This document shows, in pieces, positions 1 to 64,000 of a stretch of DNA of 64,000 nucleotides. This DNA is from Candidatus Methanogranum gryphiswaldense (GTDB lineage Archaea; Thermoplasmatota; Thermoplasmata; Methanomassiliicoccales; Methanomethylophilaceae), in the NCBI GenBank assembly GCA_019262145.1, contig CP076745.1, positions 1 to 64,000 of the forward strand, written 5' to 3'. The translations under genes and the position numbers were made by a program. How positions within the stretch are numbered: position 1 is the stretch's first letter; each line of letters opens with the position of its first letter. The notes below the pieces were generated by a model. The model had not been told where the DNA came from, did no database searches, and saw only the letters and a list, made by a program, of their open reading frames with translations.

Positions 1-1697
1 TCGAAACCGCCAGTAAAGGCAGCATCGTTCGAATAGCTGAGCCATGTGACAAGTGCTCCGCTCTTTTCCTCATCTGAATATGAGGCCCATAGTTCATTCA
101 TCGAACTAGAATCGGTTGTTGAAATTGTATATCCGAGTCCTCCGAAATAATCATCATCGCTTTCGGAATTGGTCGGAACTGACGCATCGATAGCATACAG
201 TACATTTGGCACCAATATTAGAATGACGGCAAAAATAACTGTTGCTAACGGTACAGGTTTGCCGATCTTCTTCAATTTTGCCTTGAAATCCCCGCCTCTT
301 ATTCCAGAGAAATAGGATCTTAAGTTTGCCCATCTGATCGCAAACACTATTACTGCTGCGGATGCGACCGCGAATCCGATACCTGCAACAACTGCATATG
401 AAACAGAATACCAACCAATGCAGAACAATGAGATGATGAGGAACATCGTGAACGAATATTTCCTGGAATCGAGATTCTTGCGGTACTTATACAGCATCCA
501 CAGGAATAGCAAGATCGGCATCCAAAGGGTTAGCCATCCATAATACGCCGCCATATTGGATATCGACGTATGAGAACCAGCCATCAATGCCTGCATCAAT
601 GAACCCTGGTAGTAATTATTGCCGTATACCAGTGCAGAGTACAGATCATTCGCGAAGAAGAAAAGCGCAACAACAATTACTGCTGCTATTGCGACAATTA
701 TCGGGATCATGATGACCCACGGTTTCTTAGCGGTGATCGTGAAGATCAAAACCAATGCTACTGAAAGTATTCCTAGGAGGAATATTCCTGAAAACACTGG
801 TTCCCAGAGACCTGCTGCGACATAGTAAGGTGCGGATATGAGTACACCCATAAGGATAACAACGGAATAGACACCGACTGTTAGGGAGATATCCTTTGAC
901 CTGAAACGGTCAATAAGCGCCTGCAAGACCATTAGAACGACCAGACATGTAAGAATGATCCTGAACTGGTTCCATGAAAGTGCGATTAATACGAACAGGA
1001 AACCTGCAATCAATGTGTTCTTCAGAAGAGACCTGTTACTTACAAGTGCCCTGATTCCTACATTGCGTGACATGTCCAGATCTTCCATTGCCCTTAGCAG
1101 GAAGTATACCATCCATGCGAACATGAATCCAACGAAGGCGTATTCGGTTCCGTTCGAGAACACGGTTGTCATTATTAGTAGCGCGAAGAATGCGTACAAG
1201 AGCGCTGCTAGTATGCCGATTACGTTGTCATTGCCAAACATTTTCTTGGCGACAAGATAGACGGGATAACATGTCAAAGCGGCTATTATGGGCGTTGACC
1301 ATGCGAGTGTTCCAGCTGCCGCGGTGGCAGTAGAAACTCCAAACAGCGAAACGATTCCTGCTACTCCCGCCAGGATTACATCCATGAGAGGCGGGTAGAC
1401 ATTCAGTGACCCGATAGGATAGTTAAGTGCCGAATTAGTGGTACTAAAAGTTCCATTAAGGATACTGATGATCGTATTTAGATGATTCGAAGCACTTGTT
1501 CCACCGGACAAAGCGAAGTTGTCCCCCGCGGAGATACCGTAGGCGAACACAAATCTGATGAGAAATGCCATCAGAATGATCGCCATGAGCGTTAACAAGC
1601 GCCATTTCCTCCTAAACCATCCTTGTCCGCTGTCTCCCGACGAACGAACTTCCCCATCTCCCGAGGGGGCGGCTGACTTGATTGCAAATTTGCGCAT
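1..1697 (-). CDS. STT3/AglB-like oligosaccharyltransferase, 3' end outside the window
   Basis: The frame opens at ATG 1697 and stays open to the window edge (565 codons seen, C-terminus missing). After a short charged N-terminus there is a transmembrane helix (about residues 33-54), then a loop with YPIG (93-96) and YPPLMD (101-106), which matches the first loop of archaeal STT3/AglB. Many further hydrophobic helices follow, then a soluble domain starting near residue 500. STT3 enzymes transfer lipid-linked glycans to Asn-X-Ser/Thr on the outer membrane face. Two catalytic landmarks look altered: the first-loop acidic motif reads GDNF, and the WWDYG position appears as WLSYS near residue 552. 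A TATA-like stretch lies at 1739-1748. The family call is from composition and motifs; activity is uncertain. Confidence 0.7.
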   Translation of the reverse strand, partial: MRKFAIKSAAPSGDGEVRSSGDSGQGWFRRKWRLLTLMAIILMAFLIRFVFAYGISAGDNFALSGGTSASNHLNTIISILNGTFSTTNSALNYPIGSLNVYPPLMDVILAGVAGIVSLFGVSTATAAAGTLAWSTPIIAALTCYPVYLVAKKMFGNDNVIGILAALLYAFFALLIMTTVFSNGTEYAFVGFMFAWMVYFLLRAMEDLDMSRNVGIRALVSNRSLLKNTLIAGFLFVLIALSWNQFRIILTCLVVLMVLQALIDRFRSKDISLTVGVYSVVILMGVLISAPYYVAAGLWEPVFSGIFLLGILSVALVLIFTITAKKPWVIMIPIIVAIAAVIVVALFFFANDLYSALVYGNNYYQGSLMQALMAGSHTSISNMAAYYGWLTLWMPILLFLWMLYKYRKNLDSRKYSFTMFLIISLFCIGWYSVSYAVVAGIGFAVASAAVIVFAIRWANLRSYFSGIRGGDFKAKLKKIGKPVPLATVIFAVILILVPNVLYAIDASVPTNSESDDDYFGGLGYTISTTDSSSMNELWASYSDEEKSGALVTWLSYSNDAAFTGGF

Positions 1698-1738
1698 TCT
1701 TAAATCTCCATTAAAGAATAGAGGTTGATGTGGGATTG

Positions 1739-1748
1739 GCTATATATA
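1739..1748 (-). promoter_or_regulatory. TATA-like promoter element of the STT3-like gene
   Basis: An alternating TA stretch lies about 42-52 bases upstream of the ATG at 1697. Archaeal TATA boxes lie about 25 bases before the transcript start, so the leader would be roughly 20 bases. Confidence 0.45.
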
Positions 1749-1808
1749 GGTTTACCGCGCCCGCGTTTATAAGGAAAACAATGAATGCCGAACAGGATAA
1801 AATAAAAC

Positions 1809-2456
1809 TCAAAGAACCGAACGTATCTCTTCGCAAAGCTCTTTGGCTGATGCTGCTGGGTCTTCTGATTTGTATATGGCCCTTCCTACTATGACATAAT
1901 CTGCTCCTGCAGATATCGCATAAGATGCGGAACCGCCTTGCGCGCCTACCCCCGGAGACATTATTTTTCTGTTTCCGATGATCGCCCGTATTGCTTCTAC
2001 CCTCTCAGGACGGGTCGCAGGCGCAATAAATCCTGCAACTCCGCATTTTACACCCATTCTAGCCATCTCTTCCGCGTGTATGGCCGTGAAGGTCTTTCCC
2101 CCAGGATGGCTCATTTCGGTTACAGCGTATATTTCCGCCTCGTTGCCAGCGGTCTTTACGGCTTCTGAAAGAGAATCTTCACCGGTGAATGCATGAACTA
2201 TTACGGCGGATGCCCCTCTGTTCACAGCATTCTCAACTATGAGGTGCACTGTGTTTGGAATATCGGCAACTTTGAAATCGCATACTACATCCGTATATTT
2301 GGAAAGTTCCGTGATCATCTCTGGCCCTGATGAAAGTACCAGAGGCCAATTTATCTTCACAGCGTCTATGTACTCAGATACCTCGTTGACTATCTTGACG
2401 GCCTTACTCCTATCCGTCTCATCCAACGCGAGAACCAAGCGGGTGTCCTTTTTCAT
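1809..2456 (-). CDS. pyrF: orotidine 5'-phosphate decarboxylase
   Basis: This 215-residue TIM-barrel enzyme decarboxylates OMP to UMP, the last step of de novo UMP synthesis. The catalytic D-x-K-x-x-D array is visible as DFKVAD (D60, K62, D65), with the LALD strand at the N-terminus and the phosphate-binding end of the barrel (SPGVGAQGG, then GADYVIVGR). The length is typical of archaeal PyrF. It ends in TGA and is transcribed away from the radical SAM gene starting at 2510, with about 50 bases between them. Confidence 0.95.
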   Translation of the reverse strand: MKKDTRLVLALDETDRSKAVKIVNEVSEYIDAVKINWPLVLSSGPEMITELSKYTDVVCDFKVADIPNTVHLIVENAVNRGASAVIVHAFTGEDSLSEAVKTAGNEAEIYAVTEMSHPGGKTFTAIHAEEMARMGVKCGVAGFIAPATRPERVEAIRAIIGNRKIMSPGVGAQGGSASYAISAGADYVIVGRAIYKSEDPAASAKELCEEIRSVL

Positions 2457-2509
2457 TGTCCATACTAGTCCTCCAATGGTTATTAAATCATCGCACCGAT
2501 GAGGGTCCG

Positions 2510-3574
2510 ATGAGCATTAAGAGGTTCGAATATGGGTCTGCCGTAAACGGTAAAACTCTGGCTGAAGGTTGTAAACACTGTATACAGGGGTCCAAAATGG
2601 TCCTTCTTGTCACAGGAAGATGCGATACTGGATGTTTTTATTGTCCTGTATCTGCCGAAAAAAAAGGCAAGGATGTCATATACGCCAATGAAAAAAAGGT
2701 CCTGAACAATAACGAGATAATCGCCGAGGCCGAATCCATGGATGCAACTGGTACTGGAATCACTGGAGGAGACCCTCTAGGGGTCATGGAAAGGACCGTG
2801 GAGATGATCACACTTCTCAAAGGACATTTCGGACAGAACCATCATATCCACCTCTACACCTCGATGATCGACCTGGAAAAAGTACGGGTCCTAAAAGAAA
2901 AAGGATTGGACGAAATACGGTTCCATCCATCTCCATCCATATGGGATAAAATGGAAACAACATCTCTCAAAGAGATAATTGATCATATCGACATTGATGT
3001 AGGAATAGAAGTGCCAGCAATACCAAAAATGGAAGAACAGCTTAATGCCCTGATTCAATATTCGACGAAAATCGGTGTTAAATTCATTAACCTCAATGAA
3101 CTAGAATTTTCAGAAAGTAACTGGGACATGATGGAAAAACACGGATTTGAGATCAAAGATGACCTTTCGTCTTCTGTACTGGGTTCTGAAGAACTCGCTA
3201 TCCGTTTAATGAAAAATAACAAAAAAGCACCAATTCATTTCTGTTCATCTGTCTTCAAAGATGGAGTGCAGCTAAGACAGAGATTGATACGCCGTGCCCA
3301 ACACACAGCAAAAGAATATGATGTCATAACTGAAGATGGCACAATAATCAAGGGCCTGTTATACTCGGATGACCTTGATAAGGCAGCCAAGGTCCTTTGT
3401 GAAGAATATAACGTACCATCAGAACTAATGTTCATTGACAAAGAAAGAAACCGTATGGAAGTTGCATCTTGGGTGCTAGAAGAACTTGCTGACGAGCTTC
3501 CGTTCAAATGTTACATTGTGGAAGAATATTCCACAGCAGACAGACTCGAAGTTGAAAGAACTCCTCTAAATTGA
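2510..3574 (+). CDS. radical SAM protein of the COG2108 type
   Basis: A protein of 354 residues, starting at the ATG at 2510; an upstream in-frame start at 2456 would overlap pyrF and add residues unlike the family. The radical SAM cluster motif is C38-x3-C42-x2-C45 (GRCDTGCFYC), preceded by C21-x2-C24, which could be part of a second metal site. TGGDPLG matches the SAM-binding GGE-like segment. I recall this arrangement from archaeal proteins related to pyruvate formate-lyase activating enzyme (COG2108), whose substrate is unknown. It converges on the RNA polymerase operon. Confidence 0.75.
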   Translation: MSIKRFEYGSAVNGKTLAEGCKHCIQGSKMVLLVTGRCDTGCFYCPVSAEKKGKDVIYANEKKVLNNNEIIAEAESMDATGTGITGGDPLGVMERTVEMITLLKGHFGQNHHIHLYTSMIDLEKVRVLKEKGLDEIRFHPSPSIWDKMETTSLKEIIDHIDIDVGIEVPAIPKMEEQLNALIQYSTKIGVKFINLNELEFSESNWDMMEKHGFEIKDDLSSSVLGSEELAIRLMKNNKKAPIHFCSSVFKDGVQLRQRLIRRAQHTAKEYDVITEDGTIIKGLLYSDDLDKAAKVLCEEYNVPSELMFIDKERNRMEVASWVLEELADELPFKCYIVEEYSTADRLEVERTPLN

Positions 3575-3637
3575 ATGTCTGGGTATTTCAAAATTATAAA
3601 AACGTAAAAAGTTTTTGGAAAACAGTTTCGGCCACAC

Positions 3638-3655
3638 CGGCGCCTTTCGGCACCG
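3638..3655 (-). terminator. GNRA-capped hairpin after nusA, possible operon terminator
   Basis: Read on the minus strand, two 7-base arms (CGGUGCC and GGCGCCG, one G-U pair) enclose a GAAA tetraloop. It lies 17-34 bases past the nusA stop and is followed within 45 bases by two T-rich runs. It is the strongest RNA structure in the gap between nusA and the radical SAM gene. It may end the rpo operon or protect its 3' end. Confidence 0.5.
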
Positions 3656-3671
3656 TTCCTGGGGGATGCCT

Positions 3672-4100
3672 TCAATCCACGCTTAGGCTTTGGATCTCGT
3701 GATGTCTGTTCACTATATCCCTTGCTATGCGGAGATTCTTTCCGGCCTTGCCGATTGCACGTCCCTTGAGCTTGGGATCAACCGTAATGGTTGCGTGCGT
3801 GATATTTCCGCGCTGCTCGATAACGACCTTCTGAGGATTGTAGATGTGGAATACATTCATGACGAACTGTTCAGGATCTTCGGAATATTCCACTACCTGG
3901 ATGTTCTTTCCTGTTTTATCCTTGAGCTTTATCACGTGCTCTCCCTTTTTACCTACGGCGATGTTACCCTGTCCTTTCTCAACAACGAACACAAGCTTAT
4001 CATCAGCATCCATACAATCTATCGCATTGGCTTTCGTGATCGATTCGAATAGTGCGATGAATCTGAGCGTGTCCTCGGTAAGTACGATATCTGCTGCCAT
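3672..4100 (-). CDS. nusA: NusA-like transcription factor with KH domains
   Basis: This 142-residue protein is the archaeal short NusA: two KH RNA-binding domains without the bacterial N-terminal or S1 parts. Glycine-containing KH loops are visible as GNIAVGKKGEHV and GRAIGKAGKN. It is the last gene of the rpo operon (H-B-A1-A2-L30e-NusA), four bases after rpl30e. In many archaea rps12, rps7 and elongation factors follow; here the operon ends and a convergent gene begins. Its role in termination or elongation is inferred from the bacterial homologue. Confidence 0.9.
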   Translation of the reverse strand: MAADIVLTEDTLRFIALFESITKANAIDCMDADDKLVFVVEKGQGNIAVGKKGEHVIKLKDKTGKNIQVVEYSEDPEQFVMNVFHIYNPQKVVIEQRGNITHATITVDPKLKGRAIGKAGKNLRIARDIVNRHHEIQSLSVD

Positions 4101-4104
4101 GTTC

Positions 4105-4392
4105 TCACAACGTTAAGATGTTAGAGGTACCCTTGTCGATGACCGCAAGCGCGGATACGGAAAAGGGCTTACCACAAAGGGCACCAAGCTCCATGTTGTT
4201 ACCCTCGTAGACGTGTGTTTTCACGTTACTGTTGTCCTTCAAGACATCACTGGGGCAGTTCCTTGCCAGAATTATCATCTGGGCCTTTCCTGCCTTCACT
4301 GCTTTCTCTGTCTGATCCACACCAAACTCGACCCTTCCGGTCGTGATGGCGGCTTTCAATGCTCTGCTTATATCTATTTTTTCTTCGCTCAT
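4105..4392 (-). CDS. rpl30e: large-subunit ribosomal protein L30e
   Basis: A 95-residue L7Ae/L30e-fold protein. LKAAITTGRVEFGVDQTEK near the start, ILARNCPSD in the middle and a C-terminal hydrophobic strand are typical. It sits between rpoA2 and nusA, its usual archaeal place; its ATG overlaps the rpoA2 stop by four bases, implying translational coupling. Confidence 0.93.
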   Translation of the reverse strand: MSEEKIDISRALKAAITTGRVEFGVDQTEKAVKAGKAQMIILARNCPSDVLKDNSNVKTHVYEGNNMELGALCGKPFSVSALAVIDKGTSNILTL

Positions 4393-5831
4393 TCATCTTC
4401 CCCCTTTTTCTTGGGTGTGTAAATTAAGTTTACTGCACCGGTTCCCAATGTAACCGGCTGTCCAACGATAATGTTCTCTGTTACTCCTTCGAGGTGATCG
4501 ACCTCTCCGACCATCGCAGCGTGCAACAGATGCGCAGCTGTGATTTCGAATGCCGCTCTTGCGAGTACAGAGGATTTCTTTCCAGACACTCCGTGCCTTC
4601 CGATAGCCTTCACATAACCATCATTGGTCATGAGATCAGCCACTAGCATGATGTGCCTGATATCTACATCCAGACCAGCTTCTCCGAGAGTTCCCATAGC
4701 CTCGTGTATTATCGAGTTCCTTGCGGCCTCGATACCCAAGACGTCTGCTACCTCCAGGATACTGTTGGTCATGACATTTTCAGTGTCAACTCCTTCGATC
4801 TTCAGGACCTCTTTCAGATTACTTCCTTCGGTAATAATCTTCCAGGTTCCTTCTGTGTGTGAAAGAACTGCTCTTGTGATGCCGTCAATGCCCTTGATCT
4901 TAGAGTTCTTGACTGCATCGTACATTGACTGGAGTTTTTTAAAGGACGGTTCGTCCGAAGCTATCACTATATCGAAATCCGAGATATTGACCAATCCACG
5001 GACGGCCTTCACTCTGTTGAGCTTATCCACAATGTCCTCGGTCCTCAATCCACGGATCTCCATCTTGCGAAGATCCGGAACGATCACCAGTCTCATGTTG
5101 GTGATGTCTGTTTCGACGGCTGCTACATCGAGGAGCGTGGTCATCTCTATCTCGGACGCCACGTGGCGTGCCACGCTTTCATCTTCGGCTGCAATTCCTT
5201 TTAGAGGAATGTCCATCGAAGGTGTACTTGGTATACGCCTGGCATCAACGATCTCGATCAACCTGGGCAGACCCTGCGTAACGTTGATGTTCGCAACTCC
5301 TGCGTAGTGGAAGGTACGCATGTTCATCTGTGTACCTGGTTCTCCGATAGAGTGCGCCGCCATTACTCCAGCTGACTCATTCTGATCCATGAGATGTGCT
5401 GTGTACATCCTCTCTGCGACCTTTATGAGCTTCTCACATGTAGCATCATCGAAACTGGCATCCTGAATGGCAATTGCGATGTCACATACGATCTTCATAG
5501 GCAGAGGTTGGCTGTACTTATTGACAATAGAGAAAAGCTGGCTCTCTATAGCTGTCAACTCGTGAGTGTGGAAGACCTCTTCCATTGGTTCTGCCTTGGC
5601 TTCTTCGACAGTTTTCTTGGTCTTGACCGGTGTGGCCTTGCGAGCCGTGCGTTTACCTATTTTGTTTAGCACCGACTCGGCTTCTTCCTCTGACAATCCC
5701 AATTCGACGAGTTCTTCGGTCCCTGCCGCACTGATTGCGCTGAGGGTGTTGTATTTCGTCAGCAGAAGATTCGAGACCTCCTCGCTGATTTCCCTATTCA
5801 TCAATGCCTTCAAAGTATCCTTCTTAGCCAT
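4389..5831 (-). CDS. rpoA2: DNA-directed RNA polymerase subunit A''
   Basis: The C-terminal part of the largest polymerase subunit, including the trigger loop. ATG 5831 (480 residues) follows a good ribosome site (GGAGGTGA); a GTG two codons upstream is possible. Family members are usually nearer 390 residues. The surplus is an N-terminal block of about 90 residues: a helix-hairpin-helix-like segment (residues 10-60) and a charged K/E/A-rich linker. The trigger loop motif is AHSIGEPGTQMNMRTFHYAGV, with H where I expect Q and N where I expect T. The gene overlaps rpoA1 upstream and rpl30e downstream. Confidence 0.95.
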   Translation of the reverse strand: MAKKDTLKALMNREISEEVSNLLLTKYNTLSAISAAGTEELVELGLSEEEAESVLNKIGKRTARKATPVKTKKTVEEAKAEPMEEVFHTHELTAIESQLFSIVNKYSQPLPMKIVCDIAIAIQDASFDDATCEKLIKVAERMYTAHLMDQNESAGVMAAHSIGEPGTQMNMRTFHYAGVANINVTQGLPRLIEIVDARRIPSTPSMDIPLKGIAAEDESVARHVASEIEMTTLLDVAAVETDITNMRLVIVPDLRKMEIRGLRTEDIVDKLNRVKAVRGLVNISDFDIVIASDEPSFKKLQSMYDAVKNSKIKGIDGITRAVLSHTEGTWKIITEGSNLKEVLKIEGVDTENVMTNSILEVADVLGIEAARNSIIHEAMGTLGEAGLDVDIRHIMLVADLMTNDGYVKAIGRHGVSGKKSSVLARAAFEITAAHLLHAAMVGEVDHLEGVTENIIVGQPVTLGTGAVNLIYTPKKKGEDE

Positions 5832-5833
5832 TA

Positions 5834-8641
5834 TCACTCACCTCCTCCTTCGTAATCAGTATCGAGGTCGTCGAATTCTTCGCTTTCCTCTTCCTCTGTA
5901 TACTCCATCTCATCCTTCTCTCTGGATCCGTAATCGTCACCGATATCACGGTCGTCAGTGTGATGCAATATCCTATCGGCATTCTCACCTAGAACTTCCG
6001 CGAACAGATCATCCAGATCGATGGCCTTTCCCCTTACGGTCCTTGTGGGATCCACTCCGTCCTCTCCGTATTTGAATTGAACAACGGTTCCGATTGTGTT
6101 TCTGACAGTTCCATCAGATGTCAACTTTAGATCTTCAAGTGCAGATACCAGTCTTCTCTGCATGTAACCGGACCTTGATGTCCTGACCGCGGTATCGACC
6201 AGTCCTTCTCTTCCTCCCATAGCATGGAAGAAGAACTCGGTGGGATTCAGTCCAGTCTTATATGAGTTAGAGCAGAAACCTCTTGCGTATGCACCCAGAT
6301 CGCCCTTCTCGAAGTGAGGGAGAGTTCTGTCCCAATATCCTCTGGCAAGCCTCTCACCACGAACTGCCTGCTGCCCAACGCAACCGGCCATCTGAGAAAG
6401 GTTCAACATGGATCCACGAGCACCCGCTTTGGCCATGATGACCGCAGGGTTTGACATACCCAGGTGCTTTCCTGCGATACGTCCTGCCTCATCACGAGCA
6501 TCTCCGAGGGTCTTCATGACCTCGACCTCGAGGGTCTCTCTCAATGAACGTCCTGGCATCTGCTCGAGGGTTCCGTCCTGGTATGAAGATACGAGGTCCG
6601 TCACCTTGTTGATACACTCCTGGTTATAGTTGGCGATCTGCAATGCAGCCTCTTCGGGTATATCCTCGTCGCCGATTCCGGTACTGAATCCGTGATTCAT
6701 CAACGCACCCAATGCTAGCCTTGTTACCTGGTTTATGAACAGACATGCACGGTCGGACCCATAGTCACGAGCGATACGGTCAAGGATCTTTCCTTTGCTG
6801 TTACCGATACCTTTGGTATCGATGGTTCCACAAAGGAGCTTTCCATCACGTATCTTGACATATGCGTCATACTGACAGTCCTCTTTCTTGCATCCGCCTT
6901 TACAGTTTACGCAGATGTTCGCCTTGAATGTCGTGCGGAAATCCTCCGGCAGGACGATCGAGAACAACTGCTTGCCCGTCCAGTATTGCTTTCCTTTATC
7001 GTCGACAAATGGCTCGGGGATCTTGATATCATCCAACTTGGACAAGATATTCATGGCCTCGAACATGTCGAAATGAGGATTCTTATACGTAAGGAAGTAG
7101 GCACCTGTGATATGGTCGTGGATCGCACCGATGATCGGACCTCCGTATCTGGGTGACAGGATGTTCTCCTGGACCTGCATGATGATACGCGCTTCTGCAC
7201 GTGCTTCATCGCTCTGCAGAACATGGAGGTTCATCTCATCTCCATCGAAATCAGCATTGTATGGCGGACAATCACATAGATTGAACCTGAACGTACGCCC
7301 AGGCATGATCTTCACACGGTGAGCCATCATGGACATCCTGTGCAGAGAAGGCTGCCTGTTGAAGAGAACCACATCTCCGTCGACCAACTGTCTCTCGACA
7401 GCATAATCTATGGCTATGTTCTCGGCCACCTCTGCGGCGTTCCTCTGTGTAACCCTGATCCTTCTACCATCAGGCCTGATCACATAGTTCACTCCGGGAA
7501 GGTATTCTCCTTCATCTCCGGGCTCTGGTCCACGGGTGATCATCTCTCTTATCTTTGTGATGTTGTGCTCATTCACATGAACGGGCACTGTCAGTTCCCT
7601 TGCCGCCCTTATGGGTATTCCGACATCGTTGATCGAAAGCAACGGATCTGGTGATATGACCGTACGAGCAGAGAAATTAACACGCTTTCCGGACAAATTA
7701 GATCTGAAACGACCTTCCTTACCCTTCAACCTCTGTGCGAGTGTCTTCAAAGGACGCCCGGACCTGTGTCTTGCAGGTGGGATTCCAGATGTCTGATTGT
7801 CGAAATATGTGGTTATATGATACTGGAGAAGCTCCCAAAGATCTTCGACGATCAATTGTGGTGCTCCTGCATCACGATTTTCCCTTAGTCTCTGGTTGAT
7901 CCTAAGGACATCGACAAGCTTGTGCGTTAGATCATCCTCGGACCTGTCTCCAGAATCCAAGGTTATAGATGGCCTTACGGTCACAGGTGGCACTGCCAAT
8001 GCGGTCAATACCATCCATTCAGGCCTACATGTGGCGGGATCCATTCCAAGTGTGGTCAGGTCCTCGTCAGGTATGCGCTCCAGTCTCTCACGGACCTCTT
8101 TCGGTGTAAGTTTGTGGTTATCGTCAACCTCTCTGAAAGTTGTGGGCTTATCAAGTTTTATCTTGATCTGTTCAGCACCGCAATAGGGACATATTCCCTT
8201 TGTGGATGCGTCCTTAGCTGTGGCCTTGGAGAAGTTCTTGACCTCTATCGTTCCTCCTCCGAGGTCCCTCATCTCATCCATATCCTTCATACGCTCTTGG
8301 ATCTGGTCAGGTGATAACATGAGCCTTCCGCATGAGCGGCAGGTACTCTCAAGCATCATCTTTATGTCCTTGATGAATCCGACATGGATCACAGGCATCG
8401 CAAGATCGATGTGCCCAAAGTGTCCAGGACACTCGTCGACCTTGCATCCGCATGTTTTACAGCGTAGACCTGGCTCTATGACACCCATATGGGGGTCCAT
8501 GAGTCCCATCTCAATTGGATATCCTTCATCATCATACGTGTCCGCGGTGATGATCTTGGTAGCGGACATTTTCCTGATCTCCTCTGGGGAAACGCAGGAG
8601 AATTTGATCGATCCGATCCTTTTTGTTATTCCGCGCATCAT
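5834..8641 (-). CDS. rpoA1: DNA-directed RNA polymerase subunit A'
   Basis: The N-terminal part of the largest subunit, 935 residues, carrying the active site. The Mg-binding NADFDGDEMN loop is at about residue 460. The first zinc site is C61-x2-C64-x6-C71-x2-H74; more Cys pairs follow (CRSCG, CPYCG, and CVNCKGGC further on). The C-terminal 40 residues are very acidic. The start is a double ATG that overlaps the rpoB stop, so 8638 is also possible. It is co-transcribed with rpoB and rpoA2. Confidence 0.96.
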   Translation of the reverse strand: MMRGITKRIGSIKFSCVSPEEIRKMSATKIITADTYDDEGYPIEMGLMDPHMGVIEPGLRCKTCGCKVDECPGHFGHIDLAMPVIHVGFIKDIKMMLESTCRSCGRLMLSPDQIQERMKDMDEMRDLGGGTIEVKNFSKATAKDASTKGICPYCGAEQIKIKLDKPTTFREVDDNHKLTPKEVRERLERIPDEDLTTLGMDPATCRPEWMVLTALAVPPVTVRPSITLDSGDRSEDDLTHKLVDVLRINQRLRENRDAGAPQLIVEDLWELLQYHITTYFDNQTSGIPPARHRSGRPLKTLAQRLKGKEGRFRSNLSGKRVNFSARTVISPDPLLSINDVGIPIRAARELTVPVHVNEHNITKIREMITRGPEPGDEGEYLPGVNYVIRPDGRRIRVTQRNAAEVAENIAIDYAVERQLVDGDVVLFNRQPSLHRMSMMAHRVKIMPGRTFRFNLCDCPPYNADFDGDEMNLHVLQSDEARAEARIIMQVQENILSPRYGGPIIGAIHDHITGAYFLTYKNPHFDMFEAMNILSKLDDIKIPEPFVDDKGKQYWTGKQLFSIVLPEDFRTTFKANICVNCKGGCKKEDCQYDAYVKIRDGKLLCGTIDTKGIGNSKGKILDRIARDYGSDRACLFINQVTRLALGALMNHGFSTGIGDEDIPEEAALQIANYNQECINKVTDLVSSYQDGTLEQMPGRSLRETLEVEVMKTLGDARDEAGRIAGKHLGMSNPAVIMAKAGARGSMLNLSQMAGCVGQQAVRGERLARGYWDRTLPHFEKGDLGAYARGFCSNSYKTGLNPTEFFFHAMGGREGLVDTAVRTSRSGYMQRRLVSALEDLKLTSDGTVRNTIGTVVQFKYGEDGVDPTRTVRGKAIDLDDLFAEVLGENADRILHHTDDRDIGDDYGSREKDEMEYTEEEESEEFDDLDTDYEGGGE

Positions 8642-11600
8642 GTCAAGTCCTCCAACTGAAGTCTCATGGCAACACCTAATGACAGGAGTTCATCCATGAG
8701 AAGTTTGAATGCGTACGAGGTCTGCACCAGGTATATGGTCGAGTTATTCTTACAAACTGGACAGTATAATGATCCGTGTCTGTCCATGATGGCGATATGA
8801 CCGCAATTAGGATTGCCACAGATATACTGCTGGGTTCCATCCGATTCATCGAGAAGACGGTCTTTAATGACCATCGCTGCACCGTGACCGATAAGACAGT
8901 CACGCTCCATCTCTCCGAACCTGAGACCTCCCTGTCTGGAACGTCCCTCGGTGGGCTGTCTGGTGAGTATCTGCACAGGGCCTCTCGACCTGACGTGCAT
9001 CTTTCCGCTTACCATGTGGTGCAATTTCTCATAGAAGATTACACCTGTATAGACCTCTGTCTGGATCATGCGTCCGGTCCTTCCGTCGTACATGACCTCT
9101 TTACCATTACGGCTGAATCCGTTCCTTACAAGGCCATCACGTATGGATTCCTCCCTCTCTCCAGAGAAGGCGGTACCGTCAATGATGCGTCCTTCCATGG
9201 ACCCGACCTTACCAGCTATCATTTCGAGCACGTGCCCGATTGTCATACGAGACGGGATACCATGAGGATTGACGACCAGATCTGGCGTCACTCCCTCGGC
9301 TGTGAATGGCATGTCACACTGGTCGATGAGCCTTCCGATAACTCCCTTCTGTCCAAATCTGGAACAGAACTTGTCACCTAGCTCGGGGATCCTTTCGTCC
9401 CTGACCTTGACACGGACCAATCTGGACCCGTTCTCAGACTCTGTCACCATGACCGAATCGACATACCCTTTCTCCCCTGGCCTCACGGTCACGGAAGTTT
9501 CCCTTCTCTTTTGGGGGGTTAAGAAATCTGTCTCCTCTTCAAGGAATCTGGGAGGCGATGTCTTTCCGATAAGGACGTCACTTCCTGTCACCGCAGACTC
9601 GGGCGATATGAGTCCATCCTCACCCAAGGATGCATATGCCAGATCCGCACGGGCACCCATTATGTCCGGTGAAGGTATCTCGAAATGATCCTCCTGACCA
9701 CCGGGGTAACGGCGCTCTTCTGCACGATAAGATCTCAAGAATGAGGACCTGCCCAATCCTCTCTGTACTGAGCTCTTGTTCATGACCAGGGCATCTTCTA
9801 TGTTATACCCGTGGTAAGAAAGCACAGCGATACAGAAATTCTGTCCTGCAGGCCTATAGTTGTATCCCATGAATTCCATGGTCTGAGTCTGTACCATGGG
9901 TACCTCTGGGTAATGCATTATGTGTCCCCTTGTATCAGGCCTGATACGGTAGTTGGCAGCGGGTATTCCCAGTGCCTGCTTGGCCATACCAGCACCCATT
10001 GTCACACGGGGTGCAGAGTTGTGCTCTGGATAGGGAACCACTCCTGAAGCTACACCCAAGATGATCATTGGATCTATCTCCATGTGAGTGTGCTTCTTCG
10101 TGATCTTAGATGGTGTTGCCATCTCCCCTCCGCACCATTTGCATTTCAATATCGCATCGCCCTCTTTTCCAGGGTTCATCCAATCCGCATCTGTAGGAGA
10201 AAGAGCGTGATGACAATGCTCACATCTCTTTGGTACATCAAAGGGATCGACGAGAACGAGTGCGTCCTCCTCTTCCTCTGCATCTACCCACTCAATTACT
10301 CCCTCGCTGAAGAGGTCGTTCCATGATATCTTACATTCGCGAATGCCTTCCAGATGTTTCCTGTTCAATACTGTCCTTCCATCATTGAGGATGAGCAGCG
10401 GGCGTCTGAGACGTCCTTCATCACAGTTGATTATTATCTCTCCCATGTCCTCATCGAAACGGATGTTCACACCGTCGTGAAGACGTCCGATCCTTCTGTT
10501 GTCCCTGACGTGATTGACGAATTTTTCCGCGTTGGAGGTTGTTCCTACCAGATCACCGTTGATATACACGCGTATTCCGTCGTCCTTGACAGGCATAAGA
10601 TCGTAATCGCTCCTCAAGAGCATCCTCAATTCACTCTCTGAATAACCTTCAGAAACATCAATTATCAGGGCTGCATTCTTGACCAGACCACAATTCTGAC
10701 CTTCTGGTGTTTCCGAAGGGCAGAGTCTTCCCCACTGCGTTGGGTGCAGATCACGTGCCTCGAAATGAGGCTGACTTCTAGTAAGGGATGATGTAACTCT
10801 CCTCAAATGGGACATTGATGACATGTTAGATGTTCTGTCCAAGAGTTGTGATACACCTGCACGACCTCCGACCCAGTTTCCTGTGGCCAGGGCATGCAAC
10901 AACTTATGCGTGAGCAGATCTGGTCTGATAGAAGATGCGATGTTGACATCTGACTTCTTTCTTCCCCAGTTCCTCTCCAGCTGATATTTCAGATCCTTCA
11001 TGAGGCTGCTGAAACTTGTTCTGAATAGATCCTCCATGAGGTCTCCAGATAGTTTGAGCCTCTTGTTGGCGTAGTGATCCTTGTCGTCTTCCTTTCTCTT
11101 TTTGAGGGAAAGCTCGAGAACTGAACGTGCAATACGTCCTAAGAAGATCGCCTTTTTCATACGATCCTCGGAAGTATCTCCGAGATGTGGCAACAGTGAC
11201 CTGTCGAGTATGGACTCGACCTTCTTGGTCCTGTACTCCTTTGCCTGACCTGCAGCAAAGTTCCTCTCAAGGAAAAGTATAGCGTCCTCTGTGGTATGAT
11301 ATCCATTGGGAGGGAAGCTTTTCTTATCAAGAGATGCTTCGATGTTAGAATAGACTATGTTGGCCATTTCCTCGTCGGAAACTATGGTGTCATAAATGTC
11401 CTTATCCGACTCCATTCCAAGTGCCTTCATCAATGCGACGAGCGGTATGGAACCAGATGCTACGGGGACGGATACCATGACCATTCCGTCCTTCTTCTTT
11501 TCTACAAGGGTGAGCGCACGGTATCCGTCCTTCTGTGAGAACACTTTTGCGATCTCAACGGCTGCACCGTACTTTTCATTGTATTCGACCATGATCCTGT

Positions 11601-12240
11601 TCGGGGCAAGGTCCTCAAGTGTGATCAAGACCCTCTCGGTACCGCCGATTATGAAATAACCTCCGGGTTCCCTTGGGTCCTCTTTCTGTTTAATGAGTTC
11701 TTTTGTGTATTCCTCATCAGAAAGTACACGATCCATGTTGGACTCCAGGACCTCACGGTTAAGATTGCATCCCCTGGACTTGACCATCATTGGAAGATCG
11801 CCGACATGTACCCAGCCACCGTTCTCAACGTTGTCGAGTTCGATTCCGTCCTCGAATACCTCGAAATGGACGTATACGGGCGACATGTAATTCAAATTTC
11901 TGAGCCTGGCCTCCATGGGGGTCAACTCATGACTGTATCCATTTGCTTCCATTACTTTAGGTTGCTCAATTTTGATCGTAGGTTTGGCAGCAGGATCGAC
12001 CAGTCCATCATCGTTTCTCTTCCTTCCGATGTGGATCTCGATGTTCCTTCCGCCAGTACGCTCAGAGTCAAGAACGATAACACCGCGCTGCGCGTCATCG
12101 GTTGGAACCCTGATATCATCCACGATCCTCTGCATCCTGCTGCTTGGATTGTCAGCAGATGCTAGGAAATCATCAAAAGACGAGATGTGATGGTTGACGA
12201 TATTCCTGTCGGCAAAGTATAATTTAACTAAATCCCTCAA
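8638..12240 (-). CDS. rpoB: DNA-directed RNA polymerase subunit B, fused form
   Basis: A single chain of 1200 residues equal to B'' plus B'; many other methanogens split this gene. Visible blocks are the lobe and fork regions (SQPHFEARDLHPTQWGRLCP, then SETPEGQNCGLVKN), a zinc site (CEHCHHAL, CKWCGGE), GDKFCSRFGQKGVIG, and a C-terminal clamp zinc ribbon (CGNPNCGHI, CPVCKN). The start is TTG at 12240, five bases after a GGGTGAT ribosome site. The stop overlaps the rpoA1 start. Confidence 0.97.
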   Translation of the reverse strand: MRDLVKLYFADRNIVNHHISSFDDFLASADNPSSRMQRIVDDIRVPTDDAQRGVIVLDSERTGGRNIEIHIGRKRNDDGLVDPAAKPTIKIEQPKVMEANGYSHELTPMEARLRNLNYMSPVYVHFEVFEDGIELDNVENGGWVHVGDLPMMVKSRGCNLNREVLESNMDRVLSDEEYTKELIKQKEDPREPGGYFIIGGTERVLITLEDLAPNRIMVEYNEKYGAAVEIAKVFSQKDGYRALTLVEKKKDGMVMVSVPVASGSIPLVALMKALGMESDKDIYDTIVSDEEMANIVYSNIEASLDKKSFPPNGYHTTEDAILFLERNFAAGQAKEYRTKKVESILDRSLLPHLGDTSEDRMKKAIFLGRIARSVLELSLKKRKEDDKDHYANKRLKLSGDLMEDLFRTSFSSLMKDLKYQLERNWGRKKSDVNIASSIRPDLLTHKLLHALATGNWVGGRAGVSQLLDRTSNMSSMSHLRRVTSSLTRSQPHFEARDLHPTQWGRLCPSETPEGQNCGLVKNAALIIDVSEGYSESELRMLLRSDYDLMPVKDDGIRVYINGDLVGTTSNAEKFVNHVRDNRRIGRLHDGVNIRFDEDMGEIIINCDEGRLRRPLLILNDGRTVLNRKHLEGIRECKISWNDLFSEGVIEWVDAEEEEDALVLVDPFDVPKRCEHCHHALSPTDADWMNPGKEGDAILKCKWCGGEMATPSKITKKHTHMEIDPMIILGVASGVVPYPEHNSAPRVTMGAGMAKQALGIPAANYRIRPDTRGHIMHYPEVPMVQTQTMEFMGYNYRPAGQNFCIAVLSYHGYNIEDALVMNKSSVQRGLGRSSFLRSYRAEERRYPGGQEDHFEIPSPDIMGARADLAYASLGEDGLISPESAVTGSDVLIGKTSPPRFLEEETDFLTPQKRRETSVTVRPGEKGYVDSVMVTESENGSRLVRVKVRDERIPELGDKFCSRFGQKGVIGRLIDQCDMPFTAEGVTPDLVVNPHGIPSRMTIGHVLEMIAGKVGSMEGRIIDGTAFSGEREESIRDGLVRNGFSRNGKEVMYDGRTGRMIQTEVYTGVIFYEKLHHMVSGKMHVRSRGPVQILTRQPTEGRSRQGGLRFGEMERDCLIGHGAAMVIKDRLLDESDGTQQYICGNPNCGHIAIMDRHGSLYCPVCKNNSTIYLVQTSYAFKLLMDELLSLGVAMRLQLEDLT

Positions 12241-12244
12241 AAAA

Positions 12245-12511
12245 TCACCCTTTGGTTACGAGCCTATAGGCAACGAACTCCTGTGCTGTTTCGCTTTTTC
12301 TGACGATCTTGACCACACGGCCCTCCGCGATAGGGCCGTATATGCTTTCAAGAACCTTGATGCCTGCGTCGCCGTTCCTAATCTTTGGAAGCTGGTCGCG
12401 AGTCATGCCCATTTTATTGAGCATTTCCTCGGCTTCTTCTTCAGATAAGAGGTGATGCTCAGGCACCAAAACGTGCTTGAGAACATTGAATGAGATATTG
12501 TCTGATACCAA
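12245..12511 (-). CDS. rpoH: DNA-directed RNA polymerase subunit H
   Basis: A small subunit (88 residues from TTG 12511) homologous to the C-terminal domain of eukaryotic Rpb5; it binds the polymerase jaw. SFNVLKHVLVPEHHLLSEEE and the C-terminal GRVVKIVRKSETAQEFVAYRLV are diagnostic. I prefer TTG 12511 because GGTGA sits five bases upstream; a GTG at 12520 would add three residues. It is the first gene of the rpo operon, with an upstream inverted repeat at 12532-12550. Confidence 0.92.
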   Translation of the reverse strand: MVSDNISFNVLKHVLVPEHHLLSEEEAEEMLNKMGMTRDQLPKIRNGDAGIKVLESIYGPIAEGRVVKIVRKSETAQEFVAYRLVTKG

Positions 12512-12531
12512 ATGATTCACCTGCCAAATGC

Positions 12532-12550
12532 CCCGCTCCCGGTCAGCGGG
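12532..12550 (-). promoter_or_regulatory. inverted repeat in the rpoH leader
   Basis: Perfect 6-base arms (CCCGCT and AGCGGG) around a 7-base spacer, 21 bases before the preferred rpoH start. It would form a hairpin in the operon leader or serve as a protein site. A TATA-like CTTAAACG (minus strand) lies about 10 bases further upstream. Confidence 0.4.
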
Positions 12551-12630
12551 AAATGCGTTTAAGAATTGCGCTAATACCTATGTTGTTCCTCATACTTGAT
12601 CCGCCGTTCGATCGCTCATGAAGAGACCAG

Positions 12631-12704
12631 CGGGCCTGAAGGGATTCGAACCCTTGACCACCTGATTAAAAGTCAGATGCTCTACCTAGCTGAGCTACAG
12701 GCCC
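12631..12704 (-). tRNA. tRNA-Lys (anticodon TTT)
   Basis: Minus-strand cloverleaf of 74 bases: acceptor arms GGGCCTG and CAGGCCC, D arm, anticodon loop CTTTTAA giving TTT, and T loop TTCGAAT. The discriminator is G and no CCA is encoded. A TATA-like ATTATATA lies about 45 bases upstream. It sits between the rpo operon and cdc48. Confidence 0.96.
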
Positions 12705-12971
12705 TTGGATATCTTAAAGCTTGTATTTCGGGAGGAACATTTCCTTCTATATAATACCTCCTCACATATGGTGAAAACATACAAGGTTTAAATGGCTCAA
12801 TACCGTGTTTACCCCTATAACTGTCACAAAACTACGAATTCTATGCTCATAACCGTACACAGATTTATGTTCTTGATGTCTAAGTTATGTCACGTCCGAC
12901 CCGTGATATATGCCTGAGGTCTGATAAATTCTTCCCTCAAAATGAAATATGCATAATGCCTTGATGTCTCA
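12705..12971. other. intergenic region between tRNA-Lys and cdc48
   Basis: It holds the tRNA-Lys promoter on the minus strand (TATA-like near 12750) and the cdc48 upstream region on the plus strand. A short inverted repeat, TCACG and CGTGA with a 7-base spacer, lies at 12890-12906. A 41-codon open frame at 12792-12917 looks like chance. I see no other gene. Confidence 0.5.
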
Positions 12972-15167
12972 ATGGCAAATTACCTTGAACTCAAAGTCGC
13001 GATGGCAAAATCCCAGACAGAGGCAGGGTACGGTAGAGCAAGAATGGACACTAAATCCCGCGGTACCTTGAAAATTGACCTCGGAGATGCCATAGAGATC
13101 GTAGGTAAAAAAACGGCTGTAGCCAAGGTTTTCAAAAGTGATCTTGAAGATGAGGGCCTCGGCATCATACGCATAGATGGTCTCACAAGGACCAGCGCAG
13201 GCGTAAGTGTCGATGAGAATGTAAAGGTCCGTAAGATCATTCCCCAGCACGCGATTAAATTAGTGATAGCACCAAATATCCCGGAAGGAAAGACAATAAG
13301 ATTCGAAGCAGGGATCGAGAATATATTCAGAAATGGCCTTATGAACCGCCCATTGATGAAAGGCATAGACATACTCGTTCCCAACATCGCTCTCATGGGC
13401 AACCGCTCCACATTCACCGTGGTCGCCACGATTCCCGATGGCCCTGTGATCGTTGGTATCGACACTGAGGTCGAAGTCATAAAGGAACCCTTGAAAGAAA
13501 AAACCGAGACATATCTCGGACAGACCACTTATGATGACATCGGTGGTTTGGATGATGAACTTAAACGGATAAGGGAAATGATAGAACTTCCGCTTAAACA
13601 TCCAGAAATATTTGACCGCATGGGTATATCTGCACCAAAAGGCGTCCTTCTGTATGGGCCCTCTGGAACTGGAAAGACACTGATCGCAGAAGCTGTGGCC
13701 AATGAATCAGGTGCTTCGTTTTACAACATTCGCGGACCGGAGATAATGGGTCGCTATTATGGACAGAGCGAAGAACGCCTCAGAGAGATATTCAAAGAAG
13801 CTCAAGAAAATGCCCCTAGCATAATTTTCCTAGATGAGATCGATTCCATTGCACCCAGCCGTGATGAGGTGTCTGGAGAGGTGGAGAGACGTGTGGTTGC
13901 ACAATTGCTCACACTCATGGATGGCATGGGTGGGAGAGGCAACGTCATCGTGATAGGAGCCACCAACCGGGAGGATTCTCTCGATTCCGCCCTCAGAAGA
14001 CCTGGAAGATTCGATCGTGAGATCGAGATCGGTGTGCCCAACAGAAAAGGTCGCAGGTCGATATTGGATGTGCATACAAGAGACATGCCCCTTGCAGAAG
14101 ATGTCAACTTGGATATTTTGGCAGGAATGACCCAAGGATTCGTCGGAGCAGACCTTGCAGCATTGGCCAGAGAATCCGCGATGAAATGTCTTAGCGGATA
14201 TCTCCCGCACTTGGACCTTGACAAACCTATACCACAAGCGACCTTGAAAGAGATCAAGGTCAGAATGAATGACTTTAAAGACGCTCTCAATGAGGTCGAG
14301 CCATCTGGAATGAGAGAAGTTTTCGTGGAGATACCGAAGATCTCGTGGGCAGATATCGGAGGCCTGGAAAGTATCAGAAAAGAGATCGAGGAAGCATTCA
14401 TACCCACGGAAGAGAAGAAATCCTTTGAAAGACTGGGAATAGAACCAGGTAAAGCAATACTGCTGTACGGGCCGCCTGGTACCGGGAAGACCATGATCGC
14501 CAAGGCTGTGGCCAACGAATCTGGTGCGAATTTCATCTCGGTCAGTGGCCCGGAGATCGCTAGTAAATGGATGGGCGAAAGCGAACTTGCCATCAGAAAA
14601 ATATTCAAAAAAGCAAAACAGATGGCCCCGAGCATTATCTTCTTCGATGAGATCGACTCGATAGCCCCTAAACGGGGCAGTGGAGATTCCCATGCTTGGG
14701 AAAGGGTTGTAGCACAACTTCTTACGGCCATGGACGGCATCGAAGGACTTAACCGTGTTATGATCATGGCAGCGACAAATAGGCCCGATATGATCGATCC
14801 GGCACTACTCAGACCTGGAAGGATGGATAGGATGATACTGGTTGGAAAACCCGATATGGATGCCAGAATAAACATACTCAAGGTGCATACAAGAAGAATG
14901 CCTCTCCACGATGTGGATCTTTTTGAGATCGCTAAAGAAACGGACGGATATGTGGGTGCAGATCTGGCTGCCCTCTGTAGAGAAGCGGGGATGCTAGCAT
15001 ATTATGAAAATAACAATGCAGAATATGTAAGACCTGAACACTTCAAAACTGCCATAAATAATATCAGGCCATCTGTTGACGAAACGACATTCGCAAACTA
15101 TGAGAACATAGGTAAAGAGATCAGAAAACGTAAAAGCGGATGGAATGACATTCCATTCTATGGGTGA
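12972..15167 (+). CDS. cdc48: Cdc48/VCP/VAT family AAA+ ATPase
   Basis: A 731-residue double-ring unfoldase. The N-terminal double-psi barrel/4-beta domain covers about residues 1-185. D1 has Walker A GPSGTGKT at about 229 and Walker B IIFLDEIDS; D2 has Walker A GPPGTGKT at about 500 and IIFFDEIDS. It unfolds protein substrates and, in archaea lacking PAN, is thought to feed the 20S proteasome. The chain ends in F-Y-G, a match to the HbYX tail used for proteasome docking. It runs into a PRC-barrel gene six bases downstream. Confidence 0.96.
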   Translation: MANYLELKVAMAKSQTEAGYGRARMDTKSRGTLKIDLGDAIEIVGKKTAVAKVFKSDLEDEGLGIIRIDGLTRTSAGVSVDENVKVRKIIPQHAIKLVIAPNIPEGKTIRFEAGIENIFRNGLMNRPLMKGIDILVPNIALMGNRSTFTVVATIPDGPVIVGIDTEVEVIKEPLKEKTETYLGQTTYDDIGGLDDELKRIREMIELPLKHPEIFDRMGISAPKGVLLYGPSGTGKTLIAEAVANESGASFYNIRGPEIMGRYYGQSEERLREIFKEAQENAPSIIFLDEIDSIAPSRDEVSGEVERRVVAQLLTLMDGMGGRGNVIVIGATNREDSLDSALRRPGRFDREIEIGVPNRKGRRSILDVHTRDMPLAEDVNLDILAGMTQGFVGADLAALARESAMKCLSGYLPHLDLDKPIPQATLKEIKVRMNDFKDALNEVEPSGMREVFVEIPKISWADIGGLESIRKEIEEAFIPTEEKKSFERLGIEPGKAILLYGPPGTGKTMIAKAVANESGANFISVSGPEIASKWMGESELAIRKIFKKAKQMAPSIIFFDEIDSIAPKRGSGDSHAWERVVAQLLTAMDGIEGLNRVMIMAATNRPDMIDPALLRPGRMDRMILVGKPDMDARINILKVHTRRMPLHDVDLFEIAKETDGYVGADLAALCREAGMLAYYENNNAEYVRPEHFKTAINNIRPSVDETTFANYENIGKEIRKRKSGWNDIPFYG

Positions 15168-15172
15168 TTTAT

Positions 15173-15412
15173 ATGACAGACAAATTCTTCACAAGAGAAC
15201 TGATTGGAAGACCTGTAGAGACTGTTGGTGGCCGTAAGGTCGGACTTCTCTCGGATATAGTGATAAACTGTGACAACGGGATGATAAAATACATTCTGAT
15301 AAAACCAGAAGGTACAGTTCTCAACACGACACAAAAAGTGGATGATAAGGGACGTCTGGTAATATCAACGGAGAAGGTCAGGGTCGAACCGGAGAAGATA
15401 GTCATCAACTGA
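15173..15412 (+). CDS. PRC-barrel domain protein
   Basis: A 79-residue protein from ATG 15173; a GTG at 15164 overlaps the cdc48 stop and is less likely. It is a single PRC-barrel: ELIGRPVETVGGRKVGLLSD, then VINCDNGMIKYILIKPEG and a C-terminal EKIVI strand. PRC-barrels occur in RNA-processing and photosynthetic proteins; in archaea they are often stand-alone with no assigned role. Its last 8 bases overlap the convergent elp3 gene. Confidence 0.8.
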   Translation: MTDKFFTRELIGRPVETVGGRKVGLLSDIVINCDNGMIKYILIKPEGTVLNTTQKVDDKGRLVISTEKVRVEPEKIVIN

Positions 15413-16955
15413 GGTCCTTGACCATATATGGAGCCTCTAACCTGTATCCCAAAGAAACATAGTATCCTCTTACGCCTACGCCACTCGTTATCCTTATTTG
15501 GGTCTTTCCATCTTCTTTGGCAAATCTCTCTGCCTCAGCAACAAGCTCCTTTCCAAATCCCCTGTGCTGCCAATCTTCTCCAACAGCCCCGATCGCAGCG
15601 ATCTTTCCGAATATCTTCAGCTCACGTATGGTGGCCGTATTCGACCCGTCAGTTCTAAGACGAGCATAGCCTATCAAAGAATCATCGTATTCCAATGCTA
15701 TGAAACGCTCAATACCTCCGCTTGCCTCGTACTCCGTTACCTTCTCTTTGATGGATGAAATATCATCCAAAACGGCGCTTGTGTGGCCTACTTCGCGACA
15801 TCTTATACAACGACACGCCCTGCCTGTTGCCAACATGTGTTCTTGGACGAGTTGCCTTATATTGGATTTTAATATTCCCGCAGAGATCTGAGGCACAGGA
15901 ATATCTCTCTGGATCCTCTGAATACGAACATATTCCGGAACACACGACTTCATCTTAGAAAGAAGTTCAACTGCTGTTTCGACATCCATTGGAATGTATT
16001 CGCCATTCTTCCACATATCATACAGTTTCGTACCTTCTATGACCAATGTTGGATAGAATTTCAACATATCTGGTCTAAAATCAGGATCACTGAATATGCG
16101 TTCAAAACACTCAAGATCCTTTTCCGGATCTGAACCGGGAAGTCCCGGCATGATGTGATAACAAACCTTCAGACCGTGATCTTTACACGCCTTGGTCGAA
16201 CGAATAACGGCATCAATGCCATGACCGCGATCCATGGCCGTCAGAATATCGTCATCCAGTATCTGCACACCTAATTCAACTCTCGTTGTGCCTAGCCTCA
16301 TGGACATTTCGATCTGTTTGTCACCGAAGACATCTGGACGCGTCTCTACCGTCAGACCGATACATCTGTGATCTGCAGTCGCATTGAGACCTTGCGCCGC
16401 TTCCACTGTATCTGACTCTATACCGTTCATAGCATCGTAACATCTTCGTACAAACCACTCTTGATATTCGCTATCCCTGGACGTGAACGTGCCACCCATT
16501 ATTATCAGATCTATCTTGTCCGTTTTGTGTCCGATAGCTGTTAACTGCTGTATCCTATCTTTTACCTGCTCGTATGGATCGAAAGCATTCCTCTCGGCAC
16601 GTCTAGCAGCAGGCTCTTTTCCCGTATACGACTGAGGCGAACCGTTGTCAACACCCCCTGGACAATAAGCACACTTTCCATGAGGACATGGAAAAGGTGA
16701 TGTCATCACGGCGACCACAGCGACACCGCTGCTGGTCCTCATTGGCTTCTTTACAAGAAATGGCTCCAAAAGCTTACGGTCTTCCGGTGACACATCGGCA
16801 AGTATGTCTGAATTGGGAGGCACGTTTAGAAGTCCCATCTTCTGACACAATTTCAATTTGAATCTTTGAAGCTCATCGCGGTCGGATATCGTACCTTCTT
16901 TGACTGCCTCTATCATACGAGAATTGAACTCCGATACCATGATGGACCCGCTCAT
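15405..16955 (-). CDS. elp3: Elp3 family tRNA U34 carboxymethyltransferase (radical SAM + GNAT)
   Basis: A 516-residue two-domain enzyme. The N-terminal radical SAM domain has C90-x4-C95-x2-C98 (CPHGKCAYC), and the C-terminal GNAT acetyltransferase domain spans roughly residues 390-516 (acetyl-CoA loop in the GEDWQHRGFGKEL segment). Archaeal Elp3 modifies wobble uridine of tRNA using acetyl-CoA and SAM chemistry. A four-base ATGA overlap couples it to the wHTH regulator upstream. Confidence 0.93.
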   Translation of the reverse strand: MSGSIMVSEFNSRMIEAVKEGTISDRDELQRFKLKLCQKMGLLNVPPNSDILADVSPEDRKLLEPFLVKKPMRTSSGVAVVAVMTSPFPCPHGKCAYCPGGVDNGSPQSYTGKEPAARRAERNAFDPYEQVKDRIQQLTAIGHKTDKIDLIIMGGTFTSRDSEYQEWFVRRCYDAMNGIESDTVEAAQGLNATADHRCIGLTVETRPDVFGDKQIEMSMRLGTTRVELGVQILDDDILTAMDRGHGIDAVIRSTKACKDHGLKVCYHIMPGLPGSDPEKDLECFERIFSDPDFRPDMLKFYPTLVIEGTKLYDMWKNGEYIPMDVETAVELLSKMKSCVPEYVRIQRIQRDIPVPQISAGILKSNIRQLVQEHMLATGRACRCIRCREVGHTSAVLDDISSIKEKVTEYEASGGIERFIALEYDDSLIGYARLRTDGSNTATIRELKIFGKIAAIGAVGEDWQHRGFGKELVAEAERFAKEDGKTQIRITSGVGVRGYYVSLGYRLEAPYMVKDLS

Positions 16956-17389
16956 TCCTTCTGTGCTTTAGCAAGATGCTGGAAATGCTCAACTGTCTTC
17001 TTGTAATTATCCATGGCCATGTTTACATTTGCCTCTGTGAAACTCCACGCTTTTACAAGGTCTCCGTATCTGATACGATATCCTTTTCTAACTGCACCAT
17101 CGAACTCAACATCGACACTCTCCAAAAGATCCATGGACTTCAATTTGTTTATATGACGATAAATGGTAGGTTTGGTCGTATTCAAAAGCGAAGCCAATTC
17201 CTCGACAGCCCACGCCTTACCCATATTGGCCATGAAATAATTCATGAAAAGACAGTATGGCACACTGTCCCTTACATTGGTGGCCGATGTCTTTGGATCA
17301 TACCCCTTCGGGATATACCCGATCTGCATAAGGAACGTCTCAGCGACAACGTTAATGTCCGATACGGCGCTCATTGGGGTATTGCTCAC
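16952..17389 (-). CDS. winged-helix transcriptional regulator
   Basis: 145 residues from GTG 17389; ATG 17374 is an alternative. A winged helix spans about residues 50-105: AVEELASLLNTTKPTIYRHI is the helix-turn-helix, followed by a basic wing (VRKGYRIRYG). The C-terminal 40 residues are predicted helical and could dimerise. It is co-transcribed with elp3, so it may regulate that operon. Specific function is unknown. Confidence 0.7.
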   Translation of the reverse strand: MSNTPMSAVSDINVVAETFLMQIGYIPKGYDPKTSATNVRDSVPYCLFMNYFMANMGKAWAVEELASLLNTTKPTIYRHINKLKSMDLLESVDVEFDGAVRKGYRIRYGDLVKAWSFTEANVNMAMDNYKKTVEHFQHLAKAQKE

Positions 17390-17502
17390 GACCTGTAATT
17401 CGAACAGTATAACAACTCCGATTTGCCCTTGATATGAGTTAAGGTGTTATATTAATTTCCTTAATTGCACTTTGATCAGAGACAGATACAAAACGAAGCA
17501 TC

Positions 17503-18015
17503 TCACAAAAGGTCTTTCACTGCTTCCAACGCTTGTATAACGCTGTTATAAGGCATCACTGGAGATACTGGTATGGAGATTATCTTTTCAACTGTGGGGG
17601 CAATGATTGGTGCACAGACTATTGCGATGGCACCATCACGCTCTGCACGTACGGCTGCAATTATCGCATCCTCCACCGTACTTATGGCATATTCGCGAAC
17701 GACGAACCTCTTGCCCTGTATTTCCATTGCCTTAGGCATACCCTCCATAAATCTCGAAGATGCAATAACTGCCAAAAATCTCTGGTCGTCCTTCTTATAG
17801 AGTAGCCTTAGGACCTTTATTATCTGTCTCACTGTCCTAAGATTAGGTTCACGTTTCTCTTCCAATATCTTATACATCGTACTCTGGGATATCCCCGATA
17901 TGTGACAGAACTCACTTAACGACATATCCAGTTCATCATCCAAAATACTCTTGAATGCCTTCTGGAAACCGCCTTCTTCCCTTAGCATGCTGGAAATAAG
18001 ATCCTCTACCGTCAT
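17503..18015 (-). CDS. HTH transcriptional regulator in the thioredoxin operon
   Basis: 170 residues from ATG 18015, which overlaps the trxB stop (ATGA); the longer frame from 18090 lies inside trxB and has an unlikely Arg/Cys-rich start. The HTH is at residues 35-72 (SLSEFCHISGISQSTMYKIL). The C-terminal part has a hydrophobic sensor-like fold (AIIAAVRAERDGAIAIVCAP). Coupling to trxA-trxB suggests redox-linked control or autoregulation; this is inferred from position only. Confidence 0.72.
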   Translation of the reverse strand: MTVEDLISSMLREEGGFQKAFKSILDDELDMSLSEFCHISGISQSTMYKILEEKREPNLRTVRQIIKVLRLLYKKDDQRFLAVIASSRFMEGMPKAMEIQGKRFVVREYAISTVEDAIIAAVRAERDGAIAIVCAPIIAPTVEKIISIPVSPVMPYNSVIQALEAVKDLL

Positions 18016-18899
18016 TTCTTTCCCTTCACATAATCTGCAGCAGAAAGCCCAGCGACGGCACCCTGCCCTACGGCCTTGGCCACCTGCCAAGGTTTGCCAA
18101 CAATATCACCACAAGCGAAGACCCCTTCTACTCCGGTCATGCAATTGGCTGCCACCTTCACCGTGTCATCGATCTCTGGCATTATTCCTAGGTCCATTGC
18201 CAGATCGACCGATGATCTTCCACCCAGTTCAATAAAGACACCGCTTACAATAATATCTGTGCCATTATCCATTCTGACAGACGAAACCTTATCCGAACCG
18301 AGTATCTCCAAAGGCATGGAATCAACGATCTTCACTCCTGCGGCCTTAACCTTGGCAATAAGAGATGGATCCACATCGAGATCTTTGACAGCCCAATAAA
18401 CCTTGGATGCGTATTTGGTCATCAATTCGGCAGATATAGCCGCCTCGGACTCACTACCCACCACCATTACGGAAGCCCCTTTGAAAAAATTACAATCGCA
18501 TACCGCACAATAACTTACACCTTTACCGAGAAATTCCTTTTCGCCAGGGATGCCCAGTTTCCTTCTAGCTATTCCTGTCGCAAGTATCACGGCCTTGGCC
18601 GATACCTCTTCACCGGATTCCAGGACCACCGTGAATCCATTCTCCAAAGACATCGCAGAAATAGCATTCTGCCTTATGACCCTGGTACCCACAGCCTTAG
18701 CCTGTTCCAAACCATTGAGTAGAAGGGCCTCTCCCTTTACCGTTCCGGATAGCCCAAAATAATTCTCGATATGCGCACCTACAAGTGCACTACCTGTCTC
18801 CTTACCTACAATGATCGTATTGGCCTTCTTTCTAGCGGCACTTATTGCGGCCTGAAGGCCTGCAGGGCCCATTCCTATGACTAATACTTCTGCATCCAT
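18012..18899 (-). CDS. trxB: thioredoxin-disulfide reductase
   Basis: A 295-residue flavoprotein that passes electrons from NAD(P)H through FAD to the active-site pair CAVC (about residues 132-135) and on to thioredoxin. The N-terminal FAD motif is GMGPAGLQAAISAARK; the FAD-binding ACGDIVGKPWQVAKAVGQG segment is near the C-terminus. The NADPH loop reads VGSESEAA, without the usual GGG, so cofactor preference is uncertain. It lies 6 bases after trxA and overlaps the HTH gene. Confidence 0.92.
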   Translation of the reverse strand: MDAEVLVIGMGPAGLQAAISAARKKANTIIVGKETGSALVGAHIENYFGLSGTVKGEALLLNGLEQAKAVGTRVIRQNAISAMSLENGFTVVLESGEEVSAKAVILATGIARRKLGIPGEKEFLGKGVSYCAVCDCNFFKGASVMVVGSESEAAISAELMTKYASKVYWAVKDLDVDPSLIAKVKAAGVKIVDSMPLEILGSDKVSSVRMDNGTDIIVSGVFIELGGRSSVDLAMDLGIMPEIDDTVKVAANCMTGVEGVFACGDIVGKPWQVAKAVGQGAVAGLSAADYVKGKK

Positions 18900-18905
18900 G
18901 TTCGA

Positions 18906-19217
18906 TCAGAGAGAATTGAGGTATGCAACGATATCTTCTTTCGGCCTGAGGCCAACGAGGGAATCCACGTGGACCTTGTCCTTGAATATTAGGAGTGTAG
19001 GTATCGCATTGATGGAGAATTTAGCTGCTATTGCGCTGTTCTCATCTGTGTTGAGTTTCGCAACCCCAACCTTTCCTTCAAGCTCCTTTGCCACTTCCTC
19101 GATGACTGGCCCCATTCTCCTGCATGGTCCGCACCAGGGTGCCCAGCAGTCGACGACCACAATCTTGTTTTCTCCGACGAACTTGTCAAAGTTCTGACTT
19201 GTTAATTCCGTGACCAT
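18906..19217 (-). CDS. trxA: thioredoxin
   Basis: A 103-residue thioredoxin with the WCGPC active site (about residues 28-32), the cis-Pro segment NAIPTLLIFKDG-like region and the standard length. It is the cytosolic reductant for disulfides and peroxide-scavenging enzymes. It is the first gene of trxA-trxB-HTH, with GGTGA just before the ATG and a TATA-like run at 19251-19259 in the gap shared with the divergent PRC gene. Confidence 0.95.
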   Translation of the reverse strand: MVTELTSQNFDKFVGENKIVVVDCWAPWCGPCRRMGPVIEEVAKELEGKVGVAKLNTDENSAIAAKFSINAIPTLLIFKDKVHVDSLVGLRPKEDIVAYLNSL

Positions 19218-19284
19218 AAGTTCACCGCTATGACATTACCACAACAGGTTATATAACTTTAGAAACATCATGCGCTAGTCAACG

Positions 19285-19542
19285 ATGCTAGAAACCTTAG
19301 ACAACCTCAAAGGACTGGAAGTATACTCCCCTAATGGAATTTTCATTGGGGTCGTAGACGAGATAATCTTGGATGTATCAGGCATGCGCGTGGAAAGTCT
19401 CTTCATAAATGACGTCAACCCTTTATTGGCTGATGAGAACGTATCCATTGCAATACCGTTCAGGTGGATAATGAGTATCGGAGACGTTATTTTATTGAAC
19501 GCCTTCCCTGAAAACAGAATTCACGTCAGTATCACAAGGTAA
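19285..19542 (+). CDS. PRC-barrel-like small protein
   Basis: 85 residues with a PRC-barrel pattern: LKGLEVYSPNGIFIGVVDEI, VESLFINDVNP and IPFRWIMSIGDVILL. It is a second PRC-type protein, 4 kb from the first. Divergent from trxA across 67 bases; its last 11 bases overlap the convergent HD gene. Role unknown. Confidence 0.7.
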   Translation: MLETLDNLKGLEVYSPNGIFIGVVDEIILDVSGMRVESLFINDVNPLLADENVSIAIPFRWIMSIGDVILLNAFPENRIHVSITR

Positions 19543-20104
19543 TTCCTTTCAATTTTGGATATTCGCCAATGATATCCAGAATGACATCAAGATCCATACC
19601 GTACAATCTTGACAATTCCCAATGAAGCAGTTCGATGCGCTCGGCGCCGCGCTCGGCCCCTTTATTTCTGAGCTTCTCCACCGAATACCTATGATTTACC
19701 ACCCTATTGTCACTCACCATGTTATCAGCGTGAGCTACTATCTTTTCCTCGATCGTTCTGGGCATGTAGTCTCCTGGAGGAAGCGCCAACTCAGCAACAT
19801 CCCTATCGTCCAGACCCGCACCTGTATGCTTCCTGATTATATCGACCAATTCTTTCGGCAATCCCATGTCTTCCGCCATCTTTGCACCAACGGACGCATG
19901 CATTATCGAATGATCTACCGCCCTACCCATATCATGAAGCAAAGCACCAGATATCACCAGTGGTAAATTTACAGGCCTTATGCGAGAAGACATCTCTTCT
20001 GCGACCGCCCTGACCGTACAACAATGGACGACCACCCGTTTCTTACATCCCACACCGTAGAGTATGTCGATGCATTCAGTATCAGTCGGAAGGTTTGGTG
20101 ACAA
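19532..20104 (-). CDS. HD domain phosphohydrolase (TIGR00295-like)
   Basis: 190 residues from a TTG start inside the end of aTrm56 (23-base overlap). The metal-binding HD signature is visible as VVHCCTVRAV, ALLHDMGRAVDHSIMHA and IVAHADNMVSD. I recall this family as archaeal TIGR00295, thought to hydrolyse phosphate esters, possibly linked to tRNA. Coupling to the tRNA methylase aTrm56 agrees with that but does not show the substrate. Confidence 0.8.
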   Translation of the reverse strand: MSPNLPTDTECIDILYGVGCKKRVVVHCCTVRAVAEEMSSRIRPVNLPLVISGALLHDMGRAVDHSIMHASVGAKMAEDMGLPKELVDIIRKHTGAGLDDRDVAELALPPGDYMPRTIEEKIVAHADNMVSDNRVVNHRYSVEKLRNKGAERGAERIELLHWELSRLYGMDLDVILDIIGEYPKLKGITL

Positions 20105-20603
20105 TGATCTTCCCCCTCTCGTTCGGTACTACAGTCATTTGACCGCCACGATCCGAATAAAGCGCCTTGCCTTCGGTAAAACGATCCAAAAATATCGCCA
20201 AAGCGGCAATTTCTGAATGCGGTTGATTACCAACAGAAACATTAAAATCAGCACGTTCGTAAACCTCGAACGGGACCTTCTCAGCACCAACAATTATCAT
20301 TATATCTTCGTCGCGCGGAATCTTCGGCATGACCTCATCGACCCTTTGGCCGTACATAGTAAGATGGACTATTTTACCCGTAAAATCCTGACTGGCTTGC
20401 TTCCAGGTCACACCTGTCTTTATAACGTAATCCCCACCAAATCTTTCGACAACACTTCTGATGTTCTCTTCTAGTTTTGGATCTTCCGTGTCCACATAGA
20501 TGCCTTTAGCTCCCAAAGCCCTTGATGACAATGCCACATGTGTAGTGACACGCTTATCTCTCTCAGGACGGTGTCCGATGCGCATTATCCAGATATCTGA
20601 CAT
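20082..20603 (-). CDS. trm56: tRNA (cytidine(56)-2'-O)-methyltransferase
   Basis: A 173-residue SPOUT-family enzyme specific to archaea that 2'-O-methylates C56 in the T loop of tRNA using SAM. MRIGHRPERDKRVTTHVAL and the knot segment IMIIVGAEKVPFEVYERADFNV (with VGNQPHSEIAALAIFLDR) are diagnostic. Its end overlaps the HD gene by 23 bases, and it lies one base after the wHTH gene at 20605. Confidence 0.93.
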   Translation of the reverse strand: MSDIWIMRIGHRPERDKRVTTHVALSSRALGAKGIYVDTEDPKLEENIRSVVERFGGDYVIKTGVTWKQASQDFTGKIVHLTMYGQRVDEVMPKIPRDEDIMIIVGAEKVPFEVYERADFNVSVGNQPHSEIAALAIFLDRFTEGKALYSDRGGQMTVVPNERGKIIVTKPSD

Positions 20604-20604
20604 C

Positions 20605-21105
20605 TTACTCTTCTCTGATGAGTTCTATCCTGTGCCCACGATAATCCATCTTTACAGACCTGCGGACCAAACTCTTGAGCATTGTAGATGATAGGCCAAG
20701 TGCCTCGGCCACGTCACCTGAGAATCTTCCCTCTTTACCAACCTGCTCAAGGATCTTTCCCTCTATTGCAGCATATTCTACCTCATCCATCATGGCGGCA
20801 GCTAAAACATCGCTTATCTCATAAACCGGCCATTGTGCGTTAATGTTGAAAGAAGTGTAGTATGTGTGGTAAGATTTTTCGGGATAGTTTCCGTTTGTCG
20901 ACAGCCAACGCGTCTCTACAAGTTTCATCTTCTCAAAAAATACAATGGCGTCTCTGCCCTCCGGACCGAATTTCTTTTCGATCTCGTCAGCGGTCTTCCA
21001 TTCTAAGGTCACCTCTTTCAACACGTCTCTTTTGACGGGGGTATCGACCGATCTGAGCATAGGTACTAACTCGGATGGCTCATTGATGACCTTAATCCTA
21101 TTCAT
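20605..21105 (-). CDS. ArsR-like winged-helix protein
   Basis: 166 residues. The N-terminal half (about residues 20-70) looks like a winged helix (PVKRDVLKEVTLEWKTADEI); a second HTH-like segment lies near residues 125-155 (FSGDVAEALGLSSTMLKSLV). It is first in the run to trm56 and the HD gene, with an AT-rich promoter just upstream. I do not know its target. Confidence 0.65.
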   Translation of the reverse strand: MNRIKVINEPSELVPMLRSVDTPVKRDVLKEVTLEWKTADEIEKKFGPEGRDAIVFFEKMKLVETRWLSTNGNYPEKSYHTYYTSFNINAQWPVYEISDVLAAAMMDEVEYAAIEGKILEQVGKEGRFSGDVAEALGLSSTMLKSLVRRSVKMDYRGHRIELIREE

Positions 21106-21224
21106 AGGATGTGGATTATATTCTCGTAAGTATATAATTCCTTCTTAGAAACTGAAAGCGTGGACATCGGTTTATCAACTTTTCTGCAATAAGTTTTATT
21201 AACGCATTGGCATTCGGGAGAGCA

Positions 21225-21392
21225 ATGGCGAAAGAAAAGCCCTTAGAACTAAAATGGCAGTGTCTCAACTGCTACAAAGTATACGAAGGACCAGATGCAG
21301 AGCAGAAGGCTCTCGACTGTTGTGGTTCCTTTACTCAGGGATGGTGGGCAAACTATTCCAAGTGGGGAAAACAGAAGTGGTACGGCCGTTAA
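21225..21392 (+). CDS. small cysteine-rich (zinc-ribbon-like) protein
   Basis: 55 residues from ATG 21225; an upstream ATG at 21207 is possible but lacks a ribosome site, whereas GGGAGAG precedes 21225. A C-x2-C pair (WQCLNCYKVYEG) and a CC pair (LDCCGSF) could bind zinc or iron. The C-terminus is rich in Trp, Tyr and Lys (GWWANYSKWGKQKWYGR). I do not recognise the family. A hairpin with arms GCCC and GGGC at 21424-21437 followed by T-rich sequence could end the transcript. Confidence 0.65.
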   Translation: MAKEKPLELKWQCLNCYKVYEGPDAEQKALDCCGSFTQGWWANYSKWGKQKWYGR

Positions 21393-21502
21393 GAACGACC
21401 ACTTATCCCAGGATACAACAATGGCCCTAGCTTGGGCTGTACTGTTCTTTTATAAAAATTCAAACAATCAGCATTATTTAATTGAATCTCGTTCTGATTA
21501 AC

Positions 21503-21832
21503 ATGCCCGGTGAAGATGCCAAAATGCTCGCCAAGACCATGGAGGAAATCGATCTCATGGAAAGGCACTTGGAAATGCTCAAGGTCACTATGAAATATCA
21601 ACCCGTAGGCATCATACGTTTATCTGAAATTCTGGACATGCCCAAACACAAAGTACGCTACTCACTCAGATTGCTTGAACAAGATGGACTCATTGTGGCA
21701 ACATCCGAAGGAGCAATGGTTACTGACAAATATGATCAGTTCATGAAAGAATTGTCAACATATCTTGATAGATTGGAAGAAAGGATAAGCGAAGTACGGT
21801 CAGAAATCCCACTTACGAACGATAATAATTAA
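21503..21832 (+). CDS. small winged-helix regulator
   Basis: 109 residues from ATG 21503; the in-frame TTG at 21482 is less likely. A basic winged helix spans roughly residues 35-80 (GIIRLSEILDMPKHKVRYSLRLLEQDGLI). Helices on both sides (N-terminal MERHLEMLK, C-terminal STYLDRLEERISEVRSEI) suggest dimerisation. It is placed between the small Cys-rich gene and tRNA-Asn. Target unknown. Confidence 0.72.
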   Translation: MPGEDAKMLAKTMEEIDLMERHLEMLKVTMKYQPVGIIRLSEILDMPKHKVRYSLRLLEQDGLIVATSEGAMVTDKYDQFMKELSTYLDRLEERISEVRSEIPLTNDNN

Positions 21833-21862
21833 TATAACCCTTTCATTCGCACCACTACATAA

Positions 21863-21938
21863 GCCGTCGTAGCTCAGTCGGTAGAGCGTGTGACTGTTAA
21901 TCACAAGGTCCTCGGTTCAAATCCGTGCGACGGCGCCA
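21863..21938 (+). tRNA. tRNA-Asn (anticodon GTT)
   Basis: 76 bases including an encoded CCA (21936-21938). Acceptor arms GCCGTCG and CGACGGC, anticodon loop CTGTTAA giving GTT, T loop TTCAAAT. One T-stem pair looks mismatched (T-T). A TATA-like TAATATAA lies about 30 bases upstream. Confidence 0.95.
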
Positions 21939-21995
21939 TACATTCATTTTCCCTCGATAGTTTTTTATCTATCCCCCTATCTAACCAGGGGACAA

Positions 21996-22069
21996 GGGCT
22001 CATAGCTTAGACAGGTAGAGCGCCCGGCTCATAACCGGGTGGTCGTCGGTTCAAATCCGACTGGGCCCA
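21996..22069 (+). tRNA. tRNA with anticodon CAT (Ile2 or elongator Met)
   Basis: 74 bases; acceptor arms GGGCTCA and TGGGCCC (one G-U), anticodon stem CCCGG/CCGGG, loop CTCATAA. The stem lacks the three consecutive G-C pairs next to the loop that mark initiators, so it is either elongator Met or the tRNA-Ile2 whose C34 is converted to agmatidine. The TiaS enzyme for that conversion is encoded at 62291-63616. The GGGC acceptor start leans towards Ile2. No CCA is encoded. Confidence 0.9.
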
Positions 22070-22110
22070 CCTCATCTTACTCCGGCAAAAATGCAATCAT
22101 TTTACATGCT

Positions 22111-22126
22111 TGGCACATATGTGCCA
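22111..22126. promoter_or_regulatory. perfect 16-base palindrome upstream of the HdrD-like gene
   Basis: TGGCACAT followed directly by ATGTGCCA, a perfect dyad with no spacer. It lies just upstream of a TATA-like TTAATATAGG (about 22136) and 92 bases before the ATG. Position and symmetry suggest a dimeric regulator binding next to the promoter. Confidence 0.55.
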
Positions 22127-22217
22127 CTGAAAGCCTTAATATAGGTTTGTGCCTTTTGCCTACTTATTATAAGGACCTGATATTAACAGGTTTCCTGCTC
22201 AAAAAAGGTGGATTTAA

Positions 22218-23987
22218 ATGAAAATGCCGCGTATCCAAAAGGAGCTCACTGCCTGTCTCCAGTGTGGTTACTGTATTAATGTCTGTGAAGCACACAACCA
22301 GACACCTTGGGAGTCCGACACACCTAGGGGGAAAATATACTACTTGAATCAGCTCTCCCAGGCCGACGGCCTAGATAAGCTTCTAAAAAGAGAGGTATCC
22401 CTAAGCCCCTATTTCGTTGATGCAATGTACAAATGTACAGGATGCGGCAACTGTGAAGTGGTATGTCACGCACAGATCCCACTTATCGAACTTTGGGAAA
22501 GCGTCAGAACATGGCTTGTAAAAGAAGGCGTAGGCCCGATGAAAGCTCACGCTGGAATGGCAAAGAAGGTTGAGGAATGCCACAACCCCTATGGAGAACC
22601 GGACACGAAAAGAGGAGATTGGTGGCCCTCAGATGTGCCTAAATCAGATGTGCCCGACGTAATATTCTTTGCGGGATGCACAGGATCATACAGGCAACAA
22701 GGAATTCCCCAGAATGGAGCTCGTATCCTCGCAAGAGCCGGTGTGAAAATGAATATTCTCGGAAAGGACGAATGGTGTTGCACATCTCCTCTTTTAAGAA
22801 CTGGAAATACTGGTTTTTCACTTGACAGCGCCGAAAAAATCGTAGAAAAAGCAGATGGAATGGGTGCAAAAGACATGGTCATGACCTGCTCTGGATGTTT
22901 CAAGACCGTTTCAACAGATTTTGGAAAATACTATGCTAAGGTCGGACAGAATGTCTATCACTTCTCCCAATATACTGAAATGCTCATAAACGAAAAGAAA
23001 TTGCCTCTTAACAACGAATTCAAAGCAAAAGTAACATATCACGACCCATGTCACCTAGGAAGACACATGGGCGTATTTGAATCACCCAGGAATGTTCTCA
23101 AGAAGATCAAAGGTATCGAACTTGTTGAAATGGAAAAATCCAGGGAAAATTCCAGATGTTGCGGTGCAGGAGGAGGTTACAAGAGCCAATATAACGACTT
23201 CGCCGTTAACGTTGCCGCAGAAAGGATCAGAGATGCGGAAGAAACTGGTGCAGAGATATTGGTCACATGCTGCCCATTCTGTGTTGTAAACCTGTCACAA
23301 GGTGCGGCCAAGATAAAATCCAAAATTAAGGTAATGGATCTATCTGACATACTTTTACAAGTGACAGCACCCAAAGTTGAAGAGCCAAAAAAGGATAGTT
23401 GCCCTCCAACAGCATCAGCACCTGTTGTGAACACACATCAAGTTGACACGCCACAGGCCAAACCGCATATAGCTGCTCCGTCGGAAAAACCAAAGATCGA
23501 AGCCGCTGAAACTTTGAAAGCGGTCGATGCCCCACAGGCCAAACCACATATAGCTGCCCCGGTAGAAAAACTAAAAATTGAGGCAGTGGATCCTTTAAAA
23601 ACGTCCGAACCTGCCGCTAGAAAGACCGTTATCAAGGAATCGACAGATTCGATGAATGACGATGAAGATATGGGCGATGACCTGGATAAGTTTACCGATA
23701 ACTCTCCGAGCGCACTTGTAAGAAGAGCAGCTTGGAACAAAGGACTCAGGTGCAGGAAGGACTATGGTGAATACACCATACCGATAGCATTCGTAAAATC
23801 CAAGGTTGGAGTTTTCATACTTGATGAGGGTAAGGTCGATCCCAAGATACAGTCCGCCTTAGAAGCGGACGATTGGATCGTTCTTAACTTCAAGACCAAA
23901 GACGTCACAAACGGTGAGGACCAGGCAGCTATAATTCGTACTGCTGTAAAAGACAACCTTAAGATCCTAAGAAAGAAGAAAAGATAA
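22218..23987 (+). CDS. HdrD-like iron-sulfur protein with C-terminal nuclease-fold-like domain
   Basis: 589 residues in three parts. Residues 1-95: two 4Fe-4S ferredoxin motifs (CLQCGYCINVC, CTGCGNCEVVC). Residues about 140-385: two complete CCG domains (GCTGS/WCCTSP/CSGC and DPCHLGR/CCGAGGG/CCPFC), the fold that reduces CoM-S-S-CoB in HdrD and also occurs in GlcF-type oxidoreductases. Residues about 390-480: a low-complexity linker with a 27-residue tandem repeat. Residues about 495-585 resemble the Vsr/DUF559 restriction-endonuclease-like fold (AAWNKGLRCRKDYGEYTIP, KVGVFI, DDWIVLNF), but the expected acidic catalytic residues are missing. The partner HdrE or other electron donor is not in the window. 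Confidence 0.82.
   Translation: MKMPRIQKELTACLQCGYCINVCEAHNQTPWESDTPRGKIYYLNQLSQADGLDKLLKREVSLSPYFVDAMYKCTGCGNCEVVCHAQIPLIELWESVRTWLVKEGVGPMKAHAGMAKKVEECHNPYGEPDTKRGDWWPSDVPKSDVPDVIFFAGCTGSYRQQGIPQNGARILARAGVKMNILGKDEWCCTSPLLRTGNTGFSLDSAEKIVEKADGMGAKDMVMTCSGCFKTVSTDFGKYYAKVGQNVYHFSQYTEMLINEKKLPLNNEFKAKVTYHDPCHLGRHMGVFESPRNVLKKIKGIELVEMEKSRENSRCCGAGGGYKSQYNDFAVNVAAERIRDAEETGAEILVTCCPFCVVNLSQGAAKIKSKIKVMDLSDILLQVTAPKVEEPKKDSCPPTASAPVVNTHQVDTPQAKPHIAAPSEKPKIEAAETLKAVDAPQAKPHIAAPVEKLKIEAVDPLKTSEPAARKTVIKESTDSMNDDEDMGDDLDKFTDNSPSALVRRAAWNKGLRCRKDYGEYTIPIAFVKSKVGVFILDEGKVDPKIQSALEADDWIVLNFKTKDVTNGEDQAAIIRTAVKDNLKILRKKKR
23442..23603 (+). repeat. two tandem 81-base repeats in the HdrD-like linker
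   Basis: Copy 1 at 23442-23522 and copy 2 at 23523-23603 each encode 27 residues (VD-T/A-PQAKPHIAAP, then EK and KIEA). The copies differ mainly at third positions, so the duplication is old enough to have drifted while the protein repeat was kept. Confidence 0.85.
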
Positions 23988-23993
23988 AACAAA

Positions 23994-24012
23994 AATGAGG
24001 GTTTCCCTCATT
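23994..24012 (+). terminator. hairpin after the HdrD-like gene
   Basis: Perfect 8-base arms (AATGAGGG and CCCTCATT) with a TTT loop, 7 bases after the stop codon, followed by a T-rich run (ATTTTTC). It fits a terminator or 3'-end structure. It also lies 15 bases before the Lhr start codon. Confidence 0.6.
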
Positions 24013-24026
24013 CCTTCAAATTTTTC

Positions 24027-26768
24027 ATGTCATTTAAAAATCTCTCCCCAGAACTTGTTGTCGCATTAAGAGAGAAAGGCATCATAGATCCGACAGAACC
24101 GCAAAAAGATGCTATCCCGAAGATCGCAAAGGGAGAGAATCTACTTCTTGTTGCACCGACTGGTATCGGAAAGACAGAAGCTGCAATGCTGCCAATACTG
24201 GATGCTATTTTCAAAAATAATTCTAAAAAGGGAATAAGATGCCTATATATCACACCTTTAAGGGCACTCAACAGAGACATGCTGAAAAGGATGGAGGATT
24301 ACGGAAAAGCCCTCGACATATCCGTAGGTGTAAGACATGGAGACACACCACAAGCAGAAAGAAACAAACAATCTCAAAATCCACCTGAGATACTAATCAC
24401 AACCCCAGAAACCTTACAGGTTCTCTTTACAGGCAAACGCTTGAGAGAACATATGAAAACCATAGAATGGGTTGTCGTTGACGAGATACATGAACTCGCC
24501 AGTACTGAAAGGGGAGCACAGCTTGGAATAGCCTTGGAAAGACTGGTATCAATTGCCGGAGAATATCAGAGAGTGGGACTTTCTGCCACTGTTGGAAATA
24601 TCGATGACATAAAGAATTTCCTTGCAGGCGTAAACAGAGAAGTAACGGTCTGCAAACATGACACGCACAGGGATTTCGAGATACATGTAGAATGCCCTGC
24701 CCCTTGTAACGACAGCGAACTTCTTGACAAACTTCAGAGCGACCCTGAAATATTAGGCGTAATGGTCAGAGCAAGACAACTGATAGAGGCCGGAAGATCC
24801 ACTCTATTTTTCGTCAATACTCGTGAGACCGCAGAATGGCTCGCGGCTAGATACCATCTCTGGGACGAAGAGATACCGATAGATGTCCATCACGGTTCAT
24901 TATCCAAAGAAAATAGAATGGATATGGAAGACCGTTTCAAAAATCAGGAGATAAAGGCCCTGATATGCACCTCATCATTGGAACTTGGAATAGACATCGG
25001 ATCAGCAGATCTTGTGTTACAATATAATTCCCCCAGGAAAGTTTCCAGAATGATCCAACGTGCAGGACGCGCTGGACACAGGATAGGTGGAAAAATAAGA
25101 TCTGTTATTCTGGCAACCGCACCGGATGAGATCGCAGAAGCCATGGTGGTCGCTAGAAGATCTGATGCAAAAGAGATCGAGTATTCTCCAGGAAGACGCT
25201 GCCCCCTGTCAGTATTGGCTAATCAGATCATTGCCATGACAATGGTCGGAAAAACAAGCAGAGATGATGCATTCAAAATGGTAAAAAGATGCAGCATCTT
25301 CAAAGACCTTGAAAGAAAAAAGATGGATGATGTCATCGAACAATTGAAAAGTATAAAGCTGATCTTCGAAGAGGACGAGGGTTTTTATCGTTCTAAAAGA
25401 GGTATGAATTATTTCTACAATAATATCTCAATGATACCAGATGAACGTACCTACTTAATACGGGATGTCGCAACCAGAAGGATAATTGGATCGCTTGACG
25501 AGAGTTTCGTCGCAACTTTCGCAGAACCTTTTGCCATGTTCATAGCAAAAGGACGTACCTGGCGTATTGTGGAGATGCGGGAAGACGAACTTCTGGTGGA
25601 AGAAACGAAGGATGTCGGCTCAGTTCCATCTTGGGCAGGATCGGACATACCCGTACCATTTGAAGTAGCCATGGAAGTTGGAAGAATGCGTAGAAAACGC
25701 GATTTTGAAAAATATCCTGGTGATCAAGGTTGCTATGAATGTATATCAAACTATCTTAACGAACAAGATGAAAAGTGGCCCATGCCAACAGATTCGGTGA
25801 TGACGATCGAATCTGGTGATAGACTCGCAATACTCAACTGCTGTTTCGGTACTAGGGTCAATGAGACCATAGGAAAAATATATTCTGCGCTTTTGACGGC
25901 TCGTCTTGGAGAAAGCATCGGAGTTACAGCTGACGCGTACAGAATTATTTTGGAACTTCCGAGAAACCTCGACAAGAAGATCCTTATTGATACCTTCTTA
26001 TCGATAAAACCTGGCACAATTGAGGCATTTGCAAGAATCACTATCTTAAATTCTACATATCTAAAATGGAGATTTGTTCATGTAGCAAAAAAATTCGGCA
26101 TAATCGATAAAGATGCTGACCACCGCTTCATGAATTTTAATAGATTGTTTGAGATGCACAACGGAACACCCGCATACAACGATGCATTAGATCTTGTGCT
26201 CTACGAGGATCTGGACATAGTAAATACCGAATTGGTGTTCTCAATGATAAAAGAAGGAAAGATACAGGTCAAAGCTTGTGATATTTCCCCGATAGGCCTT
26301 GAAGGACTGACCAGATCCAAAGAATTGATGCAACCGATTCGCGCAGACCATTCCATTCTTATGGCGCTTAAAAAAAGATTGGAAGAAGAATTGCTGTTTG
26401 CCTCATGTGTCAGTTGCACCACACAATGGAGAATGCGGGTGGCCGATGCTCCGAAACGTTTAATATGTCCTAAATGCGAAGGACGTATGATAGCCCTTTT
26501 AAAAAATTACGAACGCGACAATATCAAGATTCTAAAAAACCGCGATCTTGACGATCAACAGAAAAAAGAGGCTCAACGTATCATGAGGAATGCTAACCTC
26601 GTAAACGAATACGGCGGTACGGCGGCGATCGTCCTTGCTGGAAGGGGAATCGGACCTGACAGCGCGTCAAAGATACTTCGTACAATGCATATTGATGAGG
26701 ATGAATTCCTCAGGGATATCATGAACGCCGAGATTCTCTACGCTAAAACAAAACGCTTTTGGGATTGA
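24027..26768 (+). CDS. Lhr-family DEAD/DEAH helicase with C-terminal zinc motif (aLhr2-like)
   Basis: 913 residues. RecA1 carries Walker A APTGIGKTE (about residues 42-50), DEIH box VVDEIHEL and SATVG; RecA2 carries SSLELGIDIGSADLVLQ and QRAGRAGH. A winged helix and Lhr core domain follow. Near residue 790 a C-x2-C ... C-x2-C zinc motif (CVSC, CPKC) lies before a helical C-terminus. Archaeal Lhr2 proteins are 3'-5' helicases acting on forked DNA. It abuts the convergent rlmE gene. Confidence 0.9.
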   Translation: MSFKNLSPELVVALREKGIIDPTEPQKDAIPKIAKGENLLLVAPTGIGKTEAAMLPILDAIFKNNSKKGIRCLYITPLRALNRDMLKRMEDYGKALDISVGVRHGDTPQAERNKQSQNPPEILITTPETLQVLFTGKRLREHMKTIEWVVVDEIHELASTERGAQLGIALERLVSIAGEYQRVGLSATVGNIDDIKNFLAGVNREVTVCKHDTHRDFEIHVECPAPCNDSELLDKLQSDPEILGVMVRARQLIEAGRSTLFFVNTRETAEWLAARYHLWDEEIPIDVHHGSLSKENRMDMEDRFKNQEIKALICTSSLELGIDIGSADLVLQYNSPRKVSRMIQRAGRAGHRIGGKIRSVILATAPDEIAEAMVVARRSDAKEIEYSPGRRCPLSVLANQIIAMTMVGKTSRDDAFKMVKRCSIFKDLERKKMDDVIEQLKSIKLIFEEDEGFYRSKRGMNYFYNNISMIPDERTYLIRDVATRRIIGSLDESFVATFAEPFAMFIAKGRTWRIVEMREDELLVEETKDVGSVPSWAGSDIPVPFEVAMEVGRMRRKRDFEKYPGDQGCYECISNYLNEQDEKWPMPTDSVMTIESGDRLAILNCCFGTRVNETIGKIYSALLTARLGESIGVTADAYRIILELPRNLDKKILIDTFLSIKPGTIEAFARITILNSTYLKWRFVHVAKKFGIIDKDADHRFMNFNRLFEMHNGTPAYNDALDLVLYEDLDIVNTELVFSMIKEGKIQVKACDISPIGLEGLTRSKELMQPIRADHSILMALKKRLEEELLFASCVSCTTQWRMRVADAPKRLICPKCEGRMIALLKNYERDNIKILKNRDLDDQQKKEAQRIMRNANLVNEYGGTAAIVLAGRGIGPDSASKILRTMHIDEDEFLRDIMNAEILYAKTKRFWD

Positions 26769-27458
26769 TCAGATATTGATTCCTTTGACCTTGAAATCGG
26801 GCTCCTTATTCTCCTCTTCCAAGACCTTTGGCTTTATGTTACATGTAGCCAAGAATCCTTTTGATATCACATACATTTCAGAAGATGTCTCACGAGATGC
26901 TGCCGGAGAATAGACCTTTACCGACTTGAATCTTTTATCTAATTCTTTCAGAAGCAGGTCCATCATATCGCCCATGAATACTTTACAGACCATCTTTCCA
27001 TTCTTCTTAAGAACACGGTCGCACACATCCACTGCGAACATGCAAAGATCTATCGACCTGGCATGATCTGTCGAATAGTGCCCCGCGATGTTAGGCGCCA
27101 TGTCCGACAATACAACATCCGCCTTACCGCCGAACACCTGGAGGAGTTCTATCATGGTCTTATCCTCGGTGATGTCTCCGATTATAGTGACCACTCCGTC
27201 CATCGGCCTAATATATCTTAGGTCGACACCGACAACCTTTCCTTTCTCACCGACACGCTCTTTTGCGACCTGGAGCCAACCACCTGGACAAGCACCAAGG
27301 TCCACGACCGAATCGTTCTTCTCAAAAATTTCGAAACGATCGTCTATCTGCATCAGTTTGAAGGATGCTCTTGACCTGTAGTCCAACTTCTTTGCGAGTT
27401 TGTAGTAGTACTCGTTTTGCCTCTCTACAACCCAACGATCGTGCAAGCCCACGGCCAT
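26769..27458 (-). CDS. rlmE: 23S rRNA (uridine-2'-O)-methyltransferase, FtsJ/RrmJ family
   Basis: 229 residues from ATG 27458. A longer frame reaches 27539, but a TATA-like TTTAAAT 17-23 bases upstream of 27458 supports the short form. The Rossmann SAM site is VDLGACPGGWLQVA; the K-D-K-E tetrad can be followed (K near YYKLAKKLDYRSRASFKL, D in LSDMAPN, K in KMVCKVF, E near SSEMYVI). It methylates the A-loop uridine of 23S rRNA. Divergent from purM. Confidence 0.93.
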   Translation of the reverse strand: MAVGLHDRWVVERQNEYYYKLAKKLDYRSRASFKLMQIDDRFEIFEKNDSVVDLGACPGGWLQVAKERVGEKGKVVGVDLRYIRPMDGVVTIIGDITEDKTMIELLQVFGGKADVVLSDMAPNIAGHYSTDHARSIDLCMFAVDVCDRVLKKNGKMVCKVFMGDMMDLLLKELDKRFKSVKVYSPAASRETSSEMYVISKGFLATCNIKPKVLEEENKEPDFKVKGINI

Positions 27459-27558
27459 ACCTATATTGTCCCTATTTAAACCACTTTCGAATCCTTCCGT
27501 ACAACACGTGCAAAAGTAATAATTAAGGAATGCTATCATAAGGGCAGAGGACCCTGAA

Positions 27559-28578
27559 ATGACGACCGGATGGACCTATTCCAAAGCAGGCGTAAACATC
27601 GATAAGAAATCAAGTGCCATCGAATCCCTTGTTGGCGAATTGAAGTACAGAAGAACTGGAATTGGTCAGATGGTCCATATGCCTGGCCTGTTCGCAAGCC
27701 TCATCGATTTCGGGGACAAATACATCACTATGGCCACAGATGGCGTGGGGACCAAAATACTCGTTGCAGAAGAATTGGGAATTTGGAACACGATCGGCAT
27801 CGATTGCATCGCGATGAATGTCAACGACACGATATGCGTGAATGCGGAACCTACTTCTTTCGTTGACTATGTCGCGATAGACAAACCTGATGATGAACTG
27901 ACAAAACAGATCGGCATCGGCCTTCAAAAAGGTGCAGAACTTTCCAACATGGAAATCGTTGGGGGGGAAATAGCCGTCCTTCCAGAGATAATAAACGGGG
28001 TAGACCTCTCAGGAACCTGTCTTGGATATGTCATGAAAGATAAGATAATAACCGGAGAAACATGTAAAGATGGAGATCTGATCGTTTCTCTGAGATCGTC
28101 AGGAATCCACTCGAACGGACTTACATTGGCAAGGAAAGTATTCGAAGCGTCTGAGATCTCGATGAAAGATAAAATATCAGGCCTTTCAAAATCCGTTGGA
28201 ATGGAGCTTCTCACACCCACTGAGATATATGTTAAACAAGTGCTCGAGATCACCAGGGAGAATTCCATCCACGGACTTGTTGACATAACCGGCGGAGGCC
28301 TCAGGAATATACTGAGAATGAAAAAAGGACTGAGATACATTATCAGTGACCCTGTAAAACCCGATCCTATATTCACAAAGATACAGGAACTCGGGAACAT
28401 AGAGGACAGAGAAATATATCAGACCCTCAACATGAGCATGGGTTTCACAATGATCGCTCCTGCTCTGGATGCTGAGAACATAGTTGCAAAATACAAGAAT
28501 GCTGACATAATTGGTCATGTGGAAAAAGGAGCGGGCGTATACTTACAACCCTCCGATATACTCTATGACCATTACTGA
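27559..28578 (+). CDS. purM: phosphoribosylformylglycinamidine cyclo-ligase
   Basis: 339 residues; PurM makes AIR from FGAM with ATP, step five of purine synthesis. ATDGVGTK near residue 55, a GIDCIAMNVND segment, IVGGEIAVLPE and SSGIHSNGLTLAR are family signatures. GAGG lies 6 bases before the ATG. It overlaps the convergent DUF531 gene by 7 bases. Confidence 0.95.
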   Translation: MTTGWTYSKAGVNIDKKSSAIESLVGELKYRRTGIGQMVHMPGLFASLIDFGDKYITMATDGVGTKILVAEELGIWNTIGIDCIAMNVNDTICVNAEPTSFVDYVAIDKPDDELTKQIGIGLQKGAELSNMEIVGGEIAVLPEIINGVDLSGTCLGYVMKDKIITGETCKDGDLIVSLRSSGIHSNGLTLARKVFEASEISMKDKISGLSKSVGMELLTPTEIYVKQVLEITRENSIHGLVDITGGGLRNILRMKKGLRYIISDPVKPDPIFTKIQELGNIEDREIYQTLNMSMGFTMIAPALDAENIVAKYKNADIIGHVEKGAGVYLQPSDILYDHY

Positions 28579-29114
28579 TTTAACTTTGCATTGAGAGCAC
28601 CGCAAACAGCACCAAGGGCAGTACAGGTCTCCAAAGAAAACCCACCATCCGTTATATCGAGATTGTATTTGGGAATGGACGCAGGATCTTTAGGAACTCC
28701 ATGCGGGCCGATACCGAAAACCAAAAGGATACTCTGACCCCTGTCCACCATTTCCGCCACCCGTGCTAACGGAACCTGTTTCTGTTTATTTGGTTTGCTG
28801 GTTGTCAAAATAGGCTCTCCCAATTGAGGGGGGAACCCTTTCGAAGGATAGGGAAATTTCATGAATCTTCCCTGTTCAGCCAACTTGAGGAAATTACCTC
28901 CGTTGTCACCAATGCTTGTGGTACCTGCGACCCATTCCGCTATTTCGATGGGAGTTTTTGTCTCTTCGGGAATCGGAAAACCAAATAGTACCAAATTCAT
29001 ATCAAAAGCCAATGCCAGATCGCCCGCTCTTGCAATGACCCTCCTGTGAGGCTCCCTAAATTTGTTGGGGTCGTACGCGTTGTATAACCCAATCGTAATT
29101 CTTCCTTTTCCCAT
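28572..29114 (-). CDS. DUF531 family protein
   Basis: 180 residues, matching the archaeal DUF531 family as I recall it (TIGLYNAYDPNKFREPHRRV at the start). The C-terminal half, ILLVFGIGPHGVPKDPASIP followed by DITDGGFSLETCTALGAV, looks like a SPOUT-type knot (glycine-rich loop, then a knot helix), suggesting RNA methylation; this is inference. It starts four bases after the 51-residue gene upstream. Confidence 0.75.
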   Translation of the reverse strand: MGKGRITIGLYNAYDPNKFREPHRRVIARAGDLALAFDMNLVLFGFPIPEETKTPIEIAEWVAGTTSIGDNGGNFLKLAEQGRFMKFPYPSKGFPPQLGEPILTTSKPNKQKQVPLARVAEMVDRGQSILLVFGIGPHGVPKDPASIPKYNLDITDGGFSLETCTALGAVCGALNAKLNQ

Positions 29115-29118
29115 ACGA

Positions 29119-29274
29119 TCACAACTTTCTTCTACCGACTATAGCGTGAGCATCGCCATCTAAAAATATATCGTAATCAGGATTCTCAGCCTGCAGACGT
29201 TTGATCTCGATAAGTACCTCTGAAAGATTCATTTTGCAGGTCTTTACGTCGATGAAAACTTTGTCGGCTTCCAA
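29119..29274 (-). CDS. short protein (51 residues) upstream of DUF531
   Basis: TTG 29274 follows GAGGA at six bases and the frame runs to TGA at 29119-29121; an in-frame TGA lies three codons before the start, which fixes it. The product starts EADKVFIDVKTCKMNLSEVL and ends in DYDIFLDGDAHAIVGRRKL, an alternating strand-helix-strand pattern with a conserved-looking DGDAHAIVGRR end. Spacing of 4 bases to DUF531 implies co-translation. I do not recognise the family. Confidence 0.72.
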   Translation of the reverse strand: MEADKVFIDVKTCKMNLSEVLIEIKRLQAENPDYDIFLDGDAHAIVGRRKL

Positions 29275-29313
29275 GTCAATTCCTCAGGCATCTGTAAATC
29301 AAAAAGAAAAATA

Positions 29314-29389
29314 TGGTGCCGTGAGCCGGGCTCGAACCAGCGACTTCGTGATCTTCAGTCACGCACTCTCCCAACTGAGTTACCACGGC
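29314..29389 (-). tRNA. tRNA-Phe (anticodon GAA)
   Basis: 76 bases with encoded CCA. Acceptor arms GCCGTGG and TCACGGC (one G-U), anticodon loop CTGAAGA giving GAA, T loop TTCGAGC. The 3' end is followed by a T-rich run. It lies 40 bases upstream of the 51-codon gene on the same strand. Confidence 0.96.
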
Positions 29390-29413
29390 GTATTTCCCCC
29401 ATAGTTTGATTTA

Positions 29414-29423
29414 CTTTATAAAG
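29414..29423 (-). promoter_or_regulatory. TATA box of tRNA-Phe
   Basis: CTTTATAAAG centred about 29 bases upstream of the tRNA 5' end, an ideal archaeal distance. Confidence 0.75.
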
Positions 29424-29435
29424 TTTCTTGATAGG

Positions 29436-29722
29436 TCAGCTACCAGGCATCTTACCCTTAGGTATTATCTCCTCTGTGTCTTTCCTGTCAACACCGGGTC
29501 TTTTTAGTTTGAGGCAATTGACAGTACTATTCCTATCGAATGCTTCCAAATATTTCCTGCGTGTCATGACCATCACGGCACACGATATTAGGAAACATAC
29601 AGAGCATAACGCGAATATCACCCTGATATAACCTTCGGAGAGAACAGCCTCTATTGATGACAACACGGAGGCTATCAAGGTTAATACCGCAATAATCCTC
29701 CATGTTGTCTTTGACCTCATTC

Positions 29723-29726
<4 letters not shown>
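29436..29726 (-). CDS. two-helix membrane protein coupled to gyrA
   Basis: 96 residues with two hydrophobic helices (about residues 9-27 and 33-51, [20 protein letters not shown] and [19 protein letters not shown]), then a basic cytosolic tail of about 45 residues ([11 protein letters not shown]). ATGA overlap with the gyrA stop shows translational coupling. No family recognised. Confidence 0.7.
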
Positions 29727-34091
<4,365 letters not shown>

Positions 34092-34145
34092 TCACATTCT
34101 GATAATCTAATGATTAGCAGTTGGCATAGTGCATCCGGATATAAA

Positions 34146-34163
34146 TACGCGCGTATGCGCGTA
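34146..34163. promoter_or_regulatory. perfect inverted repeat between gyrB and thiC
   Basis: Arms TACGCGC and GCGCGTA around GTAT, abutting a TATA-like TATAAATA (34139-34146) that reads towards thiC 74 bases downstream; read the other way the same AT stretch could serve gyrB. A second small dyad (CTAAT-G-ATTAG) lies nearer gyrB. An operator for thiC, gyrB or both is plausible. Confidence 0.5.
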
Positions 34164-34219
34164 CGTGCGAGATGGCATTACATTGAAATAAGCACGAACC
34201 CATGCCAGAATGATATCAA

Positions 34220-35524
34220 ATGAGTACCATAATGGAAGAGGCCCGCAGAGGTGTAACGCCCTTAATAAAGGAGATCGCCAAAAAAGAGAAAGTCAGCGAA
34301 GAATTTGTAAGAAACGGGATATCCTCTGGTCGCATTTGTGTTCCGTGCAATCCAAACCACGATCCCATACCAAATGCCATCGGTGAGAACATGTCCATCA
34401 AAATCAATGTTAACTTGGGAACTTCCCGTGACATTGTAGATCTGGAAAGCGAGGTCCGTAAACTCAATATCGCTGTGAAATACGGTGCCCATGCGGTAAT
34501 GGACCTGAGTACCGGCGGAGATATTGACAAGATACGTGCCAGACTCCTAAAAGAGTGCCCTGTGATGATGGGATCGGTACCGATATATCAGACAGGACTG
34601 ACTGCTGCAAGGAGAAATGCCGTTGTAGAAATGACAGAAGACGACATTTTCAACGGCATAGAAAAACACGCCAAGGACGGCATGGATTTTATGACCGTCC
34701 ATTGTGGGATAACGAAAGAAAGCGTGTCGTGGCTGAAAAAAAGCGACAGATATATGGATGTTGTCTCGAGAGGCGGATCGTTCTTAACCGCTTGGATACT
34801 ACACAATGACGAAGAGAATCCACTGTTCAAAAATTTCGACTACCTGCTGGAAATGGCAAGAAAATATGAATTCACTCTATCACTAGGAGATGGGTTCAGA
34901 CCAGGCTGCATAGATGATGCATCAGACCAGGCACAAATAGCAGAATTGATGACACTGGGACATTTAGTAAAAAGGGCAAGAAATGCTAATGTCCAAAGCA
35001 TGGTAGAGGGTCCAGGACATGTACCTTTGGAACAGATCCCTATGAACATCCAATTGGAAAAAAGACTGTGCCACGATGCACCGTTCTATGTACTCGGACC
35101 ATTGGTCACTGATATAGCACCTGGATATGACCACATAGTCGGTGCTATCGGAGGTGCTGTGGCCGCACAGAACGGTGCAGATTTCTTATGTTATCTCACA
35201 CCTGCTGAACATCTTTCACTTCCAGATGAAGATGATGTGAAGGAAGGTGTGATCGCTTCAAGGATCGCCGCTCACGTTGGCGATATCTGTAGAGGCAAGA
35301 ATCGTGAAATGGACACCTTTATGGCCAAAGCAAGAAAGAAACTTGATTGGGATTCCATGTTCGAAGTGTGCATAGATCCAGATAAGGCAAAAAAATACAG
35401 GTCCCGCGGATGTACCGAGAAACAGGACGGGTGTTCCATGTGCGGAGATGTTTGCGCAGTTAAGATCGTCAATCAATATTTGATAAAAGAAAACGACATC
35501 ACCAATAAAAAAGAAGACTGCTGA
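34220..35524 (+). CDS. thiC: phosphomethylpyrimidine synthase (HMP-P synthase)
   Basis: 434 residues, the short archaeal length. ThiC turns AIR into the thiamine pyrimidine using a 4Fe-4S cluster and SAM. VMDLSTGGDI, MTVHCGI, RPGCIDDASDQAQIAEL, VEGPGHVPLEQIPMN and TDIAPGYDH are family blocks. The cluster motif near the C-terminus reads C-SM-C-GDV-C, that is CX2CX3C, one residue shorter than bacterial CX2CX4C. No TPP riboswitch elements are apparent in the leader. The AIR substrate comes from PurM, encoded 6 kb upstream. Confidence 0.93.
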   Translation: MSTIMEEARRGVTPLIKEIAKKEKVSEEFVRNGISSGRICVPCNPNHDPIPNAIGENMSIKINVNLGTSRDIVDLESEVRKLNIAVKYGAHAVMDLSTGGDIDKIRARLLKECPVMMGSVPIYQTGLTAARRNAVVEMTEDDIFNGIEKHAKDGMDFMTVHCGITKESVSWLKKSDRYMDVVSRGGSFLTAWILHNDEENPLFKNFDYLLEMARKYEFTLSLGDGFRPGCIDDASDQAQIAELMTLGHLVKRARNANVQSMVEGPGHVPLEQIPMNIQLEKRLCHDAPFYVLGPLVTDIAPGYDHIVGAIGGAVAAQNGADFLCYLTPAEHLSLPDEDDVKEGVIASRIAAHVGDICRGKNREMDTFMAKARKKLDWDSMFEVCIDPDKAKKYRSRGCTEKQDGCSMCGDVCAVKIVNQYLIKENDITNKKEDC

Positions 35525-35531
35525 AATCGAC

Positions 35532-35606
35532 TGGAGCCACTGGAGGGGATCGAACCCCCGGCCTACAGTTTACGAAACTGCCGCTCTACCGCTGAGCCAC
35601 AGTGGC
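35532..35606 (-). tRNA. tRNA-Thr (anticodon CGT)
   Basis: 75 bases with encoded CCA. Acceptor arms GCCACTG and CAGTGGC, anticodon loop TTCGTAA giving CGT, T loop TTCGATC. A TATA-like CTTTTTATGC lies about 28 bases upstream. Confidence 0.95.
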
Positions 35607-35645
35607 ATCGAGCCCGACTATCCTGACAAAGCATAAAAAGTTTGC

Positions 35646-36455
35646 TTAAGAGCGATAGGATGGGAACATATTCCGAAAGACAACAGCATCTTTCTCGATC
35701 AATGGTGATTCGCATATGAATGTACAATCTTGTTTGGAACCTTCCAAAACATCAGCCAGGATTTGAAGATCGGGATCTTTTGTTTCCAATGGAAGGTGCG
35801 AAATCTCACCTTTTTCCCCATATTTTATACAACTGATATGAAAATGAGCTATGCTTCCACAAAGAGGAAAATATTCATCCACGAGGCCCTGCATATCTGT
35901 CCTTGTTTTAAGACAGCCTACGCCCCTGGCATGAACATGTGCAACATCTAAGACAGGTCTGACCCCGTCAACAGAATCCATAACCTTCGATATCTCTTTT
36001 AGTGTTCCGAACTGCCCCTTCTTTCCCATGGTCTCGATACCCAGGATGACGTCTTTTATCCCTTCATCATCCATCATATTCTTACATTTGGAAAGACCGT
36101 CTATGACCGATGAAAGAGCCGTATTTGGCGATTTACCATAGGTTGCGGCATGAATTACAATTATGTAGGCCCTTAGATTGTGTGCCGCATGTACAGTGTC
36201 CATGACCCAGCCTATACTCTTATCCCGTGTTTCTTGTGTATCCGAGTTAAAACTTATAAAATAGGGGGCGTGACAACTTAACCTTATGTCAAGATCTTCT
36301 GCGGTTTTACCTACGACCTTTGCTCTTTCCTCGGATATCCTTGCACCACGTACAAATTCTACCTCTAAAGCATCCAGCCCCAGCTCTTTAGTGTACTTCA
36401 AAGAACCTTCCGGCGTCTTACCTGCCGAAGGATATCCTGCGAGTCCAAATCTCAT
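35646..36455 (-). CDS. endonuclease IV-like TIM-barrel protein
   Basis: 269 residues from ATG 36455; the upstream frame to 36515 is unlikely. The fold is the xylose-isomerase/AP endonuclease 2 TIM barrel: N-terminal GLAGYPSAGKTPEGSLKYTK, LSCHAPYF, IVIHAATYG, LGIETMGKKGQFG, DVAHVHARG, HFHISCI and a final ICESPLIEKDAV. These His/Glu/Asp positions agree with the three-zinc site of Nfo. It would cut DNA at abasic sites. It is divergent from the Ogg1-like gene across 70 bases, which supports a base-excision role. Confidence 0.8.
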   Translation of the reverse strand: MRFGLAGYPSAGKTPEGSLKYTKELGLDALEVEFVRGARISEERAKVVGKTAEDLDIRLSCHAPYFISFNSDTQETRDKSIGWVMDTVHAAHNLRAYIIVIHAATYGKSPNTALSSVIDGLSKCKNMMDDEGIKDVILGIETMGKKGQFGTLKEISKVMDSVDGVRPVLDVAHVHARGVGCLKTRTDMQGLVDEYFPLCGSIAHFHISCIKYGEKGEISHLPLETKDPDLQILADVLEGSKQDCTFICESPLIEKDAVVFRNMFPSYRS

Positions 36456-36497
36456 AATTGGATATAGACATACAATTATTTCATCCCTCGGAACGTG

Positions 36498-36504
36498 TTT
36501 ATAA
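36498..36504. promoter_or_regulatory. shared TATA between endonuclease IV-like and Ogg1-like genes
   Basis: TTTATAA lies 22-28 bases before the Ogg1-like ATG and about 43-49 bases before the endonuclease IV-like ATG; the element is near-symmetric, so it may serve both directions. Confidence 0.5.
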
Positions 36505-36525
36505 CTCCTAATCAATAAACAGATA

Positions 36526-37326
36526 ATGCATGTTGAAATGAATGTCTCTCTGGATCCGACACTGGGATGCGGACAAGCTCACAGATGGAGAAAAATCGCC
36601 GATTGTTGGGAAGGCGTTCTAGGTAAGGAAATTATAACTCTTGAACAAACAGAAGACGGATTTAATTGCACTGGAACATATGATCGTTCAATGATATTGA
36701 ATTATTTTAGGAATGACGATAATATTACAGAAATTATCGAACACATATCTAAGTGCGATCCATACGTTGCAAAACTTTCGAATGCATGTCCGGGGCTGCG
36801 CATATTAAGACAAGAAAAATGGGAATGTCTCGCAACATACCTTTTAGCTACGAATGTAAATGTTAAACGCATAGCAAAGATGGTAGAATCGGTCTGTGAT
36901 AACTTTGGTGACGATCTCGGTGAAAGGCGCGCATTTCCTACACCTAAACAGATCCTTGATGGATGCGACAGAATATGTGAATGCAAATTGGGATTCCGTG
37001 AAAAAAGATTCATCAGACTTGCAGAAAGAATGGAGAATGAGGAGATCGATCTCGAACGCATATCAGAAATGGACTATGAAGGGTGTGTCAAATCCCTTAT
37101 GGACATAGACGGCGTAGGCCCCAAAGTGGCAGACTGTGTGGCTTTATTCGCCTTTGATCATACAAATGCTTTTCCGGTAGATGCAAGAATATCGGCCAGT
37201 ATGGAAAAATTATATGGCGTCACTGGAAACTACAAGGTCGTTTCTGAATATGGCCGTCAGAAATTCGGAAAATACGCAGGATACGCCCAAGAATTCCTTT
37301 ACCACAGCGATCATATATCTATGTGA
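36526..37326 (+). CDS. ogg: 8-oxoguanine DNA glycosylase/AP lyase (Ogg1-like)
   Basis: 266 residues. An N-terminal OGG-type antiparallel domain (QAHRWRK, then GFNCTGTYDRSMILNYF) is followed by the HhH-GPD domain: hairpin LMDIDGVGPKVADCVALFAF with the expected catalytic Lys in GVGPK, and the Asp in FPVDARI. It removes 8-oxoguanine and nicks the abasic site. The endonuclease IV-like gene next door could process its products. The last 16 bases overlap the convergent HTH gene. Confidence 0.92.
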   Translation: MHVEMNVSLDPTLGCGQAHRWRKIADCWEGVLGKEIITLEQTEDGFNCTGTYDRSMILNYFRNDDNITEIIEHISKCDPYVAKLSNACPGLRILRQEKWECLATYLLATNVNVKRIAKMVESVCDNFGDDLGERRAFPTPKQILDGCDRICECKLGFREKRFIRLAERMENEEIDLERISEMDYEGCVKSLMDIDGVGPKVADCVALFAFDHTNAFPVDARISASMEKLYGVTGNYKVVSEYGRQKFGKYAGYAQEFLYHSDHISM

Positions 37327-37703
37327 AGGCTGTGATCTCCCCAAGCACACTTTGGCGCGGGAGTTCCCGTATTATCTGTATATATTTTGGCCAAAAGCCC
37401 TATCGCCTTGATAGCGGTACAGATCCTACACATTTCAATGGATATATCCGATTTTTCTTCCGCCAGAAGTTTGGCAGAAACTTTGATCTCTTTCTCAAAG
37501 AGATTATAATATTCACTAGACTCTATGACTGAACTGCCGCCCCTTTTATTCTTAAGATACTGAGATATGGCGGCGTCGGTGACGCCGAACATCTTGGCCA
37601 CATATGACTGCTTAAGACCGTATGTCTCCACCAGTTCTTTTGCCAATTCTCTTCTAATCGTTGGAAGAACATACCATACAACTACCTCGCAGGGCGTTTT
37701 CAT
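37311..37703 (-). CDS. HTH (XRE-like) transcriptional regulator
   Basis: 130 residues from ATG 37703; a TTG one codon before is possible. The HTH is at about residues 25-52 (GLKQSYVAKMFGVTDAAISQYLKNKRG). The C-terminal half has C-x2-C (MCRIC) and a further Cys near PKCAW, suggesting a metal-binding or redox sensor. It lies downstream of the giant helicase gene on the same strand. Confidence 0.78.
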   Translation of the reverse strand: MKTPCEVVVWYVLPTIRRELAKELVETYGLKQSYVAKMFGVTDAAISQYLKNKRGGSSVIESSEYYNLFEKEIKVSAKLLAEEKSDISIEMCRICTAIKAIGLLAKIYTDNTGTPAPKCAWGDHSLHIDI

Positions 37704-37738
37704 CAAATTAACAATAGATTACACCTATTAATATCTGA

Positions 37739-40700
37739 TTAGGCACCAGGGTTGGTCTTGAGATAAAACTCGGACACATCCCAATCATCCTCTTCGGCAG
37801 TCTTACCCTCATCTATCTTTACGCCCAACTGCTTGGCGACCTCTTTGATGTATCTTGCGGCTGCATCGTCGCCTTTGAAGCCCTCTACTTTTGCACCAGA
37901 TATGCAAACTTTTCCTTTAAAGGACCCGATTATCTCTGTGCCGGAGAAAATAACACACTCCGTCGCCCCACATACTTTCTTGATATGATTTCTAAGGAAT
38001 AGATGCAGATTGTCCTGGGTGTTCAACAGCATCTTTTCGACGAACGGTCTAGGATTTATATCCTCATCCTCTTTGAGTATCCATCTCAATGTTGGATCGT
38101 CTTGCAAAAGGAATCCCTTTACCAAGAATCCTTCGTTCTCCAATTCAGACAGTATCTCCCTGGTGACGCCCATTCTAATGTTTAGGAATTGAGACAAACC
38201 TTCGGCCGAAAAGATTCCGAAGTCCTTGAAATGCATCATTATAACGTCTTTGAGAGCGTGCTTTGTCTCGATGTCCTTCAACGGTACTATGCTGTAATAC
38301 GAGTCCGCGTCCTGATATATCATAGATTGCTTAGATAACGCTGCAAGGGCCTCGAGGGTCTTGTTCATCGATAAGGCGGAATTGGCAATTATCTCTTTCC
38401 TGGATATTGGCTGTCTCTCCTTGATCAATCTGTACATCGACCTCATATCTTCGTCCATCTCTCCGTTCTTGGTGGCACGATAAAGCGATGCGAAATCGAG
38501 TGTTGTGTATCCTACATATGGTGGAGAAAGGGCCATCCTTACAAGCATGCCACGCTCGACCTGCTTCTTTATCGATGTTTTCTCGATGACCCTTGTGACC
38601 AATTCCTGATCATTGCGTATATAGCCTCTTGAAGCCACACAACGATCTACCGTCTGATATTTTGAAAATTTGGATACTTTCTGCTTGTAGAAAACATAGC
38701 TCAGATACTCTTTTTCCGAAAAGGTCCTGACTATGAATTTTCCTTTTGCATAGAAACCGTTCACACAGTGATACCCGTTAGATTTTAGAATTTCTGATAC
38801 CTCTTCGCTTAGCTGAAGTGCATCGGTCCCCATTACTTCCCTTATCCGTACAACGTCCGTATTCTTCATCTTGAAGAAATTCATCAGATTATCGATAGCC
38901 CCGAGGACCTCTTTGAAATCGGACGGATTGTCAATATCCACTCCCCTGATCTCTATACATCCAGACATTTCCCAGATTTCGAGTGCACCGATGACATTGC
39001 TTCCCCTGACCAGAGGATATATCCATTTATCGCCATAACGCGCAGATAATTCTGCCCATTTAGCCCCGAGATCATGATCGAAAAGAGAGAGTATCTTGAC
39101 CCTCTTGTCTGGTGCTGGTGCGTTCTCCATCGCAGAGATCTCGTCAGGCATGATGTACATCGTTGTCTGACCACTTCCAACTAAAATTGGCATGGCACCA
39201 ACATCTTTTGCAACAGAATCAATCTCATCAAGAGGGACCCCCGTCAAGAACCGCAAGGCTTGTGCCGGTATCGGACCGTGCGCCCTTATGTAATTTTTAA
39301 TTAGATCTCTTGAAGGTTCACCAGAAGGAAGACCTGGCCTATAAACCTTGTATGTGTTTTCTGTCCCCCAATCCTCTCTTTCATCAAAAGCACGTATTAT
39401 CTTTAAAGAACGGTCCAATCTCTGAAGTGATTCCTTGATCTCTTCCTTGTCACGGCCCGTCTCTGCCACGAGCTGCCTCATGGTAGCATAACCCAGGCCA
39501 TCGATCATATTGAGGAGCTTCTTATCCTCCTCTGTGGACTCATCCTCTCTGAGAGAGGCTAAACGGTCTCCGTCTTCGGAAAGAACATACCTTACTCTTC
39601 CTCTCACGAATCTTCCCAGAAGGATCTGCTCTGACTCCCTCATCGCATGCCATTCTTTGAGATTGAAATCCTTGACCCTATTGAAGACGTCTATCTCGCT
39701 CCCCGCCGAACCATAGAATCTGAAGAAATCGTCGATGGATTCGAATTCCTCGCCCTTTGTGACCCTATAATTCTCAACGGTATCATAATCATAGATGTTC
39801 TCCTTTCCGGCTTTGAGTCTTAGGCGGTCCAATGTCTTCATGTATTGAGTGTTCTCAGATACTAAGAAGAAGCCTTTGGCCAACTCTTCACTATTCACCA
39901 AAGATTCCAGAGACGACCTGGCCTCCTCCTCGGGTACAGACAGTGCGAAAGCCACCTCTTGGACCGTTGCAGGCGCAGAACAGTCCAAATAACGCAGCAC
40001 GATCGCATCCAGACTAGATGCCTTATCTAGCTCAGGATACGCGACCCTACCGAAATACCATCTGTTGTTCGCAGCAAGGTCTGTTCTTGTGATAAGGTAC
40101 ATGGACTCCAATTTACGCACCGATCTGAATGTCAGATCCTCACTTATCTCCAGTTCGGATGTGATGTCGCTCATGGCCGTCCTGTCGGATATGCAATCGT
40201 ATACCTGAAGGTCCTGATCTGTAAGTTCCCTTTCTTTCACGGTCGCGGCTGCATATTTGGGGATCTCTGTCTTGACCATTATGTGCGGTTCATCAAGGAA
40301 CACAGTACCGATTGTGCCCTCTTTGATCAATTCCCTGATCCACTCATCAACGACCTTCCTCTCCTCATCGCAGTATGCATAGATATTGCGTCCGCGCTCC
40401 CTCAGCGCCTGTAACGGCCCGGTACGCATGAGAAGTTTGGGTATGTCCTCTTTGCTCGTGACACGGCCCATCTTCTGCCTAAAATACGGAACCACTTGGT
40501 CCTCTTCAAACTCGAAATCCTTGATAGAATCGCCCAAGGCCCTTGTGAGCACTTTGCGGTGAAGCTCTCTTAATAACGCAGACCTATCCTCCATGAGAAC
40601 AATGTCCGAGAATCCAGACAAGATTATGGAGTGGGCAAATGGCGAGGGAGTTCCATTGAAATTTATTGTCTGAACGCTCATCTTTCCATTCTCTATCATC

Positions 40701-43156
40701 TGGAGAACATACTTGGCATTCTTTACATCCATATCATCTTCGAGAACCTCTCTGTATGTCTCCTCGATAACAGGTTCATTTTCCATATTCCCAAGATTAT
40801 CAAGAAGATATGCGGACCTTATCTGTTGTCTGTTCACTGATATGGGGCGACCCATATAATTTCTAAGGATCATGAAACTACGGGCCGCTGTGTGTCTGAA
40901 TCTAAGCTTGAATATCTCTGAGTCCTTTATGGACTTCCTCAGTATCAATTCTATATCTTTAGAACTCAACATTCCAGGAATGTCCTTTATTTCTATTTTC
41001 CTTGAAGTCCCGATCATGAAGTTATCATCTGTTATCGTGATAGAGACATTGGAACCGATGATGTTGGTTATCCTATAGGCGTATGCTCTGGACAAAGCAT
41101 CGTTCACCCTTCTGCCGAAAGGGAAATGAAATATTATCCTCTGATTCCCCGAAGGATCGATATATTCCTCTATCGCCAGCTTATCCGCATCCGGTATGAA
41201 TCCCGATACGGCCTTTTGTTCTCTTAGATATGAAACTATACTCCTGGCTGAACCCTCATCGATATCGAATTCCTTACTGATGTCCGGAATAAGAATATCG
41301 GAATCGGTATCGATACGCTCTGCCATCTCTGTTCTGAATTCGGCAACATCCATTGAGAGGTCGAAGCTTCTCGGAAGCATTTCTCCCGCCCAGGATGGAA
41401 CCGTTGGCTTCCTTCCGTTGGCCTCTTTGACGTATGCCATCATTCCCTTGGAACGAACGAACTCGAATGATCTTCCTCCCAAAACAAAGACGTCCCTGGG
41501 AGATAGTCTCTCCACGAATTTCTCCGATAGTTCACCTGCTGTCGAACCGTGACTTGTGATGACACGATAATTGGCCTCTTCAGGTATCGTTCCCAGATTC
41601 ATGAGATATATCATTCTGGAACCTTTCTTTCTTCCAAACTGATTCTCCTCTTCATCATACCATATCTTGGAATACACTCCCTCGTGCTCATCCTTGCTTC
41701 CAAGATACCTCAGAACGTTAACAAAACTCTCCATGGTCAACGTGCGGTAACAGTAGGAACCCTTGATCACATCATACGCAGAATCCACATTCCATCTGTA
41801 GTCCAAACTCATCCCCACGACTGTCTGTGATAGGACGTCGAGACAATTCTCAGGTATACCGACACGGTCGATATCACTGCGGTGCGCGGCGCGGCACATC
41901 ACCGCACATTCGACCAGGTCGTCTGGATCGAAAACCATAAGACGTCCCTTGGCCACCTTTCCGAAACTGTGTCCCGACCTTCCGATCCTTTGAAGTCCTT
42001 TGGCGACAGACTTGGGAGAACCGATCTGACAAACAAGGTCCACAGAACCGATATCGATACCCAATTCCAGGGACGTTGATGACACGACACATCTTATCTC
42101 TCCCCTCTTTAGACGCTCTTCGACGTCCAACCTTATTTCCTTGCCCAATGAGCTGTGATGGACCTCTATGTTGTCCAATCCTCTTTCCTTGAGTTTGTAA
42201 ACTACACTTTCCGCACCCGATCTGGTGTTCGTGAATATCAGTGTTGTCTCATGGGTATCGACAAGCTCCTTGAGTTTATCGTACATCATAGAATTGACTA
42301 TGTCTGATGATAATGTCGTCATATCATCCGTAGGACATATTACCTTCAGATCGAGTATCTTCTTCGAATCCGATTCTATGAGTGTGACATCACGGGTAGA
42401 ACCATCTGGATTGCATCCCACAAGATATCCTGCAATGGCCTCGATGGGGGCAAGTGTCGCTGAAAGTCCTATCCTTGTAAATTTATTGTCGCAGAAATTC
42501 TGCAACCTCTCCAAAGTGAGAGATAGGAATACCCCCCTTTTTGAATCGCATATGTCATGGATCTCATCGAGGATCACCCATTCCACCTGTTTCAAATTCT
42601 CACTGAACTTAGGAGCGGCGAGTATAAGTGCCAAAGACTCGGGTGTTGTTATGAGTATATGTGGAGGATGGCGGACCATCTTTTGTCTATCGCTCTGTGA
42701 GGTGTCTCCAGAACGGACCGCGACCTTTATCCCAGGGATGTTCAGATTATTTGCCGCGGCAACCTCTCTCATCTCAGCAAGGGGCGTGTTCAAGTTCCTG
42801 TTTACGTCATTAGCAAGTGCTTTTAAAGGTGAGATATACACACAATAGATCCTTTCCTCCAAACGGCCTTCTGACGCATACCTGGTCAGTTCATTGATTA
42901 TACTGGTGAATGCGGTGAGTGTCTTTCCTGATCCAGTAGGCGATGATACGAGCACGTTCTTTCTCTGATGTATCACGGGGATTGCTCTGGCCTGCGGCTC
43001 CGTGAGATCTTCAAATTTCTCATAGAACCATTTGGAGATCAAAGGTTCCATCAACCCCATGACCTCGTCCATTGTATGCGTCTTATCAATCCGCTCCAAA
43101 TCCTCACCTAGATTAATGCCTAGCTTACTGCAAAGGGGTATATATTTCCTCCCCAA
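37739..43156 (-). CDS. giant Lhr-family helicase (about 1800 residues)
   Basis: A single frame of up to 1805 residues. Walker A SSPTGSGKT is at residues 71-79, DEIHDI near 196, SATLAP, and SSTSLELGIDIGSVDLVCQ with QRIGRSGH; then the Lhr winged-helix core to about residue 870. The C-terminal half (about 900 residues) has repeated winged-helix segments, as in the bacterial Lhr C-terminal region related to AlkZ. Bacterial Lhr is about 1500 residues. The annotated start is a TTG at 43156 in a GGGGAGG context; ATG 43072 (1777 residues) is an alternative. It lies beside two base-excision genes. Confidence 0.88.
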   Translation of the reverse strand: MGRKYIPLCSKLGINLGEDLERIDKTHTMDEVMGLMEPLISKWFYEKFEDLTEPQARAIPVIHQRKNVLVSSPTGSGKTLTAFTSIINELTRYASEGRLEERIYCVYISPLKALANDVNRNLNTPLAEMREVAAANNLNIPGIKVAVRSGDTSQSDRQKMVRHPPHILITTPESLALILAAPKFSENLKQVEWVILDEIHDICDSKRGVFLSLTLERLQNFCDNKFTRIGLSATLAPIEAIAGYLVGCNPDGSTRDVTLIESDSKKILDLKVICPTDDMTTLSSDIVNSMMYDKLKELVDTHETTLIFTNTRSGAESVVYKLKERGLDNIEVHHSSLGKEIRLDVEERLKRGEIRCVVSSTSLELGIDIGSVDLVCQIGSPKSVAKGLQRIGRSGHSFGKVAKGRLMVFDPDDLVECAVMCRAAHRSDIDRVGIPENCLDVLSQTVVGMSLDYRWNVDSAYDVIKGSYCYRTLTMESFVNVLRYLGSKDEHEGVYSKIWYDEEENQFGRKKGSRMIYLMNLGTIPEEANYRVITSHGSTAGELSEKFVERLSPRDVFVLGGRSFEFVRSKGMMAYVKEANGRKPTVPSWAGEMLPRSFDLSMDVAEFRTEMAERIDTDSDILIPDISKEFDIDEGSARSIVSYLREQKAVSGFIPDADKLAIEEYIDPSGNQRIIFHFPFGRRVNDALSRAYAYRITNIIGSNVSITITDDNFMIGTSRKIEIKDIPGMLSSKDIELILRKSIKDSEIFKLRFRHTAARSFMILRNYMGRPISVNRQQIRSAYLLDNLGNMENEPVIEETYREVLEDDMDVKNAKYVLQMIENGKMSVQTINFNGTPSPFAHSIILSGFSDIVLMEDRSALLRELHRKVLTRALGDSIKDFEFEEDQVVPYFRQKMGRVTSKEDIPKLLMRTGPLQALRERGRNIYAYCDEERKVVDEWIRELIKEGTIGTVFLDEPHIMVKTEIPKYAAATVKERELTDQDLQVYDCISDRTAMSDITSELEISEDLTFRSVRKLESMYLITRTDLAANNRWYFGRVAYPELDKASSLDAIVLRYLDCSAPATVQEVAFALSVPEEEARSSLESLVNSEELAKGFFLVSENTQYMKTLDRLRLKAGKENIYDYDTVENYRVTKGEEFESIDDFFRFYGSAGSEIDVFNRVKDFNLKEWHAMRESEQILLGRFVRGRVRYVLSEDGDRLASLREDESTEEDKKLLNMIDGLGYATMRQLVAETGRDKEEIKESLQRLDRSLKIIRAFDEREDWGTENTYKVYRPGLPSGEPSRDLIKNYIRAHGPIPAQALRFLTGVPLDEIDSVAKDVGAMPILVGSGQTTMYIMPDEISAMENAPAPDKRVKILSLFDHDLGAKWAELSARYGDKWIYPLVRGSNVIGALEIWEMSGCIEIRGVDIDNPSDFKEVLGAIDNLMNFFKMKNTDVVRIREVMGTDALQLSEEVSEILKSNGYHCVNGFYAKGKFIVRTFSEKEYLSYVFYKQKVSKFSKYQTVDRCVASRGYIRNDQELVTRVIEKTSIKKQVERGMLVRMALSPPYVGYTTLDFASLYRATKNGEMDEDMRSMYRLIKERQPISRKEIIANSALSMNKTLEALAALSKQSMIYQDADSYYSIVPLKDIETKHALKDVIMMHFKDFGIFSAEGLSQFLNIRMGVTREILSELENEGFLVKGFLLQDDPTLRWILKEDEDINPRPFVEKMLLNTQDNLHLFLRNHIKKVCGATECVIFSGTEIIGSFKGKVCISGAKVEGFKGDDAAARYIKEVAKQLGVKIDEGKTAEEDDWDVSEFYLKTNPGA

Positions 43157-43253
43157 GTAGACCGAAAATGGCCGAAAATGAGAACATATTCAAAAAACAA
43201 ATATCTGATTCGGAATAGAAAATATAAAGACAAGTAACCCGATTGGTCTACCA

Positions 43254-44096
43254 ATGAAAAACAAGGTTGTACTGGTAGCATTTGTTCTAGCAATTTCTAT
43301 TATGGTACTGCCAACATTCACAGCAGAGTACTCAGACAGTGCAACTGAATACTACATTGAAGGATATATCGTCACAACACAACCCGAAGGAAATGTGGCT
43401 TTGGAAGGCGTAGAAGTGACCATCCTATACAACAACACATCTTATTCTGATACTACAGACGAAACGGGTAAGTTTTCAATTTCAGTACCTTCCATAACTG
43501 GACTGCAGATTGAATTCACTTTAGAAGGATATACCATTCGTTCATGCCCGAATATCACTGCACAAGAGGGCAGCGATTATTACGTGCTTGATCTCTCAAA
43601 TGTAACTCCTACAGGAAATGTTTACCAGATAACATCAGACGCGGATGGATTACTGCCTGCAATAATGTATCCGACCTCAGCAAATGTAACGGGTACTATC
43701 TCGTACTCAGACGGATATGTAAATGGAGCAACAGTCACACTTGTATCCACAGATACTTCCGAAAGATATGAGGCCGAGACAAATTCCAAAGGTATATTCC
43801 TAATTGAATGTCCAACTGGAGAATACACCCTCACAGTGAATTGCGGCGGATTCGAAACTAGCAAACAGACCATAGAGGTCAAAGAAGGCACTATGTCCGT
43901 GAACATAACCCTCACAATAAAAGAAAACCAGACCATCCTCGGACTTGATCTCATGCACTTTATCATGGTAATAGGGGTCATTTTTGGTATCTTCATATCT
44001 TGTATACTTTTTATCCTGGGACATCGCAAGAAAAATAAGATAACTATTGTAGACGATACACACGTCGAAGATGAAAAAGGAAAGATCAATCCCTGA
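43254..44096 (+). CDS. secreted, membrane-anchored carboxypeptidase-regulatory-like protein
   Basis: 280 residues: signal peptide (about 1-24), an outer region of two beta-sandwich domains (about 30-110 and 130-220), each with the CarboxypepD_reg pattern (GVEVTILYNNTSYSDTTDETGKFSI and GATVTLVSTDTSERYEAETN), then a transmembrane helix (about 232-257) and a basic tail (GHRKKNK). Many N-x-S/T sites suggest N-glycosylation, the chemistry of the STT3-like gene at the window start. TATA-like AAATATAA lies 24-34 bases upstream. Its end overlaps fumB by 11 bases. Confidence 0.8.
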   Translation: MKNKVVLVAFVLAISIMVLPTFTAEYSDSATEYYIEGYIVTTQPEGNVALEGVEVTILYNNTSYSDTTDETGKFSISVPSITGLQIEFTLEGYTIRSCPNITAQEGSDYYVLDLSNVTPTGNVYQITSDADGLLPAIMYPTSANVTGTISYSDGYVNGATVTLVSTDTSERYEAETNSKGIFLIECPTGEYTLTVNCGGFETSKQTIEVKEGTMSVNITLTIKENQTILGLDLMHFIMVIGVIFGIFISCILFILGHRKKNKITIVDDTHVEDEKGKINP

Positions 44097-44655
44097 TCAA
44101 AGATTTCCTTACATTCTCATATAAACTATTTCCATGACAATCCATGGCCACTACCAACGGGCCCAAATTGTCCGTGTCGAACTTCCACATGGCCTCTGCC
44201 ATGCCAAGGTCTTCCCATTCTACACCAGCCACTTTTGATAATCCTTCTGCTAATGATACGGCTGCTCCACCAGTAGCCGCAAGATATACACATCCTGTCT
44301 CCTTCATGGCCTCAAGAACTTCGGACGACATGCCACCTTTACCGATTATGGCCCTTATTGAGAATCTTCTGATCATCTCTGGCTCAAGCTTGTTCATTCT
44401 TGCACTGGTGGTGGGGCCCGCAGCAATAACGGTCCAATTATTTCCATCTTTTACCATAATGGGGCCGCAATGATACAGAACAGAATTCTTGATCTCCTTT
44501 GGAACAACTCTGCCCTCATTCGAATATTCAATGGCACGCATGTGCATTTCGTCCCTTCCAGTAATTATGGGCCCGCTTATTGAGACAACCTCCCCCAATT
44601 TTAATCCCTTGATGGTATCATATGACAACGGAGAACGCAAAGACCTCATAGCCAT
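44086..44655 (-). CDS. fumB: fumarate hydratase, beta (C-terminal) subunit
   Basis: 189 residues, the small subunit of the two-subunit class I (Fe-S) fumarase, which interconverts fumarate and malate. VSISGPIITGRDEMH, GPTTSARMNK, IIGKGGMS and TGGAAVSLAEGL are family blocks. Its start lies 10 bases inside fumA, so the two are coupled. In methanogens this belongs to the incomplete citric acid pathway. Confidence 0.93.
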   Translation of the reverse strand: MAMRSLRSPLSYDTIKGLKLGEVVSISGPIITGRDEMHMRAIEYSNEGRVVPKEIKNSVLYHCGPIMVKDGNNWTVIAAGPTTSARMNKLEPEMIRRFSIRAIIGKGGMSSEVLEAMKETGCVYLAATGGAAVSLAEGLSKVAGVEWEDLGMAEAMWKFDTDNLGPLVVAMDCHGNSLYENVRKSLIRD

Positions 44656-45533
44656 GCCCCCTGGGAGTACTCGACACCCTTGTTTGACATCTTGACCGAT
44701 GCCCTACGGGTCGCCCAACAACCAATATTAACGGCAACAGGAAGACTTGCCGTGTGGCAATAAGCTGTGTTTATCTTAACTGCAAGAACAGTGGTTGAAC
44801 CACCTAGCCCCATCGGCCCCAATCCGCTACTATTGAGTTTAACAAAAAGATCTTCCTCCATCTTTTTAAGCACTGGATCTGGATTGTCTTCGTCTATTGG
44901 CCTTATCAATGCAGTCTTGGACAGCGCAACGCATTCATCGGCCGTGCCACCGATGCCGATGCCAACTATGCCCGGGGGACATGGCCGCCCGCCTGCATCC
45001 AATACAGTATCAACAACGAATTTCATTATCCCTTCCATGCCATCTGCCGGATTGAGCATACTGAGATGGGTCATATTCTCTGACCCTGCACCTTTCAAAA
45101 GTACGGTTATCTCTGTGAATTCATCATCTGTGGGAATGAAATGCACTATCGGCATACCCTTACCAAGATTGTCGCCGTTGTTCTTTCTGGTTATCGGATC
45201 CACTGTGTTTGGTCTCAGAGGGATTGTTCTTGTAGCCTTTTCGACACCTTTCGCAATTTGATCAATAATGTGGGACTCGAACTTCCCTCTAACATAAAAT
45301 ATTGGAATTCCCGTATCCTGGCACATAGGTCTTCCAAGAACCTCTGCCTTTTTTACATTGTCCAATATCGCACCCAATTGAGAGTATGCTATCGGATTTG
45401 TCTCCCATGCAGCAGCCGCTTCCAACGCCCATCCGATATCCTTGGGCAATTTAGTATTTGCCAGACGCAATAGATTAACAACAGTGTCCTCGACTGATTC
45501 TGGTAATTTTATCATTGTCACGGCCTTCACCAT
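44646..45533 (-). CDS. fumA: fumarate hydratase, alpha (N-terminal) subunit
   Basis: 295 residues from ATG 45533 (ATG 45515 also possible). RPMCQDTGIPIFYV and RPCPPGIVGIGIGGTADEC carry two of the three Cys ligands of the 4Fe-4S cluster; GPMGLGGSTTVLAVKINTAYCH and SLPVAVNIGCWATRRA follow near the C-terminus. The start overlaps the nmd3 stop. Confidence 0.93.
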   Translation of the reverse strand: MVKAVTMIKLPESVEDTVVNLLRLANTKLPKDIGWALEAAAAWETNPIAYSQLGAILDNVKKAEVLGRPMCQDTGIPIFYVRGKFESHIIDQIAKGVEKATRTIPLRPNTVDPITRKNNGDNLGKGMPIVHFIPTDDEFTEITVLLKGAGSENMTHLSMLNPADGMEGIMKFVVDTVLDAGGRPCPPGIVGIGIGGTADECVALSKTALIRPIDEDNPDPVLKKMEEDLFVKLNSSGLGPMGLGGSTTVLAVKINTAYCHTASLPVAVNIGCWATRRASVKMSNKGVEYSQGAWL

Positions 45534-46564
45534 TTGCTAGGAACGTAATATATGGTCCCGTCGATATCCACGACCTTGACCGTTTCCCCTACCCTCGTGC
45601 CCTCTGGTAATATCAGATCCAGTGTAGAATAGTTCGTAGGGTGGATTATCTGTATCTCACTTCCCGTCTTACTCACTACCGTCACCTCTGTCAAATCAGC
45701 TGCCTTAGTTATAACTTTAAGATCGTTCATTTCGACGCGTTTTATCGTTCTTTCCTTGAAATTAGATAGGTCGACAAGCTTACCTCCGGAATTGGAAACC
45801 TTTACGAGAACATAATTGTGTTTGGAATGACTTACAACATCCCATACATGGAAATTAGGCAGACGTACCAGATATGTCAATCTGTACATCTCCTGACCAT
45901 CTCTTGTCTGTCCTACAAGCTTCGAAGCCTCTTTGGTTTCTGCCGAGTATGAATCAGTCAACATTTTAGCAAGGGCCTTACCCAGTTGTATAGATGACAA
46001 ATATACGTCCACTCCACCAGTCACCAATTCCATCTTGGAAATGAATATGTTCCTGTTCGTCTCGGCTTGATTGGCGACATAATTCTCCACACGTGCCAAA
46101 ACCTCTTCCTTCAGATCACTGGAAAGCTCTTTCACACATGTCCTTATCTGAAGTATGGATTCGTAATAATTACCGAGTATTCTAGAACATCTTTTACAAA
46201 CCGTATTTTTTACACGAACTATGATCGATGATTCACACTCTATCTCGACACCGGAAACGTCCAGACGGGCCTGTACGCGCACAAGATAGTTGCTTTTATC
46301 CTGTTCATCGACAGACGCTCCGATCTGTAACACCCTTGCCTCTCTAACAACTGAGAGCTGTTCTATGCCTGTGTCCTCTATGACCTTCATCTTTTCAACA
46401 CAGACCCACTCATCGCGCAGGTGATATTCCCCACAGTTTGTACAAACCTGAAGGTCCACGTGATGCGGCATGGACATTAACTGACGTCCTTCCAAGAAAC
46501 ACTCCACACACAGACCGTCAATGATATCGTCGCAGTCCTTTCCACATTTTACACAAAATCTCAC
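45527..46564 (-). CDS. nmd3: NMD3 family ribosome biogenesis protein
   Basis: 345 residues from GTG 46564. The N-terminus has zinc-ribbon Cys pairs (C4VKC7, then CVEC, CTNC), a KRCSRI segment and the NMD3 core with two further domains. Eukaryotic NMD3 exports 60S subunits; archaea have no nucleus, so a conserved role in large-subunit maturation is inferred. GTGA overlap with DUF424 and coupling to fumA downstream. Confidence 0.9.
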   Translation of the reverse strand: MRFCVKCGKDCDDIIDGLCVECFLEGRQLMSMPHHVDLQVCTNCGEYHLRDEWVCVEKMKVIEDTGIEQLSVVREARVLQIGASVDEQDKSNYLVRVQARLDVSGVEIECESSIIVRVKNTVCKRCSRILGNYYESILQIRTCVKELSSDLKEEVLARVENYVANQAETNRNIFISKMELVTGGVDVYLSSIQLGKALAKMLTDSYSAETKEASKLVGQTRDGQEMYRLTYLVRLPNFHVWDVVSHSKHNYVLVKVSNSGGKLVDLSNFKERTIKRVEMNDLKVITKAADLTEVTVVSKTGSEIQIIHPTNYSTLDLILPEGTRVGETVKVVDIDGTIYYVPSKW

Positions 46565-46860
46565 AAAATCACCACTTGGGCGTGCTTGACGCCCCCTATT
46601 TCAATAACATTGGACATGGAGACGATGCCTTCTGTCATTGCTCTTTCAACGATCGAATTACCGACCAGATTCATTATCGTCACGGATTTTGTGCGTTCAA
46701 TGAATGTTTCCTCGGATACTATCTCTCCGCCATAAAACCTTTCAGAAACGGTTATTTTTACACCGTTATCTCTGAACGTCTTACCGAGTATCTCTTCGTC
46801 GCATGCGGCAAGTATCCTGTCGTTCTCATGAACGTGTATCTTAACATATACCATTTTCAC
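46561..46860 (-). CDS. DUF424 family protein
   Basis: 99 residues from GTG 46860, or 97 from ATG 46854. ILAACDEEILGKTFRDNGVKI followed by FYGGE matches the archaeal DUF424 family as I recall it. The gene lies between MCM and NMD3 with four-base overlaps on both sides, a tight unit of replication and ribosome genes. Function unknown. Confidence 0.85.
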   Translation of the reverse strand: MKMVYVKIHVHENDRILAACDEEILGKTFRDNGVKITVSERFYGGEIVSEETFIERTKSVTIMNLVGNSIVERAMTEGIVSMSNVIEIGGVKHAQVVIL

Positions 46861-48962
46861 ACCTTCTTATAAACACTGTCGCGTGGAGAGAATATAGTTC
46901 CATTATCAGAAAGCGCACGCAACACTTTCTTGACGTCCCCCTCGTTCAATCCTTCCTCTGCCGTATGTACCAGGATCTCATCCAAGGTTATTCCCTCTGG
47001 AGAACCGAACATGTCGATTGCACCAAGTACGATCTTTGTACGATCGCGATCCTTTTTAGTAAACCCAGAATCAATCGCGCCCATGTCCCATTGCCCACCA
47101 TTATTTGAAGCCATGGATGCGAGGTAATATTCCACCAGATCGACCGCCTTCTGTGCGTCTGATTCCTCTACGATCCTGCTCAACCTCAATCTCGCAGATG
47201 CCTCTGACAGACGTACCAACGCCTCTAACTGCCTAGCGGTTATGGTTATCGTACCGTCGGCCTTGCCCATGTCTCTGATGCGCAGATAACTTTTCTGGAT
47301 TATGGCTATAGAGCCGTCCGTCATCACGGGAATAAAACGTTTAGAATACGCGACATATTTTCTTAATATTTCGACATCGTAGAAAGGTTTGACATTCATA
47401 GTCGTTTCCCTGATCTTCTTGACATCGATACCGGTAAGGACCAGGTCCTCGGACATCTGTCTCACCTCTCCGCGCCTGTGAACACCCAATATGTGTTTCG
47501 AAAGACTTGTATCCTTCTCACGGTCTGGCTTATCGGTCAGAACAAAGAGAAGGTCGAAACGGGACATGAGCGCAGGAGGCAAATCGATCTGTTCGTTGAG
47601 CGTTCCCATACCTCCCTCTGTCTCGAATCTTCCATATTTAGGGTTAGCTGCAGCGAGCATGGAACACCTGCATTGAAGGGTTGCTGTGATGCCTGCCTTT
47701 GCAACAGATATCCTCTGTGACTCCATGGCTTCGTGCAATGATGATCTGTCCTGTGCAGTCATCTTATCCAATTCATCGATACACGCCAGACCTTTATCGG
47801 CAAGTACCAAGGCCCCCGCTTCCAAGGTCCATCTCCCATCTCCAAAATCATCTTTTACCGCCGCAGCTGTTAATCCTGCTGCAGATGCAGATTTTCCAGA
47901 AGCGTATATGCCCCTGGGAGCAAGCATGCTCATATATCTCAGTATCTGGGACTTTGCCACTCCTGGATCTCCGACCAGAAGTATGTGTATATCTCCTCTG
48001 ATCGATGTTCTGTCATCCATTTCCTTATGACATCCACCGAATAATTGTAATGCAATTGCACTCTTGACCTCATCCATACCGAATATCGTGGGAGATATGG
48101 ATGCGATGATATTGTCGAACAATTTGGGATCGCGAGACATCTCCAATATCTGCATTTCATCCTCTTCTGTTATCTGGATCTCATCGTATTCGTGCAATTC
48201 GGACTCGACGGACATCACTTCGATGTATATCTCGAACACTGTGGTCTTATCTCTATCTGGCTTCTCCACCGAACGGATTATACCGTTCAAAGTAACCCTA
48301 TTACCTGCAGTTACAAGACCGGATATGTCATCCTCGACATATCCCGCAAGCCTTTCAGGCTGCGCGCCGCCCCTCAATCCCTCTGGACTTTCCTGTATCT
48401 CGATCTTCTGAGTATCTATGTAAAATGATTCCTTGTCGTCCAATATGAAACGTACGGCTTGCTTATTGCAACTCCCTTCTGTGTTCGAACACATAACTGG
48501 TTCCTTGAGGATCATTCCGCTCTGTTCCATCCATATCTCTGCATTGCAACGTGCACATCTGAACTTGGCATAGGTCATCCTAGGTCTGACCGTTGTTGCC
48601 TTCCTAACCAATCCTTCGACCGCCACCAATTTACCCAAGTGTTTTGACCTTAATTGACGGATATCCACCTTAGCATCACGTGGCAATTCACTTATCCTCA
48701 AATTCATGGAATTCTTACTATCCCATGTAGGAGGCATCATTAATTTCATGACACCTTTACCTTTCATCAAACAAAAGTCAGGATTTTCCAGCACATGCAT
48801 TGCAAAATCGATGTTATATGCCTCTATATCCTTATACGATACGAGAACACTCTTTTTATCCGGATAATTTGCCGCAATCTCAGCTATGATGAGACGATAC
48901 TTATCCTTGCTAAGTATCTCTTCCCATCCTGCAACGATGTCTTGTTCTTGAAAATTCACCAT
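46857..48962 (-). CDS. mcm: replicative helicase MCM
   Basis: 701 residues. N-terminal OB domain with zinc ligands (CARC, C near CSNTEGSC), then AAA+ core: Walker A GDPGVAKSQ near residue 338, Walker B LACIDELDKM, arginine finger within MSRFDLLFV. A C-terminal winged helix ends the chain. It unwinds DNA 3'-5' at forks as a homohexamer. The small wHTH gene overlaps its start by 7 bases. Confidence 0.96.
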   Translation of the reverse strand: MVNFQEQDIVAGWEEILSKDKYRLIIAEIAANYPDKKSVLVSYKDIEAYNIDFAMHVLENPDFCLMKGKGVMKLMMPPTWDSKNSMNLRISELPRDAKVDIRQLRSKHLGKLVAVEGLVRKATTVRPRMTYAKFRCARCNAEIWMEQSGMILKEPVMCSNTEGSCNKQAVRFILDDKESFYIDTQKIEIQESPEGLRGGAQPERLAGYVEDDISGLVTAGNRVTLNGIIRSVEKPDRDKTTVFEIYIEVMSVESELHEYDEIQITEEDEMQILEMSRDPKLFDNIIASISPTIFGMDEVKSAIALQLFGGCHKEMDDRTSIRGDIHILLVGDPGVAKSQILRYMSMLAPRGIYASGKSASAAGLTAAAVKDDFGDGRWTLEAGALVLADKGLACIDELDKMTAQDRSSLHEAMESQRISVAKAGITATLQCRCSMLAAANPKYGRFETEGGMGTLNEQIDLPPALMSRFDLLFVLTDKPDREKDTSLSKHILGVHRRGEVRQMSEDLVLTGIDVKKIRETTMNVKPFYDVEILRKYVAYSKRFIPVMTDGSIAIIQKSYLRIRDMGKADGTITITARQLEALVRLSEASARLRLSRIVEESDAQKAVDLVEYYLASMASNNGGQWDMGAIDSGFTKKDRDRTKIVLGAIDMFGSPEGITLDEILVHTAEEGLNEGDVKKVLRALSDNGTIFSPRDSVYKKV

Positions 48963-49198
48963 GTTGAATTGCTCCTATGTGCGCGGCACTCCTCATCCAC
49001 CCACCAGACCCATCCGCCTTTCTCCATTGAGACCTCACCTTTGATGAGCCCTTCTTTTTTAAGTCTGTTGAGGGTTTTTGCCATGTCGTCTGGACACCTG
49101 TATTGAAACAAAATATCCAATCTTTCGATCGCCTCTTTGGTGGTGATGTGATCATCACCCATAATCTCCCAAATTAACGGTGCGATGTCATCGAGCAT
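48956..49198 (-). CDS. small winged-helix protein upstream of mcm
   Basis: 80 residues from ATG 49198, which has GGGAGG five bases upstream; a GTG at 49243 overlapping the tsr3 stop is also open. A winged helix covers most of it (TTKEAIERLDILFQYRCPDDMAKTL), with a Trp-rich wing (GGWVWWVDEE). Coupled to mcm. Unknown function. Confidence 0.72.
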   Translation of the reverse strand: MLDDIAPLIWEIMGDDHITTKEAIERLDILFQYRCPDDMAKTLNRLKKEGLIKGEVSMEKGGWVWWVDEECRAHRSNSTW

Positions 49199-49239
49199 AG
49201 CATCCTCCCAACGTTGCGTACGTAAATAAATTATCGTAG

Positions 49240-49773
49240 TCACTCATGATTATTATCGGATGTGCCCAGAATAGAACTCAAATATTCATTCTGAACGCTA
49301 ATGACCTCAGAACTATCTTTAGCTTTAGAATAATCTTCTAACATTGCTCCGTTGAGTCTCATGAATTCAGGCGCCCAATTGAATCTGCATAGGAATTGTT
49401 CTGCCTGCTCCTTCTCTCCTAAAATTATCAATGCCGCCATAACTGCCTCTGCACTGTTCAATTCCATCGGACGACCCCAATTGATGGGATTTGATGCTAA
49501 GAGATATGGAAGAGCTCTTTCCTCAACACGTTTTAACCTTGGAAATTCATCTATGTTCGTCCATGTCAGATCCATGACAACCAGGCCATTGCGCGCATAC
49601 CTGCGGTCTGCAGGTGACAAAGCCTGCTTCGAGAAAGGAGAGAGTATTACGGATCCAGACGGTATCTGCGAGATTGTCTTAGCCTCTTTGCCCAAACCAA
49701 ATTTCAACATACGTTTCGCAGTACATTTTTTTGGGTCACATTGACACTTATCGTGTATTATGACAGGTATCAT
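49240..49773 (-). CDS. tsr3: 16S rRNA aminocarboxypropyltransferase Tsr3
   Basis: 177 residues. DKCQCDPKKCTAKRM at the start, LSPFSKQALSPAD, MDLTWTNIDEF, RALPYLLASNPINWGRP and LNSAEAVMAALIILG are the family core (DUF367). It transfers the acp group from SAM to the small-subunit rRNA base equivalent to E. coli position 966. It overlaps the LMW-phosphatase-like gene by 4 bases. Confidence 0.93.
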   Translation of the reverse strand: MIPVIIHDKCQCDPKKCTAKRMLKFGLGKEAKTISQIPSGSVILSPFSKQALSPADRRYARNGLVVMDLTWTNIDEFPRLKRVEERALPYLLASNPINWGRPMELNSAEAVMAALIILGEKEQAEQFLCRFNWAPEFMRLNGAMLEDYSKAKDSSEVISVQNEYLSSILGTSDNNHE

Positions 49774-50246
49774 GCGTTTACCATCATCTTTAGCTTATTG
49801 GGGTCCTTCATATTTTCAGACACCCACGATCTTACTTTTGCAATAAGCTTCTCGTAAGCTATCGCCAATTCTGCATCATCTGTCGCAGCATAATCTTTTA
49901 CAGATCCCATATCTACGAGGATCTGTTTTCCTTGCCACGGGGTCCTTGCCGCCCATTCGTCGAATGGTGGTTTTGCCAGATACACGACTGCGTCGTACTC
50001 TCCATCCTCGCAGAGAAGCTCCGTATTTTTAAAATCCTTGGATACTTGACGCCTCATGTCCTCCCCAGCTTGATACATTACAGAGATCATGTCGCAGTCC
50101 ACAATATCGTGCTCGGGTCCTGCACTGTAAACGTCATAGACCTCGCTGAACATCTGCCTTGTGAAATACTCGGCGAGCTGAGATGTTGAATCGTTCTTCT
50201 GATCCACGAACATCACGCGGAATTTGTTGACGGGTTTCTTGAACAT
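49770..50246 (-). CDS. LMW-phosphatase-like protein without catalytic residues
   Basis: 158 residues. The N-terminal strand-loop-helix matches the low-molecular-weight phosphotyrosine phosphatase/arsenate reductase fold (family P-loop C-x5-R followed by S-x-x-A-E). Here the Cys position is D15 and the Arg position is T21 (FVDQKNDSTSQLAE), so phosphatase chemistry should be lost. YSAGPE and VYLAKPPFDEW match later family strands. Coupled to tsr3, it may have become a binding or regulatory protein; this is inference. Confidence 0.72.
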   Translation of the reverse strand: MFKKPVNKFRVMFVDQKNDSTSQLAEYFTRQMFSEVYDVYSAGPEHDIVDCDMISVMYQAGEDMRRQVSKDFKNTELLCEDGEYDAVVYLAKPPFDEWAARTPWQGKQILVDMGSVKDYAATDDAELAIAYEKLIAKVRSWVSENMKDPNKLKMMVNA

Positions 50247-50361
50247 AGGATCTATTCGGGTGATTAATCTATTCCGTTAAACGTTTTCGCACATTGTAGC
50301 ATCCGCTTGATAAGATGAACACTCTCCCAAACAGTAATAACCAATAGAACGATGGGATGCC
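50247..50361. other. intergenic upstream of the C/D RNA
   Basis: It holds the promoter of the LMW-phosphatase-like gene (minus strand; ATTAATC near 50263) and, near 50335, a TAATAA stretch about 27 bases before the C/D RNA that could be its TATA element. No open frame seen. Confidence 0.4.
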
Positions 50362-50420
50362 GCCGCGATGATGAATGTTTATCGAGCTGAAAATGATGAT
50401 AGACGGGCGAGCTGAGCGGC
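50362..50420 (+). ncRNA. C/D box sRNA guiding rRNA 2'-O-methylation
   Basis: A 59-base RNA with every expected part in order. Terminal stem GCCGC (50362-50366) pairs with GCGGC (50416-50420). C box GATGATGA (50367-50374), 12-base guide, D' box CTGA (50387-50390), AA, C' box ATGATGA (50393-50399), second 12-base guide, D box CTGA (50412-50415). Guide 2 contains GACGGGCG, complementary to CGCCCGUC of the 16S decoding site; the D+5 rule picks the nucleotide equivalent to E. coli C1402. The target of guide 1 is not identified. In archaea such RNAs work with L7Ae, Nop5 and fibrillarin. Confidence 0.92.
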
Positions 50421-50469
50421 ATTTCTAATCTCTCAATAAGTGTAAATAATGCCCAACCCATGAAGAATT

Positions 50470-51762
50470 ATGAAACCTGTCCTGCAAGTAGCACTGGACC
50501 TGATGCAACTCAATAGGGCCGTCTCGATCGCTAAAGAGGCAATCGATGGAGGTGCGGATTGGATAGAGGTCGGTACCCCCCTCATTAAGAGTGAAGGTGC
50601 TGATGCCGTACGTACTCTCCGCAGAGAATTTCCACATGCGATAATAATCGCAGATACCAAGACCATGGATGTGGGGGGCACAGAAGTAGAGATGATGGCA
50701 AAGGCCGGTGCCAACATAATAACGGTCCTTGGACTTGCAGATGATTCGACCATTGAAGAGGCTGTCTCGGTCGGAAGAAAATATGGTGCCTCAGTGATGA
50801 TCGACATGATCAATGTTCCAGATCGTGTCACCAGATCCAAAGAGGTTGAGAAACTCGGTGTGGCGTATATATGCTTACATATGGGCATAGACTCCCAAAT
50901 GAAGGGTGAAGAACCACCTATCGACATATTGAAAAAGATAGTCTCTGAAACATCCATACCAATTGCTGTGGCTGGAGGAATAACCGCTAACACGGTCAAA
51001 GAATACATCGAAGCTGGTGCTTCGGATATTATCGTAGGAGGAGGCATAATAAAGGTTCCCAATGTAAAAGAGGCCACCTCGATAATAAAGAAAGCAATGG
51101 CAGGCATCGATGTGAAATCTAGCATTGCAAAAAAATACAATGAAGATGAACTTTTCGAAGCGTTTCTAAAATGTTCCACATGCAATATATCCGATGCTCA
51201 TCACAAACAAGGAATAATGTTCGGTCTACAACCCTACATAAAGGATGGCGAACGCATGGCTGGAAAAGCCCTGACCGTTCAAACCTCTAATGGAGATTGG
51301 GCAAAACCCGTAGAGGCCATTGACATTGCAAAACCTGGAGACATCATTGTGATTGACGTCGGAGGAGCTCCTATGGCTGTTTGGGGTGAGCTAGCCACAA
51401 ATTCTGCCATGATAATGGGTGTCAAAGGAGTCGTCATCGATGGAGCTATAAGGGATATCGATGACATAAGAAAACTCGGATTCCCTGCGTTTGCGAGATC
51501 CGTCACACCGTGTGCCGGAGAGGCAAAGGGATATGGCGGGATCGGTATAGAAGTGACGGTCGGAGGACAAAAGGTCCGTACTGGAGATTGGATAATCGGT
51601 GATGAAAGCGGGCTTATCGTAGTACCAAAAGAGGTCGCCGTTGAGGTGGCTAACCGTTCCATAGATGTGAATGAAAGGGAGAACCGCACCCGCGAAGAGA
51701 TCCGCAGGGGGTCTACCCTCTCAAAGGTCAACGAACTTGCAAAATGGGAGCCCGTCAAATGA
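50470..51762 (+). CDS. hexulose-6-phosphate synthase / RraA-like fusion
   Basis: 430 residues. Residues 1-215 are a HUMPS/OMPDC-type TIM barrel (QVALDLMQLNRAVSIAKEAI, IADTKTMDVGGTEVEMM, VAGGITANT, IVGGGI), the fold that condenses formaldehyde with ribulose 5-phosphate or splits hexulose 6-phosphate. Residues about 225-430 are RraA-like (GIMFGLQPYI, WGELATNSAMIMGVKGVVID with GAIRDIDDI). This fusion is known in archaea, where it probably supplies pentose phosphates. TATA-like sequence at about 50440; it follows the C/D RNA by 49 bases. Confidence 0.9.
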   Translation: MKPVLQVALDLMQLNRAVSIAKEAIDGGADWIEVGTPLIKSEGADAVRTLRREFPHAIIIADTKTMDVGGTEVEMMAKAGANIITVLGLADDSTIEEAVSVGRKYGASVMIDMINVPDRVTRSKEVEKLGVAYICLHMGIDSQMKGEEPPIDILKKIVSETSIPIAVAGGITANTVKEYIEAGASDIIVGGGIIKVPNVKEATSIIKKAMAGIDVKSSIAKKYNEDELFEAFLKCSTCNISDAHHKQGIMFGLQPYIKDGERMAGKALTVQTSNGDWAKPVEAIDIAKPGDIIVIDVGGAPMAVWGELATNSAMIMGVKGVVIDGAIRDIDDIRKLGFPAFARSVTPCAGEAKGYGGIGIEVTVGGQKVRTGDWIIGDESGLIVVPKEVAVEVANRSIDVNERENRTREEIRRGSTLSKVNELAKWEPVK

Positions 51763-51763
51763 T

Positions 51764-52708
51764 TCAATAGATGTAGTCTGAATTATCTTTATAACTCTCT
51801 TTTTTCTTAATATCCTTTTTCTTGCCATCCTCAGCATCGTACTTGTCAGCAAGCTCATTGAGCCTTCTGATCCTCTCCTCTGTAGGAGGATGAGTGCTGA
51901 AAATACCTGAAAGGAAAGACCTGTTGTGCCCTACCAAAGGATTGCATATCATCATATCAGCATAGGATGTGCTCGCATATGTATCCTGAGTCGTCTTGCA
52001 TCCTGCGTCAATGTGTTTGAGCGCACGAGCAAGCGCACGAGGATTGCGGGTCATTTTTGCTGCAGATTCATCTGCGAGGTATTCCCTGCTCCTTGATATG
52101 CCCAATTGCACAAGGACTGCCGCTATTGGTGCCGTTATACTGAGAGCTATTGCAATCAGGAACATCTTGTCCCTGTTCTCACCATTACTGCTGAAAGCAA
52201 CCATCAACGCTGCATATCTTGCCGTAAAGCTCACAACAGCCGCCATCGTCGACACGACGGACATCACGAGGATATCCCTGTTCTTTACATGCGACAGTTC
52301 GTGGGCGAATACACCCTCGAGCTCATCATCGGGCAACAATGCCAATATCCCCCTTGTTGCAACAACCGCTGCATCTTTAGGATTCCTTCCAGTAGCGAAT
52401 GCGTTTGGCATTGATGTATCGGCAACCCCTACCTCAGGCATTGGAAGGTTTGCTTCGTTGGCAAGTTTTCTTACAATAGCATATAACCTGGGTTCTTCCT
52501 CTTCAGTTACAATACGGGCCTTGTTAGCCCTCAGTGCTGCTTGTTTAGAGAAGAAATATGCATAAAATCCAATAACTACAGCTACAGTCAACATGATGAC
52601 CACACCAACTGACCAATTATTGAACACCCATCCAACAAGATACCCAATTGCTGTGAGCATCAGAGTCATCAACAGGAACATCAATCCTGTTCTTGCGCGC
52701 CAGAACAT
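51764..52708 (-). CDS. htpX: HtpX-type membrane zinc metalloprotease
   Basis: 314 residues from ATG 52708, which has GAGGTG just upstream; the longer frame to 52774 runs into the MBL gene. Two N-terminal helices, the zinc motif FAHELSHVKNRD, two further helices, and the third zinc ligand in SREYLADESAA. It degrades damaged membrane proteins at the cytosolic face. It is two bases past the MBL gene and one base from the convergent HPS-RraA gene. Confidence 0.93.
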   Translation of the reverse strand: MFWRARTGLMFLLMTLMLTAIGYLVGWVFNNWSVGVVIMLTVAVVIGFYAYFFSKQAALRANKARIVTEEEEPRLYAIVRKLANEANLPMPEVGVADTSMPNAFATGRNPKDAAVVATRGILALLPDDELEGVFAHELSHVKNRDILVMSVVSTMAAVVSFTARYAALMVAFSSNGENRDKMFLIAIALSITAPIAAVLVQLGISRSREYLADESAAKMTRNPRALARALKHIDAGCKTTQDTYASTSYADMMICNPLVGHNRSFLSGIFSTHPPTEERIRRLNELADKYDAEDGKKKDIKKKESYKDNSDYIY

Positions 52709-52710
52709 AA

Positions 52711-53466
52711 TTACACCTCGTATTCCCTGGTCATACCAACATAAAAATTCTTTACACCGTTCAACCCGAGACACACCCTCAATTCAGTCATACCTTCACG
52801 ACTTGTACAATGGTTGAGCCAAAGGTCCAAACACTGTGCGTCCTTGAAAATCTCGGCAATAGATTGCGCTTTACTCTTCTCTTTCTTCATCAAATGTATA
52901 CCGCCGATATATGTTTTCGGAGCGATTCCAAATCTTTCCTTAACTGCCGCTATTGCTGCCTCGACCCCGCAGTGAGAGCACCCACTTAGAACGATCGGAC
53001 CTTTCTTGGACATTATGACCAAGAAACATTCATCTCCACCTTCGTAGGATATGGGTGGAGTGATGAAGAGGTTCTCACTTATCTGTACCCAATCATCTAC
53101 TTCTTTCAAGGTCACCCTATCTTTGAATTCTGGAGAAATATAAAGGCCGTTGGTCCTGAAAATACCTTTACTACCTTTTGCGGAAGCTGGAGCAAAAATA
53201 TCAGTGTTTGATGGCTTCTCGATCAAGAGTCCTTCTAGACCACCTGTGTGATCCCTGTGGACATGCGATATGACCACCCTGTCTATGGATTCTGGTTTAA
53301 CGTCGAGATAAGCCATATTGTGTGAAAGATATCTTGGTCTCATGCCTGTATCGAAAAGCGTACGCTGACCATCCACCTCGACCAAGAGAGAGAAACCCTT
53401 GGCTCCAATATATGGCATATTTTCTACAGCGCCTTCATCATAGATACAAAGAATTTTAACCTGCAT
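52711..53466 (-). CDS. metallo-beta-lactamase-fold hydrolase (COG1237-like)
   Basis: 251 residues. The metal motif HVHRDHTGG (HxHxDH), LSGCSHCG with a further His, and the C-terminal NHCTSREG fit COG1237, to which the archaeal dihydropterin ribofuranosyl-aminobenzene 5'-phosphate synthase belongs. A methanopterin-related role is possible but not shown. It is coupled to htpX. An inverted repeat lies just upstream at 53475-53500. Confidence 0.82.
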   Translation of the reverse strand: MQVKILCIYDEGAVENMPYIGAKGFSLLVEVDGQRTLFDTGMRPRYLSHNMAYLDVKPESIDRVVISHVHRDHTGGLEGLLIEKPSNTDIFAPASAKGSKGIFRTNGLYISPEFKDRVTLKEVDDWVQISENLFITPPISYEGGDECFLVIMSKKGPIVLSGCSHCGVEAAIAAVKERFGIAPKTYIGGIHLMKKEKSKAQSIAEIFKDAQCLDLWLNHCTSREGMTELRVCLGLNGVKNFYVGMTREYEV

Positions 53467-53474
53467 AACTGTCG

Positions 53475-53500
53475 CAATATGTTGGATATGTTACATATTG
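53475..53500. promoter_or_regulatory. inverted repeat upstream of the MBL gene
   Basis: Perfect arms CAATATG and CATATTG with a 12-base spacer, starting 9 bases before the MBL start codon, where a repressor could block initiation. Confidence 0.4.
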
Positions 53501-53509
53501 ATAAACATA

Positions 53510-53525
53510 TCAGCTCGAAAGCTGA
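53510..53525 (-). terminator. UUCG-loop hairpin after the TatD-like gene
   Basis: On the minus strand, TCAGCT and AGCTGA enclose TTCG, 25-40 bases past the TatD-like stop. A stable tetraloop hairpin, possibly the 3' end of that transcript; the downstream run is only moderately T-rich. Confidence 0.4.
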
Positions 53526-53549
53526 AGGACCTATTTCGAAACACACCTA

Positions 53550-54386
53550 TCAACGATGATACAATGAATCAGGAATATCCTTACATATCCTACGGACTGC
53601 TTCTTCATCCGCCATCCCAGAACCCAACATTTGCCTGACCTTATTAGGTACTGTTGCAGGTGCCATTATTGCCATCGGTTTTTCTGGATCGTCGATATAA
53701 TCTGTTTCGATCATGAACCGGGTCGTGCCTTTGCTTAACGCTTCTTTGATGTTCGACCTTGATGCTGGAATCGAGGGCATGACGCCATACGTCTCTTTAT
53801 CTGTAACAAATGGTGGTGATGAATGCTTGACTACCAAACCTGGATCCAGTCCTGCTTTTTTTGCGATATCCGCCAAGGACCGGTTTGTTTCTGTGGATCC
53901 TGATTCACAGTGTATTATCACCGGAACATCATTTTCCCTGGCGAGTTCCATTCCTCTGAGAAGTATGCGGTTTGACGCATCGCTATATCTTTGATCTGTT
54001 TCAAAATGCGGCCTACCGATCTCGCCTATCGCACAAGCTTTTCCATCGGCAACATCCTTGGCAGCGTCTTCCATCCCCTTCATCAGCATTTCCTCAGCGA
54101 CTTCAAGGCCATAGTGTTCAGCAAGAGGGATTATCAACACCGGATATGGCCCCACCGCAATATTGATCTCGAGCTCTGTAACAGCTCTAGCCTTTTTTGC
54201 GAGATCATACGTTATCTCATAGGACCTTGCAAAATCTTCGCCCTTGGTGATCGGCACTTCTGCATATGGGAGAGTCACCAATGTAATACCTGTTCCTCCT
54301 GCCGCTTTGAATTCCAGAAGCGCGTCGACATTCCTACCGGACGGACTCATATGAAAATGGTCATCATAAACAGGCAACTTGTCCAT
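53550..54386 (-). CDS. TatD-related metal-dependent hydrolase (COG1099-like)
   Basis: 278 residues of the amidohydrolase TIM-barrel. N-terminal DDHFHMSPSG gives the HxH pair, IGEIGRPHFE the bridging Glu, VIIHCESGS and VVKHSSPPF two His, and FMIETDYIDD the final Asp. Archaeal COG1099 proteins have no assigned substrate; TatD relatives are DNases. It lies alone between the MBL gene and priS. Confidence 0.85.
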   Translation of the reverse strand: MDKLPVYDDHFHMSPSGRNVDALLEFKAAGGTGITLVTLPYAEVPITKGEDFARSYEITYDLAKKARAVTELEINIAVGPYPVLIIPLAEHYGLEVAEEMLMKGMEDAAKDVADGKACAIGEIGRPHFETDQRYSDASNRILLRGMELARENDVPVIIHCESGSTETNRSLADIAKKAGLDPGLVVKHSSPPFVTDKETYGVMPSIPASRSNIKEALSKGTTRFMIETDYIDDPEKPMAIMAPATVPNKVRQMLGSGMADEEAVRRICKDIPDSLYHR

Positions 54387-54441
54387 GACCTATAAGCAAT
54401 AAGCAACGTAATTATAGCTTGCTTGCAATAATCTCAATCAT

Positions 54442-55668
54442 ATGGACCATAATTCTCGCTTCCTGTTGAAATCCTTCAGGAAATACTACAAAGAATACGA
54501 TCCTTGGATGCCTCACCGGCATACCAAAAGGGAATTTGGTTTCATGTTCTTCGACAAGGAAATAATGCAGAGGCATATGGCTTTCAACACAGCAGATGAC
54601 CTTAAACGCTTCATGATCTCCCAAGTCCCCAAACATAGCTACTATTCGACCGCTTACTACAGGCGCCCCGCCGCACCATCAATGGATGAAAAAGAATGGA
54701 TGGGCGCAGAATTGATCTTCGATCTAGACGCGGATCATCTGGATGGTGCAGAAAAGATGACATATGACGCAATGATGATCCAGATACGCAAAGAAATGAT
54801 CACACTAGTAGATTCCTTCCTTATGGGCGACCTTGGATTTGCCGAAGATCAGATACAACTTTGTTTCTCTGGCGGCAGGGGATATCATGCACACGTCATA
54901 CAGTCTGATGTCCTGACACTAGGGACCCATGAAAGAAGAGAATTGGTCGATTACATCACATGTTCAGGAATGGACATCGACTGGATATTTCCGATCGACA
55001 GAAGATTGATGGGCACTGCAGTGGTGAATGGCCAGGCCAGGCCCAATATCATTGAAATAAGAACCATCCCCGATGAGAACTCGGGAGGCTGGAGATTGAA
55101 AATGAGGAATGGGCTCATAGAGGTCGTAGAAGACCTGTGCACCATGGACCCCTCTCCATTGAAAAAAACATATCCCTCCATCAAAGGAAGCGCATCACAG
55201 AGTTTGTTGAAATTCCAAGAAAGACTTATCCTTGCTCAAAAAACGATGTTTGAAAAAAACGATATGAGTCTCCTCAACAAACGCGATCAGGACATGCTGA
55301 TCAAGATCATGAAAGAAGATAAATCCCGCATGATGTCTGGAGAGGTCGATAAACCTGTCACTCCCGACATAAAAAGATTGATCCGCCTACCTGGATCGGT
55401 ACACGGAAAAACCGGATTGAGGGTCAGCCCGATCTCTCGCGATGAACTAACGGAATATAACCCATTATTCAATGCAGTTCCAGAATCTTACTCTGACGAA
55501 CCGGTAAAGATCACAATGAAACGGCCGTACGAACTTATGATCAAGGATCAACGTATTTCCTTAAAAACTGGTGAAACTGAAGTTCCTGAATTCGCAGCAA
55601 TTTTTCTTATAGGTCGCAGGGAAGCAAATTGGGGTTATGATTCCGAAAGAAAGGACCCATTGATATGA
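54442..55668 (+). CDS. priS: DNA primase small (catalytic) subunit
   Basis: 408 residues. The catalytic acidic pair is in LIFDLDADHLDG (near residue 95), CFSGGRGYHAHV is the nucleotide-binding loop, and RLPGSVHGKTGL is the conserved later block. It makes RNA or DNA primers with PriL, which is not in the window. Divergent from the TatD-like gene. Confidence 0.94.
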   Translation: MDHNSRFLLKSFRKYYKEYDPWMPHRHTKREFGFMFFDKEIMQRHMAFNTADDLKRFMISQVPKHSYYSTAYYRRPAAPSMDEKEWMGAELIFDLDADHLDGAEKMTYDAMMIQIRKEMITLVDSFLMGDLGFAEDQIQLCFSGGRGYHAHVIQSDVLTLGTHERRELVDYITCSGMDIDWIFPIDRRLMGTAVVNGQARPNIIEIRTIPDENSGGWRLKMRNGLIEVVEDLCTMDPSPLKKTYPSIKGSASQSLLKFQERLILAQKTMFEKNDMSLLNKRDQDMLIKIMKEDKSRMMSGEVDKPVTPDIKRLIRLPGSVHGKTGLRVSPISRDELTEYNPLFNAVPESYSDEPVKITMKRPYELMIKDQRISLKTGETEVPEFAAIFLIGRREANWGYDSERKDPLI

Positions 55669-55724
55669 CTTGAGCTACGAACCTATTTTCCATAAGATAA
55701 AAATGTAAAAAGTTTTGATGTTTA

Positions 55725-57302
55725 TCACTCTATTTTCAATATTACCATATCTGATCTGACATCACTATTGACCTTTATCCCAAAACTTCCAACCAGTACC
55801 TTTGTCACATTTGGTGTCAGAAATACAGGCAACCGCGGCCCCAGCATTATGTCTTTGACCCCTAAGGAAAGCAACGATAACAAAACAAGACATGCCTTCT
55901 GTTCATACCATGAGATGTTGAACGAAATAGGTAAGCTGTTAATGTCTGTATCGAAGATCTTTGCAAGAGCTGATGCTATGACCACCAGAGAATAACAATC
56001 ATTACATTGACCGGCATCGATGACACGCGGAATTCCGCCTATATCGCCAAGACATAACTTGTTGTAACGATACTTCGCACATCCCGCGGTGAGAATTATT
56101 GTGTCATTTGGAAGTTCTTTCGCGAATTGCGTATAATACTCTCTTCCCTTCTCCCTTCCATCACAGCCTGCCATAACGACGAATCTCTTTATCGCACCAC
56201 TGTTCACAGCATCAACTATATTATTAGATAAAGACAACACAGTTTCATGTCCGAATCCGATAGTAAGGGTCAAATCATCTATCGAACTTGGCGCTGAACA
56301 TTTCTTTGCCATTTCAATTACTTTTGAAAAATCCTTATATCCATCCTTATCTGCTTCGATATGGGTTGCTCCTGGAATACCAGCGACACCCGTGGTGAAT
56401 AATCTGTGCCCATATGCCTCGGAAGGAAGCAGAACGCAATTAGTTGTCGCTAATATGGGCCCATTGAACATTTCAAAATCCTTTTTTTGAAGATACCATG
56501 CACCACCATAATTACCCTTTAGATTCGCATACTTCTTCATGACTGGATATGCGTTCGCAGGAAGCATCTCCCCGTGAGTGTATATGTCGACTCCGCTGCC
56601 CTGACTCTGCTCTAGCAACATGTATAGGTCTCTCAGATCATGTCCCGTTATCAATATCCCTGGATTGGAACTTACACCTGTTGCAACAGAAGTTATCTCA
56701 GGCACACCATATGTCTCAGTATTTGCTTTATCTAAAAGTGCCAGACACACAACTCCTACTTCTCCGCATTCGAGGTTTAAGGCTATCAATTCTTCCGCTG
56801 AATGATCTGTCCTCAACGAACACAATGCCTTCCTGATGAATGCCGGGATAGAACTGTCCTCATATCCCAATACGACTGAATGATGATAGTATGCCGCAAG
56901 CCCTTTCAGACCTGCAAGCAAAATTTCCTTCAATGACCTCAGATCCTCATTTATATCATACGAATCGACACCTATGCCTTCTACCGGATGTCCAACACTG
57001 CAGAAATGACATTCTATCTTCAGTCTATTTTTCAACTCTTTGTTGCTCTGAAACTCATTCTTTATACATTCGATGTCAAAATTTGTGTTCGTGAGGGTCA
57101 TGAAAAGACCGGCTACGATCCTTCTATCGATGTCCCGTACTATTTCCTCACCAAATTCTTTTTCAATAGTCCCTTTCGAGAGAACTATCAATGATTGGAT
57201 CAGCATATCCTGCGCATCTGCCACATCTGCAGATTTCCCACAAACCCCGTTCTTGATACATCCTGTCCCTACCAGGGATTCTTCACATTGCCTGCATTTC
57301 AT
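55725..57302 (-). CDS. hcp: hybrid cluster protein (hydroxylamine/NO reductase)
   Basis: 525 residues from ATG 57302, which has GGAGGA upstream; the longer frame to 57347 has no support. The N-terminal cluster ligands are C3, C6, C15 and C21 (C-x2-C-x8-C-x5-C). Hybrid-cluster ligands appear in NLECGEVG, MAGCDG, TAGCAKYRYN, AGQCNDCYS and an LGPRLP end. Known to reduce NO or hydroxylamine and to repair nitrosative damage. The divergent HxlR gene probably controls it. Confidence 0.95.
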   Translation of the reverse strand: MKCRQCEESLVGTGCIKNGVCGKSADVADAQDMLIQSLIVLSKGTIEKEFGEEIVRDIDRRIVAGLFMTLTNTNFDIECIKNEFQSNKELKNRLKIECHFCSVGHPVEGIGVDSYDINEDLRSLKEILLAGLKGLAAYYHHSVVLGYEDSSIPAFIRKALCSLRTDHSAEELIALNLECGEVGVVCLALLDKANTETYGVPEITSVATGVSSNPGILITGHDLRDLYMLLEQSQGSGVDIYTHGEMLPANAYPVMKKYANLKGNYGGAWYLQKKDFEMFNGPILATTNCVLLPSEAYGHRLFTTGVAGIPGATHIEADKDGYKDFSKVIEMAKKCSAPSSIDDLTLTIGFGHETVLSLSNNIVDAVNSGAIKRFVVMAGCDGREKGREYYTQFAKELPNDTIILTAGCAKYRYNKLCLGDIGGIPRVIDAGQCNDCYSLVVIASALAKIFDTDINSLPISFNISWYEQKACLVLLSLLSLGVKDIMLGPRLPVFLTPNVTKVLVGSFGIKVNSDVRSDMVILKIE

Positions 57303-57438
57303 TTTTTTCCTCCATTGATATAATACTGAAATCTCAAACACCCTCAATCTTCGATTGTTTTCACAGTGCCACTCTGAACAATTCTTATTTGTTTAGATCC
57401 TAGCAATTCGAGTTTAAGATTGCCATGTATATTTTTTG

Positions 57439-57465
57439 AACTAAGTATCATAACTATACTAACTT
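57439..57465. promoter_or_regulatory. candidate HxlR operator between hcp and hxlR-type gene
   Basis: A 27-base imperfect dyad: arms AACTAAGTAT and ATACTAACTT (8 of 10 positions symmetric, inner AGTAT/ATACT perfect) around 7 bases. It overlaps the start of a TATA-like CTTATATA (57463-57470), which is 27-34 bases before the regulator's ATG, so binding there would shut off transcription. Confidence 0.55.
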
Positions 57466-57496
57466 ATATATGGTAGAGAGTTTCTAAGACCATACC

Positions 57497-57865
57497 ATGG
57501 ATCATGAATGCACTGTTTACAAAACAATGGAATATCTTGCAAAAAAATGGACAATAATGATTTTACTGGAACTCTACAAAGGAACCGATCACGGTACAGA
57601 ATGGAAGAGATTCTCAGAAATAAAATCAGGAATGAAGGACATAACGCCAAAAATGTTATCCGAACGTTTGAAGGAACTAGAAGCCGAAGGAATGATAGAG
57701 AACAGGATCGATTCGTCCTCCTTTCCTGTGAAAAGTGAATACCGTCTTACAGAACCTGCAAGAGAATTAATGAAGATCGTTCATGAAATTAAAATATGGG
57801 CACTTGAATGGAAGATTGATAACAAACCATGCGGAAAACAAGATTGCAGTCTATGTTTGCTCTAA
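57497..57865 (+). CDS. HxlR-family transcriptional regulator
   Basis: 122 residues. An HxlR winged helix (about residues 10-100): MEYLAKKWTIMILLELYKGT, MKDITPKMLSERLKELEAEG, and VKSEYRLTEPARELM. C5 lies near the start and the C-terminus is Cys-rich (CGKQDCSLCLL), four cysteines in total. HxlR proteins often sense aldehydes or oxidants through Cys. Divergent from hcp, with a dyad in between, it likely senses nitrosative or redox stress. Confidence 0.88.
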   Translation: MDHECTVYKTMEYLAKKWTIMILLELYKGTDHGTEWKRFSEIKSGMKDITPKMLSERLKELEAEGMIENRIDSSSFPVKSEYRLTEPARELMKIVHEIKIWALEWKIDNKPCGKQDCSLCLL

Positions 57866-57941
57866 AAACACAGGACATTGACACCTCTCGACACCAAACA
57901 TTTATTAATTAAATATAATTCCCCGATATAGGGTAATAATA

Positions 57942-58169
57942 ATGAAAGCATTTCGCGTAACAGGTTCATTTGCAGACCCCAGACAAAAACAGCAGAAATT
58001 TTCAGTTGAAATGTCTGGAGAGAACGAAGCCGCAGTAAGAGAGAAAGCACTTTCCACATTCGGTAGCAAACACAGGCTCAAGAGAAGACAGATCGACATC
58101 ACAGAAATCACTGAGATTCCCGCTGACCAGGTCATAAGCCACGTAGTGAAATACGATATCGGTGAGTGA
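57942..58169 (+). CDS. rpl18a: large-subunit ribosomal protein L20a/LX (L18a)
   Basis: 75 residues, the archaeal LX length. FRVTGSF at the start and SKHRLKRRQIDITEI near the middle are diagnostic. It leads the archaeal LX-prefoldin alpha-FtsY operon; the next gene starts at its stop codon. Confidence 0.93.
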   Translation: MKAFRVTGSFADPRQKQQKFSVEMSGENEAAVREKALSTFGSKHRLKRRQIDITEITEIPADQVISHVVKYDIGE

Positions 58170-58596
58170 GATGGAAGATGGTGAGCTCCGTCAGGCGATG
58201 GCGGTCCTTGAATCCTACAACAAACAACTGGAATCGCTAGGCCGCCAAGCACAAGTGCTCCAAGCATCAATGGATGACATACTCAGAGCACGTGAGACCC
58301 TTAAAGCCTTGAAGGATGCCAAGGAAGGCGACGAAGTACTTCTTCCAATCGGAGCCTCATCTTACATAAATGTCAATGTATCGGCAAAAACAAAAGTAAT
58401 TGTAAATGTTGGAAATCGCGTTTCTATCGAAAAGACGATCGACGAGGCCATTGAATTTGCAGTCGCCACCGGAAACGAGTGCTCAGATACTCTTAAAAAT
58501 GCAGTTAATGCCATGGGAGAGATCGAATGTTTAGCTAACGACCTCACAATGGCCATACAGAATGAGTACCGCAACAAACAACAGAAAGGTCAGTGA
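58162..58596 (+). CDS. pfdA: prefoldin subunit alpha
   Basis: 144 residues from GTG 58162, or 141 from ATG 58171 directly after the preceding stop. Two long coiled-coil helices (LRQAMAVLESYNKQLESLGR and NAMGEIECLANDLTMAIQNE) flank the beta hairpin region DEVLLPIGASSYINVNV. With beta subunits it forms the jellyfish-shaped holdase that passes proteins to the thermosome. Confidence 0.93.
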   Translation: MSEMEDGELRQAMAVLESYNKQLESLGRQAQVLQASMDDILRARETLKALKDAKEGDEVLLPIGASSYINVNVSAKTKVIVNVGNRVSIEKTIDEAIEFAVATGNECSDTLKNAVNAMGEIECLANDLTMAIQNEYRNKQQKGQ

Positions 58597-59735
58597 AGAT
58601 GTTCGATTCGCTTAAATCCAAGCTTAAAAATGTTTTTCATAAATCAGAAAAGCTGGATTCAGAGAAATTATACGAACAACCAACAGATGAACCAGCGAAA
58701 CCTGAGAAAGTTCCTTCCAAAGACGAAACTTTAATTCAAATTTCTGAAATTCCGACCCCCTTAACAGAAGATAAAACTGTCTCTAGGAAGGAACAGATAA
58801 AATTGGATAAACAGAAGAGAACAGATACTAAACCCGATAAAAAATCGTCTACTGATTCCAAATATTCCACAGATAAAATGGTCGGAGACAGTGGAAAAAA
58901 AATCAAAGAAGATCCTCTGGACGATATTCTTGACGAACTTGAATTAGCACTTTTAGAATCCGACGTCGCATACCCTGTGGTCCAAGAAGTGATCCTCGGT
59001 GTGCGCGACAATCTTGTAAATAAGAAATACAGCCGGGAATTCACCCTCGAACAGGTTGTCGAAACAGCTGTAAAAGAATCCGTCAGAAGTGTTCTAACGG
59101 TCAATGAATTCGATTTCAAAAAATGGATAAATGAACAGACCAGACCAACTGTGATAATGTTCATCGGTATCAACGGCACAGGAAAAACCACAGCAATAGC
59201 CAAGATTGCAAATATGCTTCAAAAAGATGGCAAAAGTGTTGTTATGGCCGCATGTGATACATTTAGAGCTGGGGCAATCGAACAACTCTCTGTGCACGCT
59301 GACAGACTCAATGTAAAAATAGTCAAGCAGGCACAGGACGCAGATCCGGCCGCTGTTGCATATGATGCAATAGAACACGCAAAATCAAAAAGAAGAGATG
59401 TCGTACTCATAGATACTGCTGGACGTATGCAGACAAATAATAATCTCATTGATGAGATGAAAAAGATTGCGCGTGTTTCCAAACCAGCATTGAAGATCTT
59501 TGTCGGTGATGCCCTCGCAGGCAATGATGCGATCGAACAGGCAAAGGTTTTTGATGACGCAGTAGGAATCGATGCTGTGATCCTGACAAAGATCGACACA
59601 GATGCAAAGGGTGGTGCAGCACTTTCTATTGCACACACCATCGGAAAACCTATTGCTTTTGTATGCAACGGCCAAGGTTACGATGATATAGAGCAATTCA
59701 ATGCAGACTGGATGCTTGAAAGACTTTTTGAATGA
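58593..59735 (+). CDS. ftsY: signal recognition particle receptor FtsY
   Basis: 380 residues from GTG 58593, or 378 from ATG 58599. The first 105 residues are a charged Lys/Glu/Asp-rich region that binds membrane; then the N domain, then the SRP GTPase with GINGTGKTTAIAKIA, DTFRAGAIEQL, DTAGRMQ and TKIDTDAKGG. It accepts SRP-ribosome complexes at the membrane. Third gene of the LX operon. Confidence 0.95.
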   Translation: MKMFDSLKSKLKNVFHKSEKLDSEKLYEQPTDEPAKPEKVPSKDETLIQISEIPTPLTEDKTVSRKEQIKLDKQKRTDTKPDKKSSTDSKYSTDKMVGDSGKKIKEDPLDDILDELELALLESDVAYPVVQEVILGVRDNLVNKKYSREFTLEQVVETAVKESVRSVLTVNEFDFKKWINEQTRPTVIMFIGINGTGKTTAIAKIANMLQKDGKSVVMAACDTFRAGAIEQLSVHADRLNVKIVKQAQDADPAAVAYDAIEHAKSKRRDVVLIDTAGRMQTNNNLIDEMKKIARVSKPALKIFVGDALAGNDAIEQAKVFDDAVGIDAVILTKIDTDAKGGAALSIAHTIGKPIAFVCNGQGYDDIEQFNADWMLERLFE

Positions 59736-59746
59736 TCATTTCAAGA

Positions 59747-60973
59747 TCATACACACAATTTGTAAAGCAAAGTGGCAAACACCTTTGCATCTATTACGAT
59801 GCTATCAATAGGAACGTACTCGTTCGGTCCATGAAGTGTTCCTCCTCCATATTCCCACACATATGCATCATATCCCCTTTCTCTGAAGAAGTTAGCACAT
59901 GTAGCCCCACCGACACCGATCGCCTTTGGTCTAACGCCCACAACGGATTCTATCGAATCAGAAAGTGCGACAAAGATCTCTGAATCTGTAGAAGACATCT
60001 TTCCAGATTTGTGCCTCTGAACCTCTGTAACGTGTATGTGTGAGCCGGTCCTGCGTTCATATTCCCTGGATAACTCAACCACAGACGCCTTGATATCATC
60101 CAGATCGTACTTGGGAATGACCCGGATGTCCATATAGAACTCGAACTTTCCAGGGATTGTATTTACATTCAGAGAAGTAATCTCATTCTTGGTCGGTTCA
60201 AACGTTGACATTGCAGGATCAAACAATGGATCGGTCTCGTTGAACTCTCTTGCAAGCTTACTCATAAGTTCTGATAGGAAAAAAGTACCGACGCGGAATG
60301 CGTTCTGTCCTTTATTTGGAGTGGATCCGTGTGTTGTCTTCCCAATGACCTCGAATTTAAGCCATATGAGATTTTTCTCAGAAACCTCTATCATGGAGCC
60401 TCCTGGAATCCCCCAATCTGGAACGATAAATACATCATCCTCGGAAAAATAGCCATGATTTAGAAGATACTCTATTCCCATGCGACTCGTAGTTTCTTCA
60501 TCAGCGACATATGCGATGCCGATTGATTTTTTTGAAAGTATATCTGCTGGAATAAATTTTGATGCGAACATGGAAGAAAGTACGGCCTGACCATTATCTT
60601 CTGTGCCGCGCCCATATATCTTTCCATCTTTAACAACGGCCTTAAATGGATCTGTATCCCAATCATCCAAATTACCAGCGGGAACGGTATCCATATGTGC
60701 AACGATCCATACAGTGCCTTTGCCCTCGCCGTTCTTTTTCGCCAAGATATTGGATCTTTTTATTAAGGGATTATTTTCGTCGAGAACGTCTATACGTTGA
60801 ATTGAATCATATCCTACCAAACACCTTTGGAGCATGTCTGCTCTCTTACTTTCGCCAATACCTCCATTTTCAGGAGCCATTGCAGGTATTCCAATCATTT
60901 CGGACATGACCTTGACGATGTCCTTACGGGAGCCTTCGATATTCTCCAGAACAGCGTTCAATTCCATGGTCAT
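59747..60973 (-). CDS. M20 family metallopeptidase
   Basis: 408 residues from ATG 60973 (ATG 60967 also possible). The dizinc motifs are AHMDTVPAG and YGRGTEDNGQAV; VADEETTSRMG supplies the general base Glu, and GGTLHGPNEYVPIDS the last His. The M20 dimerisation domain with GKTTHGSTPN lies in between. Substrates in the family include small peptides, acetyl-ornithine and succinyl-DAP; I cannot choose. Convergent with ftsY, 11-base gap. Confidence 0.88.
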   Translation of the reverse strand: MTMELNAVLENIEGSRKDIVKVMSEMIGIPAMAPENGGIGESKRADMLQRCLVGYDSIQRIDVLDENNPLIKRSNILAKKNGEGKGTVWIVAHMDTVPAGNLDDWDTDPFKAVVKDGKIYGRGTEDNGQAVLSSMFASKFIPADILSKKSIGIAYVADEETTSRMGIEYLLNHGYFSEDDVFIVPDWGIPGGSMIEVSEKNLIWLKFEVIGKTTHGSTPNKGQNAFRVGTFFLSELMSKLAREFNETDPLFDPAMSTFEPTKNEITSLNVNTIPGKFEFYMDIRVIPKYDLDDIKASVVELSREYERRTGSHIHVTEVQRHKSGKMSSTDSEIFVALSDSIESVVGVRPKAIGVGGATCANFFRERGYDAYVWEYGGGTLHGPNEYVPIDSIVIDAKVFATLLYKLCV

Positions 60974-61014
60974 CCTAATCCAACTGAGTGTTCATATATT
61001 CTTTGATGAATAAT

Positions 61015-61042
61015 AAAAAAGGGTAATGGGGGTTGTACCCCC
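61015..61042 (-). terminator. intrinsic-type terminator of the thiolase gene
   Basis: On the minus strand GGGGG and CCCCC pair around TACAA, followed after 7 bases by TTTTTT; it lies just past the thiolase stop. Confidence 0.75.
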
Positions 61043-61050
61043 TTGAAATT

Positions 61051-62229
61051 TTAATATCTGCGGACGATCATTGTGACTGCATTTCCGCCACCAAGACAGA
61101 GTGTTGCGAGTCCTGTATCCAAATTGCGATCATGAAGTGCATATATCAATGTTGTAAGAACACGTGCTCCAGAACATCCTATCGGGTGTCCGAGGGCGAT
61201 TGCTCCTCCATTGACATTGAATGCCTCATCTGGAACATTCAGCTCTTTCTTTACTGCACATGATGCTGTGGCAAATGCCTCGTTGTGTTCGAATAAATCG
61301 ATATCGTCGATCGTCATCTCTGCCTTCTTGAGCACATGTTTAGTTGTGGGTATAGGTGCTTCCATAATGTATTCAGGTTTCACACCACGCTCTCCATAGG
61401 CCACGATCTCTGCAATGGGTTTAATGCCGTGTTCCTCTGCCCATGATCTTGAAGTAATGATACACGCGGCTGCTCCATCACTTAGCTGTGAAGAATTACC
61501 AGCTGTAACAACACCGTCTTTTTTGAAGACAGGCTTTAATTTTGCAAGTGATTCCAAAGTAGTATCCGCTCTGACTCCTTCATCTTTATTGAATATTATG
61601 TCCCCTTTCTTATCTGGGACTACAACGGGGACGATCTCTTTATCGAATTTACCTTCAGCCTGCGCTTTCGCGGCTTTCAAATTACTTTCATAAGATATCT
61701 TGTCTGCATCTTCTCTCTTGACATTGAATCTCTCGGCTACAATTTCTCCGGTGAATCCCATGTGTTGATTGTTGAATATGTCCCAAAGACCGTCATGAAC
61801 CATTGTGTCGACCATAGGTTGGTCATTCATTTTGAGTCCCCATCTAACACCATTTAAGAGGTATGGAACATTCGACATGCTTTCCATTCCCCCGGTAGCA
61901 ATAACACTATACTCGCCGGCTTTGATGGCGTCTGCTGCATTCATTACAGATTTCAATCCTGACCCGCACACAGCATTGACTGTGTATGAACCAATCTCTA
62001 CTGGGAGATTTGCACCGATCGCTGCCTGCCTCGCAGGGTTCTGACCAAGACCGGTGGAAAGAACATTACCCATTATGCACTCCTCGATATCCGTGGTCTT
62101 GATTCCAGCCCTCTTTATCGCTTCATTGAGAGCAACAGACCCGAGTTGTGTTGCTTTGATACCGGTTAATGCCTTTCCATATTTGCCTATAGGCGTCCTT
62201 GCTGCGCTTATTATTACTGCATCTTCCAT
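61051..62229 (-). CDS. acetyl-CoA C-acetyltransferase (biosynthetic-type thiolase)
   Basis: 392 residues from ATG 62229, with GAGGTG upstream. The catalytic Cys is in NAVCGSGLKSV (near residue 88), and the His and second Cys are in NGGAIALGHPIGCSGARV and TLCLGGGNAV. Length and motifs resemble bacterial PhaA/AtoB thiolases. It condenses two acetyl-CoA to acetoacetyl-CoA, possibly for the mevalonate pathway. The usual archaeal thiolase partners (HMG-CoA synthase, DUF35) are absent here, so acquisition from bacteria is possible. Confidence 0.92.
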   Translation of the reverse strand: MEDAVIISAARTPIGKYGKALTGIKATQLGSVALNEAIKRAGIKTTDIEECIMGNVLSTGLGQNPARQAAIGANLPVEIGSYTVNAVCGSGLKSVMNAADAIKAGEYSVIATGGMESMSNVPYLLNGVRWGLKMNDQPMVDTMVHDGLWDIFNNQHMGFTGEIVAERFNVKREDADKISYESNLKAAKAQAEGKFDKEIVPVVVPDKKGDIIFNKDEGVRADTTLESLAKLKPVFKKDGVVTAGNSSQLSDGAAACIITSRSWAEEHGIKPIAEIVAYGERGVKPEYIMEAPIPTTKHVLKKAEMTIDDIDLFEHNEAFATASCAVKKELNVPDEAFNVNGGAIALGHPIGCSGARVLTTLIYALHDRNLDTGLATLCLGGGNAVTMIVRRY

Positions 62230-62290
62230 AACGTACACCTCATTTCTGAGAATGGAGTAAACTCGAAAATACAATATATATTACTGTCGG

Positions 62291-63616
62291 TCATTGACTT
62301 CGGCAATTAACGAAATCAATTGGCTGTTCTTCCCCCATTCTCTTGAGTGGTTTTGATAAATGACGTCTTGCAGAAGTTGGAGGTTCATACCAACCCGTAA
62401 CCATCCCTCTTTTTGATTTTATAATTACTGGATCCTTTGCTCTAGTATGACATTTCTTACAACGAAAATCTTGTCCGGTTCCTGCTGAACCCATAGTTCT
62501 ACCACAAACAGAACAAATTGGATTGGACACTTTTTCAAAACTTTCTACGACCTTTAACACATGGATCTTTTCTATGTTCAAGGTCCTCGGATCCTCTCTC
62601 AATTCTCCCATCACTCCGATCTTGTCACCTATGCGTAGATTATCGAGAACATAACGGAATTCCTTTGACGGTTCATAAGCACCGCATGTTATTCTACCAT
62701 ATCTTGTGATGATGTCAATAAAAACATGTCCGCCTTTAATGTGTTCAGATAAAGAGGTCACCTGACCTTCAAAATAATAGGATTGATTTGGAATCAATAT
62801 TTTAGGATTATAAATTATATGATCGTCAGTACCTTGATTTGTAAGAAATATTACCCACCTATCAAGAGATTCTGTCTTGATCATTTTATATCCTTTTATC
62901 AGATCGTCTGGAATATCTCCTCTGAATCCATACATCACCGGGCACGGAGTGGAAGGGACCATGGCAACTTTCTCTGCCCTATCCTCCCAACTATTGAAAG
63001 ATGTGCTAATGCAATGCTCAGCATCTCTTATGCTAAGGGGGTCGTATATGCGCTTGGTACCCCATCTTTCCCTTGGCCTATATGTCAATAATTCATATGT
63101 ACTGTCGCGAGGCCTCCAGGCCATGCCACAGATGCACCCGATAACACCTCTTCCGTTACCAATCTCAAATTTTTTTGCACCTATTCTTAAGATCTCATCT
63201 TCTATGATCTGCCGGTCCATGATGGTCCTCACACCATTCCAATAAAAACATTGAGATGGCTTATTTTTTGAAAGTATCAATCCGGGATCCGCTGTCGGTT
63301 CATGATTTTTTTCGATAAGGGGAATTATTCTTCTAAGTAGATCGTTTTCGTTCGGTTCAAATGATTTCATTCTATCAAAACAATATATGTCACGACCACC
63401 AATATTACCAATCAATCTCTTATTTCCAATACCTTTTCCAAATCTCATTATCAACGAGCCATTTCCCCTTGTTTTCCAAGGAGTTGCTGGATTTAAACGA
63501 ACAAGTCTGGGATTGCCTATTAGATCGAGATCATTCAGTTCTCTGATTATCTCAGTTGCCAAAAATGTGGTACAGTTTCCTTCTGTTGAGTCTGTATCAT
63601 CCACTGCAACGTACAT
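62291..63616 (-). CDS. tiaS: tRNA(Ile2) 2-agmatinylcytidine synthetase
   Basis: 441 residues. The N-terminal VAVDDTDSTEGNCTTFLAT is the TiaS signature; the ferredoxin-like and kinase-like parts follow, an OB fold lies at about residues 285-365 (YYFEGQVTSLSEHIKGGHVF), and a zinc ribbon (CSVCG, CKKC) near the C-terminus. It attaches agmatine to C34 of tRNA-Ile2 so that CAU reads AUA. A CAU tRNA lies at 21996-22069. Codon use is more AT-rich than upstream genes. Confidence 0.94.
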   Translation of the reverse strand: MYVAVDDTDSTEGNCTTFLATEIIRELNDLDLIGNPRLVRLNPATPWKTRGNGSLIMRFGKGIGNKRLIGNIGGRDIYCFDRMKSFEPNENDLLRRIIPLIEKNHEPTADPGLILSKNKPSQCFYWNGVRTIMDRQIIEDEILRIGAKKFEIGNGRGVIGCICGMAWRPRDSTYELLTYRPRERWGTKRIYDPLSIRDAEHCISTSFNSWEDRAEKVAMVPSTPCPVMYGFRGDIPDDLIKGYKMIKTESLDRWVIFLTNQGTDDHIIYNPKILIPNQSYYFEGQVTSLSEHIKGGHVFIDIITRYGRITCGAYEPSKEFRYVLDNLRIGDKIGVMGELREDPRTLNIEKIHVLKVVESFEKVSNPICSVCGRTMGSAGTGQDFRCKKCHTRAKDPVIIKSKRGMVTGWYEPPTSARRHLSKPLKRMGEEQPIDFVNCRSQ

Positions 63617-64000
63617 GTATAAGACTAATTCATCAATATATTATATTTTATTCTAAGGTAACAAATTTCATTGAACTTACAAAAAATATAGAACCATCAT
63701 CAGAAAATTTGCCATCGATCTCATATGAACCTACGTCTGGCTCATATTTATAATAACATTTGATTATTAAACAATCTGTTTTTTGAAATTGAAAAGTATA
63801 ACCATTGGAAGATTTGTTTATATCATATACAATTCCGTAAATATTCTCATTTTCTATTTTTATTTGTTCTTTTTCATTTGAAACAACGAACAATGATAAC
63901 ATAATTATTAATGAAATTGAAATACACATTAAAAAATATTTATCTTTTATTATTTCACTCATAAATCAAAATATTTTTTGTAAATAATCAAATGAGTCAT
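63617..64000. other. AT-rich end of the window
   Basis: G+C falls sharply; two counted lines have about 22% (63841-63900) and 13% (63901-63960), against clearly higher values in the rest. It holds the small membrane-protein gene and nothing else I can name. It may be the edge of an acquired or accessory region. Confidence 0.6.
63648..63962 (-). CDS. small membrane-anchored protein, possibly with an OB-like domain
   Basis: 104 residues. An N-terminal transmembrane helix (about residues 9-28, FLMCISISLIIMLSLFVV) is followed by a soluble beta-rich domain (about 38-104) starting IYGIVYDI and closing GKFSDDGSIFFVSSMKFVTLE, spaced like an OB fold. It is very AT-rich. Its stop lies 31 bases upstream of the tiaS start on the same strand. 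No family recognised; the OB reading is inference. Confidence 0.6.
   Translation of the reverse strand: MSEIIKDKYFLMCISISLIIMLSLFVVSNEKEQIKIENENIYGIVYDINKSSNGYTFQFQKTDCLIIKCYYKYEPDVGSYEIDGKFSDDGSIFFVSSMKFVTLE

Follow-up and report, generated by a model that had tools for sequence, protein, structure and literature searches.

The sRNA locus and its class

The genome of Candidatus Methanogranum gryphiswaldense is a single 1.517-Mb contig, and the window considered here is its bases 1 to 64,000. Between two divergently transcribed genes, one ending at 50246 and the other starting at 50470, lies a 59-base candidate C/D box sRNA with a complete box set (50362-50420, plus strand; Table 1). The first-pass annotation, made from the letters of the window, had described C, D', C' and D boxes, two 12-base guides and a GCCGC/GCGGC terminal stem at this place, and all of these can be read directly in the sequence. 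Written as a regular expression, the strict box pattern matches once in the 64-kb window when both strands are searched, and it is absent from all 60 control windows simulated with a first-order Markov model.

Table 1. Features of the sRNA locus and its neighbours (window coordinates)
Feature	Position	Strand	Remarks
Tsr3-family gene (16S aminocarboxypropyltransferase)	49240-49773	-	Neighbour, not part of the RNA; PF04034 (1.1e-42), PF04068
Putative TATA-like element of the sRNA's own promoter, AGTAATAACC	50333-50342	+	A/T peak in relatives
Terminal stem, 5' arm, GCCGC	50362-50366	+	Pairs with 50416-50420; covariation in relatives
C box, AUGAUGA	50368-50374	+	Fits consensus RUGAUGA (PMC7994747)
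D' guide, AUGUUUAUCGAG, 12 nt	50375-50386	+	Sequence and length vary among relatives
D' box, CUGA	50387-50390	+	Read directly
C' box, AUGAUGA	50393-50399	+	UGAUGA in 42/42 aligned relatives
D guide, UAGACGGGCGAG, 12 nt	50400-50411	+	Core GACGGGCG at 50402-50409
D box, CUGA	50412-50415	+	Read directly
Terminal stem, 3' arm, GCGGC	50416-50420	+	Pairs with 50362-50366; covariation in relatives
Fused 3-hexulose-6-phosphate synthase / RraA-like protein gene	50470-51762	+	Directly downstream of the sRNA

The element shows the features by which archaeal C/D sRNAs are recognized: C (RUGAUGA) and D (CUGA) boxes next to a terminal stem, an inner C' and D' pair with its short loop, spacers that are both 12 nt long, and an RNA-complementary guide whose target lies at position 5 from the D box. 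The genome also encodes L7Ae, Nop5 and fibrillarin. At curated thresholds, a search of the 64-kb window with Rfam yields tRNAs only, with no match to a C/D family. When thresholds are permissive, C/D families do match 50364-50418, all below their gathering cut-offs. The best of these is archaeal sR1 (37.2 bits, E = 2.4e-8, gathering threshold 45), and snoPyro_CD also matches (31.1 bits, E = 4.4e-5, gathering threshold 45). Such sub-threshold scores exclude membership in the sR1 and snoPyro_CD families, for which the curated gathering threshold has to be exceeded, and do not exclude membership in the C/D class. The predicted RNA resembles the archaeal C/D sRNAs, such as the sR RNAs of Pyrococcus and Sulfolobus and the families snoPyro_CD (RF00095) and sR1 (RF01152), in size, four boxes, 12-nt spacers, stem and protein machinery, but its guide sequences differ and it scores below every gathering threshold. 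Judged by its sequence, 50362-50420 is thus a predicted member of the archaeal C/D class that falls within no existing Rfam family.

The D guide and its predicted 16S target

The organism's own 16S rRNA contains ACCGCCCGTCAA, with which positions 3-10 of the D guide form eight contiguous Watson-Crick pairs. The guide core (50402-50409) pairs with CGCCCGUC, which corresponds to C1400-C1407 in E. coli numbering. Alignment to E. coli rrsB shows that the D+5 nucleotide, C1343 of the organism's own 16S, is E. coli C1402. The D guide therefore selects the C1402 equivalent of 16S/18S rRNA, which is the U43-like function. Complementarity to 16S and selection of C1402 by the D+5 rule had both been proposed before the genome's own rRNA was consulted, and both hold against it.

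The duplex is only 8 bp long here, with guide positions 1-2 (against A1398 and C1399) and 11 unpaired. In archaeal C/D RNPs the active duplex reportedly spans at most 10 bp, and slightly shorter duplexes are said to work, so a duplex of 8 bp would be acceptable. Among shuffled D guides, 65 of 150 match the combined 16S and 23S rRNA equally well; taken alone, the complementarity is no better than chance and is insufficient as evidence. We therefore rejected complementarity in one genome as proof of the target, and the assignment to C1402 is instead drawn from conservation.

Conservation within the order and the phylum

A pattern that joins the C' box, the guide core and the D box is found in 39 of 61 relatives, and a reversed-pattern control is found in none. 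In each of the 39 the guide core lies 2 nt from the D box, with 1-4 nt permitted, and it is this spacing that places position 5 on C1402. When two mismatches are allowed, 122 of 147 genomes from the order Methanomassiliicoccales carry the pattern, and the reversed-pattern control matches in 5. The first-pass annotation had proposed that a lack of box conservation in close relatives, together with an unmethylated 16S target, would refute its reading; of the 74 high-quality genomes of the order, 71 carry the boxes, the guide and the spacing. Across the phylum Thermoplasmatota, the relaxed pattern is present in 234 of 390 genomes (151 of 204 high-quality ones; control matches in ~7), and about one quarter of the 204 high-quality phylum genomes scanned have no relaxed-pattern match.

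Seven of the eight bases of the D guide core are invariant in 42 aligned copies from the order. The eighth, opposite G1405, is C in 30 copies and U in 12, and either letter still pairs. Outside the order, the U-G pair at G1405 prevails in the phylum. The core variant used by most of the phylum, and by one family of the order, is GAUGGGCG, which forms this U-G pair at the universal G1405; a C in its place would pair better than the U that most of the phylum carries.

The terminal stem varies in sequence and retains its pairing. Over five pair positions in 22 chosen sequences, 109 of 110 pairs are kept. When stem arms are shuffled between sequences, the mean is 78 pairs and the maximum 91 (2,000 trials), and sliding the arms leaves 37-47 pairs. 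This covariation indicates that the terminal stem is under selection as RNA structure.

Putative promoter, neighbouring genes and protein machinery

Upstream of the sRNA, the 42 aligned relatives share an A/T content of 0.83-0.95 at -34 to -31 from the C box. The A/T peak extends from about -34 to -29, and an A/T-rich patch precedes it at -40 to -38. Patch and peak look like a BRE/TATA arrangement that would start transcription near the first base of the stem. The window's own TATA-like copy (TAATAA) is weaker and less canonical than those of most relatives. From this pattern, the sRNA is probably made as an independent short transcript from its own promoter.

The Tsr3-family gene, two genes upstream of the sRNA, scores above cut-off with the DUF367/PRK02287 models and below it with the TSR3 model. 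It was detected in 24 of the ~3-kb loci around 46 order copies of the sRNA, and the hexulose-phosphate synthase/RraA gene likewise in 24 order loci close to the sRNA. We take these shared neighbours as an argument for orthology of the order copies of the sRNA. The substrate of Tsr3 is a different P-site nucleotide of 16S rRNA (PMC11698992), and the clustering may for this reason be functional, forming a P-site modification neighbourhood, which we offer as a suggestion only.

Fibrillarin, a Nop5-type Nop protein and L7Ae are each encoded in the genome, the main L7Ae lying at contig position 127697. A 95-aa ORF within the window (4123-4368, minus strand) has a weak L7Ae-family match of 28.9 bits, below cut-off. 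No match to RsmI, the bacterial C1402 ribose methyltransferase, was found in this genome.

A probable guide for 2'-O-methylation of 16S C1402

Architecture, complementarity, spacing, conservation, stem covariation and the presence of the proteins are all observed in the sequences. Together, the sequence and comparative data support the reading given in the first-pass annotation, that of a C/D sRNA with a D guide aimed at the C1402 equivalent, and we consider it very probable that 50362-50420 is a gene for a C/D guide sRNA that directs 2'-O-methylation at this position. We infer transcription of the sRNA, assembly of the RNP and methylation of C1343. The sRNA would probably be transcribed from its own promoter, and L7Ae would bind to its k-turn (C/D) and k-loop (C'/D'), followed by Nop5 and fibrillarin. 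The D guide would then pair with its complement in 16S rRNA, allowing fibrillarin to 2'-O-methylate the nucleotide opposite guide position 5, the C1402 equivalent in the P site of the decoding centre. A point against a methylation guide is that a seven-species archaeal survey lists no C1402 site in h44, where the sites named are the A1408 and G1494 equivalents only (PMC4644070).

Might the RNA be a functional dual guide, whose D segment serves 16S C1402 and whose D' segment serves the equivalent of 23S 1897? The D' guide, left unassigned in the first-pass annotation, can in fact form 8 bp and one G-U pair with 23S rRNA, at A1929 of the organism's own sequence (E. coli 1897), and a genome of the same genus forms 9 Watson-Crick pairs at the same 23S register. 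The site would lie in 23S domain IV, a known hotspot region (PMC7994747), and the equal 12-nt length of the two spacers also fits a second guide. However, 59 of 150 shuffled D' guides match 16S and 23S rRNA equally well, so that for one genome the match is not above chance. The D' spacers in 42 relatives from the order range from 10 to 13 nt with varied sequence, and outside the genus they are mostly other sequences that misfit the 23S site. Not above chance and without support in relatives, 23S 1897 was rejected as the D' target, and we regard a dual guide as unlikely. Aligning both guides to the rRNAs and tRNAs, a check proposed at the outset, thus gave the 16S match for D and the 23S match for D', neither of them above chance on its own, and neither guide has a convincing match among the five tRNAs in the window. 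The D' guide stays without a supported target, although it is not without a match. The D' arm probably lacks a conserved rRNA target in this lineage and would serve mainly as the structural C'/D' half of the RNP.

It is also conceivable that the sRNA is real and that its main selected role is that of a chaperone, with pairing between the guide and the start of h44 during 16S folding outweighing the methyl group. In favour of this, the pairing segment of the guide is conserved, work cited in PMC3608112 has modelled chaperoning of rRNA folding by C/D sRNAs, and most of the phylum carries the weaker U-G pair, so that tight binding is not maximised. A chaperone has no need, however, of the exact 2-nt gap between guide and D box that puts position 5 on C1402 in 39 of 39 relatives, and Cm is observed at the C1402 equivalent in P. 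abyssi (PMC7005279); we find this role very improbable. The view that box-like motifs fell together here by chance and yield no RNA can practically be dismissed, for although the motifs are short and the target match in one genome is not significant, it is contradicted by the order- and phylum-wide conservation, the stem covariation, and the conserved upstream TATA-like position and neighbourhood.

Relation to known C1402 modifications

Methylation by RNA guidance, the reading we prefer, has counterparts in other organisms. The 16S rRNA of P. abyssi carries Cm1376 at the position of E. coli C1402, as observed by LC-HRMS and cryo-EM in a study that lines this residue up with E. coli m4Cm1402, yeast Cm1639 and human Cm1703 and labels it as common to archaea and eukaryotes (PMC7005279); a compilation enters it as Cm1369 (PMC11542601). 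The yeast Cm1639 named in the first-pass annotation as the equivalent modification is right in substance (PMC7005279, PMC11542601). The nucleotide is the same in P. abyssi, a hyperthermophilic member of the Thermococcales, but the modification is observed there and predicted here. In Arabidopsis, the U43 snoRNA guides the equivalent 18S Cm1645 (PMC11542601). U43-class guides of eukaryotes (Arabidopsis U43; yeast Cm1639, human Cm1703) direct modification of the same P-site cytidine by RNA, and we liken them to the sRNA by function only; they are eukaryotic C/D snoRNAs. Bacteria use RsmI, together with RsmH, and it is RsmI that 2'-O-methylates C1402 (PMC5053481). The same nucleotide is methylated, but by a stand-alone protein enzyme rather than with an RNA guide.

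The novelty implied in the first-pass annotation is accordingly reduced: Cm was already known in P. abyssi (PMC7005279) and RNA guidance in eukaryotes. The Methanomassiliicoccales genome paper predicted ncRNAs with Rfam, and its text does not mention a C/D sRNA (PMC4153887). None of the open-access papers searched names a guide for C1402 in Thermoplasmatota. The sRNA gene, its assignment in the phylum and its breadth thus appear to be unreported in the open-access literature searched, whereas the site and the mechanism are already known.

What is added is the breadth of conservation of one archaeal guide, as against surveys of archaeal C/D sRNAs that found variable guide sets and zero sites common to seven species (PMC4644070, PMC7994747). 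A single guide core persists throughout the order, is kept by most of the high-quality phylum genomes and turns up again in other archaeal phyla. Bacteria methylate C1402 with a protein and eukaryotes by RNA guidance, and P. abyssi has Cm there, so the nucleotide is well suited to testing whether an rRNA modification was inherited or arose by convergence. Thermoplasmatota and Methanobacteriaceae now offer a specific gene for deletion.

Copies of the guide in other archaea

An exact scan of a public collection of species genomes gave at least 115 matching stretches, with 56 archaeal and 59 bacterial ones listed. Of the archaeal matches listed, 52 parse as full C/D RNAs with two box pairs, and all 52 have the 2-nt gap between box and guide, with 0-4 nt permitted. 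Only one of the 59 bacterial matches listed parses, with another gap, and the bacterial gaps among the matches listed scatter as chance predicts. Archaeal carriers among the matches listed include Methanobrevibacter, Methanosphaera, Methanofastidiosum and Altiarchaeota, as well as a Diapherotrites, an Aenigmatarchaeota, a Nanohaloarchaea and a Thermococci MAG.

Full C/D RNAs with the C1402 guide thus occur beyond the phylum, in Methanobacteriaceae, Altiarchaeota, Archaeoglobi and some DPANN archaea. At least six Archaeoglobi loci and at least one uncultured archaeon carry the guide in the C-D' slot and not in the C'-D slot. Since the guide is found in either slot, selection appears to act more on the methylated site than on one RNA scaffold. 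We tentatively entertain the possibility that RNA-guided C1402 methylation was inherited from the ancestor of a large share of archaea, perhaps even from one that they have in common with eukaryotes. Should this be true, few C/D guides in prokaryotes would be conserved as widely, and this one would have persisted while the partner guide, the terminal stem and even the slot changed.

Methanobacteriaceae-type copies, of which there are 15 among the matches listed, share an invariant D' guide, ACCCUAUGAGCU, that differs from the one in the window. Its invariance suggests a second conserved target for these RNAs.
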